From: Bugulina stolonifera
Taxonomy: Eukaryota; Bryozoa; Gymnolaemata; Cheilostomatida; Bugulidae
DNA: 64,000 nucleotides
NCBI GenBank assembly: GCA_935421135.1
Contig: OW285189.1
Span: 10,871,072-10,935,071 of the forward strand
Reading direction: 5' to 3'
Positions 1 through 64,000 of this stretch are shown piece by piece. The notes under the pieces were generated by a model. The model was not told the origin of the DNA. It did not search any database and saw only the letters and a list, made by a program, of their open reading frames with translations. The position numbers and the translations under genes are program-made. Position 1 is the stretch's first letter. Each line of letters starts with the position of its first letter.

Positions 1-111
1 AACACAACACATCATAACTCTAACCTGTATGTAATTCTATATACAAATGTGATTGTACCTTCGATATAACAGATGGTTTAGTGTCATTGAATTCTACTGA
101 TAGAGATTTCA

Positions 112-557
112 TCAGCTATTCCCAGCGTTGTTACAACCACTCTGTAATTAAATAATGAAGACAATCAATATAACAATGTACACTTGATTAAAAAGATTTA
201 ATTTGTTCAAATTTTTTAAATCAAAAGTATTGGTCGTTGATTTGCCATGCTGCACCCTACAAGCAATTGCTGGTTGCAAACACCATGGAGCGGGGTGCAT
301 TCATTTCAGATCAATTTTAATTTAAAGTTGTCTTTTCCCAGCTGTGTAGTGGGAGACAGATTGAGAGAGGACAACTTCAAATTATGACCGATGGAGCAGC
401 GTCATCCTGAGCTAAGCAAAAGGTTATGGGAAGGTGAAAATGATTCTTACCTTTTCCATGGCATACTGCCAAGAGTACATCTGCTCTAACCAATTATCAT
501 GTTCCGTGCACCACAATAGTATCTTCTTCTCATACTGGCATTCCTCTGTCAGACAAT
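112..557 (-). CDS. Semaphorin exons 24-25: C-terminal tail and stop
   Basis: Exon 24 (557-451) reads DCLTEECQYEKKILLWCTEH and ends AMEK. Exon 25 (141-112) adds nine residues, SGCNNAGNS, and a TGA stop at 114-112. There is no transmembrane segment or GPI-type hydrophobic tail, so the product should be secreted. The 3' untranslated region and polyA site lie beyond the window; no AATAAA on the minus strand within 1-111. Confidence 0.75.
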
Positions 558-3500
558 CTAATAAACCATGAAGTTAGCAATAATCCATATATTATATAAT
601 CTATCACAATACATAATGTATGTAAGTTTAGTTATTCACTTGGAAGTCCACAAAATATTAAGGATGTATATTAATGAGTCTACATAAGAAAAAGCATAAT
701 TCACTCCATCTTAAATAATAAAATAAACAGAATTACATGTATAACAAAGCTACATCCTTGCATGTTATTATACACATCTTCATATTTATTTTATAGTGAT
801 ATTTTTGTTCTTTTAAGATAAATGCAATAAATACCCTAATAAGTTTCCAGTATGATATTACAAGGGAACATAACTATAACATCATATCTGGTAGGTAGAC
901 CTGACTATAAACCAACCTGACAGTTTGAGTTGATATGTCACCATACATGTGTTATCATCTGCATCTCTCAGCTCCCAATTACCAGCGTCCTCCGGTCTTC
1001 CGTTCATTATATACAGTGAGTTATTCTTGGTCAATATAAATCTACCTAATTTTTCATTAACGATGCTTCCATTGTGATACCTAAAACAAACAACGCATAT
1101 ACAGGGTTAGAAAATATTATGTTGTATGATTTTAAGACAAAGTCTAATTGTATAGTATATAAATGGAAACCATGGAACATAAACATTTGCAAAGAGCTAA
1201 CCTAAACTACATACAATTACATAGCATTTTATACTATTGTGAAGTGGTCTTCTTTGTAAATAAAGATTTTACTCTAATAGAGTGGAAGGGAACAATATAA
1301 TATAACATTCAGCACAGGCATTCTTCTATGTAATAGAAGTGCATTGAGAAGAAGTAATGTTACACTTGCAATTTCTATTGCTACAAAAAATAACATCAAA
1401 TTAGTTAAGCATCTCTGCATGTAGATAAAACTGAACGAATCTGTGATAACAATAATAATGTAACATATAATTTGACACTAACTCAAAACAAAACAGCTAC
1501 AATGTATATACTTGTAGTGGATTTTCCTAGATGTCATAAAAGCTCTGGCTTGGTGCATTGGAATACAAACTTTCTGGTCTAGGGGCTCGAGTTTGGGGTT
1601 TAGGCCAATCAATGGTCAAGATCAGACTCACCTAAGCTAGAGCATTATGCAACAGATAGAAATTTGCAAATAATATATTTACCATTTAAATTGATCAAGA
1701 GATGTTGATTGGTGCAGACTTAATGTCGTGTCTAGAAATACATCTTCATTTGGGTCAAATATTTGATTCTTCACTAAGCAAGCTGAAAGACAAGCAGTTA
1801 TTCAGAAATACACAGTGTACATGTACATGCTTAATTACAAAATGCATATCCGCTTAATTCTAAGGAGTTATCTACCCGTTGCCAATCTGAAGGGTACTGT
1901 GGGATTTTTACTGCATACATTGTAAAACATGGTTGCTGTGTTGGTCTATAAAATAATAACAATTTCAGTGACGCTTTATTATTCATGCAAGTTGCTCTCA
2001 TGACTTACCGCTGCAGTCGGCTGGACTCTTTACACTCTGTATTAGTCTAAAATGTAGAAATATACACTAAGAATGAATCAAACTCTATGAGCTGCACCCA
2101 TAATTTTTTATTTTGTGAGTTGTCTCACCTCATTCAGCTCTGTGTCATCTTGCATTGCATATTTTGTTGGGAAGATAACTTCTAAGAATTTGCTGATTGC
2201 TACAGTTTCAAACTAGTGAGCTCAGGCCGCTATGCTAATGCACAATGTACGTTACAAGTAATAATTCCTGCATTTTAGTCATAATTATGATCACATTCAT
2301 TTAGTACATGCTGCGATTATATGCAGTAGTTATATGCATACAGAGTAATGCTGCACATGTAGTGAACATTATAATAATATGCAGCATTCTATGAGTGTAG
2401 CTACTCACCCTGCAGTAAATGGCTGACAGGTTCTGGTTTGTTTATTCCAGCCACAATGTGGGTCACGTGAGCAAGTACCGCAGTGTTTATACTGATTACA
2501 TTGAGCTGTGTACACAGTCTTCACCTCGCCATCAGTTGCAAGTATCAGTTGGTTACCCTGTATACAATGTAATCCACAAACATATTAGTTATGGACAACA
2601 AACCGTGTAGTACATAATAATATCGTATTGCGCAAATTAAATATGTGGGGTAGTGTTTCTGTATCAAATGCAAAATAAGAAAAAGTTGAACCAATTAATT
2701 TATCCCAGTGTTTCCAATCTGATCATTTTGAATATCTTTTAAATACATTGTAAAGTTGAAAAATAGAATAACTAGCAATGCATTAGGATAACATGAATAT
2801 ATAGCAGTATTTTCGATTAATCGTTTTGCATAATAACTTTTAGCATCTGAATCCATCTTTTTATGATCATTCTACTGATAACATAGAATGCAAAGCATGA
2901 CACTGCTGGCAAAGCCATGGCACAGTCTGCACCCAATGAAATAGAAAATAAAACACCTACAAGCATGAACCTATGAATTAAGCTATTCTTACCGCCAACT
3001 TCATATCCCATATCTTCGGCTTGAGTTCCCCAAATGGCTTGTATACTGCGAGTAAGTTATGCTGAGTGGTCCTATCACAATCCCACTCAGATTCAAACAG
3101 GAAATCCTTAGCTCCTCGTCCTTTCGTCTCACTCTCTTGTGTTAGAGTAAAGTAGTCTTGTCCCCAACTGTTAAAACACGAAATATATACAGCAAAGTTC
3201 ATCTGCATCTCTATAATGTATCAAAGTAATAAGCAACAATAGCGTCTGTCGAGCTTTACATGTACAGTACAGTACAATCTAGATCAACTATAGCAGACCA
3301 TATTATACTGTACCTATACATGTACCTGTACCTGTACTTGTACAGTTTGTACATGTACCTGTACTTGTATAGTTTGTACACATGCCTGTACTTGTATACT
3401 CGTAGTTTGTACCTGTACTTGTATAGTTTGTACCTGTACCTGTACCTGTATAGTTTGTACATGTACCTGTACTTGTATAGTTTGTACAATATGTAGCTGT

Positions 3501-6500
3501 ACTTGTACAGTTTGTACAATATGTAGCTGTACTTGTACAGTTTGTACATGTACCTGTACTTGTATAGTTTGTACACATGCCTGTACTTGTATACTCGTAG
3601 TTTGTACCTGTACTTGTATAGTTTGTACATGTACCTGTACTTGTATAGTTTGTACAATATGTAGCTGTACTTGTATAGTTTGTACCTGTACCTGTACTTG
3701 TATAGTTTGTACATGTACCTGTACTTGTATAGCTTGTACATGTACCTGTACCTTTACTTGTATAGTTTGTACATGTACCTGTTATTGTGAAGATTAGTTT
3801 CAGTCTTCCACCAATTCTCTAGTTCCTTTTCACTTGGTTTCCAGCATTTCTTGTCTCGAGCACTTTTCCATGCAACCACTTTGTGTATCTCACCATTAGC
3901 TAATGACACACAGATACGAGCAAGTTAACAACGCATGAGTCACCATGAGAATATTCTCATATTGTTGCAAAGTAATAATTATTTAGAGGCTTTCTTTCTT
4001 TGTCAGATATCAAATGATTCAAATAAAAAATATATTTTAGCGTTCTGAAGCACTTTACACTTAAAGTGTTCAAATTTACATTGTGTATTCGTTGTACATG
4101 TACATGTACATGTACATGTAATGGTGCCAGCACGCAGACTTCTTGCATTGCATTACTAAGTCTGCGCTTTTATTGACATGAATTGAATTTCAAGCTCTCA
4201 AGTCCCAACAGTGAGCACACATGTTTATATGAGTGCAGCACTTGTTAGGTGTAGTAGTGGAGAAATTAGAATGCCCTTAGCTTCTTGTTTCTGGTTGAGG
4301 TAGCAGCAGTTAGCCAATAAAATATAGAGAAGACAACTCCTACTGCTTCAGCTTTGGCGGAGAACAGAGGCTATTTAAAATTTCTCCACTTTTACACCTA
4401 CATGTAAGCTGAGTGTATCGTATTGCAGCTACTTGATAAAGTCTCACAGAAATATGCCAAGGATTGAATTTTAGAGCAAACAGAGAGGATAACTCTAAAT
4501 TATAATCAATAGCCTCATGGTGTATGACGCTAGAAATACCTTGTACGTTGTTACCTAATACTAAAACAAATGGTTCATTATAATAATTAGAAGAAAATGT
4601 AGAACTAACCAGTAGCCAAGTAGAGTATAGTAGTATCATCAGATGTCTTCTCAGCTTGTATTTTATCATACTGAGCATCAATTGATGTCAATATTGGTTC
4701 TGAACCAACACTTCTCCACATTGTCCTTGACCCTGTAAGACAGAATTCAGCCATCTGTTCAAAAACACCAGCAAGACAACTAAATAAAAATATTATTTTG
4801 TAATATATTACATGTAACATGTACATCTATCTAGGCCCGTCTCGGTATCTAGCAATCATAAAATAATTATTATTCCGTTGTTATTGTTTTTAGTAAAATC
4901 TTCCCTAGCCCTACAACATGTAGTTACTATATACAACAAAATTTTCATGGTTCATTATCTTATATTATACAATGTATCCCCATATACAAGCATGTTCTAC
5001 ACAATGTATACAAATGTACTACCTTCTACGTCCTTTTCGAAGAAGTTTAGCCGACTAGATCGGCTTCGCATATCAAAGTTATGTAACTCCTTTTCTAGGG
5101 GTAGAGTTTCGTCTGTGAATTCTATATCCATTTCCTTTATGCTTCTTGCTTCTAGTGAGACAGGGTCAGGTAGACACTTATAGGGAAGAAACAAGTTATA
5201 TATAAAGCTATATTATACATCATGGAGCCACACAAATAGTTATATAAAACCTCGTATACGACACTAACGCAATGGTGGAAAATGGCTAATTTTCAAAATA
5301 TTGTCCATGCGCATGCAACTGTCTAACAACAAGATAAAAATATCAACAATCCAGAAATCACAAAAGTTATTCTTACCGATGCATCTATCAGGAAAACTAA
5401 GTTAAGTGAGTAAGGACTAGGTGTTATATATATGTACTTACTGAGTAAGGACTAGGTGTTATATATATGTACTTACTGAGTAAGGACTAGGTGTTATATA
5501 TATGTACTTACTGAGTAAGGACTAGGTGTTATATATATGTACTTACTGAGTAAGGACTAGGTGTTATATATATGTACTTACTGAGTAAGGACTAGATGTT
5601 ATATATATGTACTTACTGAGTAAGGATTAGGTGTTATATATATGTACTCACTGAGTAAGGACTAGGTGTTATATATATGTACTTACTGAGTAAGGACTAG
5701 GTGTTATATATATGTACTTACTGAGTAAGGACTAGGTGTTATATATATGTACATACTGAGTAAGGACTAGGTGTTATATATATGTACATACTGAGTAAGG
5801 ACTAGGTGTTATATATATGTACTTACTGAATAAGGACTAGTAGGTGTTATACATATGTACTTACTGAGTAAGGACTAGGTGTTATATATATGTACTTACT
5901 GAGTAAGGACTAGGTGTTATATATATGTACTTACTGAGTAAGGACTAGGTGTTATATATATGTACTCACTGAGTAAGGACTAGGTGTTATATATATGTAC
6001 TTACTGAGTAAGGACTAGGTGTTATATATATGTACTTACTGAGTAAGGACTAGGTGTTATATATATGTACTTACTGAGTAAGGACTAGGTGTTATATATA
6101 TGTACTTACTGAGTAAGGACTAGGTGTTATATATATAAATGTACTTATTGAGTAAGGACTAGGTGTTACATATATGTACTCACTGAGTAAGGACTAGTAG
6201 GTGTTATATATATGTACTTACTGAGTAAGGACTAGGTGTTATATATATGTACTTACTGAGTAAGGACTAGGTGTTATATATATGTACTTACTGAGTAAGG
6301 ACTAGGTGTTATATATATGTACTTACTGAGTAAGGACTAGTAGGTGTTATATATAAATGTACTTATTGAGTAAGGACTAGGTGTTACATATATGTACTCA
6401 CTGAGTAAGGACTAGTAGGTGTTATATAAATGTACTTATTGAGTAAGGACTAGGTGTTATATATATGTACTTACTGAGTAAGGACTAGGTGTTATATATA

Positions 6501-9500
6501 TGTACTTACTGAGTAAGGACTAGGTGTTATATATATAAATGTACTTATTGAGTAAGGACTAGGTGTTACATATATGTACTCACTGAGTAAGGACTAGTAG
6601 GTGTTATATATATGTACTTACTGAGTAAGGACTAGGTGTTATTTATATGTACTTACTGAGTAAGGACTAGGTGTTATATATATGTACTTACTGAGTAAGG
6701 ACTAGGTGTTATATATATGTACTTACTGAGTAAGGACTAGGTGTTATATATATGTACTTACTGAGTAAGGACTAGATGTTATATATATGTACTTACTGAG
6801 TAAGGACTAGGTGTTATATATATGTACTTACTGAGTAAGGACTATATGTTATATATATAAATGTACTTATTGAGTAAGGACTAGGTGTTATATAAATGTA
6901 CTTACTGAGTAAGGACTAGGTGTTATATATATGTACATACTGAGTAAGGACTAGGTGTTATATATATAAATGTACTTATTGAGTAAGGACTAGGTGTTAC
7001 ATATATGTACTCACTGAGTAAGGACTAGTAGGTGTTATATATATGTACTTACTGAGTAAGGACTAGGTGTTATATATATGTACTTACTGAGTAAGGACTA
7101 GGTGTTATATATATGTACTTACTGAGTAAGGACTAGATGTTATATATATAAATGTACTTATTGAGTAAGGACTAGGTGTTACATATATGTACTCACTGAG
7201 TAAGGACTAGTAGGTGTTATATATATGTACTTACTGAGTAAGGGCTAGGTGTTATATATATATGTACTTAGTGAGTAAGGACTAGGTGTTATATATAAGT
7301 ACTTACTGAGTAAGGACTAGGTGTTATATATATAAATGTACTTATTGAGTAAGGACTAGGTGTTACATATATGTACTCACTGAGTAAGGACTAGTAGGTG
7401 TTATATATATGTACTTACTGAGTAAGGGCTAGGTGTTATATATATATGTACTTAGTGAGTAAGGACTAGGTGTTATATATAAGTACTTACTGAGTAAGGA
7501 CTAGATGTTATATATATAAATGTACTTATTGAGTAAGGACTAGGTGTTACGTAAGGACTAGTAGGTGTTATATATATGTACTTACTGAGTAAGGGCTAGG
7601 TGTTATACATATATGTACTTAGTGAGTAAGGACTAGGTGTTATATATATGTACTTACTGAGTAAGGACTGGGTGTTATATATTATATGTACTTACTGAGT
7701 AAGGGCTAGGTGTTATATATACATGTATATGTACTCACTGAGTAAGGATTAGGTGTTATATATATGTACATACTGAGTAAGGACTAGGTGTTACATATAT
7801 GTACTTACTGAGTAAAGACTAGGTGTTATATATATGTACTTACTGAGTAAGGGCTAGGTGTTATGCCATCTCCTTCTGTGTTTGGATCATAAGGTCTCCA
7901 CGCATTGTTCATTCTCTTCTTAAATGGACCATTGAAGGCCTCCTTAATGTCCTCCATGGTAAACTGGCATACGGCAGAACCAGCTGGTAGCTGTGAATGT
8001 GGGCTGACAGACTCACTGTAAACCATAGGTACTTCAATTCAGCGTATTGCAATAAAATGGTAACAAAGTCAAAAAACTTTCCAGTAGAGTATCATACAAC
8101 AGACACTGTGCTGTTATCTGTGAATAAAAAATATATAATATATTGCACATTCTTGCTGTTTGCATAAAGAAAGAGGTAGTAATGCAATACAGTTTTACAG
8201 CATAACAGCCTCAAAGTATGTGCTTCCAACTTACCTGTGAGGACTAGAGAACAATCCATAGATTATATCTCCAACTTTATATAAATCTTCTGCAAAATAC
8301 AGTTATTATGATAACATATACATGTATATGGTACACATACGTGTACATAGACAATTCATCGCACAATATTAATATTATACATGTATAATACATGTACATG
8401 TTGTAGCCTATATATTACATTGTATTGGAGTTGTCTACTCGGGAGTGGTAAAAGAGAAGACAACTTTTAATTAGAAGTTGACTAATGAGAAGGCAACTTC
8501 CACATGCATCAAAATAGACTATATTGTAATAAAATTAAAGAAAGATCAATTTTTATACATTATATAATATTGTATAATAATTTATATAATACATAGTATT
8601 ATATATTATCATGTCATACTATTACACTTATATATTTATTACAATATTATATGGTTATTACTTACTCAATTCTGTGTATTCATATGATACTGAGCTATAG
8701 GTAGGAAAGTCCCTCTTATAAGCCCAGTGGTACTGTGAGTATCCACTCACTACTTTCTGGAAGAGTCCGTTTGGGTTTATATAGTCAAAGTGTCTAGTTG
8801 TGTAATCGAGAAAAGCTCTAAATGAGACATCTCGTCCTTTCAAATTTCGCTCACAAAACACTCCTCTATTCGGTGCTACAACATGAGATGAATTAATAGT
8901 CATTAAATATCAGAAGATATGTGATCAAATACACAAAATAAAATGTTCTTATACATTAGACAGCTATAAATGCATCATAACATGGCTACTAGCGAGCTAA
9001 GGTGAGGACAGCTTCACAATTTCATCAACTGATTAAAACCATAATTTACCATGCAAGATGTCATAAGTTATAGCTAACTTGAATTTTACCGGTAGATACT
9101 CATGCACACAATTTTATACATGCCAGGTGTAGGTGTAAGTGTAGTTGTAGGTGTAGTTGTAGATGTAGGTGTAGGTATACATGTAGGTTTATAATCTAAT
9201 TCACATAGCCGACACCTACATCATGCACCTACAGCCATTCAGCCACTCACTGAGTCAACATGCACTCAATGAGTGGCTGAACACCAAGTGGAGTTTACAT
9301 GTAGAATTAAACACTCTGTTACATTATACTGCAATGTTAGCTATAATACATAGACAACTGAGAGATGTTGCTTGACAACTGATGAACAGAAGAGGTGTTT
9401 ATGTCAGTTGGTGAAATATATGTCATGAACTGGATATGAAATAAAAGTTGTTCGGATGGCAACAAGAGTGCAGTGCCCTAAACTCATGGTAATAGAAATC

Positions 9501-12500
9501 ACATCAATCTTCACCATGCCATGGTATTTGAGTGGAATGTCAAACATTGAAGTGACACACACTGCAGGTACTCATTACAATATTTCACCAACAGAGTTTT
9601 AAATTAAAATTGAAATGCCTCCAGAGAAAAGGACCAAAGTAGCGTTTCTATTCCCATAATATAGATAACCGATAGTTAGAATTAAATACTTTAATTACAT
9701 AATTGCAGTAGCATTATTTACTATTTGGTATGAAGCATGGAAATCAGATAAAATCTATTACTAATTGAAAAAAGGTTGGGGATTTCTCGATTGGCTTCCA
9801 ATGCCTCTCTGACCACTATAGATTATGTATATGATATTCTGCTATTATCTGAAGAATCACTGTAATACAGTGAGAACCAGAAACCCAGGCTAATTAATAA
9901 CTCACCTCCACTAACAGTGTAGTTCTCTGAACAGACTTGAGTTCCCGCACAGTCTCTGGCAGCGCATATATCTGGCCTTCTTTCAGTCAGTTTCTCAATT
10001 ATGAAACTAAATACGTCTCTCCTCAGTCTCCAACTTCGAGGAACAGCGCTGACCTTGACATTACAAGTCAGTTTACTTTTTAAGTACGTCTGGAATGCTG
10101 ACAGTGATAGTTTGTGGTCTAAGTTATATACACTGGCATCCTGCACTCCAATGGGTAGTCCAGCGTCATTCTAAAAATAGAAAGTGAGCTACTTTTTAAA
10201 ACAAAATCTTATTAACTGAGAATGCACATGCCTTCGGAAAGTTTGAACATGTATTAAAAAATTAACATTATTAGGTTTTTGTGAAATTATCATTTACATG
10301 TATATGTACATGTATATCATGGTATGTTAGCAGACAATATAACATACCAGATGCATCCATCTTATGCGATGCAGCTGTTATATGATACAGAGAATATGTG
10401 GGAATATATACCACTAAGTAGCCTACATTATCTTTATTCTTTACAATTACTTGTTTATTGTTTAGTATTATTGCAATCTGTGTATCAACAAGCGATAAGA
10501 TTTGATTATTTCTTCTGCACAGAATAGAACTAATGTATTTTACATGTATAACTAGTTACACACCTGTACGCTAAACTTTTATATTCTAAGCTACTTGACT
10601 CACCTTACACACCCTGCCAACTCTGGATATTAGTTTGGAGCTGTCCCATGTTTGTTTAAAAGCTTGCAGTCGGGGCTCATAAACATGGGCATTACGTATC
10701 TTCTGAATCTCTGAGAACATGGGTTCTGTATTTGTGTTGTGTCTCATGTAGAATGGTGGGTCAGATCTCTCAAACTGTTTTATAGAGCTCCTGCAGTAGT
10801 ACAACCCATTGGCAGATGGTTAATATGATATCATGTCTTTGTGGATTGAGTCATGGTTTTGCCACCATATTCAGTCAATATATTTAATCCAAATTAATAT
10901 GAATATCCTACATACATTGTACGTGGAAGCCAAAGCAAAACAAATAGGCTACAAGCTAAAAGACTGAGTAATGGTGAGGTGGGGAGTGAGAAGTGATGAC
11001 CTAAACGTACACTTTGCATAATTTCAAATTTTATGCCTGCTGCACTACATTGCGAGCTTGAGTAGGGAGATTTACAAACATCTACTTAAACATAAGCAAT
11101 TCCACATGCATATACTTCATAAATGTTTAATAGCACACATAATACATAACATTGCTATACTGACTGTTGGCCAGGAGGGAGGTGTTCCCATGGATAAGAT
11201 ATTGTTCTATCATAAGACTTCCACAGAAAGTGATGTCTGTTGACAGAATATTCCGGATGCTGCATAGATTCCCATTCTACCTCTCGGAAGAAGAAGTACA
11301 CAAACTCTTCATCTTCAAAGAGTGCAACAGCTCTTGGCCTGTGTGGCACTGCAATGTAAATGCAACATGTGACAGCAGTTCAAAGTATTAATGTTATAGT
11401 AAGGTAACGTAAAATGTACATGTATATGTAACGTTCAGTAACATAAAATATGTACAATGTACAATGTACACCAACAACATGTTTTCATATAGTCACATAC
11501 ATACACATACTCAAAGAACATGAATACGCCATTGTAATATGCAAGTATCAGACCTGTAGCTTGATTGCCTGTCTTGACTAGTCTACCATATTTGGTCAAA
11601 GGGGAGGTAACCCAGGTTTCTTTGAATGGGTTACTAGATACTATATCATCATGGCTTACATCTCCATCTAAAATACATATTTATGGAATAGTACATGATG
11701 TTTCATAGTATAGCCAACTGCAACTAGAAATCAAAATTTTGAAATTGGAAACTCTCAGCCGAGCACTTTTCTGATAAAGTTTATGAGTACAATTAAAATT
11801 TTCTTCACCAGATATATTGAAGCATGTGCCCCTAGCTGAAACTCGATACATGAGGTGCCAACTACAGGCTACAGCAGATATACTCCTCATCAACATTGAT
11901 ATACTAGCTATTGTTTATCTGTTGACTTGACCATGGTGTACATGTATGTACATGCACCAGCTTGGAACAAGTACATGTACAGTATTTATTTTTTAATGTG
12001 ACTCAGACTCAGTGATAAGATTATGTTTAGTTGACAGGTGAGTCACTTAGTGTTTAGTCACCACACAGTAGTAGTTTACCTTTCACCAGAAGACGAACTA
12101 AGGCTAAGCTAGAACTACTAGTTAGAGGTACCGGCTCCTCATATCCCATAAATGCCTCATGATTGACATCTAGTTGTTTTTCCTGCCCTATCTCAGTAAG
12201 GACATATATTGCTCGACCCCCACTCGGTCCATTTCCCAAGGCTACAATAGAAGGTTTTACAGTATACTTTCTGAATTAGCTTTAGTTCTATAGAATAGGT
12301 GGATATTTTACAAAATTACAAGTGGTTGTAGCTGTAGGATATAATCATAGATATATTATACCTAATGGATATAATGCTCAACAAGATACACACCTATTTT
12401 GTATAAAAATTCTGTGTTGCAAAAAAATTGCATACATAGTAGTCCTTCCTTTACCAATAGAATAAGGAAGTAGGTATAAAATGAGGGAAAGGAAATTACT

Positions 12501-15500
12501 GTAATCTATGTTTTATTATTTCCCTTTGTACCTAACTAAACATTAACTTCACAAAGAAATATATCAATTAATACAAATTAATATTCTGTGTCCTAAATAT
12601 AGTACAAATTCTTGTTGTATTCGCACAGGCTGGCTAAACAGGATGCACCACCATGAATTGACACAACATGTAGTTAGTTATATGATTGCATTGACTAACC
12701 AGATGTGATAGTTTTAGTTACTTGGTCAGGATGATAACCAGATAGAAATGTACTGGCGAGATTCATTCCCTCACAGCTTTCTCTGGATGTCTCTGGTAAG
12801 GGTCTCTCTTCGGTCACCTCCATCGTATTAGTCTAACAATAAACAGAGCTAAGGCTAACAGAGAAATTTCCACCACCTACTGACTACAGAGTACCAATAC
12901 AAGTAAATTGTAGTGTATGATACACATGTACAAGTAGTAGCAACTAAACACCTCTCTCCAGAGAAAGATTAACTTAACCTGGAAATCAGTAAATAAATTC
13001 CTCGCTATAGTTAGCTACAGATTTAGTATTTCGCAAACAGGATTAATATTAGTGTACCATTTACGTATACGTTACAATGACAAGGTAATAGATAGACCAT
13101 TTTATGCTTATATTATTATGTGTATTATTTATGATCTTAAGTGCTAGTATCTCCTGCATCACGTGTTGTTAAAATATATAGTACCAGTCATGGTAAATCC
13201 CATATAGATTCCAAACTAGGTGCACAGTCTACCAATAATATACATACTTCACATAGACTTAGTTCTATAAGATAGGCCCGACGTATTTATTCAGTTCCAT
13301 ATACCCGACAGAGAGCTCTGGTAGCGTCGTAAACATTTATGACCAGTGAAAAATTATGTGAGCATAGCATGCATTTATAAATGCTATGTATTAACCTAAG
13401 TTGACTACAAATATTATTCTACGAGGTTCATATTCTTACATGTACATCAGTTATTTCAATATATTATGGTTCAACACCAGCTTGCAAAAATTTAGTCATA
13501 CATCCAGACAGCCTATAGAGAATACCTGGATGTATGGTCATGAATAAAGGTACAGGTAGTTCTAAGGCAAACTTTTTAAAAATAGCATTTTGATCCTGAC
13601 TTACAGGAAATGTGGTAAAGTAATACCAACCTCTACGAGTACCCTGGTAGGGTTAGGGGTACCATCACATAGATAGTTAGTAGACATATAGTTAGGGATA
13701 GGGTATTCTCTATAGCAGATATCCTGTAGTCCGTTCCTCTTCGTTTCAGCACCGTCATACAAACAGTCTGAAAATCTCTGTGAATATCCACACTTGTAGC
13801 AGGTCCTGTTTGCCTCTGCTATAACCTTACGTGTCTCGTTCACCATTCTGGCATACGTATTTATAGTAACGCCTGAATTCACAAAATATCTTAATAATAT
13901 GTTTGTATATACTTGTGTGTTATTATGTGCCTTTTACTTTCGGTGGCATATCATACAATTTGGTCAGGCCAATTACCTAAACGTGCTGAAATCAATGTTA
14001 TACTACACTAAATCAATCTATAAGTCTATGTGCATAACTATCATATTCTACATCTTTATTAAAAATAATCCGTTTTGAAATAGGAATGATTATTGACGCC
14101 TGTGTCGACCTACATGGATAAATATATAAATAAAACTGTGGATTATCCAATTACCATAGAGTCAACTTACCAGGCACTGTTAAGGCAGCAGATTTCTCCA
14201 GCCAAACCGGCCAACCTTTCTTGAAGTTGCTTACACCCGTTAATCCTACTGGCATCGTTCCAAATATTCCATTTCTGATGGCGAATAGTTTACCTCCAGA
14301 TCTGTCCAGCCATGCCAGACCCTTATAGTTCTGAGAGCAGACCATATCAGGCTAAACAACAACAAAAAATATAATATTATTACAACATAAACAACGATTG
14401 ATAGAAGCGGAAAAGTTGATGCATGCGTATATAATATCTCCATCAAAACTGTAATGATGAATATACAATTTATACATACATACATGTATCTTTCGTATGT
14501 GAGCTGTTAAGGAAATTCTTTATTACTAGATGTACAATATACATGTAAGATATAATTTATACTAACAGCACTACATACAACAGATAAAATCAAGTCACTC
14601 CGACTGCCTGAGATATTCTGAATGATAGCTTTTGCTTTAGTAATGATAATACTGAATGGTTACACCGAATATTTAGCTCAGCATAGCATGGATTCAGCTG
14701 GTACAAATGTATGTCATATAGTGTACCAGAGTTTTCAAGCTGCTAAAGACGTAAGAACTACATATGGCTAGTAGCTCGGTATATCTCCCAGGTCAAGAAA
14801 TCATCACTGTTACTGATTTCCTGTATAATGTACCCTCTGGATGTGTAACCCCAAGCAAAGAGACTATGATAATACTCACAGTTTATGTGCTGTAGGCTGG
14901 AACTACTTACATTATCAAGGGGTAGCTGTAGATGTTTTCCATAGTATAGCTTGAGTATCCTAACTTGTCTTCTGCACTGCTCCTCATATGTTTGATTCTT
15001 AAGTTTATATACTTGGGACAGTTTTTCTGTTGCTATTAGCTGTATAGGTTGTCTACTGAAATAATTGCAATAATAACACAATAATACAATACAATACTAT
15101 CATAGCAAGGGTAATTATAATTATTACATGTGATACATTTCTTCTAGCCAAGTGTAAATTCCTTATAAGATAATTTTACTGTGATTTTTGACTAGTGTTT
15201 GTCTGGGTTCCAAGCATTTTTAGGAGTAAAATGTAAAGTCAGTCGACAGTTCTTCACAAAGAAATCCACAAAATCGTTTGAATGACTTGGAATCTAAGCT
15301 AACCGGTAATACATGCACATACATGTATGTTTCTCCTCCAATTATACATGTAGTTACTATAATAGGAAATCGTATGCTACAGATCTCTTATTCTACAATA
15401 TACATATGTATATATCCTAGATTAGAGATTCAGCCGGTCACCACGACTTTTTGCTGCAATCTTCTCACGATTCATTGGTTACATAATATCAAAGCAAAGT

Positions 15501-18500
15501 AATAGAAATGTGGAAGGACATAAGTGTGTTGTAGAACAGTAGTTTCTGTTGAGCCCTTTCTATCTCCATTGCAACAACAAAATCCTCACAAGACTTCTGC
15601 TAACATCACATGACTTGTGTGGACATCACATGACTTGTGTTGACATCACATGACTTGTGTTGACATCACATGACCTGTGTTGACATCACATGACTTGTGT
15701 CAACGCAGCTCTGGCAAATTTTTCGCCGTTACAGTCGAGAGCGAAAACGCGACAGAAGATGCTGCTCCACAACATTCCAATGTGTTTACGCATTTAAAGT
15801 ACAGGAGATGTAATACAGCTGTGACATTTTATATTCACATACTTATCAAGAAAGTCGCGGAGAGTTTGGTGCACATCTGATTGGACGTTATAGTCACTAC
15901 CAGACTGTGTTTCTGGTTCCCTGAAGTCTGGAGCTTGAGTGACTGAACCTTGAGGTCTACTTCTACCAGCCCTCTTACCATTTTCCAACTTGACTTTATA
16001 TAAGTTATTCCTACAGACACACGGTAAAGTAACGATGGGAATACTTGACACATAGCTAGTTATAAATAGAGCGAGGAAAACATGCCTAGACAAGATTGAT
16101 TGATCGGCAAGCTTCCAGATCAGTTCCAACACCAGAAGGACAAGCGTTCTCTTACAGTCATGATTTCCATGAGTCAATGGTTTGTTTCTTCCAGAAACAG
16201 GAATCAAGCTATTGGCAAAACACAACCGTTGTAGTAGCTACTAGGGTAGGTACCTGCCTTCACAGGAAGGACAGGGAGTGTACTTTATCCCACTAATTTT
16301 GCATTGGGGTCCTTGGGGCCTGAGGCTTACTGAATTGTACATGTACAATGTATATACAAGAAAATTATGAAAAGCTGCAAATTAAACTTATTAGATCAGT
16401 GGGAACGTTTGTGCTATAAAGTGATCTTCTATTATAAGTCAAAGTTGTGACACATATGTACATGTAGTTCAATACATTTCATAAATTGCAATAATAGGGT
16501 CTTCCAACAGGGTATTCAGAGATCTACTACACGTAAATACTCACTAGATATCTAATGAGTTATGATGATACTTGGAGGGTAATATTATAAGTAAGAGGAT
16601 TATCGTATTCAAGGTGAGGTCACTACTAACTACTACATGATCTCAATAACAGAGCTACATTGTAGTAGTAAATGGTAAGCTTAGTAGACAAGTTGTAGAC
16701 TTATGACATCAAACAGAAATAGTCTTCTAGATAACTCTGTTTACAGAGCACAGAGATATATTGCTGGGTGTGAGTGTTATGAGTACACATATATGACCTG
16801 TTTTTATTCCAACCAGACAATTAGAGAGAAAACTAATACTACCAATATAGACAAGTCAAATCACTAATACTAGTTTTATGTGTACATAATAAGACTATAA
16901 CTTACCATTGCGGTTCTATTACATACATGTGTGTTGGGTTTGCCCAGTTATTAATTTGAGAATAATTATGAAGTAGATTGAACTCTATACAATACAATAT
17001 AGTTAGTATAATATACACATAATGTAGCTCTCCACTCCATTGGTAAATATAGTATTGTTTGAATATTTTACACTTGCTGCCCAGAGTTTGCCCTAGGACC
17101 TCCGCTAACAGCCCTAAGACCACAGGCTGCCATTAATCTAGATTCTGCAACATGACGATACACAGCTGAGTAGTTCTTGTGGAACCAACCAGCTGGATGA
17201 CAGACAGGAGATCGGGAAATAACTATTTTTAAATACAAATTTATCATGAGATTATGGCTGTTAGTTGGTAGCCTGTATGCACCAAGTAAATTGGAAGTAG
17301 ACTGAAAATTGAATGATTGTCACATAGTCACTGGGAATGCCCATTATACCAATCAAGAAACAGCAGTTAATCATAGGGATTGTCTATTTATCTTCTGTCA
17401 AAAAGGAAGGAACAAATTGCTAATGCCTATAAAGAATTATAAATGAAAGCAAGTTTAAAATAATCCATTAGATGAAAAAATTCTTGAGCAAGCGCAATAC
17501 ATATGTACAGCATTAACATAGCTAACAAATCATTATATTAAGTGTTGCAGATGTTTTGCATGCTTAGTTTGGATTATACCTCTGTTTTTTGTGAACATGT
17601 TCCAGCACAAAGAAAAAATTCTCCTACCTTTAATATTTTTAGCTAAATTATGCTCAGTCGTCACACAAGTATTCCAACAATGCAGGATAAATCAAGATGA
17701 ATGTGTGTGTTTACCATGGTGAAGTAACCAATAAACCTATTAATGCTATTATGATATAAACTAATTATGTTGTAACAGTAACATATTTCGTAATTTCTGT
17801 CTTCCAGTTGCAAATACTGACATAATTCTATTATTTTAACAAAAAACTCTAGTTGCCAAACCTCTTTTGAGCATCGATTTGCAGTGTCACACTATATTCA
17901 TATTTTTAATTATTTGAATCTAACAACTGTCCTTACAGATATGCAGCAAATCTGTGATTATCTCCACTTGCTTTATAGCTTGGTGAGAAAAATAATTAAG
18001 ACAACAGCAACCAAAGGATCTATTGGGTGGTTCTTAACGTTGAATGTGACTTTCTAAAACATAATGATAGTAATCACAGAGATGAAATGTAGCAACAAGT
18101 AATACTACACGACTAGTAATTATTACCTGCCACCTATGTATGCGTGCAGATTTGATGAGTCCACCAGTATACTTCTGTAGTAGCCTCCATCCCTTTCTTC
18201 TGCCACAAATGTTTGACCTGCAGATTGAAAAGGTACATGTAGAGAATAAATTCATATGTTAAGTGGGATCAGAGGCTAAAGAATTGCTGTATATTAACCA
18301 ATCAGAGTTCAATGATCTGGTTGGCCCAAAGTAGCGCTGTTCAGAGAGTGAAATCTGACTGTTGATATCTCCACATGTGCTCACACTTTTTCTATTGATA
18401 GATAAAGCATACAGTCATACAGTCATACAGTCATACAGTCATACAGACTGGAGCAACACTTCCAGTGCCTGGCCAACAAACCATGGAGTCACCATACATG

Positions 18501-19979
18501 TATCTGAGCAAAGAACCTCTGTTCCTGTACTCAGTATAACAAGATAACCTGTATAATTCTATATTGTTATGTTAAATCTACCTATAGATGTTAATCTGCA
18601 GATAAAAGTTGAATAATTAATCTGCAGATTATCCTTTAGAAGAGAACAGCTACATGATAAGACATGGGAAAAGCTGTCAGAGGAAATGCTGAATATTACC
18701 ATGTAGATTTGAAGATCTTATGTCATAGTGTATAGCACTTTACCGGCACACTATAGCGCTCTACCAGCACACTATAGCACTTTACCGGCACACTGTAGCA
18801 CTTTACTGGCACAGCGTAGCACATTTTCTGCACAGTATAGCGCTTTATCTACACAGTATAGCACTTTACCTGTACAGCTTAGCACTTTACCTGTACAGCT
18901 TAGTACTTTACTTGTACAGCATAGCACATTGTCTGCACAGTGTACCGCTTTACCTACACAGTATGGTACTTTACCTACACAGCATAGCACTTTACCTACA
19001 GAGTGTAGCATTTTACATGTACCTACTACATACAGTTTATAATTTAAAACAAAACTAATTAGGATAATTTACAGTTTGGCGACAAAGTATGCAAATAGAC
19101 TTGGCTGTAGGCTGTGTTAGTTACATGTGCTCAATCCAATCAAAGTATGTTTTTTACGTTATCCATTTGCATCTGCCTTAAGGTTTTTCCAATAAATAAT
19201 GTGGAATGCAAGAACCAATCACAAATAAGAGTAACCAGTTAAACCACCTGTCGTATATCATAATAGCCATTGTTATCCATCCAACCCAATCCATAGAATT
19301 GTCTCCCATGACTAAACTATCTATCACGAAATAAGATTATTGCATGGCAAAGTGCTGTATAATCCCTTTTGAGTCAAGTTTACCCACTGGATATTGACTC
19401 GTACTGAAATGCACTTACATAATGGCTGACCACGGCTACACGCTTCTTTCTGGAAAGGTCAAGCAAAAGATCGAACTAAACTGTTTTGATAAGAGTCTAA
19501 ATCAAGTAGAGTCTGAGTCAGGTCAAATTACACATCAAAGTTCCCAGCTCAATATGTAACCTAATCCCAGTTACATAACAACCTAAAGAACTTTGGAGTA
19601 CGAGAACTGGTGAGAAAGACACGAGCCAACCAGGGAAATATTATACTTGTAATTCAAGGTGTCTTTCCGACCCAAGTTTTAGACACAGTCTAATTTAGTG
19701 TTCGTACGAGCAATGTCACTGTGACCATGACCTAGGGATAGTTTGCTTTGGCCACATGAAATTGTGGGCTGCAAACACTTTTGGTATAGGTTGGGCGGCC
19801 ATATTGTTACCTTTACTTGTAAAGGTCGATAGTTTAGTAAGACACCATAGCTATTAAGGTACTATAGATTTACCATTTGGAGATGTGATGACAGGTGTAA
19901 CAGCACATCTGATGTGTGTAAAGTGTGTGATTAGTGTTAGAAATGACAGGTACCACTCGGTGCTTGAATAAACCCTCAT
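112..19979 (-). CDS. Secreted semaphorin (Sema-PSI-Ig), 25 coding exons
   Basis: Semaphorins are extracellular guidance signals that bind plexins. Coding exons, 5' to 3': 19979-19874, 18217-18127, 16010-15843, 15055-14911, 14351-14171, 13872-13631, 12832-12700, 12241-12080, 11667-11554, 11348-11219, 10790-10604, 10170-9906, 8875-8666, 8289-8235, 8015-7844, 5176-5023, 4732-4610, 3899-3779, 3167-2993, 2557-2409, 2046-2009, 1782-1683, 1080-917, 557-451, 141-112. Every phase closes, giving about 1,173 residues. Seen: a signal-peptide-like start, LVDSSNLHAYIGGRNNLYKV at the Sema start, VYFFFRE (about 461-467), SRVGRVCKNDAG (about 546-557), TYLKSKLTC, IIYGLFSSP, AVCQFTMEDIKEAFNGPFK, YLATANGEIHKVVAWK, then a PSI and an Ig domain and no membrane anchor. 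The Sema region spans about 940 residues, roughly twice the usual length, with Cys-rich inserts. Exon 6 could end at 13643 instead of 13631. The exon 4 and exon 10 donors are the least certain. Confidence 0.9.
324..376. repeat. Short fold-back element, GTTGTC-type termini
   Basis: AAGTTGTCTTTT at 324-335 faces GAGAGGACAACTT at 364-376 in inverted orientation, separated by about 28 bp. Same terminal words as at 8427, 23017, 24188, 38901 and 49403. Confidence 0.5.
917..1782 (-). CDS. Semaphorin exons 22-23: Ig-like domain
   Basis: Exon 22 (1782-1683) carries ACLVKNQIFDPNED and ends with FKW. Exon 23 (1080-917) carries YHNGS, then PEDAGNWELRD and NTCMVTYQLKLS. Cys, Trp, D.G and Cys lie in the order and spacing of an Ig fold, as in class 3, 4 and 7 semaphorins. 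The frame is shared across the intron (TG/G = Trp). Confidence 0.85.
2409..2557 (-). CDS. Semaphorin exon 20: end of Sema and PSI domain
   Basis: Begins GNQLILATDGEVKTVYTAQC, the final Sema strand, then the Cys pattern of a PSI domain: CNQYKHCGTCSRDPHCGW, followed by TRTCQ. This matches the semaphorin form (C..Y..C..C..RDP.CGW). Exon 21 (2046-2009, 38 nt) finishes the linker with ADCS. Confidence 0.95.
3303..3780. repeat. 27-30-bp tandem array starting at the exon-18 donor
   Basis: About 17 units built of GTACATGTACAAACTATA-like sequence (gene sense). Many carry TACAG/GTACATG, a copy of the real donor AACAG/GTACATG. Unit sizes are mostly multiples of three, so the exon-18 frame runs on through the array as a Tyr/Lys/Arg-rich repeat (MYKLYKYRY-type) to about 3,256, interrupted by one TAA near 3,749 (CAAGTAAAGG instead of CAAGTACAGG). 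The array also has an open frame on the plus strand, so openness alone is not evidence of coding. Confidence 0.95.
3779..3899 (-). CDS. Semaphorin exon 18 (last Sema blade, ANGEIHKVV)
   Basis: Joined to exon 17 (ending TTILYLAT) it reads ATANGEIHKVVAWKSARDKK, the conserved late Sema strand corresponding to the GTxxGxVhKVv motif. It ends AACAG/GTACATG in phase 2. The donor is the first unit of the 27-30-bp array below, so this exon, like exon 15, abuts a donor-bearing array. Confidence 0.9.
5377..5396 (-). other. Possible 20-nt microexon at far edge of the array
   Basis: In gene sense the array ends in ACTTAACTTAG, then 20 nt (5396-5377), then CG/GTAAGAAT, a good donor. If included between exons 15 and 16 it would meet a stop at its third codon (TTT TCC TGA), so it would be a poison or cryptic exon. 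The direct 15-to-16 join preserves frame and Sema homology. No evidence beyond splice-like borders. Confidence 0.2.
5397..7865. repeat. 35-bp tandem array containing about 70 copies of a splice donor
   Basis: About 2.47 kb of a 35-bp unit fills semaphorin intron 15 almost edge to edge. In gene sense each unit reads ...CCTTACTCA/GTAAGTACATA..., that is, the exon-15 end plus its own donor. Most units keep GTAAGT, GTGAGT or GTATGT at the donor position. About a dozen have lost the GT (ACTCAATAAG or ACTCACTAAG). CTTAC and GTAAG in each unit can pair as a small hairpin around the donor. Higher-order blocks with a TATAAATGTACTTATTGAG variant recur near 6,140, 6,350, 6,535, 6,960, 7,145 and 7,325, suggesting block duplication. 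Confidence 0.95.
7844..8015 (-). CDS. Semaphorin exon 15, whose 3' end is a repeat unit
   Basis: Encodes SESVSPHSQLPAGSAVCQFT onward through the classic Sema motif with MEDIKEAFNGPFK. It ends ...TPSPYS at TACTCA/GTAAGTAC. The last 19 or so coding bases plus the donor are one unit of the 35-bp array that fills the following intron. Phase 0 here joins phase 0 of exon 16 (5176), which opens CLPDPVSLEARS, the expected Cys after the Sema proline stretch. The exon carries GGGCTAG (plus strand), where most array units have GGACTAG. A few exon-proximal units share the exon's base. Confidence 0.9.
8427..8503. repeat. Short fold-back element, GTTGTC-type termini
   Basis: GGAGTTGTCTACTC (8427-8440) is inverted against GAGAAGACAACTTTT (from 8454). 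A second GAGAAGGCAACTTCC lies at 8489-8503. Intronic, between semaphorin exons 13 and 14. Confidence 0.5.
9124..9279. repeat. GTAGGTGTA simple repeat followed by a hairpin
   Basis: 9124-9190 is an irregular GTAGGTGTA/GTAGTTGTA repeat. At 9240-9255 CAGCCACTCACTGAGT pairs with 9264-9279 (15 of 16 positions, 8-nt loop). Lies in semaphorin intron 12, which otherwise shows nothing. Confidence 0.6.
15601..15700. repeat. Five exact-length 20-bp tandem repeats
   Basis: Five 20-bp units of TGACATCACATGACTTGTGT type with only a few substitutions, in semaphorin intron 3, about 140 bp downstream (gene sense) of exon 3. TGACATCA resembles a CRE/AP-1 half-site pair, but no function is shown. Confidence 0.9.
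16011..18126. other. Semaphorin intron 2, no recognised content
   Basis: About 2.1 kb between exons 2 and 3. AT-rich. The open frames here are short, without splice-consistent borders or family motifs, so I see no gene in it. Confidence 0.6.
18409..18446. repeat. 8-bp microsatellite (ACAGTCAT)n
   Basis: About four and a half copies of ACAGTCAT in semaphorin intron 1. Confidence 0.85.
18728..19020. repeat. Degenerate minisatellite (GCACTTTACC-type)
   Basis: About 13 units of 21-24 bp built on TAGCACTTTACCNNCACA, in semaphorin intron 1. Open frames on both strands (STLPAHY-type and CVGKVL-type) are by-products of the period and are not called as genes. Confidence 0.9.
19874..19979 (-). CDS. 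Semaphorin exon 1: start codon and signal peptide
   Basis: The ATG at 19979-19977 opens a 35-codon stretch beginning MRVYSSTEWYLSFLTLITHF, a short polar N-end followed by a hydrophobic core as in signal peptides. It ends in phase 1 at an AAATG/GTAAAT donor and joins exon 2 (18217) to give NGQTFVAEERDGGYYRS, leading straight into the Sema fold. The reading frame is open upstream to about 20,156, so a longer N terminus or a 5' untranslated exon border near 20,066 (TTGTAG acceptor) cannot be excluded. This ATG was chosen because the hydrophobic stretch directly follows it. Confidence 0.65.
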
Positions 19980-21781
19980 AATGCTGCCGATATCTAGTAG
20001 ATATAAAGTATAGTTGAGTTGGAAAGCGCCAATCAGTTCATCACCTTGTACTGTGTGTGTAAATCTACAACAGGAATGTATGATATACTGTACGGACATG
20101 GATATGTATAATAGCCAGTCATCAGCATATTTAAAATAAACACATACGGAATACAAGCATTGTAACTTACATGTACATGTATATATAATACATGTTCATT
20201 GTAAGTACATGTATACTGACAGAAATAAAAAGTTGACGAATCCGAAAAATGGGTTCCAATGTTGGGCCTATGAAGTCTTTTTTATCAATGATGACATCTC
20301 CTAAATGTTGTGAATTATGATGGAAATATAAAAACCTCGAATCAAATTTTTATCTTAGATCAAGAGCTAGGGATTAACTGCCATTAACTTGGGATGGATA
20401 TGCTAGGGGGGGGGGGGGGCATGCAAGTATAAATGAAGGAAGGAGCCAACACTGAACGTGTTACCGATGTTCCGATGCACACATGAGCAATGCCATAATG
20501 CATGGGAAAACTTAGCAGACAAGGAAATATACGAGGATAGAAGAGATTTCCATATACATATATAATACAACTATATAGATAGGGATAGCATTACTTACCA
20601 GTTTAGTTGATTATTAACAGTTAAACCTGGATAAGTAGAAGTAATTTCGATGAACAGTAAATAAAGGTAAGTAATGTGAATAAATTACAATCCCGCTGCC
20701 TATAGAATACGTCAGCAACTAAATATAATTACTAGTGACTTGTTAGTTCATACTAAATTAAGAGGAAGAGAAACTAGTAACAAAGTCGACTTCTGTCTAG
20801 TCACAGCTCTTGTTAGTTAACAACTACTTCATACTAGTATGAATCTGTGAGTCACGCTCCAACAGACATTTACCAACCCTCTCCTAAACAACTCTACCTT
20901 ACAGTGGTTGCCATAGTGACGCTGTCAAACGGTGAATTATATATCATGATAAATAGTGCGGTTCAGAGGCTAATGGGTTAACGTTGAATAGAGAAATCTC
21001 CATCTCATGCAATAATCTTAAACTAGTAGAATATATAATTGTAATGAGTCACTTAATGTACAATTCTATAGCATTATCTCGTTGGCAGGAACTAAACATG
21101 ATAATGTGAGAGTCTTGCCCCATCAGATCATTCAGCAGTAAATAATAATTTTTAATAATCATTTATCAGCTGTAGGCTATTCAATTATGTCGAAATTCAG
21201 ATTTGACAACATACATGACATCTCCCATTATTCATCTAATAATTGTAATTAACTCTGTAAAAGTGTCACAATAGACAACTCCTTAAATAATAAATTTCTG
21301 ACCAGAAAAAATTATTTGACCAAGAATCTTGTGTTTGCAGCCTTTTACATGCACTTTTGTAGTTCCATCTATCATATGTATGCTCGTGTATGTGTGATGA
21401 CGCAAAGGCACCGAATTTACTCCGTGGTGTGAAATGCCAAAAGCGACCTCTATACAGACAAAATATGAATTGGGCAAACACCAAGTGCCCTGTATGCCAA
21501 GGACAGAGTTATATACAGATGAAATAGAGCACGAAAGGTCTTTCATGCGACAATACATCCTCTTTATTGGTGTTGGCCTGTCTCAAAAATATGTAAGTTA
21601 ATAAATATTGTACAAGTGATTGTACAAGTAGATGTTTAACATTTTTTCAAATGTTCTAGAAAGCCAGATGTGGAGCCTAAAGGCGTGGACGGATTAAAAT
21701 AAATGTAAAACATATGAAAATACACTTCAACATCAGCAAGTAATGCTATTATATATTATTATAAAATTGAGCACAAGTATA
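19980..21781. other. Intergenic: semaphorin promoter side and CFAP99 3' flank
   Basis: Same-strand spacer between the semaphorin start and the CFAP99 stop. It must hold the semaphorin 5' UTR and promoter, but no convincing TATA box is seen. A poly-G run of about 13 lies at 20,407. TTTATT at 21563-21568 (AATAAA on the minus strand) is a possible CFAP99 polyadenylation signal about 215 bp after the stop. Confidence 0.5.
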
Positions 21782-24700
21782 TCAAGCCATGATAAAAGGT
21801 CGACTCTGTACAGCTAAACGACTGCCATCGGTGGCTGTAAGTCTATTGTTAGTTACCGGGTTAGCCTGTCCATCTGCCTGCAGATTAGACACCCTTTTCT
21901 TAGTCTTCTCAAGCTCTGCCCACCTTCGCTCTTCACACTTTGTCTGACAAATATAATATGTTTTGTGTGAATACTTCATTGGCTATACAATGTACTTGAT
22001 CATTTCGGTAAAAGAATTAACAAATATTAGGGTATAGTCAGTAGGAACAGTTATATGTACATTGTACATTGCCCCCTCCCTCTCCCCACAGTACAAATAA
22101 GTGCATGTGTTAAATTTTCTAAAGTCCACTTTCCCATTATTATACAAATGCTAATCTGTTGAGGCTTCTCACTCGCTAGAATTTAAAAGGTGAAACCTTA
22201 CTACAAGTATTGGCTTAACAGTGTCCAGATATACTGCCAATATTTAGAATATTACAAGCTAATGGTTAATGAACAAGGATGCAGTATGCTTTGAGTTTCC
22301 TTATTAGAGACATATAGATTACCCACATACCAACGGAGGTACAAGCTAAGTGACTACAAGACTTAGTGGCATGCCATTCTACTGATAAAAATGTTGGAAA
22401 AACCCTAAAATATGTACATATTATAGTGTACGTACACACATAATATATGTAATTATGTCCTGGCATGCATACAGACAATAATTATATTAAACACATATGC
22501 ATATTACAGTAGTAACAGATTGTACATTAGTGCAGGTAAGCTGTCAGAGGAAACAAGTAACGATTTCAGTAATACAATCCTCTACCCACTGAGTCCCAGC
22601 TGTCCCACCCCCTCAATGTATTGTAATAGGATTAACACCACTGCATAATGATATGGAAGAGTTAGTGGATGTTGGTAGTTGGGTGAATCAGAATATGAAA
22701 TGATTTCCTTATTACATTATTTCTTAATCCATTGCATAAATTTTAGCAGCATTGTTTGTATTTTACAAAGTCATTCAATATACAAATATACACGTACATG
22801 TATGTCCCCGTTGTTAACCATAACACTATAATGATGATATGCAGTTTCACATCTACTCAAGTGTTTAATCATATATCTAATAGAAGTATCCTTATAATAA
22901 TGAATATCGGTTACCAAATTCAGTTTGTAATTGTTTACCTGGCATCTAAAACTTACTACCAGCTCATGAGTATATAGAGCATGGGCATGCATGAGCCAAG
23001 TATTGAATATGATTAGAGGTTGTCCTCTCTCAAGTTTAGAAACTAAACAAAACAGAGAGAGGACAATTTCAAATTGTAACCAACAGCTTATGAATGCTAA
23101 TGTAGTATAATGAATACCTTAGCTCTCATCATGCTACGCGTCTGTTTAAGGGACGCTGCAGATGGCTTTGTTTTCATCTTTTGCTGAAGCTCTAATCTTT
23201 CAGCCTTCTTCATTTCTAACCTATCCTGTAGCTCTAGAAGTCGCTCGTCACTGTGTAGTAGTTTCTCTTTTGTACTCTCTTTCTTTACTTTGAAGTTTGC
23301 GCGTCTGCATAACATATTCAGAGTTATCGACCCATGTGAATATTTGGAAGTAGTTGGCTGTGTTCCATTGAAATCAAGTAAAAAATAATCACATTACATT
23401 TTTTCTGTTCATGAAGTGGAGTATAACAGTCTTACACAAGCAGATATGCGAATTAAATCTGCAATGGAATGCTACTTTAACGGACTACACAAACCTTCTT
23501 TGCAATGTATATAACTTAAGGAACTTACTGCTCAGCTTTAGTCCTGGTATCCTCAGCTCTGTACTTAGATATAACTGTGAGGGTGTCCATAAGCATTCTA
23601 TCTTTAGCTTGTTTATTTTCTAGAATCTCAGTCCGCCTTGATTCTTCTTCTTCAGCCTGTTTCTCCTTCAGCAGGGCCAGCCTCTCTCTCAACTACAATA
23701 GAATAGTCATATCACTACAGTGAGTTGAAACAAGTCATACACATACACAAGTGTGCAGAAAGTATCTGTTACAGCACCGCAGCATTCCCATGTTATTCTA
23801 ACTTATTAAAAGACAACTACTTATTGTGATCTAATAATGCAACAAGCAACACTAAATGATGTATTGATGCTAAAACCAATCTATAATTACAACAAAGTAA
23901 AATACAAAAGTTATGCTAGAAGAAGTAAAAATTTGAAAGTTGTATTGGCTAAATTTTTTTTGGCTAGAATTAAGGAAGATAACTCCAGTTTAGAAAACTA
24001 CTCTACACATCACCATTGTACAGAATAGTATTGCCAAAATCTAAATCACAGGAAACTAGGCTAACAATGAGATATTATACTAATATTTTGGGATGTTTCT
24101 TCGCATATGCCAGCATTAAGACCATTATATGTAGTGAACTATGTCCACTGTCGGTAATAGCTTAAATCATGCAAGCCTATTAATATGGAGTTGTCATTCC
24201 TTAACAAGGGAGATAACAACTCCAATCAAAGGGTTCATAATATGACTACACACATTATTGCTACAAGATATAACATTGTGTCATGCGTAGACTGACCTCT
24301 GCAATGGACATCTCATTGAGGAATCGGTAGCCGGCCGTCTCTGTAAAGTCCACCATTTTATTTCTACTGATAGGAGCGGCTTCCATGGCTCTGATCTGAT
24401 GTATGAGTTCTACTTTTCTCTTCATCTCTTCTTCGGCCTAAAAATATATACATGTATCATGTATGCATACTCAGTTGATAAAAACCTGAGCACCACCTGT
24501 AATGAGTCGTATAAACAGCTATTTAGAATAGTATATACATGTAAGTACTGATCGATTTATATATTATGCATTGGGTAAGTAGCAAAATATTGGCTGTGAG
24601 ATCTACTTCTTACTAGAATTAAAAACAGTATTCTTAGTCCTGGTGAGATAAAAATTTAGTTTCTTATGAGTTTAGACCCCCTCAAAATTCTAACAGAATG

Positions 24701-27700
24701 GATATTGGACTACATGACTACATACATACTGTATATGAATGTGAACATCCAAGAAAAAATACGAGCACTGACCTCTTCAAGAGCTCGTCTCATTAACTCC
24801 TTGCTTTCCTCATTGACCTCTTGAACTATCTTGGCTTTGTACTGTACGAGCTTCTTTTTGGCCTCCTTAGCGTTCTCTCTACCTCCCAGTACCATCTCCA
24901 CCAGAGATCTCATGAGCTGTTCTTCCTCCAACCTCTCTTGAAGATACCTATATGCAGTTGAACATAATGACATCTACATTGCAGATGTCTATGTAATGGT
25001 CAATTACTGCATTTACATTATATCATATTACGCATGTATATTTGCTACATATTTCCAACAACTGATACATGTATAATACTACAAATTTGTAACTTGTGCA
25101 TTATATTATATTAATAACAAAAACAACATTGCCATTATTGCCTCCTATTACATCTCAGAGCACAGAGGAATTCAATTGATACTGAGAGAATATTAAGCTC
25201 AGATAACTGTTGATTCCACACTCCAGAAGGATATAAGTTAGCAGCATGAGGTAGAGAAGTGGTGTGATAATCAAACTTTGGAGTTATCCTTTCTATAGCA
25301 CTGTTACAGATGACACCCAACGATAGAGCTGACAGGATGATGTAGGTAACTGATAGAACACATACCTGGCCATCAATTCTTCTGTTTCCTGTTTCATCTC
25401 CTCAACTTTCCTCTGGTTGTCGTTAATAAGTTTCTGTCTGGCCAAGATGGCGTCCTCATGACTCATCTTACCCTCGAGTCTGCGCCTCTCTACGGCAGCC
25501 AGTTCTGCTTCTAGATCCTTCTGTCTCATTTCCTCCTGCCATTTTAAGAACTTGGAGGGATCATGAGCCCCGGACTCTAATGACTCTAACCTAAAAGAGG
25601 AAATATTCTCCTATATTACAGAAATGAAATAAACGTTAGATAAGTTAGATTTCATACCGACATTGGCTCGTCTGTGCTTATAGATCAAACAAGCACCAGT
25701 TCGTGTAAAATCCAAAATTTAAATATATAGGAGAACCAAACAATATACACAAACCTCTATGTGTACACGTACATAATTAACATACTGCAGCATACTTATA
25801 ATAATAAATTTACACTATTTTGGATCTATGGTCCCTTACTGTTTCACAACTTCTTTCTCTCTTTCTTTAAACAGTTTCCCTTCTCTCATTATTGTAGCCG
25901 CATTCAACTTTATTGGCACATCAGTATGCTGCAAGATACAAACAACGGTAGTAATAGTACATGGAACATACTTGTATTACTAATAACAGAAACAGGCTAT
26001 AGAAATCAAAATAAACATTTGTCGTATTACATGTAATGTATGTGTAGATATCGTTACTGGTTTCATTACAAATATCAATGACTTTCTGTTATTCTATAAC
26101 ATTCAAATTTCACATGATGCTTGACAGAGGCGAAACAAATCATGCAATAATATGAGTCATTCATACACGTTATTGACTCTAGGGCTACCTTTAGTGAATC
26201 TAGGGCTATCCTTGTCTTTACAACAACCAGGGTTAAGGTTAGGGTATAGCAAGAAACAACTACAGCTATGATATAATAAGAACTATATAAAATTTTATTT
26301 ACTCTTTCAAATAATACCTGTTCATGTACATGTACAATAGTATAATGCATTGTTGGGAGTGTTATGAATTTCTAAATAACCTTGAGTAGCATTAAATATC
26401 TAAAAGAGTTATAGCATAATATTGAAGATGCAGTATTAGAGGAATGGTTGACTAGCACAATATATAGTACTGTAGGGAGCAATATAGTAATGTATAACAT
26501 GTGAAGGTCATTACACTTAGCCTGTGATCCAGAGGTACCACTTACCATTCGTCTTCTCCAATCGGCCTGAGTAAATGCAGTTATAAGCATTAGCAGTACA
26601 CAGAGAGTATGTACAGGGATGTAGGCTAACATATCAGACACTAGGACAAGTTTGAGGAGGAAAATAAACTATAAAGCTTGCAATGTTTCATGTGTAATGA
26701 TCAGGGAAAAAAATCTTTTGGTACCAGACGGCAAATATAATAATAGACTTAGTAGGAAGATTTAATGTTTCCGCCTTTTGTACATGTGGTTAATAAATGT
26801 GGAACACAAGCTATGTACTGAAGTATACAGAAGATTATAATACTTCATAAAAATATACAAGAGCTAATGAGTGACCGCAGATATTTTGTTTGTCGTCGAG
26901 TATTTCACCATCCAAATATATAGGAGAAGACAACTTCCATAATATAGAAATTCAAAACCCGGAAAAACAGTGACAAGTTACACAATAAGCCTATTCCAAA
27001 ATGACATCATACATTTTATCTGTCATGTCCAGCTTGTGGACCATCTTATAGCATCAAACCTTCTCATATATCGAAGTTGTACATCACAAGTCTTCACTTC
27101 TTGTACAGTAAATAAGGAGTATTAGTATTGAATAAGTTATCCTTTCCTGCGATATTACCCCAATCTCACATAGTGATAGACTACTAGTATATGCACTAGC
27201 TAACTACACCAGAAAGCAATATTACACATCGAGCTATATTATTAGATACTCTTACCATAATTTCCTTGGGCAGAGGTTTGGCCCTGTAGCTGTTGAACTG
27301 AAGCTTTTCATCTTCCTCAAACTTGATTTGCTCCAGCTTTCTCTCCGTCTTCTGAGACTTGGAGGTGTTGGCACAAGCAAACTGGTGCTTTGATGATTCC
27401 ATAAGTCGGCCCTCTGCTGCTTGTCTGTTCTCCACTCGCTGGCTCTGTAGGATGTTCAGCTCTTTGGGCTTCTCGTACAGAGTCTTTGGGACTGGCTTGT
27501 GTTTCTGCAGCTTAGGTATCTGAACACAGCAATAGACATGTTATATATAATTACTATACTACAATGTAGTTATATATGGAAGCAGTGCCATGTTGTAGAC
27601 CTGCGTACCTGTACTCTATAATTTATGTTATTGTTGTTCGAAGTTTTTACTTTGTGATTAACCCCAATAAGATAAAGAAAATAATGTACCCTTGTCATGC

Positions 27701-29290
27701 AAGCAACATAGCAAAGTTTCTATGCAGCACAGTGATGGATTCAAGTTTGGTGCCCTAAAATTGCCAGTAAATCTGGAGGAATTCGAACCCCAAATCCCTG
27801 ATTAGAAATCAAAATTGATAACCACAGCTTCAATATGATTTTAAAAAACTAGACGGAATATACAATATGTTATAAACTGAATATGCATCACAAATGAAAC
27901 ATGTCTTACAGGATATGGAAGGGGAACACTTCTAGGTCTTGGCTTAGTCAAATTGAATTCTTTTACTTTAGTTAAAGGAAGTTGTTTCTTGGCTGGTATC
28001 TGCTTAGCCTCCACTTTCTGTCTCAGTTGCTCCACCAATTCTTTTAACTCTGGCAGCCATCTAAGATCAATGAATACTTAAGTCATGCATATTTTATACA
28101 AACCAACTAAAATAACTCCAGTGGATTACTAAGACAATAATTATTAATCTCACACATAGACTGTATTACTATATCGCAAGTGTTGGAATATTTTGTAGTT
28201 CAATCTACCAAAGAGAGTACTTTTGGTTTTTAAACACAAAACTTAAGTCCATGTAGGTGTTACAAAATAAAATACACGCGGATGGAAAATTTTATCAATT
28301 ATGGTTCGCAACTGGTTTAGTCAGTAGACGTCAAGCACTCAATGAAAGCACAAAAAAAATTGATAAGTTTTAATTTTGTACACTCCCAAATGTTTACCTA
28401 AACAGACTCACCTTATGAGTGGAGAAAGGAGAGTCGTCTGCACAAATGCAACGTCATATAGCTTACTCCATTCGTCTTTTATCCAACTTTTTAAACTTGA
28501 CTCGTTAGCAAAGAAGTTGAGAAACTGTTGACATACATTGTACATATTAGTACAATATAATGATTATAACAGAGTATGTACACTGTTTTTACACGCGTCA
28601 TATTGTTTGGTAATAGAAATCCACTTACTTTGTACATTGTGTTGAAATCTTGTGTTCTGATAAACTTACGGAAGTGGGGCATTCCTAACTCATCCAGTCT
28701 AAACAGGGCCAAATATGTAACAACTGAAATTACATAAACAGAAAGGGTTAACTGATGATACACTCATTGTTAGATGTAGCAGAATTTAACAAGTAACCAT
28801 GGCTATTACTAATATAAGCTAAGTCTACATGTATTATACCTTTCAATAGGGTTTGTTCTGCCAAAGGAACGCCCTTTCCATGTGTGTTGTAGAATGGTTC
28901 TGTTACCACTACTGATATGTTCATATACCTCAACAGACCAGAGAAAACTTCTGAGACAAAGACAGCATCTACATCCTTCAGATTCTGGAACAAATAGCCA
29001 ATAACAACTTATGAAGCATATTTATATGTGCATAGGTGTACATAGAATTGGTTCCACAGAGTATAGACACAATTATATTAGTGTCTTATGGTGATTAAGA
29101 TCATAGAAAGTCATGGAACTCAAGTTATAACCTTCAGATCAGTAGTCACAATAACCATCATTTCATAGACTGTGAACATACTCACTTTAGCTTCTAGGTA
29201 CTCTTTCAGATGATCCTCTGGAGAAAGGAAGGAGTTTGTGTAGGTATTGACTATATCTACACAGTAATATAACAACTCTTGGTGATTCAT
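21782..29290 (-). CDS. CFAP99: Cilia- and flagella-associated protein 99 homologue, 13 exons
   Basis: CFAP99 is a conserved ciliary protein of poorly defined molecular role. Exons: 29290-29186, 28984-28840, 28723-28629, 28524-28412, 28060-27910, 27519-27256, 25928-25840, 25590-25366, 24947-24773, 24437-24297, 23692-23529, 23304-23118, 21943-21782; 671 residues, all phases closing. The N-terminal half (about 1-200) is helical, with FRLDELGMPHFRKFI and LKSWIKDEWSKLYDVAFV. Next comes the diagnostic linker VKEFNLTKPRPRSVPLPYP, then VPIKLNAATIMREGKLF. The C-terminal half is charged coiled coil (AVERRRLEGKMSHEDAILA, EEQLMRSLVEMVLGGRENAK). The order and motifs match vertebrate CFAP99 as I remember it. 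The ATG at 29290 fits the family start (CVDIVN). Divergently placed to the TMEM184 gene. Confidence 0.9.
23017..23068. repeat. Short fold-back element in CFAP99 intron 12
   Basis: AGGTTGTCCTCTCTC (23017-23031) faces GAGAGAGGACAATTT (23054-23068), 13 of 15 pairing. It has the cleanest hairpin of the dispersed GTTGTC family in this window. Confidence 0.6.
24188..24223. repeat. Short fold-back element in CFAP99 intron 10
   Basis: GGAGTTGTCATTCC (24188-24201) against GGGAGATAACAACTCC (24208-24223), with only 6 bp between the arms. Confidence 0.5.
27765..27830 (-). repeat. tRNA-like SINE fragment
   Basis: On the minus strand GGGTTCGAATTCC matches a RNA polymerase III B box, with a weak A-box-like GCTGTGGTTATC about 35 nt upstream. 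It does not fold as a complete tRNA, so it is read as a tRNA-derived SINE remnant in CFAP99 intron 5. Confidence 0.4.
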
Positions 29291-32200
29291 TGTTCCTCCT
29301 CTATTCTGTACTACAAAAGTTTATATGTTAGTTGGGATGCATGGATACATAAGACAATCTGCATAATCCTATTATACATGTACATCATGCATAAATTAGA
29401 AAAGATAATACAATTCTACATTCCCATGCCTATTCAACCTTCCAGCTGGCTACAAAATCTTTAAACTAATTTAGTCTTTGAAAGATTAAATTAGTTGATA
29501 TGAATGGATCATATTTCTAACTAAATCAACCCACTATAATTGTGAAAAAATTTAGTTGAATCAAGAGCGTTTTTATTCAAATGAGCTGCAATAGGTAGAC
29601 CCTGAACCTGAGACTACCAAAGGTTGCTGTATGATGTAGTTTACATGCCTTCATATTAATATTTGATGTCTTCGAGAAAGTTAACAAATTTTATATAGGG
29701 CACAATCTGCCTTCCATATTCCATCTGAGGTGCCCTTCAATGTGGTGGAACAAGTGAAGTATGTATACACTTTACACACATATTCAGTGTATACCTAACA
29801 TGTTGCTAATATAATTTTTAATAAGAACTTTTTCTTTTTTGTGTAGATAGTAAAATAATATGCTCATAATCAATATTGAACATTATTCATTATTAAAATA
29901 AAACAGTCTATTGTGAATACAATTTTATTCCTATTTTATTACTATACATATTGATACTTGTGATGTGAATTTTCAAGTATGTTTTAGTTAATACGATTGT
30001 TCTCTTTACCTTAATACTATACAATCTTATTTTATTGTGAGATTTTTCGCAGTCTAATGAAAACTGTACGATATTCCATCTACCACATGAAGAGTTTAAT
30101 TCACAAAATACCACTTAAAGGACAGAGGGTGCCTCTTGTGACACGCATAGTTGACTATAATATTTGCAAGATTCCAATTTTGCATCAGTTGAGCAGTACA
30201 AATAGTTGATGTCATATAATACACCGCTGAAATCAATTGATCTTAATAGTACTTATAATGGAGGCCATGTCAAAATCTGACTAGTCGGCTGCTATAAGCT
30301 GTACTGAATACTGGACGAGCTTTCTCATTTACAAATTAAGCTGTCAATTATTTTGCTTCTTATTCCAGAGGTATTAGGTCTAGTCTCTTTTTAAGCCCAT
30401 CTACCTTTCTCCCATTTAGTCATGTTATAAATCACGTGACTTGGTCCTGCACAGTGACTGCCCTTTGCTTCAATATGAACATGAGTATCTTTCTTTTACT
30501 CCGTAGGTTTTCTCGACTCTCAAATGCATACTCTAGATTCATGAGATGGGGATATAGACTACTAGATTATTGTGTGTTTCAATTCTTTGATTTCCAGTTA
30601 ACTTAAAATGCTTTCTACTTAATAGACCACTACAAGATGTTTCATAACTATTTTGATTTTAACTTCAGTTTATATTAGAAAGAATCAAAATGATCTTTTC
30701 TTATCCATTGCATGTCAACCAATGACAATACTCAATATTGTGAATATTATTATGCCATAATATCAATATGGTGCTCTGACTATAATATATTATAAGATAC
30801 TTTCTTATGAATTACTAAAACCAAAAAATCCATTAATGAAAGCACATAATTAAAGTAGCAAATTTAACACAAACTATTGAGGAATAATTATAAATAAATA
30901 AGATAAAACATGTATTTATATAAGCAGTAAAGAGCATTCACATTGAGAAATCTCATGAACGTCCATATTTGTTTTCGATAACAACGTAAATGAGGAACCC
31001 AAATGCGTTACCTAACACAAACGGTTTTGGCAACGAATCTGTCGACAGTTGAATTTTCAAATAACTATACCTGGGTTCGTCACTTCTATAAGTATTGCGC
31101 ATGACTAGGTTTGACCCGTTTCCTGAACTTCTAGAAACAATTTTTGTCTGTTTATACATAACTATTTTTATTATTTCTTAAATTTTCTAAGAATGAAATC
31201 CGATTTAACAGCACTACACTAAAACATGACATTACTGGAATAACCAAACACTTTAGCATTTTGCCGATATGAATGACACATGAGTGATTTATTTTAATTT
31301 TATTTTATGAATTTTATCTCTCTCAGTCTCTGTGTAGGCTTACTATTATTGTTATATCTTAGTAGAATTACTTAGTAGTATTAGTATGACTTTATTACAT
31401 GTAGGCCTACCCCTATGTCTGGCCTATGCTTATTATCCGTCCTATAGCAAACTAAATGTGGTAAGTATTAGTATTCAGTAGAGTTTAGGATAGGTGCTGT
31501 ATTATAATTATTATAAAATAAGTAAACTATACAATACTATACTTACCATACTTGATACTATTAAATTTAAAATTATTAAATTATAGTTATTTTTATTTTA
31601 TTATTTATTTTATTAAGAGTTCATTCTAGTACTTTAAATACTATAAATCTATTAATTATACTTCTAGTTGTTGAATGTTTATGATGATCTGATGAAGTTA
31701 TGTTTATGTTTTAAGAAAAAAAATAAATCAAACCTAACTCCTAAGGGGCTTACTAAGACCGATTAAAAACAAAAATCTAGATAAATTGTATTTAGGTTAT
31801 ATTTAATTATTTTGTAAGATATAAAATAATTAGTAAATAGTTATAGTAGTTAGTACTAAATGTTTAAATGCAAGTATCACAGTGACATATTTATATTATG
31901 ATATTATAATTTATTAATTAATATTATAATTACTACTATGATTATCTTTATTTATTATATTCTTATCGACTTATGATATTGGTCATATTTTTAATATTAG
32001 CCTAAATATGTGGAACTAACATACACCCTCATAAACATATTTATAGGCCTATTATGATATAAATATCAGAATGGAATATGTAATTATTTATTAATATATT
32101 AATTACATGAGATGCAATAACATGGTAAAAATACTAATTTTTGTATTTTATAAGTAGCCTAATAATAGTCTAATCTTAACATGAAGTATAATATTACTAC

Positions 32201-32646
32201 TATATTCAACGAGGGATTAGTGTCAATTAGAATGCTGGGAGAACGTCTGTGGTTACCTAACTCCATTTTTTAACTACAGTTGAAAATGGTAGGCTATAGC
32301 TTAATTATAAATATCTAGGTGACTACGGAGCTGCCACATTATAGGATGCATTATAAGCTGCCACATTATAGAATGCATGTGCAATAGTCTATTAGTGATT
32401 TTTATGTCAACTGGTAGCCCCAATTAGGCCTATGTATCATTTTATGTTTAACAAACTTTTGCATGATGAACATGAAGGCTGGCATGATTTAAATCCACAA
32501 GTCGTATAGAACTATCTATGCAAGCATAAATATATTTTGCGCTTTGGTTTGAGATTTTGTAAATGGTGATGTTAATCAATTTAGATGTTTGACTTGATTT
32601 GTGGTATCCAATTACTATCAACTATCACACTACTTAAAGGGTTGCA
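29291..32646. other. Divergent promoter interval, CFAP99 / TMEM184
   Basis: 3.4 kb between two head-to-head start codons, extremely AT-rich (especially 31,500-32,200). I see no coding signal or known element. Two possible short direct copies of GAGCTGCCACATTATAG...ATGCA occur at 32,328 and 32,356. Confidence 0.6.
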
Positions 32647-39304
<6,658 letters not shown>

Positions 39305-39477
39305 GTGTTAGATTAGGAATATATTTATAGTCTAATGGGTTGCCACCTACATGTATATATACAGTGTGTATGTTCTCTATTATAGTAGGCCTATGTTATA
39401 ACATCTAGTCATTTTTATGATTGAACTGGGAAGTTGTCCCTAATGATGTGATGGAGTGGTTCGGTTGAATTTCAGGA

Positions 39478-39483
39478 AATAAA
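39478..39483 (+). terminator. Candidate TMEM184 polyadenylation signal
   Basis: AATAAA, 174 bp after the TMEM184 stop. Several later AT-rich sites (39,950-40,050) could serve instead, so the 3' end is uncertain. Confidence 0.4.
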
Positions 39484-39499
39484 CATTGTGCATACCATA

Positions 39500-39640
39500 G
39501 TACATTGTGACATCACTAGTGTACATTATAACATCACTGGTGTACATTGTGACATCACTGGTGTACATTATAACATCACTGGTGTACATTATAACATCAC
39601 TGGTGTACATTATGACATCACTGGTGTACACTGTGACATC
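39500..39640. repeat. 21-bp tandem repeat beside the TMEM184 3' end
   Basis: About 6.7 units of GTACATTATAACATCACTGG type, alternating TATAAC and TGTGAC variants, just after the AATAAA. If transcription continues past the first polyA signal it lies in the 3' UTR. Confidence 0.9.
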
Positions 39641-40301
39641 GTAGGTGAAATTAGAATCAATTACACAGACTTCTAGAAATTGAATAATTATTCTGTTGTT
39701 ATATATATCTATTTTTGTATTTTGCAGTCATTGTAATCTTGTATATTTTTCTCTCAGCTCTCCTGAATTTGCTACTGGTATAAGACAAATTAACCTGTCC
39801 AACATTTTATAGTAATCAATACTATTTATATTAATCATAATGTGTATATAATATATAGCGTTGTACTTTCCTCTGTCTATAATATTATGTTGTGCTTGTA
39901 CTAACCCACCCTATTATTATAAACTGTTCTTGTGTTTGTTTCCCGTATGGTGCATAAATTTATAAAATTATGATGTAATTTATTTTTATTAAAATCACCC
40001 AACTGGGTCAGTCTTGTATTTTATTTTACTGAAAATATTTAAATACACTTTGATAATAAAAATAAATGACTACTTGACTAGTATAATAATTTCATAAAAT
40101 CAGATTTTAAAAAATCACGTCTAGATTAAGAATCCTTGCGGAATTGTCAAAGCTATACATCACTACTTACACAAATGTACAAAAACTATAACAATCTGTG
40201 TTATTTTACTAACATGTTCTCCAGTATCTATTATAACAGTTATAAGTGCTCAATATCTCAAATCAGTAAGCAATGACTCATCCTTGGGCGAGCACTCCCA
40301 G

Positions 40302-43300
40302 TCAAACATGAATGATCTCAACTGACGATAGGTTATCTGCCCCACTCTCTGAGAACCTTATGTTCCACTCTATATTGCTTGGACGTTCCCTGGGTAATGT
40401 CGAGTTACGTTGGAGTTTTCTCCCCTCTGTTCTAAACTGTCCTGCACATACAGAGTTTGGTCGTTGCTTCCACGGAGCAAACCCGTAATCAGTAAGGCGA
40501 TTGTCTTCTTGTGAGACTATAGAACTGCTGTGCGACGGTCTCCTACTTGGTAATCGAGGAGCGGAACGGTAAAACGGTCGTTGATTAAAATTTCGATTAA
40601 AGTTGGACAAACCTGAATGTTGAAAGATTTGCACATCCCGTGCATCTCTCTGACATTGCTGTGCATTGTGAACTCTGGGTATGCGTGGAGAAGGTAAAGG
40701 AGTATCAATATAATCATAGGTAGGCCTAGCTAAGCTGTCATACATAGCCAGTTCGACATCCTCTTGACTCTCGTATATCTTAGGTTCAACACTAATCTCG
40801 TTGTCCAACTTCTCGTGAGAAGGATAATGACCTCTAGAGAGACCATGCCGTTCAACCTCAGCTTCTACTAGGATGCTATCAGCCTGTAAAATTACAATTT
40901 ATTTATGCATAAAATTATATTTTATTATGTAACCACACATTGTAGGCCTACATTTCTTATTCCTAAATAAATCATGTGAACTGTGCAAAAGATCATCAGG
41001 TACTTGTACATTTATGTCAAGGTATTCAGTATCATACAGGGTAGTATATCTTTCATATTGTACAACAGGGAAAGATACTAGCAGGAGAGTCGAGATGTAA
41101 TACAGAGAAACCTTCTAATACTCCAAAACACACATGTCAATGAATTTATATATGGATGTATCTACATGACGTTGTATTTTACACGGATGGTACATGTATT
41201 TATATATACACGACATGCAAATATATATGTAGGTACATGTAAGTATATGTAGGTACATGTCTACCATGTAAGTAATAAACAAATAACAGTAATATCAGTA
41301 AAAACGTTTGATAATTTTACTGGTTATAGCATATGGACTGATTGCATGACATGGGGATAACATAACTATATAGTTCACATTGTCAACCATATTATTATCA
41401 TGCAATGGACATCAAAAATGACAATCACACAAACCAAGCTTCATCAATGAACATGATTCTATTGTATTATGGACAATGTTAAACAGTCTAAAATTTCATG
41501 TACCCAGTAGTGTTAAGATAATTGACTGCAATATACTGTAATTGAAAGAATCTCCCATGTAAGCCAACAAGTAATGTCTCGTATATAGTCATTTGTAAAT
41601 ATGCAAACTTGAATGTAACTGTTAGCTTGGTTATTCTAGAATTTAAGCCAACATGTAATTATACATTGTGGCAGCGCTAATGATATTACTGTTTCGTTCT
41701 TGCAATGCACCAAGAAGTGTGTGACACAAGGCATTGAGTTGTCATTCCTCAGGTTGATTATGAAATTGTTGGATCTAATGGGGCATGACAGCAAAAGTTC
41801 CACAATTTGCCTGGATTTTTGACTCGAAATTATATTCTCTTGGAATTCCCAACATTGCTGTCTTATCATGTTCATTAGCACATTAGTCATTGCATGTTCA
41901 TTGATATCCTAACAGTAATCAGTTGACTTGGTTTATGCAGACTCAGTATTGAAGCTTACAACTACCATTCAGTGTAAGCCAATTGGCATGAAGCCTACAT
42001 GATATTCAAGTAATCTGCTCTCAAAAATCAGCTAATTCTTGCTAAAACTTTACATAAGTTCATACAAATGATTAATCATGCCCAACATGGGGAGGTAACT
42101 TTTCTGCTACCGACTGATAACATGATCACAAGAAGTTTGCATTAGAATCAATTGCCCAAACTCTAGCTTCCTCACATAAGCAGTTTAGATATCAGGACAC
42201 TATGTTTCTAAACCAGGGTCTTTTAGGGTCAATTACTAAATCCTGCGAAAAACTCTATTTTTCAGTGAGGAACCATTTGTGACTTGCAAGGTAGGTCGGT
42301 GCAAGAGGTCATGAAAACACTTGGCAATACAATGCATTACACTATACATTACCAACACCTCAAATCTTCTCCAACTTAATTCATACCAAGTCTTATATGT
42401 TATGTACCCTATTCTCTGAGTGACAGTGAAATACAAGCACCAGTTGTGTGTACTAATTTTGACGTTATATTGATGACACAACTTCACACAAAAATAATAT
42501 AATTTGGTGAGGGTTTGCCTTACTTACTCTAAGCTTGTAGGAATGCAGTGGCTGAGTATGCTGTGTATTTAGAGCTCGTCTACATTTAGTGCCACTTATC
42601 AAAGATGGCTGCTCATTATTTTCTCCGTTGTCGGCTACCCCCAGTTCCAGTTCATATACATCTATAGCCGAGTCTGCGCTGTGTTGTGAAGCATTTTCCA
42701 CGTGTTCTCCAGCCTCATCTAATAAACATTTACCACTTGAGTAATATCTAACTGAGCTTCTTCAATAAATCATACGCTGCATATATGATCATGAAGACCA
42801 AATACATGTACATGTATTATGAAACTGTTCTAAATTATTAGTGTACGACAGCAGCAAGCTAACCAAGCTAACAGCAAGAAAACCATATGAAAAGACAACT
42901 CTAACAAACTAGATAAATCCACAAGAGAACCCTTTAGATGTACAAAAATACAATGTACACACAAGATGTATTAACAATTTTCATCCCAACTGAAGTTTCT
43001 GATTACACAACTACTGATTGATTTTTGCCTTGTATCTGTTGTTATAAAGGAAAACTTTTGTTATCTTGTTACCCTTGTATTCAAAGGATGCCTCTTTGAT
43101 CTCTGTTAACATTTGACTAATCGAAGACACCGTATCATATATCACACACAACGTGAACACCCGAAAAAACTGTACATCATATCTACGAAAAAACTAAAGC
43201 TCTGTACTAAAGCAAAACTGTTGACTAGATCATAGACAGTTGTTTTTACGCTAAAACTGAAATAAAATTGGGCGATGAGGGTCTCAAAAAACAGCACACT

Positions 43301-43541
43301 GGTTTCGATCGATGTGAAAAAATGTGTGTCTTGAAACAATATATTGTACATGCATACCTTTTTTATCTGTTGAGGTGTCTATCACAGAATTCCGTTTGTA
43401 ATTTAAATAATCTAGAAACTTCTGACGAATGCCACCTTTAAAATAACACCACAGGAAGCCAATGAAGAATCCGATAGTCACCAGAGTCGGCAGTATTATC
43501 CCAACATAGAATGCCACTTTCACTTTTAGCATCAAATTCAT
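40302..43541 (-). CDS. Single-pass membrane protein of unknown family, 3 exons
   Basis: Exons 43541-43358, 42718-42528, 40883-40302; 318 residues, phases closing (1, 0). After a short N terminus (MNLMLKVKV) comes one hydrophobic segment, about residues 9-34 (FYVGIILPTLVTIGFFIGFL then WCYF), followed by a basic stop-transfer stretch (KGGIRQKF). This arrangement has no cleavable signal peptide, so the long C-terminal part is probably cytoplasmic. The tail is hydrophilic: acidic in exon 2 (DVYELELGVADNGENNEQ) and Arg/Ser/Pro-rich in exon 3, with YDSL (about 173, YxxPhi type), YDYI and a Pro-rich TPLPSPRIPR. I do not recognise the family. It resembles an adaptor or trafficking-type membrane protein only in general design. 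Convergent with TMEM184, the stops 1 kb apart. Confidence 0.7.
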
Positions 43542-43664
43542 ATTGAAGATGTTGACAGCAGCAAAGACGGAAGCGTTTCTGAGCTACATGTAGTAGATAT
43601 CTACAACCTACTAAAATGAAATAGAATACATAAGCAGCAACATGGAACTGTACAAATGTGCGAG

Positions 43665-44110
43665 GGCCGATCCAAAAGTCCTTGGCCTAACCAGGGAAGA
43701 CATGCAATAGACTAGTAAAATTTCTCCAGGCATGTCATAGACATAGACACATATCCCACATATGAGCGAAGTATCAATCAGTGAACATCGCCTGGCTTCA
43801 ATGCAAGTTTGGCTGCTACAGTAGTGACGGAAGCAGCAATGGAAAAAAATGAACGTAGAGCAGTTATTAAATATCTTCATTTAAAAGACCTCTCTAACAT
43901 ATTAATCCAAGAAGGTATGGTGACTACTTTTTTTGGATGCTGCCCCTAGTTATGCCACAGTTAAAAATTGAGTTGCCAAGTTTAAAAGAGAGGAAACCAG
44001 CATTGAAGATGCTCTACAATCAGGACGGCCTGCAGACGCAACCACCTCAGACATGGTCAAAATGAAAACTTTTACTGCAATGGCTTGATGAAGTTAAACC
44101 GTTGGTAGAA
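43665..44110 (+). pseudogene. Broken mariner-type transposase N-terminal region
   Basis: A start and helix-turn-helix-like stretch (MEKNERRAVIKYLHLKDL) is followed by frameshifts. In shifted frames SYATVK, VAKFKR, SIEDA and SGRPADATTSDMVK can be read, the usual order of the mariner/Tc1 HTH_48-type DNA-binding region. The catalytic DDD/E part is missing and the frame is broken at least twice. GGCCGATCCAAAAGTCCTTG at about 43,669 may be part of the element's 5' end. It lies just upstream of the unknown membrane-protein gene. Confidence 0.65.
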
Positions 44111-47100
44111 GAAGTGTATTGGAGTTAAGAGAGACTAAATGGAAAAATAAATTAGTAAAAGCAAGTAAATGTTATCTTTTTATCTCTGCTAGGCTAAGGC
44201 CCTCATACATGTCCATTGTATCTATGTGCAATTCACATTTCTAATTATAATAAAATTAAGGCAATTCCCAATTTTGCATCATTCCGAAATACTGTGACCG
44301 GTAACGGGAAATGACATCATCAGCTGTTATATTCCCACGGGCTAGCATTTGCCTCAGGTGAACAAAATATATCTACTTAACATCTGTGTGTGAAAAGGGA
44401 ATAAAACATTTCCTTTGACAATGTAAATAAATGGCTATTTTCACATCTATTTAAAAGATTAATGAGCTTACGAAGTTATTTGAACAGAAAAATCTGTTCA
44501 TTTTTTGCACAGATAATCACAAAAATTAATGTACTCAAAAAAATTAATTGCTGTTTATATAGAACACACTAATTGATTTTCTCTCATTATACTAATTTGG
44601 TCCAAACCCTAATTTATTGTGAACGTTGTTGATGCTGAACGAACTTACCTTAATTATCTTTTTGCATATTTTAATATTACTATGTATAACATACCATGTC
44701 TGAGTACTGAAACCGGACTGGACACTGATAAAGAAGGTACAGTGTATTATAATAGTACATAGTACTTACTAGCTAGAGCTGCACAGTACAAATCTAACCA
44801 CACCGTATCCCATAATGCTTTGGTAGGTTTTGTCTTAGCAAGTCTGAGCTTTGTTAGAATAGAAGAATTATCCAGCTATATCTTATACTTCAATTCTTTG
44901 GAAGTCGTTATTCTTGTAAAGTTATTGCTCCTAGCAGAGTCCCCTTTGTTGCGGAAGGTTATTCTTCAACAAAATTATAGGAATTCAATGAATACCTAAG
45001 GTACTTAGACTAACTGCTCAATAAAGGATTAGACAATACTTACCTAGACTTTACCATTCAACTGATGTAATCCTACATACTCACTGAGAAACTAGAATTA
45101 TAAAGCAGCTTGATAAGCATATGAAACCAGATTTGTCTGAAAATTACGGTAATAATGAACCTAGCCTAATAATTATGCTTTATACTAAAATAGTAGTAAC
45201 AAACAGAAATGAAATAATTACTCACCCTAAAGTGATATATACATGTCAACAGTGAACTTGTGTTGATATTCATTATAACAGTAATTGTGACTTGTGATGC
45301 TAAAGCCGTAACTGTTGAATTACTTTGTTTGCTATGATGATTCTAAGTGAACAGCCAAAACTAGACCCAAACATAATAATATATAATAGCAAGTGTTGCT
45401 ACTGAGTAGAGAGTAAGGAATAGATAGCTAAGAATTATCTATTGATCACTAATACAACACAATCAAAATATTGTATCAACAAGCTGATCTTATTCAATAG
45501 CTGACAATATCATAATAATATATATACTTCAACAGCTGGTTGCAGTTCTATTTGTATTGTTTTTATGACAATAAGAAAGTACAATTGTTTCTAACATAAT
45601 ACTCAATATGATAGATGCTTTATGGATATTATATGTTGACTCATCTCAAATTATGCTTAGGTAATATTTGAAGAAGCTGATGTGGGTATTACTACATAAA
45701 GTATTGCCTGAAATAGAGTCTGGAACCCTTGGTACTGATCTAGGCATATTTACTAGTCACACAAAATGGCTTAGGAATTTGAACTTACACTATCCACTAA
45801 TGTGAAATTTAATATTTTATTCATTATATACAGGTAATACCTAAATGCTGTAAATGCTCACTGCTAGACAGATGAGAGAAGGCAACTTCAAGATGATCAT
45901 TTCACTAGTTTAGGAGTTGTCCCCACTACTCATCAAGATGAATGTTTCGCAGGCTATATATAATTATGTGTATTATATGTAAACAAATAGTATTCAATAG
46001 TAGAATGTTATCTTCAATAAGTTAAACATGTATGTGCCTGCATCTATATTTAACTCATTTACAACGTTTACCTTATGAAAGGCTACAACTCCTCAGCTTG
46101 TAACTGAACTAAGTCTAGTCTAGAGTTGTAATCCTAACTGAGCACCTGTGAGCACCATGCAACTTTACTATCGCATGCAAGAACTTACAAAATGATCCTG
46201 TTTCAACTGGGATTAATGTGGACAGTAAATCTGATGGTGTGTTATACATACTCGTAATAATATATTCACACCCTTGAGCAAATTTTTAAAATCAAACTGC
46301 ATGCTGATTTTAGTTCCACACATTACTGCCACTGAGATTCTTAGTCTAAGGACCACACAGATAAGATTTCTAGAGTTGCTCTACTGGTTAACCGGTATCC
46401 TTTATTTTCATAATCTCACAGCTGAAAGATATTTGATTACCAAAAAATAAATTAAGAGATTGATCACAGGTCCATAAATATTACTCAATTACAGGTACAG
46501 TGGACTGTTGCTAATTTTTGATCCCTAATCTCTCCCTTTGCACCCCATTAAGATCGTTGAAGAAATCTCAGTGAACCATTTTCAACAAATTGATTTGATC
46601 CAACTCTGCCTGCGTGCTTCTGAAAAACTACCAAGAAAATAACTTGAAAACACTTTTCAGCTTTCATTAGCAGCTGTTCAGCTGTTCAATTCTATTAGAT
46701 GAAAAATATCTATGCTGACTCTGTAAATACTAAGGCATAATAGATTATTGTTGTATTTCCTAATGGCATCCTATAATAATTTCATAATCACATCCTGTTG
46801 CTCCACCATCTTTTTGCAGAGAATAAAGCAAATCTGTTCCAAGACATATTCCAATTTCGGAGATTGATAACACAAGGTCAAGGTCACACAGACCCAGTCT
46901 TGGTAGGTCCTAGTGGTAGGTACTGGGAGCAGTCTATTAATGGTTGTCTTGTAGCTATAAAATACAAATATACATGTAATTTGCAACAATAAAATTAATT
47001 GCATGTATAATTTGACCACAATTATCAATTTAGTCCTACATGAAACACATACTTGCATATACAGACTACTCAAAATATAGAAACCTGAAATGATCATTCA

Positions 47101-49224
47101 TCTCAAGAATGTCTCCCAGGACATTCAGGCACATGTATAATTAAATACATGTAACATTAGCTAAATACTCCAATTGAGTTGGCAAAAAATGCTGATAAAT
47201 GTTATCATAGTATATTAGATAGACAGTAGAAAAACAGCCCAACTGAACTACCCTGTTGGTCAACTATACACTATATTAGCATACACAAAAAAATTAAATA
47301 CTATAATTAATATTATTGTCAATTCAATTGATCCAATCAGATTAATACGTTGGTGTTAAGGTCGTATCACTGGGCTACCTGCTCATTCACATCTTCATGA
47401 AAAAATGGGGAAAAGTTAAAAAATTACATTTAGAATTAAAATACATTGTGTGTTACTATAAGAATTGGTGTACAACTGCACATATGCAATTTACATACAG
47501 TTTAATTTATAATAATATATGCTGTATCTCCTGAAGTATAGTGTTGAAAATTTATGAGAAAATAAAAAACTTGAAAAGGAGCATTAATAACTAAGTAAAT
47601 ACGTACATTACTAGGAGGGATGTCTAGGAGAGATGACTAGAAGGGCTGTGACTAGGAGGGATGGTTTGGAACCAAAGCAAAGTGGAGAGCAAAGACTACT
47701 AGAAATAATTCCAAGAGACGGAGCAGCCTGATGTGACATAAAATACATGACATAACATAAACAAGATAATCTACCAGCATGTAGTTTGCCTGTGTAGACC
47801 ATGGCATGTTTACGACCCATGACGTTGTGGCTGAAAAAGCTATAAACCTTGAGATGTCACCAGTGTCAGAGATGGTCAGGTTCTCCCAGTTGTCTCCTGG
47901 TTCTAGGACAGTAAGTGCCATCCAATAATATTGTTAACTTCTAGGAAATTTTAAAAATTATACTCCGAGCATGTTATACAACTAGGCAGGTGTACCTTTT
48001 AGATACATTACAGGTCTTTGACTTCAATTCTAAGCCAGCCAATTTAAACAAGTTGTACCAGATGTTGTTTCTTTTGTGTACAACAAATCTTCCTGTTTTG
48101 TTGACTATATAATTTAGTGTCATACATGTACTTGTCTACTTGAACATTGGCTCACATATCACACCAACCTTTCTAAAACAACCTGTACAAATACCAAGAT
48201 ACAAGTACTTCAAATGGAATAAATAAAATCAAAGTCTTACCTCCAAAATTTCTTCAGCTTTACAAGGCCCTTTGCTCTATATACTTATTTTTCTAAAAAA
48301 ACTTAATGGTAACAATATATCACGTACACTCTTAACTATTGGTGTTAGTTATGCCGCTACGATCAAGGAAAAGCTACTGTGGTTATTCAATCAAATGTTA
48401 ATTTATGCATTATCAAAGTGGAAAAAATGAGGTGGGTACACGGTGTATGCAATCTTATAGATTAGTATTGTATAGCTATCTACTTAATCTTATAGTAGTT
48501 AAGAAATTAGTGAATTACTACAATGAAAAAAGTTATCCTGGTGAGATTCGACCTCAAGACTTTATGAATGAGAGTCAAGCACTCTACCAATACACTATCA
48601 GGTCCACAGTGACTTTATGGGGAAAACTAGCTATTAAAATGAGGGTACACGCCTGCTGGCCGTATAACCACTAAAATTGAGGTGGGTACACACAGCATAT
48701 ACCCATATAACCACACTTCGAACACTGCATTATCACATATATTATATGAATTAGTGCACATTTTGTTCCCTATTTAGTAGTTGAAGCCTGAAGCTTCACA
48801 TTATATTTTATGACTCCCCTAACGCCATACAAAAACTATGCAAGTGTGACATATAAATGTTGACTGTATAAAAGTTGTTTAGGCTGCACATGCATGTTGG
48901 TGTTCTATAATCTATTGTGTAGAAGAGGTTATTAGTGAAATGCTATGTCCTCATTAGTTTTCTAATATACAGGCCCCAATGTCCAGTGTTCACCCTAAGT
49001 CCTTCTTTGGTTGAGGTAGCTATAAAAGATAAACAGTAGGTTGAGAGCTAACATTGACAGCCCAAGCTCACCTTCAGCTTTTAGCCTCAGAGCTTTCCAA
49101 CCAGTGGCTGTTCTCTGATTTGGGAAACCAAAACTAATGTTAACAATATAATAGTCATACTGTTGACTTTTCACTGTTCGCCATTGATTGAACTGAGATT
49201 GATTGACCGAACTCTAACCCTGGT
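44111..49224. other. Gene-poor stretch
   Basis: AT-rich, no exon chain with consistent splice phases or family motif. A minus-strand frame at 47,921-47,652 (with ENLTISDTGDISRFIAF) is the most protein-like piece but has no partner exons that I can see. Repeat words ACTAGGAGGGATG occur at 47,610-47,665. Confidence 0.5.
48535..48610 (-). repeat. tRNA-like SINE fragment
   Basis: On the minus strand ATAGTGTATTGGTAGAGTGC resembles an A box region and GAGGTCGAATCTC a B box, 30 or so nt apart as in tRNA-derived SINEs. Not a foldable tRNA. Confidence 0.45.
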
Positions 49225-49355
49225 CATACATGCCAAATCCCATTGGTAAAAATTAGGGAGAGCCAACATTAGGTTGCGGATGTGCAGTTTGGGTGGAGTA
49301 GGGTACCAGAATGAAGGAATTTCCTACAGAATTAGAGAGACATTTGGCAAGTATG
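49225..49355. mobile_element. 131-bp MITE-like element
   Basis: CATACATGCCAAAT (49225-49238) and ATTTGGCAAGTATG (49342-49355) are inverted repeats matching at 13 of 14 positions. There is no open frame inside. No clear target-site duplication is visible, so the exact ends may extend further. Confidence 0.55.
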
Positions 49356-49402
49356 CAGTACAATGAGTAAACTATCAATTGACAGCCTTTCTATTTAAAT
49401 AG

Positions 49403-49468
49403 GAAATTGCCCTCTCGATGCCATTCCTATTGACACTCAAGAAAAAACACTTGGGAGAAGACAACTTT
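49403..49468. repeat. Short fold-back element, GTTGTC family
   Basis: GAAATTGCCCTCTC faces GGGAGAAGACAACTTT, separated by about 36 bp. Confidence 0.4.
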
Positions 49469-49620
49469 AAATATATGCAACACATAATTATACAACATAC
49501 AACATTACATGTATTATACATGTGTATTTAATACAATACTTATGTACAATGTAGTTACACGTAGGTACATGTAATATATATTATATTCATGTATGATTGC
49601 GGTAGAGTAGTTTTCTCAGT

Positions 49621-50028
49621 ATGCCATCATTTTTTGGAAGAAATTTATCATTGATCATTGACTCGGTTCCATATTTGTGAAAATAACCAGTACTGGTTAT
49701 TTTCACAAGTATGGTTTAAATTCCTGACTGGGATTTGAACCCGAGGTCTCTACGGCTTCTAATCACCTAGCACAGTAGACAGAACACACTACCACTATCC
49801 CAGCTTGGCATCCTATGAAGGAAAAATCGTTAGTGAGCACTAGATGCCTGATATGCACTGAATCATCTGCACATATGACACTCCTTTAAGGCCACCATGC
49901 AATATACATGCACATGCAAAGAATGTTAAGGGGCTTTACAATACTTTTTCTATAATGCCATCGTTTTTACCCAAGGAATTATTCATTGAGCAGTCAGAGA
50001 CTCGGTTCCATATCTGCGAAAATAACCT
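49621..50028. repeat. Diverged direct repeat pair with a perfect 30-bp palindrome
   Basis: ATGCCATCATTTTT...ACTCGGTTCCATATTTG (49621-49690) recurs as ATGCCATCGTTTTT...ACTCGGTTCCATATCTG (about 49955-50028). In the first copy 49677-49706 is a perfect palindrome centred on CCAGTACTGG, with partial pairing continuing outward (CCATA...TATGG). A tRNA-like segment lies between the copies. Confidence 0.7.
49722..49806 (-). repeat. tRNA-like SINE fragment
   Basis: On the minus strand GGGATAGTGGTAGTGTG (A-box-like) is followed about 40 nt later by CGGGTTCAAATCCC (B box). It has the spacing of a tRNA-derived promoter, but stems are incomplete. Confidence 0.5.
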
Positions 50029-52153
50029 GTCTCTGACTGGGTTTTCGTATAGCCTTAGAACATCAGGCTAGCCAACTATCCGTTTACAGAATTTACTTCT
50101 TAGGTGTAAGGTGAAAAGGCTTGTTGTTATAATGCATCTTCTCCAATTTAAAAGTCTTGTAGTATTTGTGACTATACAGTGCAGCTATTGTTTAGCACAG
50201 ATGTAAGCATCCTATATGTACTTGTCAGTAAGAGTGTTAGAAATAATGCATTAGTGAAATGCCACACTCATTCAACTAAAGTTGATTGCAACTGTGTGTG
50301 GCATTCGGATATGAAAGGGATGATTGTATCATATACAGTGCAGAATATTTTTCTTGCAATGAAATCAAACGCCTTTTTGTTCATTGTATTTTGATAAAGA
50401 AATCTGGGATAATGGAAAAGTAAAGTAAAGGAGGCTTTTGGCTTGGTTTTAGAGGTACTCTTTATTTGACCTTGCATATAACCTTTGCACAAGCCTTACT
50501 GGACAATGGAAGAACTGAAAGAGTAAAATAACAAGCATTTGTGCCATATGAGAAACATTTTTTATGCTTTAAGCAGGAATAACAGTGTTTGCAAGATAAG
50601 TAAAGCTATACAAAGTCGGATGGAGTTTTTTCAGATTATAATAATATAAGTGGTGATGTAATACAATGTATTTAATTTGAGTTCCAAATCTGTCAGAACA
50701 GAACTACAGATGCTGTAGATAGCATTGAGACTAGTAAACAGAACTGTCAGTCGATAACAGGAACTGAATACAACTGGGTAAGAGAGAGAGAGAAGAGATC
50801 AAATATGTAGTACAATAATTAGTGGGATGCAGGTGCATAGAAATGGTCACACAACCTTGTCATACATGCAGGTATTCAATGTAATTTTAATAAACCTATC
50901 AAGAACATTAACATTTCTATCAATTCACTGACATCTGTGGTTAAATTGTATATTAGTAATTTGTTTAGATTAATATCACTTTTTGTTATAAAATAATATT
51001 TCTTAATAAGCCGGAATTTATTACTTTCATATTTATTGGCCTATACTATCTACTAAGCCAAGGCTAAGTAGAAGTAACTCATGATATAAGCACAGTGGAA
51101 AAGTAGGTAGGGATTTTAGTTGCAGATTTACAAGTGAAATAATATGGCGCAAACTTCCAGCAGACTCCCACGGTAAGAATCCTGCACTCGTACCATTAGT
51201 AGACCTGCTATATAGGCCTATTACATTTCAAAACTGCTTAGCCTAGGTTCCAAACTCTACTCCATTAGGTGGGTACGCCAGTGTCTGTAGAGAAACCCAA
51301 ACTTTCCAGTCATTTATTTAGTCGAGCTTCCCAGGTTTTGGCACCCGAAAATGACTACAGAGGTTTCATGTAACATAGTCAGACATTTCTGCTACCGGTA
51401 ACATCTGTACGTGAAGAGAATTTACGAGGTTTGCCATGTTTAATATTGATATCAGAAATTAATGATCACAGAATCAAGTCACACACACACTAAACCTATT
51501 ACAGAAGGTGAGCTCTTGCTCCTTCTAAGATCATACAAGTGTTTGTGAAATAACCCCAACAGCGACTTAAAAAAGTTACTCCCATATGGAATGAAAGTAG
51601 GTAAGTGTGGAGCAGAGGGTGGACGGCCTCTTGTTGAGCTATGTCAACCACTGAACTGGCCACGAGGTAAATACAAAAAATTGTATTGCTAAATTATCAT
51701 TTAACAAAATCCAGATAAGTTTATGGAATATTATTACCGTATTATGAAAATATAATAAAAAAATGAAAGCATTTACAGAGAATAATTATGTTGTAGCTTA
51801 ACTTGCACCTGCTTAAAATGCTAATCAATCATTATACTGACAATACAGGCTATATTATGTGGGTTTATGAGAGTGGTATATAGTCCAGGCTACCTGTGTT
51901 ACATGATGAACCTGCGTTACCTTTAACTTAGCCTAACTATCTTATTGTGATACGAATTATTCTAAGATTAGAGACAAAACCAGATTTTTTGTTATCTTAA
52001 ACTACGTAGGAATTACATTACCTTAAACAATATTCAATAAATAAATTTCCATTCTCTCGGTGGGTTATGATAAATAGGCTTTGTTTTGTCTTAATTTTGG
52101 TGAGTTTACAGAAGACAATTAGACATTAAAACTTTCCCTGCATGATTAATTGA
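50029..52153. other. Gene-poor stretch
   Basis: AT-rich with only short isolated frames (for example 50,179-50,394 plus), none with recognisable motifs or splice-linked neighbours. Nothing called. Confidence 0.5.
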
Positions 52154-52180
52154 TCTATACAGGTAATCTACCTGTATAGA
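52154..52180. repeat. Perfect 12-bp stem hairpin
   Basis: TCTATACAGGTA (52154-52165), a 3-nt loop, then TACCTGTATAGA (52169-52180). No T-run follows, so no terminator role is suggested. Confidence 0.7.
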
Positions 52181-52417
52181 TATAATATGAAGGATACCTA
52201 TGTCAAAGAGTTCATTTTGTTATCTTCTCCCCTCCCTGGCGCCACACCAAAAGTAGCTGGCTTTAAAAATGAGACGACTTCAAATACTAACATCAGAAAC
52301 ACCGCCATATGCAGAATGAATGGCAGTCAACAGTAGCATTCACACACAGAGACTATATCTACTGTCAACACCAGTGATCCAAACTTTTTCATTACAAATT
52401 TTGACTGTCTGATAAAG

Positions 52418-52679
52418 ACGGTTCGAAACAGGACATTTTAAAGCGGAGTGTTTCGGAACCGAGCGTTTAGAAAACTGCCAGTCCGAAACTCCAAACCCCA
52501 AACCCTAGATTTCAATTTATTTTTATTTTAACATATTTTTTATTTTTATTTCTACTAACTTATAAGACACTAAAAAATATTAATTATCTGTGAGTTGTGT
52601 TCTTCTAAATGTAATCTACACAGTTTTTAAATGAATGTTTTCCAAACACCCGGTTTTGAAACGTCCTGTTTCGAACTGT
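52418..52679. mobile_element. 262-bp MITE-like element with TTCGAAAC termini
   Basis: ACGGTTCGAAACAGGAC (52418-52434) and GTCCTGTTTCGAACTGT (52663-52679) are inverted repeats (16 of 17), and similarity continues inward for about 40 bp (GTGTTTCGG against GTGTTTGGAAA). Non-coding and AT-rich in the middle. Confidence 0.65.
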
Positions 52680-54992
52680 ATTTTTCCAAATGCCCCTTCA
52701 CTGTTATAAAGATCCAAGTTCCACTAGTATTTAATCTACACCATATATTATGCCGCAGCCACACTATTATTAAATTGTTATTGCTGCAGACTGCTATTAT
52801 ATAAAGCTTGCATCGTGCAATATCCGAATATGCCAATTATCTGCCGGAACAAAAGTGTACCAATATAGAGAGGTAAAACTAAAAGAGGTTGAGTTTAGAT
52901 GTGTGCTTGAGAGGGTTAAAGGTTCATTTCCAATCGCATTTTTCCCAAACATACATTTCATTTTCTACTGGTATTTTCGAACGGTAGCACATTCCTTCCT
53001 ATACTAGATTTTCAAACCTTGGCTTATACTGATACTACACAATAATATTGACTTGATATAATCAGTTTACTAGCTGCTTATTGGCTGAAATGATTTGTAT
53101 CCAATCATACAGTAACGCATGAATTACTGTCATTATCCAGTTGTACTATAATACAGTTAGTCCTTTTCCACAACCTTCACTATTACTGTATCTGTGTTAG
53201 AGGTCACAAGACATACATTTATATTTATTAATTCTATACTCGATAGTAAATGATTTAATATCGGCCACTTCTACAAGGGTTTGCAATCGCTAGAGCCATT
53301 AGCTATCATAAACTAAAGTGGACTATGTTATCTCTTACAAACTGGGCTGACTATACTCTACTATAACAAGTAAGTTGATTTAATATTTGCTCTTTCAATT
53401 ACTAATGTACAATAATAATTACTAACATCACTTAAAATATACTGACATTACTGTGCAATAGATACGCAATGTTTATATATTTAGATAAGTAGATCTTATG
53501 GAGTTAATGTCCTGTAGTTAACGCATAGTCCTATATTAATATGTGCATCATATTCAACAAAAAATCGACAGAAATAATGAGAAATGAGAAAATGATTGCA
53601 TTAACAGCTGTTATACAGCCAGAAATTCAGCTTTCGTATTCTGCAGCATTTGTAGGGCTACAATCCATTGTCAATGTTATAGCTTGCCTATCACCTGCAT
53701 AGAATTATACACCAAACTAAATGTCACAGACCTGTATTGTATTAATACACACATAGGAATACCATGGCTGGTACTTAGTAGTGAATTTAAAATGTTGGAT
53801 AAAATTCCTATTGCAGCTATGTAGTCGATTTGAGTTATATTTTATTTACATTATAGAATTAATTTTCATTCCACACCTGTTAGCAGAATCACTTGCTGAT
53901 ATTAATCATAATGTTAGCTCTAATACCTTATCAAGTTATGGCAATTAAACAAAATTATACATAATCAGTATTAATAATTTAAATGTCATATCTTTATTAA
54001 ATAAATTAGCATAATTATGCACCATTTAACACCATGGGTGTTATATAACTTCTCATTTTAACACTTGAAATGTAATCAATTATAAGCTAAATTATGTTTC
54101 ACATGTACTAATCGAAAATGATTATTGTAAGCTATTTAATGTGAGATATTATAGGCACACTTTGCTATTATATAACCGCATAATATGCTTGGAGCCTTGA
54201 GGCTTACACCATTAAGTGGTGGCAGACTGGAGTAGCACTTTATCACCTTGGTTACTATGGCTGTGTAATTGCCTTCCATATATAGATTTACATAAACAAA
54301 CGACAATTAAAAATGATATAATATGCATAATGTACAGTGTATATATACACAAATTTATACATAAAAGCATCTACATTACATGGTTTAAGAAAAAACACAG
54401 TGTCAAGATTTTACATTTGCAGCATAATGTACTGGCTGATCTATATGCACTCATTGATTATGAGACAGGAACCTTGTTTGGTTATTTAGCTTTTATAATT
54501 AATTCCTTTATTACATTAATTCATATTTCCTGTGTGCAGAAGAAGCCTTCTGTATGTTAAGCATCTCGGAGATTAACTAAAGTCTGTAGGAACAAAGTTT
54601 TACCTTCTGTTAGACTAGCGGAATGGCAGCTGTCATCAATCATAAGAAATCCCTTTACATGGGACAACATAACTGTAATTGATAATTCAAAGCTGTAAAC
54701 GGAACGCTCAGATTAGACTAGGAGATTTACACCACATGGACATGGAGACTAAGGTCTTCTATTCTCTGCTTATTTTTAAGGGACGTCTTATAACCCAGCC
54801 TATACATTGCGCTGTGTGCGCATCGCATTCATACAGTGTAACATTTATGTTCAATGACTCCAGCTTAGTTAGTCAACCTCTTGGTCACCATCGGTAACTT
54901 TATCCAGAGAATTTTATGTACCTCAGGCTACGGAGGACTACACAGGCATCAAGGGGTTGAACAATAGTTCAGTAATTAAAATATTCACTATT

Positions 54993-55626
54993 TTATAATT
55001 GTGAGCTCTTCAAAAGGCCTTTCATTTGTTTCAACATGACATATTTCATGAGCAACTTCCTTCCTACTTGTGGCTCTCTAATGGAGACCTGGGTAGCTCT
55101 GTTATTTCCATATAAACAGCTTATCAGTGTATTTAGTGTATGATTTGGATTAATCTTGTTTATGTTGTCTTCTATTTCATCTCTAGGAAACTGGGCTAAA
55201 TATACTTGAAACAACAGTTGGATTGCAACTGTGTTGATAGGCTAAAACCATTTGGCTCCACTAACTTTTTACCATCCTTATTGATGTTTCTCAAAGCAAG
55301 TTAAGCGTGGGAACCCAAGAGCAAGGCATAAATCTGCCACATAGACGTAGTATTATTTCCCTGGCAGACCAAAACAGTAATATTGGTGTAGAGTAGACTA
55401 AGTATGGCAGAGTTAGGAGACCAAACAAGATAAAAGTAAAACACAAATAAAAAGTTGACTCCAACTTTCCTAAGCCGACCAACATTTTCTGTGTAGTTTT
55501 ATCAGATTCTTTTGGCACCAGCGCAATAAAACATGTAATAGGTAGCATAACCAGACAAACACTGGCTGCTGCATAAACTAAACATACCTTGTGTTTTGTT
55601 TCCCAGACAATACTCCAATTAGTCAT
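54993..55626 (-). pseudogene. Doubtful multi-span membrane ORF, possibly receptor-derived
   Basis: 55626-55291 encodes about 111 residues with two hydrophobic spans (VYAAASVCLVMLPITCFIAL and FILFGLLTLPYLVYSTPILL) separated by a charged loop (VPKESDKTTQKM). Downstream in the same frame, after two stops, lies a piece with HSCNPTVVSSIF, vaguely like helix 7 of rhodopsin-type receptors. Another frame is open at 55214-54993. This could be a decayed intronless receptor gene or chance hydrophobic frames in AT-rich DNA. Confidence 0.2.
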
Positions 55627-56106
55627 ATTACAATTATAATACTAGATAAGCATTTGACAGTATAATATTGACTTTGTGTAAATGAGCAATATAGTAACAT
55701 GGGTAGTTAGTTTAGCCTAGGTTCCAAACCCCTTTAAACTTGTATGGTATAATTGTTATATTGAGCGGTCGGGCGTCAAAGGGCACAGAAAGCATGCTAA
55801 AATTTTGGTAAACTTACAATTGTAAATGAAAATGGTTCACAACTACTCCACATAACTGCTATTTGTTCACATAAATAGACATTTGCTGGGAAACTCCATA
55901 GAACTGTGGCGCCATATGTCTAAGTGTTGTGTATATCAATATGTACAGTAGCATATTTACCCATGGCACACTTATAGTAATGAAGAGCTCTCCCCAAATA
56001 TTTTTGTTTTATAAAATTAACTAAAGATTAACAAAATAACTTGTCAATAATTTCCTGTGTAAACATTGGTTCCAGAGTTGAATAGAAGACATGAGCTTAC
56101 TGTTAA
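55627..56106. other. Unique left flank of the giant palindrome
   Basis: AT-rich DNA with no coding signal; unrelated to the right flank (63,712-64,000). This places the palindrome as an insertion and not a large inverted duplication of the locus. Confidence 0.6.
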
Positions 56107-56110
56107 TCAG
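56107..56110. repeat. Left target-site duplication TCAG
   Basis: TCAG directly abuts the first base of the terminal inverted repeat (TAGTAGTATAGTCAG at 56111) and is matched by TCAG at 63708-63711. Outward from it the flanks no longer match. Confidence 0.6.
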
Positions 56111-56829
56111 TAGTAGTATAGTCAGTGCAGATCTACACAGACACCCGGCCCTTTCCGCGTCGTATTAGCCCTAGATCCAAAAACTCCCCGGGCGGACGAC
56201 CACCCCACCCGTCCTCTCGCCCCTCCTCTCCCCTAAACCTCACTCTATGTGCAAAGCCCTAGAACCTACTCCCCCCCATCGCGGGTGGGGTTTCAAAAAC
56301 CTCATCGGCTGTTCCGTAGAACCCAGTCTAAAGAGCAAACCCCTCGCCCCGTCCCACGGCTCGGGCGAGGGGGCGCGCGCGTACGCGCGCGCCCCCCCGC
56401 CCCGCGAACCCCACCCGTCCTCCCTCCACCCGTCCCCGCCCCTCCCCACCCCTCCCCACCCCAAACCCCTCCGCCTCGCCCTCCGCCTCGCGGCGGTTCT
56501 CGTTCGCGAGTCCAGCCGTGGCCCCACGCCGCCGTCCCCCCGCCCATCCCCCGCCCCTCCCCCGCTCTCCCGCCCCAACGACCCGTCGCGGCCCTCGCGG
56601 GCGGACCGTCGGCTGGAGTAGGGTGAAGCGAAGGAAAATACGGGTTAGAGTAATGATATCCGGCTATGAAAAACGTGAGCGAGGGTAATGGTACACGAAT
56701 TTGTTTTAAATTTCAATACGTTTGAGAGTAATAGTACGGTGAAGCGAAGAAAAATACGGGTTGGAGTAATGATAGGGTACGCCCGTGCGGAGTGCCCGTG
56801 CAGAGTTTACGACGCTGACTATACTACTA
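56111..56829 (+). mobile_element. Left 719-bp end module with its own inverted ends
   Basis: Starts TAGTAGTATAGTCAG and ends CTGACTATACTACTA (56815-56829), so the module is itself bounded by 15-bp inverted repeats. 56,150-56,620 is extremely GC-rich against an AT-rich genome and includes the 20-bp palindrome of alternating GC around GTAC at 56373-56392 (Z-DNA-prone). Open frames here on both strands are by-products of GC richness. 56,640-56,800 holds two near copies of a GTGAAGCGAAG...AATACGGGTT stretch. Confidence 0.85.
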
Positions 56830-56984
56830 TAAGAAACTTACCGAGTGATGGTGGTGGTGCTTCCGGATGATTTCTTCGCCGGGGACTGTTGAGACTGAAC
56901 TGGTCGGGGTGACACCGCACTCGCGCGCTCCTCCGTTCGAGCGCCCCCGGACCTCCGATGAAAGACTCGCGCCTTAACCCTCAT

Positions 56985-57159
56985 TTCCCCCGGACCCTCC
57001 CCTAGGGAAATCGCCCGTCCCCGTGACGAGCGGCGAGGGAAAGTGAAGGCGGTGGCTCTTTCGCGCTTCAAACCGTAGACCTCGCGAGGTGGTTCGCCGG
57101 CGACATCCTCGCTCGGAGGGGTAGAAATAGATAAATGGAATAAATGGATGGCTGTCTTC

Positions 57160-57192
<33 letters not shown>

Positions 57193-57419
57193 ACATCATC
57201 ATCATCCTACAAATAGACCCGCCTCCACGATGATGTCGTTGACTCCCCACCAATTTCTTCGACCACCGCGTCCACTTTCCCCCGGGTAGCAAACTCCGAT
57301 AGGGAGAGAGCGCATCGTGCGCGTGCGATGTCACCCCCCACCTACGAATGAAGACGATAGAAGAAATGTGAACTGATAAGGGGTGAGTATGAGTGGAAGT
57401 TGCGCTAGTACCGTCTACC
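56985..57419. other. Segment present only in the left arm
   Basis: The left arm has about 430 bp here that the right arm lacks; the right-arm junction is near 62,830 (AAACCAGGGAAACGAGGG). The segment contains a CAT/TCA microsatellite (57158-57205) and GC-rich coding-like sequence on the minus strand. It may be an insertion on the left or a deletion on the right. Confidence 0.8.
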
Positions 57420-57721
57420 CCTCTGGTTTGGCGAGGTAAATGGTTTTTAATGTATTAGCTAGTGTTTTATTGCTCGGTTTTAAGGTTACAACCGGTAAAC
57501 CCTCCGTTTTGAGGACGGAGACCCCTTACAATAGAGAGTGAATGTGAAGAAAAATATACGGGTATATGTACAAGGGTTATGTTGCACTGTTCGTTTACTC
57601 TCCAATTTATCGAATGAAGTAGTCTCATCTCCGAGAAATCAGTACTAGCATTCTATAGGACTCGTACTCACCCCGTCTTCTGCAACCTTCCGCTTACCAT
57701 AGAGGTAGGTGAGTCCGGTCT

Positions 57722-57869
57722 TTAGCTGGGTGTAGCTATACGTTTGGTTTCCTCTTCTGATAAATTTTTATCTTTTCGGATGAGCGCATCTATACTACGA
57801 GCACTCAGGGCCATGTAAGCGCTATCCGTGTCCATTTCTACGTACTCAAACTCCTCTCTGCTGACGAAT
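57722..57869 (-). pseudogene. Family-B DNA polymerase fragment (left arm)
   Basis: Minus-strand copy of the fragment at 62382-62529: acceptor TATTTTCACAG, then an exon containing FEYVEMDTDSAYMALS and ending in TAA. Same 148-nt length as the right-arm copy. Confidence 0.6.
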
Positions 57870-57949
57870 CTGTGAAAATAAAATGGACGGGTTGGAGGGT
57901 GCTGACACCGAAGAATAAATAGAGAAGGATTTGATAAAATCTTTGTGTA

Positions 57950-59690
57950 GTCTAGTTCTACTCATCTATCCATATGTGTACACATGTTAAAATACCTTTA
58001 TATAATAGTTCAAACACAATTGAATGAATAAAAGACACATATCTAAAGGAGTATGTCATAGCTATTATTAGCAAGAAAAGACTGTGTGCATGTGTTAAGT
58101 CAGCATACATAATACATTAAATAAGCTTTTCACAATAGTAGCGATAGAATAAATAAAAGGTTGTATGCATGTGTTAAGTCAGCATTATGTAATTCATTAA
58201 ATAAACTTTTCACAATAGTAGCAATAGAATATATAAAAGGTTGTATGCATGTGTTAAGTCAGCATTATGTAATACATTAAATAAACTTTTTACAATACTA
58301 GCAATAGAATGAATAAATGTGTACACATGGTAAAATACCATTATATAATAATTTAAACACAATTGAATGAATAAAACGCACATATATGTATAGGAGTATG
58401 GCATACCTATTATTAGCAAGAAAAGGCTGTGTGCATGTGTTAAGTCAGCATATATAATACATTAAATAAACTTTTCACAAAGTCAGCATAATATATAATA
58501 CATTAAATAAACTTTTCACAATAGTAGCAATAGAATAAATAAAAGGTTGTGTGCATGTGTTAAGTCAGCATTATGTAATTCATTAAATAAACTTTTCACA
58601 ATAGTAGCAATAGAATAAATAAAAGATTGTGTACACATGTTAAAATACCATTATATAATAATTTAAACACAATTGAATGAATAAAAGGCACATATGTAAA
58701 GGAGTATGACATACCTATTATTAGCAAGAAAAGGCTGTGTGCATGTGTTAAGTCAGCATATATAATACATTAAATAAACTTTTCACAAAGTCAGCATAAG
58801 ATATAATACATTAAATAAACTTTTCACAATAGTAGCAATAGAATAAATAAAGGGTTGTGTGCATGTGTTAAGTCAGCATTATGTAATTCATTAAATAAAC
58901 TTTTCACAATAGTAGCTATAGAATAAATAAAAGAGTGTGTACACAAGTTAAAATACCTTTATATAATAATTTAAACACAATTGAAAGAATAGGCTGTGTG
59001 CATGTGTTAAGTCAGCATATATAATGGATTAAATAAGCTTTTCACATAAAATACCTTTATATAATAATTTAAACACAGTTGAAAGAATAGGCTGTGTGCA
59101 TGTGTTAAGTCAGCATATATAATAGATTAAATAAGCTTTTCACATACCTATTATTAGCAAGAAAAGGCAGTGTGCATGTGTTAAGTCAGCATATATAATA
59201 GATTAAATAAGCTTTTCACAATAGTAGCAATAGAATAAATAAAAGGTTGTGTGCATGTGTTAAGTCAGCATTATGTAATTCATTAAATAAACTTTTCACA
59301 ATAGTAGCAATAGAATAAATAAAAGATTGTGTACACATGTTGAAATACCTTTATATAATAGATTAAATAAGCTTTTCACATACCTATTATTAGCAAGAAA
59401 AGGCTGTGTGCATGTGTTAAGTCAGCATATATAATAGATTAAATAAGCTTTTCACAATAGTAGCAATAGAATAAATAAAAGGTTGTGTGCATGTGTTAAG
59501 TCAGCATTATGTAATTCATTAAATAAACTTTTCACAATAGTAGCAATAGAATAAATAAAAGATTGTGTACACATGTTAAAATACCTTTATATAATAATTT
59601 AAACACAATTGAAAGAATAGGCTGTGTGCATGTGTTAAGTCAGCATATATAATAGATTAAATAAGCTTTTCAATAGTAGGTAGGTGTCAC
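57950..59690. repeat. AT-rich mosaic tandem array, left arm
   Basis: Irregular units of about 80-100 bp built from GTGTGCATGTGTTAAGTCAG, TTAAATAAACTTTTCACA and GCAATAGAATAAATAAAAG blocks, shuffled and partly deleted. The mirror array in the right arm is about 400 bp shorter, so copy number has changed independently since the palindrome formed. Confidence 0.9.
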
Positions 59691-59937
59691 TGTTTTAGTC
59701 TCCCTATAATAAATATAAAGTAGCAGGGTGTAAGTAATTTTTTAGCTTGATAGCATTATATACAATAAACACTTCACAATTGCTGCCAATTACCCTATTT
59801 AGCACTAACCTTATGTTCTACTTGTTGAAATCTCTGATCAGGTGCTGACTAGTAGGTAGCTGTCTCTGTTTTAGTCTCACTCTGTTGACTAGAGGCTGAT
59901 TGTACATACTGCTAGAGTGAGAAACTCATACCTTAAA

Positions 59938-60697
59938 TAGTAGTATTCAGTAGGCGGAGTCTAACCATTTCCCCACCCTTTGCAATACCACCCGATGCGT
60001 CCCGATGTGAATCCGAAGCCTCCCGATGCACCCCGATGCGAATCCGAAGCCTCCCGATGCACCCCGATGCGAATCCGAAGCCTCCCGATGCACCCCGATG
60101 TGAATCCGAAGCCTCCCGATGCACCCCGATGCGAATCCGAAGCCTCCCGATGCACCCCGATGTGAATCCGAAGCCTCCCGATGCACCCCGATGTGAATCC
60201 GAAGCCTCCCGATGCGAATCCGAAGCCTCCCGATGCACCCCGATGTGAATCCGAAGCTTCCCGATGCACCCCGATGCGAATCCGAAGCCTCCCGATGCAT
60301 CCCGATGTGCCCCGATGTGTCAAATCACATCGGGGTGCATCGGGTTACATCGGGATGCATCGGGAAGCTTCGGATTCACATCGGGGTGCATCGGGAGGCT
60401 TCGGATTCGCATCGGGGTGCATCGGGAGGCTTCGGATTCACATCGGGGTGCATCGGGATGCTTCGGATTCACATCGGGGTGCATCGGGAGGCTTCGGATT
60501 CGCATCGGGGTGCATCGGGAGGCTTCGGATTCACATCGGGGTGCATCGGGAGGCTTCGGATTCGCATCGGGGTGCATCGGGAGGCTTCGGATTCGCATCG
60601 GGGTGCATCGGGAGGCTTCGGATTCACATCGGGACGCATCGGGGTGGTATTGCAAAGGGTGGGGAAATGGTTAGACTCCGCCTACTGAATACTACTA
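59938..60697. repeat. Central 760-bp palindrome of about 31-bp repeats
   Basis: Bounded by TAGTAGTATTCAG (59938-59950) and CTGAATACTACTA (60685-60697), clearly related to the outer termini of the whole element. Inside, about ten CCCGATGCACCCCGATG...AATCCGAAGCCT units run one way and about ten the other way, meeting at TCAAAT (60320-60325). Frames open on both strands (RGASGGFGF, SEASRCTPM and others) reflect the period, not genes. It looks like a smaller related element nested at the centre. Confidence 0.9.
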
Positions 60698-60954
60698 TTT
60701 AAGGTATGAGTTTCTCACTCTAGCAGTATGTACAATCAGCCTCTAGTCAACAGAGTGAGACTAAAACAGAGACAGCTACCTACTAGTCAGCACCTGATCA
60801 GAGATTTCAACAAGAAGAACATAAGGTTAGTGCTAAATAGGGTAATTGGCAGCAATTGTGAAGTGTTTATTGTATATAATGCTATCAAGCTAAAAAATTA
60901 CTTACACCCTGCTACTTTATATTTATTATAGGGAGACTAAAACAGTGACACCTA

Positions 60955-62280
60955 CCTACTATTGAAAAGCTTATTTAATCTATTATATATGCTGACTTAA
61001 CACATGCACACAGCCTATTCTTTCAATTGTGTTTAAATTATTATATAAAGGTATTTTAACATGTGTACACAATCTTTTATTTATTCTATTGCTACTATTG
61101 TGAAAAGTTTATTTAATGAATTACATAATGCTGACTTAACACATGCACACAACCTTTTATTTATTCTATTGCTACTATTGTGAAAAGCTTATTTAATCTA
61201 TTATATATGCTGACTTAACACATGCACACAGCCTTTTCTTGCTAATAATAGGTATGTGAAAAGCTTATTTAATCTATTATATAAAGGTATTTCAACATGT
61301 GTACACAATCTTTTATTTATTCTATTGCTACTATTGTGAAAAGTTTATTTAATGAATTACATAATGCTGACTTAACACATGCACACAACCTTTTATTTAT
61401 TCAATTGCTACTATTGTGAAAAGCTTATTTAATCTATTATATATGCTGACTTAACACATGCACACAGCCTATTCTTTCAACTGTGTTTAAATTATTATAT
61501 AAAGGTATTTTATGTGAAAAGCTTATTTAATCTATTATATATGCTGACTTAACACATGCACACAGCCTATTCTTTCAATTGTGTTTAAATTATTATATAA
61601 AGGTATTTTAACATGTGTACACACTCTTTTATTTATTCTATAGCTACTACTGTGAAAAGTTTATTTAATGAATTACATAATGCTGACTTAACACATGCAC
61701 ACAACCCTTTATTTATTCTATTGCTACTATTGTGAAAAGTTTATTTAATGTATTATATCTTATGCTGACTTTGTGAAAAGTTTATTTAATGTATTATATA
61801 TGCTGACTTAACACATGCACACAGCCTTTTCTTGCTAATAATAGGTATGCCATACTCCTATACATATATGTGCGTTTTATTCATTCAATTGTGTTTAAAT
61901 TATTATATAATGGTATTTTACCATGTGTACACATTTATTCATTCTATTGCTAGTATTGTAAAAAGTTTATTTAATGTATTACATAATGCTGACTTAACAC
62001 ATGCATACAACCTTTTATATATTCTATTGCTACTATTGTGAAAAGTTTATTTAATGAATTACATAATGCTGACTTAACACATGCATACAACCTTTTATTT
62101 ATTCTATCGCTACTATTGTGAAAAGCTTATTTAATGTATTATGTATGCTGACTTAACACATGCACACAGTCTTTTCTTGCTAATAATAGCTATGACATAC
62201 TCCTTTAGATATGTGTCTTTTATTCATTCAATTGTGTTTGAACTATTATATAAAGGTATTTTAACATGTGTACACATATG
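60955..62280. repeat. AT-rich mosaic tandem array, right arm
   Basis: Inverted counterpart of 57,950-59,690, with the same blocks in complement (GACTTAACACATGCACACA) but fewer units. A 69-codon open frame is preserved identically in both arms (58210-58419 minus, 61832-62041 plus); it contains array blocks and has no family signature. Confidence 0.9.
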
Positions 62281-62381
62281 GATAGATGAGTAGAACTAGA
62301 CTACACAAAGATTTTATCAAATCCTTCTCTATTTATTCTTCGGTGTCAGCACCCTCCAACCCGTCCATTTTATTTTCACAG

Positions 62382-62529
62382 ATTCGTCAGCAGAGAGGAG
62401 TTTGAGTACGTAGAAATGGACACGGATAGCGCTTACATGGCCCTGAGTGCTCGTAGTATAGATGCGCTCATCCGAAAAGATAAAAATTTATCAGAAGAGG
62501 AAACCAAACGTATAGCTACACCCAGCTAA
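62382..62529 (+). pseudogene. Family-B DNA polymerase fragment with DTDS motif (right arm)
   Basis: Downstream of a pyrimidine tract and TTTTCACAG acceptor, 48 codons read FVSREEFEYVEMDTDSAYMA then LSARSIDALIRKDKN and stop at TAA (62527-62529). MDTDSAY matches motif C of family-B DNA polymerases (Y.DTDS), which holds two metal-binding aspartates; I judge it closer to protein-primed/mobile-element versions. Exonuclease, motif A and motif B are absent from the window. In another frame the next stretch reads TQLKTGLTYLYGKRKVAEDG, suggesting a frameshift shortly before the stop. Described only as a relic. Confidence 0.6.
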
Positions 62530-62988
62530 AGACCGGACTCACCTACCTCTATGGTAAGCGGAAGGTTGCAGAAGACGGGGTGAGTACGAGTCCTATAGAA
62601 TGCTAGTACTGATTTCTCGGAGATGAGACTACTTCATTCGATAAATTGGAGAGTAAACGAACAGTGCAACATAACCCTTGTACATATACCCGTATATTTT
62701 TCTTCACATTCACTCTCTATTGTAAGGGGTCTCCGTCCTAAAAACGGAGGGTTTACCGGTTGTAACCTTAAAACCGAGCAATAAAACACTAGCTAATACA
62801 TTAAAAACCATTTACCTCGCCAAACCAGGGAAACGAGGGTTAAGGCGCGAGTCTTTCATCGGAGGTCCGGGGGGCGCTCGAACGGAGGAGCGCGCGAGTG
62901 CGGTGTCACCCCGACCAGTTCAGTCTCAACAGTCCCCGGCGAAGAAATCATCCGGAAGCACCACCACCACCACTCGGTAAGTTTCTTA

Positions 62989-63707
62989 TAGTAGTATAGT
63001 CAGCGTCGTAAACTCTGCACGGGCACTCCGCACGGGCGTACCCTATCATTACTCCAACCCGTATTTTTCTTCGCTTCACCGTACTATTACTCTCAAACGT
63101 ATTGAAATTTAAAACAAATTCGTGTACCATTACCCTCGCTCACGTTTTTCATAGCCGGATATCATTACTCTAACCCGTATTTTCCTTCGCTTCACCCTAC
63201 TCCAGCCGACGGTCCGCCCGCGAGGGCCGCGACGGGTCGTTGGGGCGGGAGAGCGGGGGAGGGGCGGGGGATGGGCGGGGGGACGGCGGCGTGGGGCCAC
63301 GGCTGGACTCGCGAACGAGAACCGCCGCGAGGCGGAGGGCGAGGCGGAGGGGTTTGGGGTGGGGAGGGGTGGGGAGGGGCGGGGACGGGTGGAGGGAGGA
63401 CGGGTGGGGTTCGCGGGGCGGGGGGGCGCGCGCGTACGCGCGCGCCCCCTCGCCCGAGCCGTGGGACCGGGCGAGGGGTTTGCTCTTTAGACTGGGTTCT
63501 ACGGAACAGCCGATGAGGTTTTTGAAACCCCACCCGCGATGGGGGGGAGTAGGTTCTAGGGCTTTGCACATAGAGTGAGGTTTAGGGGAGAGGAGGGGCG
63601 AGAGGACGGGTGGGGTGGTCGTCCGCCCGGGGAGTTTTTGGATCTAGGGCTAATACGACGCGGAAAGGGCCGGGTGTCTGTGTAGATCTGCACTGACTAT
63701 ACTACTA
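62989..63707 (-). mobile_element. Right 719-bp end module
   Basis: Exactly the same length as the left module and inverted, with inner end TAGTAGTATAGTCAG (62989-63003) and outer end CTGACTATACTACTA (to 63707). Only a few substitutions separate the two (for example CCCCGTCCC against CCCGGTCCC). Just inside it CACTCG/GTAAGTTTC looks like a splice donor at the end of a coding-like GC-rich stretch (62,835-62,980). Confidence 0.85.
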
Positions 63708-63711
63708 TCAG
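63708..63711. repeat. Right target-site duplication TCAG
   Basis: Abuts the right terminus at 63707; see the left copy at 56107. Confidence 0.6.
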
Positions 63712-64000
63712 TCAATGAATGTGTTATTTGCCTTTTGAGACTGACACTACTAGGTATGTGAATTAGAACTGAAAAAACTGTTTAATAGAATTCACAAAAC
63801 TCTTTGGTATACTTTGATGCTCTTTTGATCTCTAATTTAGGAATATTTATTAGGATGTGTTTGAATGGATGAGGGAATGTTTTAATTAGCCAAATGAAAA
63901 ATTCCTCGGAATAAAAGGAGTTTATTAATTTGACACATTTTCAAATATTCCTCATGATCTATAATTGAATACATCTATCTGCACATGTAGCCCTATATAG
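63712..64000. other. Right flank, no feature
   Basis: AT-rich unique DNA; I see nothing in it. Confidence 0.6.

What the first reader, a model, noticed from the sequence alone, without database searches (positions are those of the whole stretch)
56111..63707. Unrecognised 7.6-kb giant palindromic transposon
Seen: two arms of 4.2 and 3.4 kb in inverted orientation with a 6-nt spacer at the centre, precise TAGTAGTATAGTCAG termini, and TCAG on both outer sides with unrelated flanks. Inference: a mobile fold-back element with a 4-bp target duplication. Length, composition and the cargo below do not fit classic Foldback elements (9-bp duplication), Polintons (6-bp) or ordinary MITEs.
Basis: partly seen in the sequence, partly recalled or inferred. 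Interest (0 to 1): 0.85.

Follow-up and report, generated by a model that had tools for sequence, protein, structure and literature searches.

The report
Palindromic satellite of a split Polinton
The 7.6-kb mirror-image element is a degenerate satellite of a virus-like Polinton family whose polymerase and capsid genes seem to sit on separate, independently inserting pieces of DNA, an unusual arrangement for such elements.

Summary
The palindrome is real (56112-63706; aligned arm positions 99.4% identical) and mobile. Exact 6-bp duplications flank 20 of 21 elements tested. The genome holds 891+890 copies of the 14-bp terminus; a family-specific arm 32-mer occurs 69 times, 62 of them as 31 inverted pairs. 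Larger elements share the termini: A (9.65 kb) carries a family-B DNA polymerase and an RPA/POT1-like protein; B (10.86 kb) carries a capsid protein, ATPase and integrase; C (9.1-9.6 kb) has one long frame of unknown kind. A and B share a 1.4-kb central region (91%). None of 37 scored polymerase genes lies within 20 kb of any of 92 scored capsid genes, though both lists are capped. The window element is an inverted duplication of A's polymerase end. Another palindrome, L041, whose junction sequence occurs once in the genome, shows a clean copy-back junction within A. Best reading: a snap-back, defective-genome-like satellite of a Polinton split over separately integrating elements. Copy-back formation and mutual dependence are inferred, not shown.

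The parts
56106..56111 (.). left target-site duplication ATCAGT
56112..63706 (.). whole palindromic element, 7595 bp
63707..63712 (.). right target-site duplication ATCAGT
56112..56828 (+). left end module, 717 bp; its first 547 bp match the end of element A at 99.1%; inverted copy of the terminus at its inner edge (56815-56828)
62990..63706 (-). right end module, 717 bp, inner terminus copy at 62990-63003
56733..57764 (+). left-arm stretch matching element A (L044 605-1648) at 95.1%
56990..57423 (+). 434-bp block present in the left arm, absent from the right arm
57722..57961 (-). open frame with the remnant of a DNA polymerase B exon
   Evidence: Pfam alone gave no match
62290..62529 (+). 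mirror copy of the polymerase-exon remnant
58076..59679 (.). AT-rich satellite, left arm (period about 80 bp)
60956..62277 (.). AT-rich satellite, right arm
59674..59914 (.). stretch matching the central region of element A (L044 6217-6464, 90%); partly also B (L045 918-1136, 92.8%)
59991..60643 (.). 31-bp satellite in inverted arrangement, shared with A and B
60310..60335 (.). central 10-bp hairpin with 6-nt spacer; A and B carry a near-identical centre

Best explanation
The feature is a non-autonomous palindromic derivative of a Polinton (Maverick) family whose gene set is spread over separately integrating elements. Element A carries the DNA polymerase and a predicted ssDNA-binding-type protein; B carries capsid, ATPase and integrase; C carries a long frame of unknown kind. 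The palindrome probably arose when the polymerase, copying A inward from its polymerase end by strand displacement, reached the inverted satellite of the central region and copied back along its own new strand, giving a molecule with the same replication end twice. It lost most coding sequence, acquired satellite repeats, and was amplified and integrated with enzymes supplied by A and B. Shown: structure, 6-bp duplications, derivation from A's end, copy number, and separation of polymerase and capsid genes among the scored copies. Inferred: the snap-back event, supply in trans by A and B, and any packaging.
For: 6-bp duplications at 20 of 21 elements, shuffled pairing 0.95. Arms match A at 99.1, 95.1, 88.8 and 90.0% over four stretches; the polymerase-exon remnant lies in all 18 palindrome loci holding that stretch. 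A: DNA_pol_B_2 2.3e-6, just above cut-off. B: rve 2e-11 with Chromo, Pox_A32 1.4e-6, capsid by fold. Shared termini and a shared central region. 0 of 34 A-type but 14 of 50 B/C-type intervals hold a scored capsid gene. L041 is A to 4199, then A from 6089 backwards, its junction found once. In the window family the turn lies at the hairpin that A also has.
Against: No replication, integration or packaging was observed. The window family is not remade each time: the 434-bp gap recurs in 5 of 34 arms and arms within an element are only slightly closer by median, not by mean. L020 has arms 4.1% apart. The lists behind the gene separation are capped (37 of 524 and 92 of 272 candidates scored), and two capsid hits lie 13.7 and 16.9 kb from a polymerase-exon hit; the first pair belongs to separate listed elements, the second was not resolved. 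Where integrase copies lie did not complete.
Confidence: 0.7

Rival explanations
1. A and B are not parts of one virus: A is a polymerase transposon that lost its capsid genes, B a Polinton that lost its polymerase; they share ends and each uses the other's enzymes. Helper and satellite, or mutual parasites, rather than a segmented genome. The palindromes would still be satellites.
For: Polintons lacking MCP, protease and ATPase together are on record (PMC4028283, passage), and polymerase-less virus insertions in protists too (PMC10120064, passage). TIRs of A and B differ beyond the first 18 bp and a few further bases.
Against: Both elements are in many near-identical uninterrupted copies (92 of 92 scored capsid hits, 37 of 37 scored polymerase hits), so neither looks decayed, and they share 1.4 kb of central sequence with a common coding start.
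Confidence: 0.3
2. The palindromes arose by recombination in the chromosome between A copies inserted in opposite orientation, or by end-to-end fusion of two linear molecules, not by copy-back.
For: Oppositely oriented polymerase genes 8.6 and 12.1 kb apart exist. Arm chimeras such as L020 show that recombination happens.
Against: 17 tested palindromes have flanking duplications (16 exact, one with an extra AGT), as for integration of a finished molecule. The centre of the window family falls on a hairpin already present in A. L041 joins two inner positions of A (4199 and 6089) with at most a base or so of shared sequence by eye. L041's own right end was not fetched, so its duplication is untested.
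Confidence: 0.2
3. Assembly artefact or local rearrangement.
For: Palindromes are prone to misassembly, and only one assembly was available.
Against: 31 inverted pairs of differing length at different places, and different flanks and duplications at the 17 palindromes tested.
Confidence: 0.02

Closest known systems
Polintons/Mavericks (Polintoviricetes, Eupolintoviridae, adintoviruses)
   Same: 6-bp duplications, long TIRs, family-B polymerase, rve integrase with chromodomain, packaging-type ATPase, double-jelly-roll-type capsid by fold
   Different: Described as single elements, 15-20 kb in PMC4028283 (passage); here the genes are on separate 9-11 kb elements and there are palindromic derivatives
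Snap-back defective genomes of AAV (PMC8235507, abstract and outline)
   Same: Inverted duplication of one genome end carrying a partial replication gene
   Different: Parvovirus with a different replication mode; not integrated, amplified families
Bidnaviridae (PMC4061559, abstract; PMC11071296, passage)
   Same: Divided DNA genomes with a Polinton-derived PolB and terminal repeats
   Different: Small ssDNA viruses with parvovirus capsid and helicase
Foldback (FB) elements
   Same: Long inverted arms rich in tandem repeats (recalled)

Membership tests
Polinton/Maverick (as a non-autonomous member) | 6-bp target-site duplication | tested here: met
   Window ATCAGT; 20 of 21 elements exact; figure of 6 bp for rve integrases from PMC12220804, passage
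Polinton/Maverick (as a non-autonomous member) | long terminal inverted repeats starting 5'-AG (start recalled) | tested here: met
   AGTAGTATAG at both ends
Polinton/Maverick (as a non-autonomous member) | derived from an element with protein-primed PolB | tested here: met
   Exon remnant and arm stretches match A, whose frame has DNA_pol_B_2; protein priming itself is not testable here
Polinton/Maverick (A plus B plus C) | rve integrase | tested here: met
   B copy L046 66-1142: rve 2e-11, Chromo 1.2e-6; only one B copy read
[quoted passage not shown]
   No Pfam or PDB sequence match; model pLDDT 83.6, best PDB fold match PBCV-1 capsid 1.6e-18, mavirus 1.2e-15
Polinton/Maverick (A plus B plus C) | cysteine protease | tested here: inconclusive
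   Peptidase_C5 E 0.14, below cut-off; viral cysteine protease in PDB E 0.12
Polinton/Maverick (A plus B plus C) | polymerase, integrase and capsid on one element | tested here: not met
   A and B copies read lack each other's genes; none of 37 scored polymerase genes within 20 kb of 92 scored capsid genes; capped lists
Foldback / transposons with 4-bp duplication | 9-bp or 4-bp target-site duplication | tested here: not met
   6 bp
Bidnaviridae | parvovirus-type capsid and superfamily 3 helicase | tested here: not met
   Capsid fold matches double-jelly-roll proteins; no helicase family above cut-off among the ORFs sent to Pfam; not every ORF was sent
Snap-back defective genome (works like) | duplicated genome end joined by one copy-back junction | tested here: met
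   L041: A to 4199, then A from 6089 backwards
Snap-back defective genome (works like) | replicates and spreads with a helper | not testable with these tools
   only integrated copies seen

The most novel reading that the evidence does not exclude
A multipartite Polinton virus: at least three linear segments (replication; capsid plus integration; unknown) that integrate independently with 6-bp duplications, share termini and, for A and B, a central common region, and throw off heritable snap-back palindromes that persist as satellites in the host genome.
Probability: 0.5. Interest if true: 0.92.

Novelty: new variant of a known kind. Interest (0 to 1): 0.8.

Why it matters
The passages read describe Polintons as single self-synthesising elements. 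A family with its polymerase on one element and its integrase and capsid on another, each in many near-identical uninterrupted copies, would be a divided double-stranded DNA relative of that group and a natural case of mutual dependence. The palindromes would be replication errors kept as integrated fossils; L041 gives a base-level junction from which the copy-back step can be studied in a genome rather than in a virus preparation.

Tried and rejected
A 4-bp duplication and filing under Foldback were rejected: the ends of 21 elements give 6 bp. The idea that each palindrome is made afresh was rejected for the window family, because the 434-bp gap is shared by several loci. The 39-kb pair L009-L012 was first suspected to be the autonomous partner; it is a palindrome copy with about 31 kb of other DNA inside, whose largest frame is 182 aa and was not searched against families. 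The 13.6-13.9-kb size class (3 of 50 B/C-type pairs) was suspected to be unipartite; one copy holds a capsid gene, its sequence could not be fetched, and it stays open. Extra AGT triplets as a sign of adenovirus-like jumping back (PMC4974454, passages): 48 of 1371 ends against a rough chance figure of 20-30 of my own; the window copy is one of the 48 and is explained by its duplication; inconclusive. Viral contigs: 43 and 170 pattern matches, none confirmed as a relative. The organism could not be named; source names among PolB relatives include Holothuria, Asterias, Patiria, Branchiostoma, Porites and Exaiptasia. Literature: of ten searches, eight concerned Polintons; no listed title, abstract start or opened passage reported a divided or palindromic Polinton. 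Only open-licence papers are held, the adintovirus paper asked for was not, and Repbase was not available.
Full report
What is there. The arms, cut at 60317/60318, align over 3377 positions at 99.41%; the right arm lacks blocks of 434, 308, 76 and 11 bp (coordinates of the outer blocks). A perfect 10-bp hairpin with a 6-nt spacer (60310-60335) lies in an inverted array of a 31-bp repeat (59991-60643), flanked by AT-rich satellites. The element is 56112-63706. The duplication is ATCAGT, 6 bp, not TCAG.

It is a family. A search with the end module gave 40 full-length matches scored of 681 candidates. I fetched regions for 15 apparent pairs, one long pair and one lone end. Fourteen of the 15, and the lone end, proved to be inverted pairs of 6.8-8.5 kb; the fifteenth, L027, has two ends in the same orientation. 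A 32-mer specific to this family's arms occurs 69 times: 31 inverted pairs, two of them stretched to 14 and 38 kb, and 7 singles. Exact 6-bp duplications flank 16 of 17 palindromes and 4 of 4 larger elements tested; shuffled pairing gives 0.95 matches on average. The exception, L023, has TATGTG on both sides if one extra AGT at its left end is allowed.

What it derives from. The arms keep a piece of a polymerase exon (EYVEMDTDSAYM; that this is polymerase motif C is recalled). The same exon occurs at 91% over 43 residues in other open frames, mostly 202-228 aa long (150 of 393 candidates scored). L042, L043 and L044 show such exons beside the same terminus. Element A (L044) is 9.65 kb with TIRs of about 545 bp, identical to each other, and duplication TCCATA. 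It has a 1238-aa frame with DNA_pol_B_2 (2.3e-6, 27.2 bits against a cut-off of 25.8) and zinc-finger matches below cut-off, the exon, and frames of 191 and 256 aa. The 256-aa protein, modelled from its relative P0161 and one other sequence at pLDDT 69.8, matches RPA and POT1 chains best (E 1.6e-5, but TM-scores only 0.17-0.20), so ssDNA binding is a guess from fold. The window arm matches A at 100-646 (99.1%), 605-1648 (95.1%), 1992-2214 (88.8%) and 6217-6464 (90.0%).

The other elements. Element B (L045 and L046, 10.86 kb, duplication AACCAT) has no tblastn match to A's polymerase. It has a 359-aa rve integrase with chromodomain and a 225-aa frame matching Pox_A32. Its 461-aa frame has no Pfam match and no PDB sequence match. 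A relative identical over the aligned part (P0001; 97% of the query) was modelled at pLDDT 83.6. Best fold matches are viral capsids: BFVD best 1.9e-27 to a protein listed under a bracovirus, with a poor TM-score of 0.36, the next ones 0.6; PDB PBCV-1 1.6e-18, mavirus 1.2e-15. The protease call is weak, and frames of 245, 451, 195, 147 and 134 aa stay unidentified. Element C (L047 9.57 kb, L048 9.09 kb; duplications AACACG and AACAAT) has B's TIR (99% in L047, 92-94% in L048) and a 485-aa frame with no convincing family. A and B share about 1.4 kb in the middle at 90.9%, including a 112-aa coding start at 96%.

How the pieces are distributed. The 14-base terminus occurs 891+890 times (controls 0 and 1), the A-type end 182+177, the B/C-type end 271+279. 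The first 100 B/C-type ends listed form 50 adjacent inverted pairs: 18 between 10.55 and 10.89 kb, 10 between 9.5 and 9.6 kb, the rest from 8.4 to 17.2 kb. Of 64 polymerase-exon hits on C1-C3, 49 lie in A-type pairs, 4 in two B/C-type pairs that hold the exon piece twice and inverted, and 11 outside the listed pairs. All 92 capsid hits scored (272 candidates) are uninterrupted frames listed at 100% identity. Fourteen of 50 B/C-type intervals hold one, 12 of them in the class of 18, and 0 of 34 A-type intervals; on C1 and C2, 13 of 16 capsid hits lie in listed B/C-type pairs. All 37 polymerase hits scored (524 candidates) are uninterrupted and listed at 100%; none lies within 20 kb of a scored capsid gene, the nearest being 49.9 kb away. 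Against the 73 longer-type exon hits, 5 of 92 capsid genes lie within 60 kb; the two closest are at 13.7 kb, in a separate listed element, and at 16.9 kb on C4, which I could not resolve. Within these subsets polymerase and capsid are on different elements.

How the palindrome may form. L041 starts as A, runs to A position 4199, then continues as A from 6089 backwards; its arms are 3.76 kb at 99.5%. The junction 34-mer occurs once in the genome. This is what a polymerase would leave that turned back on its own strand. Two more pairs on C1 carry the 601-bp module at both ends with one exon hit each; their middles could not be fetched. In the window family the turn lies at a hairpin that A also has. 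Later the family was copied as a unit: the 434-bp gap recurs in 5 of 34 arms, and arms within an element are closer than random pairing by median (0.14 against 0.24%, 0.001 of 5000 shuffles as low) but not by mean (0.47 against 0.40%; 0.72 of shuffles as low), unless L020 and L025 are set aside (0.19 against 0.25%; 0.002). Mobilisation by A's polymerase and B's integrase is inferred from shared ends and equal duplications. The AGTAGT terminus recalls the GTAGTA template of adenovirus jumping back (PMC4974454, passages), but a count test was inconclusive.

What is known. rve integrases give 6-bp duplications (PMC12220804, passage). Polintons are described as 15-20 kb elements with PolB, integrase, ATPase and protease, and nine of those surveyed lacked MCP, protease and ATPase together (PMC4028283, passages). 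Many protist virus insertions lack a detectable polymerase (PMC10120064, passage). Divided genomes with a Polinton-type PolB are known in bidnaviruses (PMC4061559, abstract; PMC11071296, passage), and snap-back defective genomes in AAV (PMC8235507, abstract and outline). Eight literature searches on Polintons showed no report of a Polinton split into separately inserting elements or of palindromic Polinton families, in an open-licence library and mostly from titles and the starts of abstracts.

Judgement. The window element is, with high confidence, a non-autonomous member of a Polinton family. That the family is multipartite rather than a pair of mutually dependent or parasitic elements is about an even bet, and copy-back is the best supported of several routes to the palindrome.

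Noticed in passing
window 35633-35881: 24-bp GC-rich tandem repeat, 10.4 copies with 100% matches, in an AT-rich region.
   Followed up: no
window 5407-7864: 35-bp satellite array of about 68.6 copies.
   Followed up: no
L009 2622 to L012 3738: About 31 kb of other DNA, partly tandem arrays, inside a palindrome copy whose outer duplication ACTGCG still matches.
   Followed up: partly
window 56815-56828 and 62990-63003; L044 687-700: An inverted second copy of the terminus 601 bp (A) or 717 bp (window family) inside the polymerase end; in the stretch of C1 examined each such module belonged to an A or palindrome (20 of 20). Unexplained.
   Followed up: partly
G000 C1:17537468-17546033 and C3:2413203-2421575: Elements with B/C-type ends that hold the polymerase-exon piece twice and inverted, so a second kind of palindrome may exist.
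   Followed up: no
G000, capsid and polymerase copies: All 92 scored capsid and all 37 scored polymerase hits are uninterrupted and listed at 100% identity, so the burst is very recent or copies are kept alike.
   Followed up: partly
L047 6329-7783 and L048 1852-3309: Element C's 485-aa frame of unknown kind, 99% identical between the two copies.
   Followed up: partly
L020: A palindrome whose two arms differ by 4.1% and resemble arms of different other loci: a chimera.
   Followed up: no
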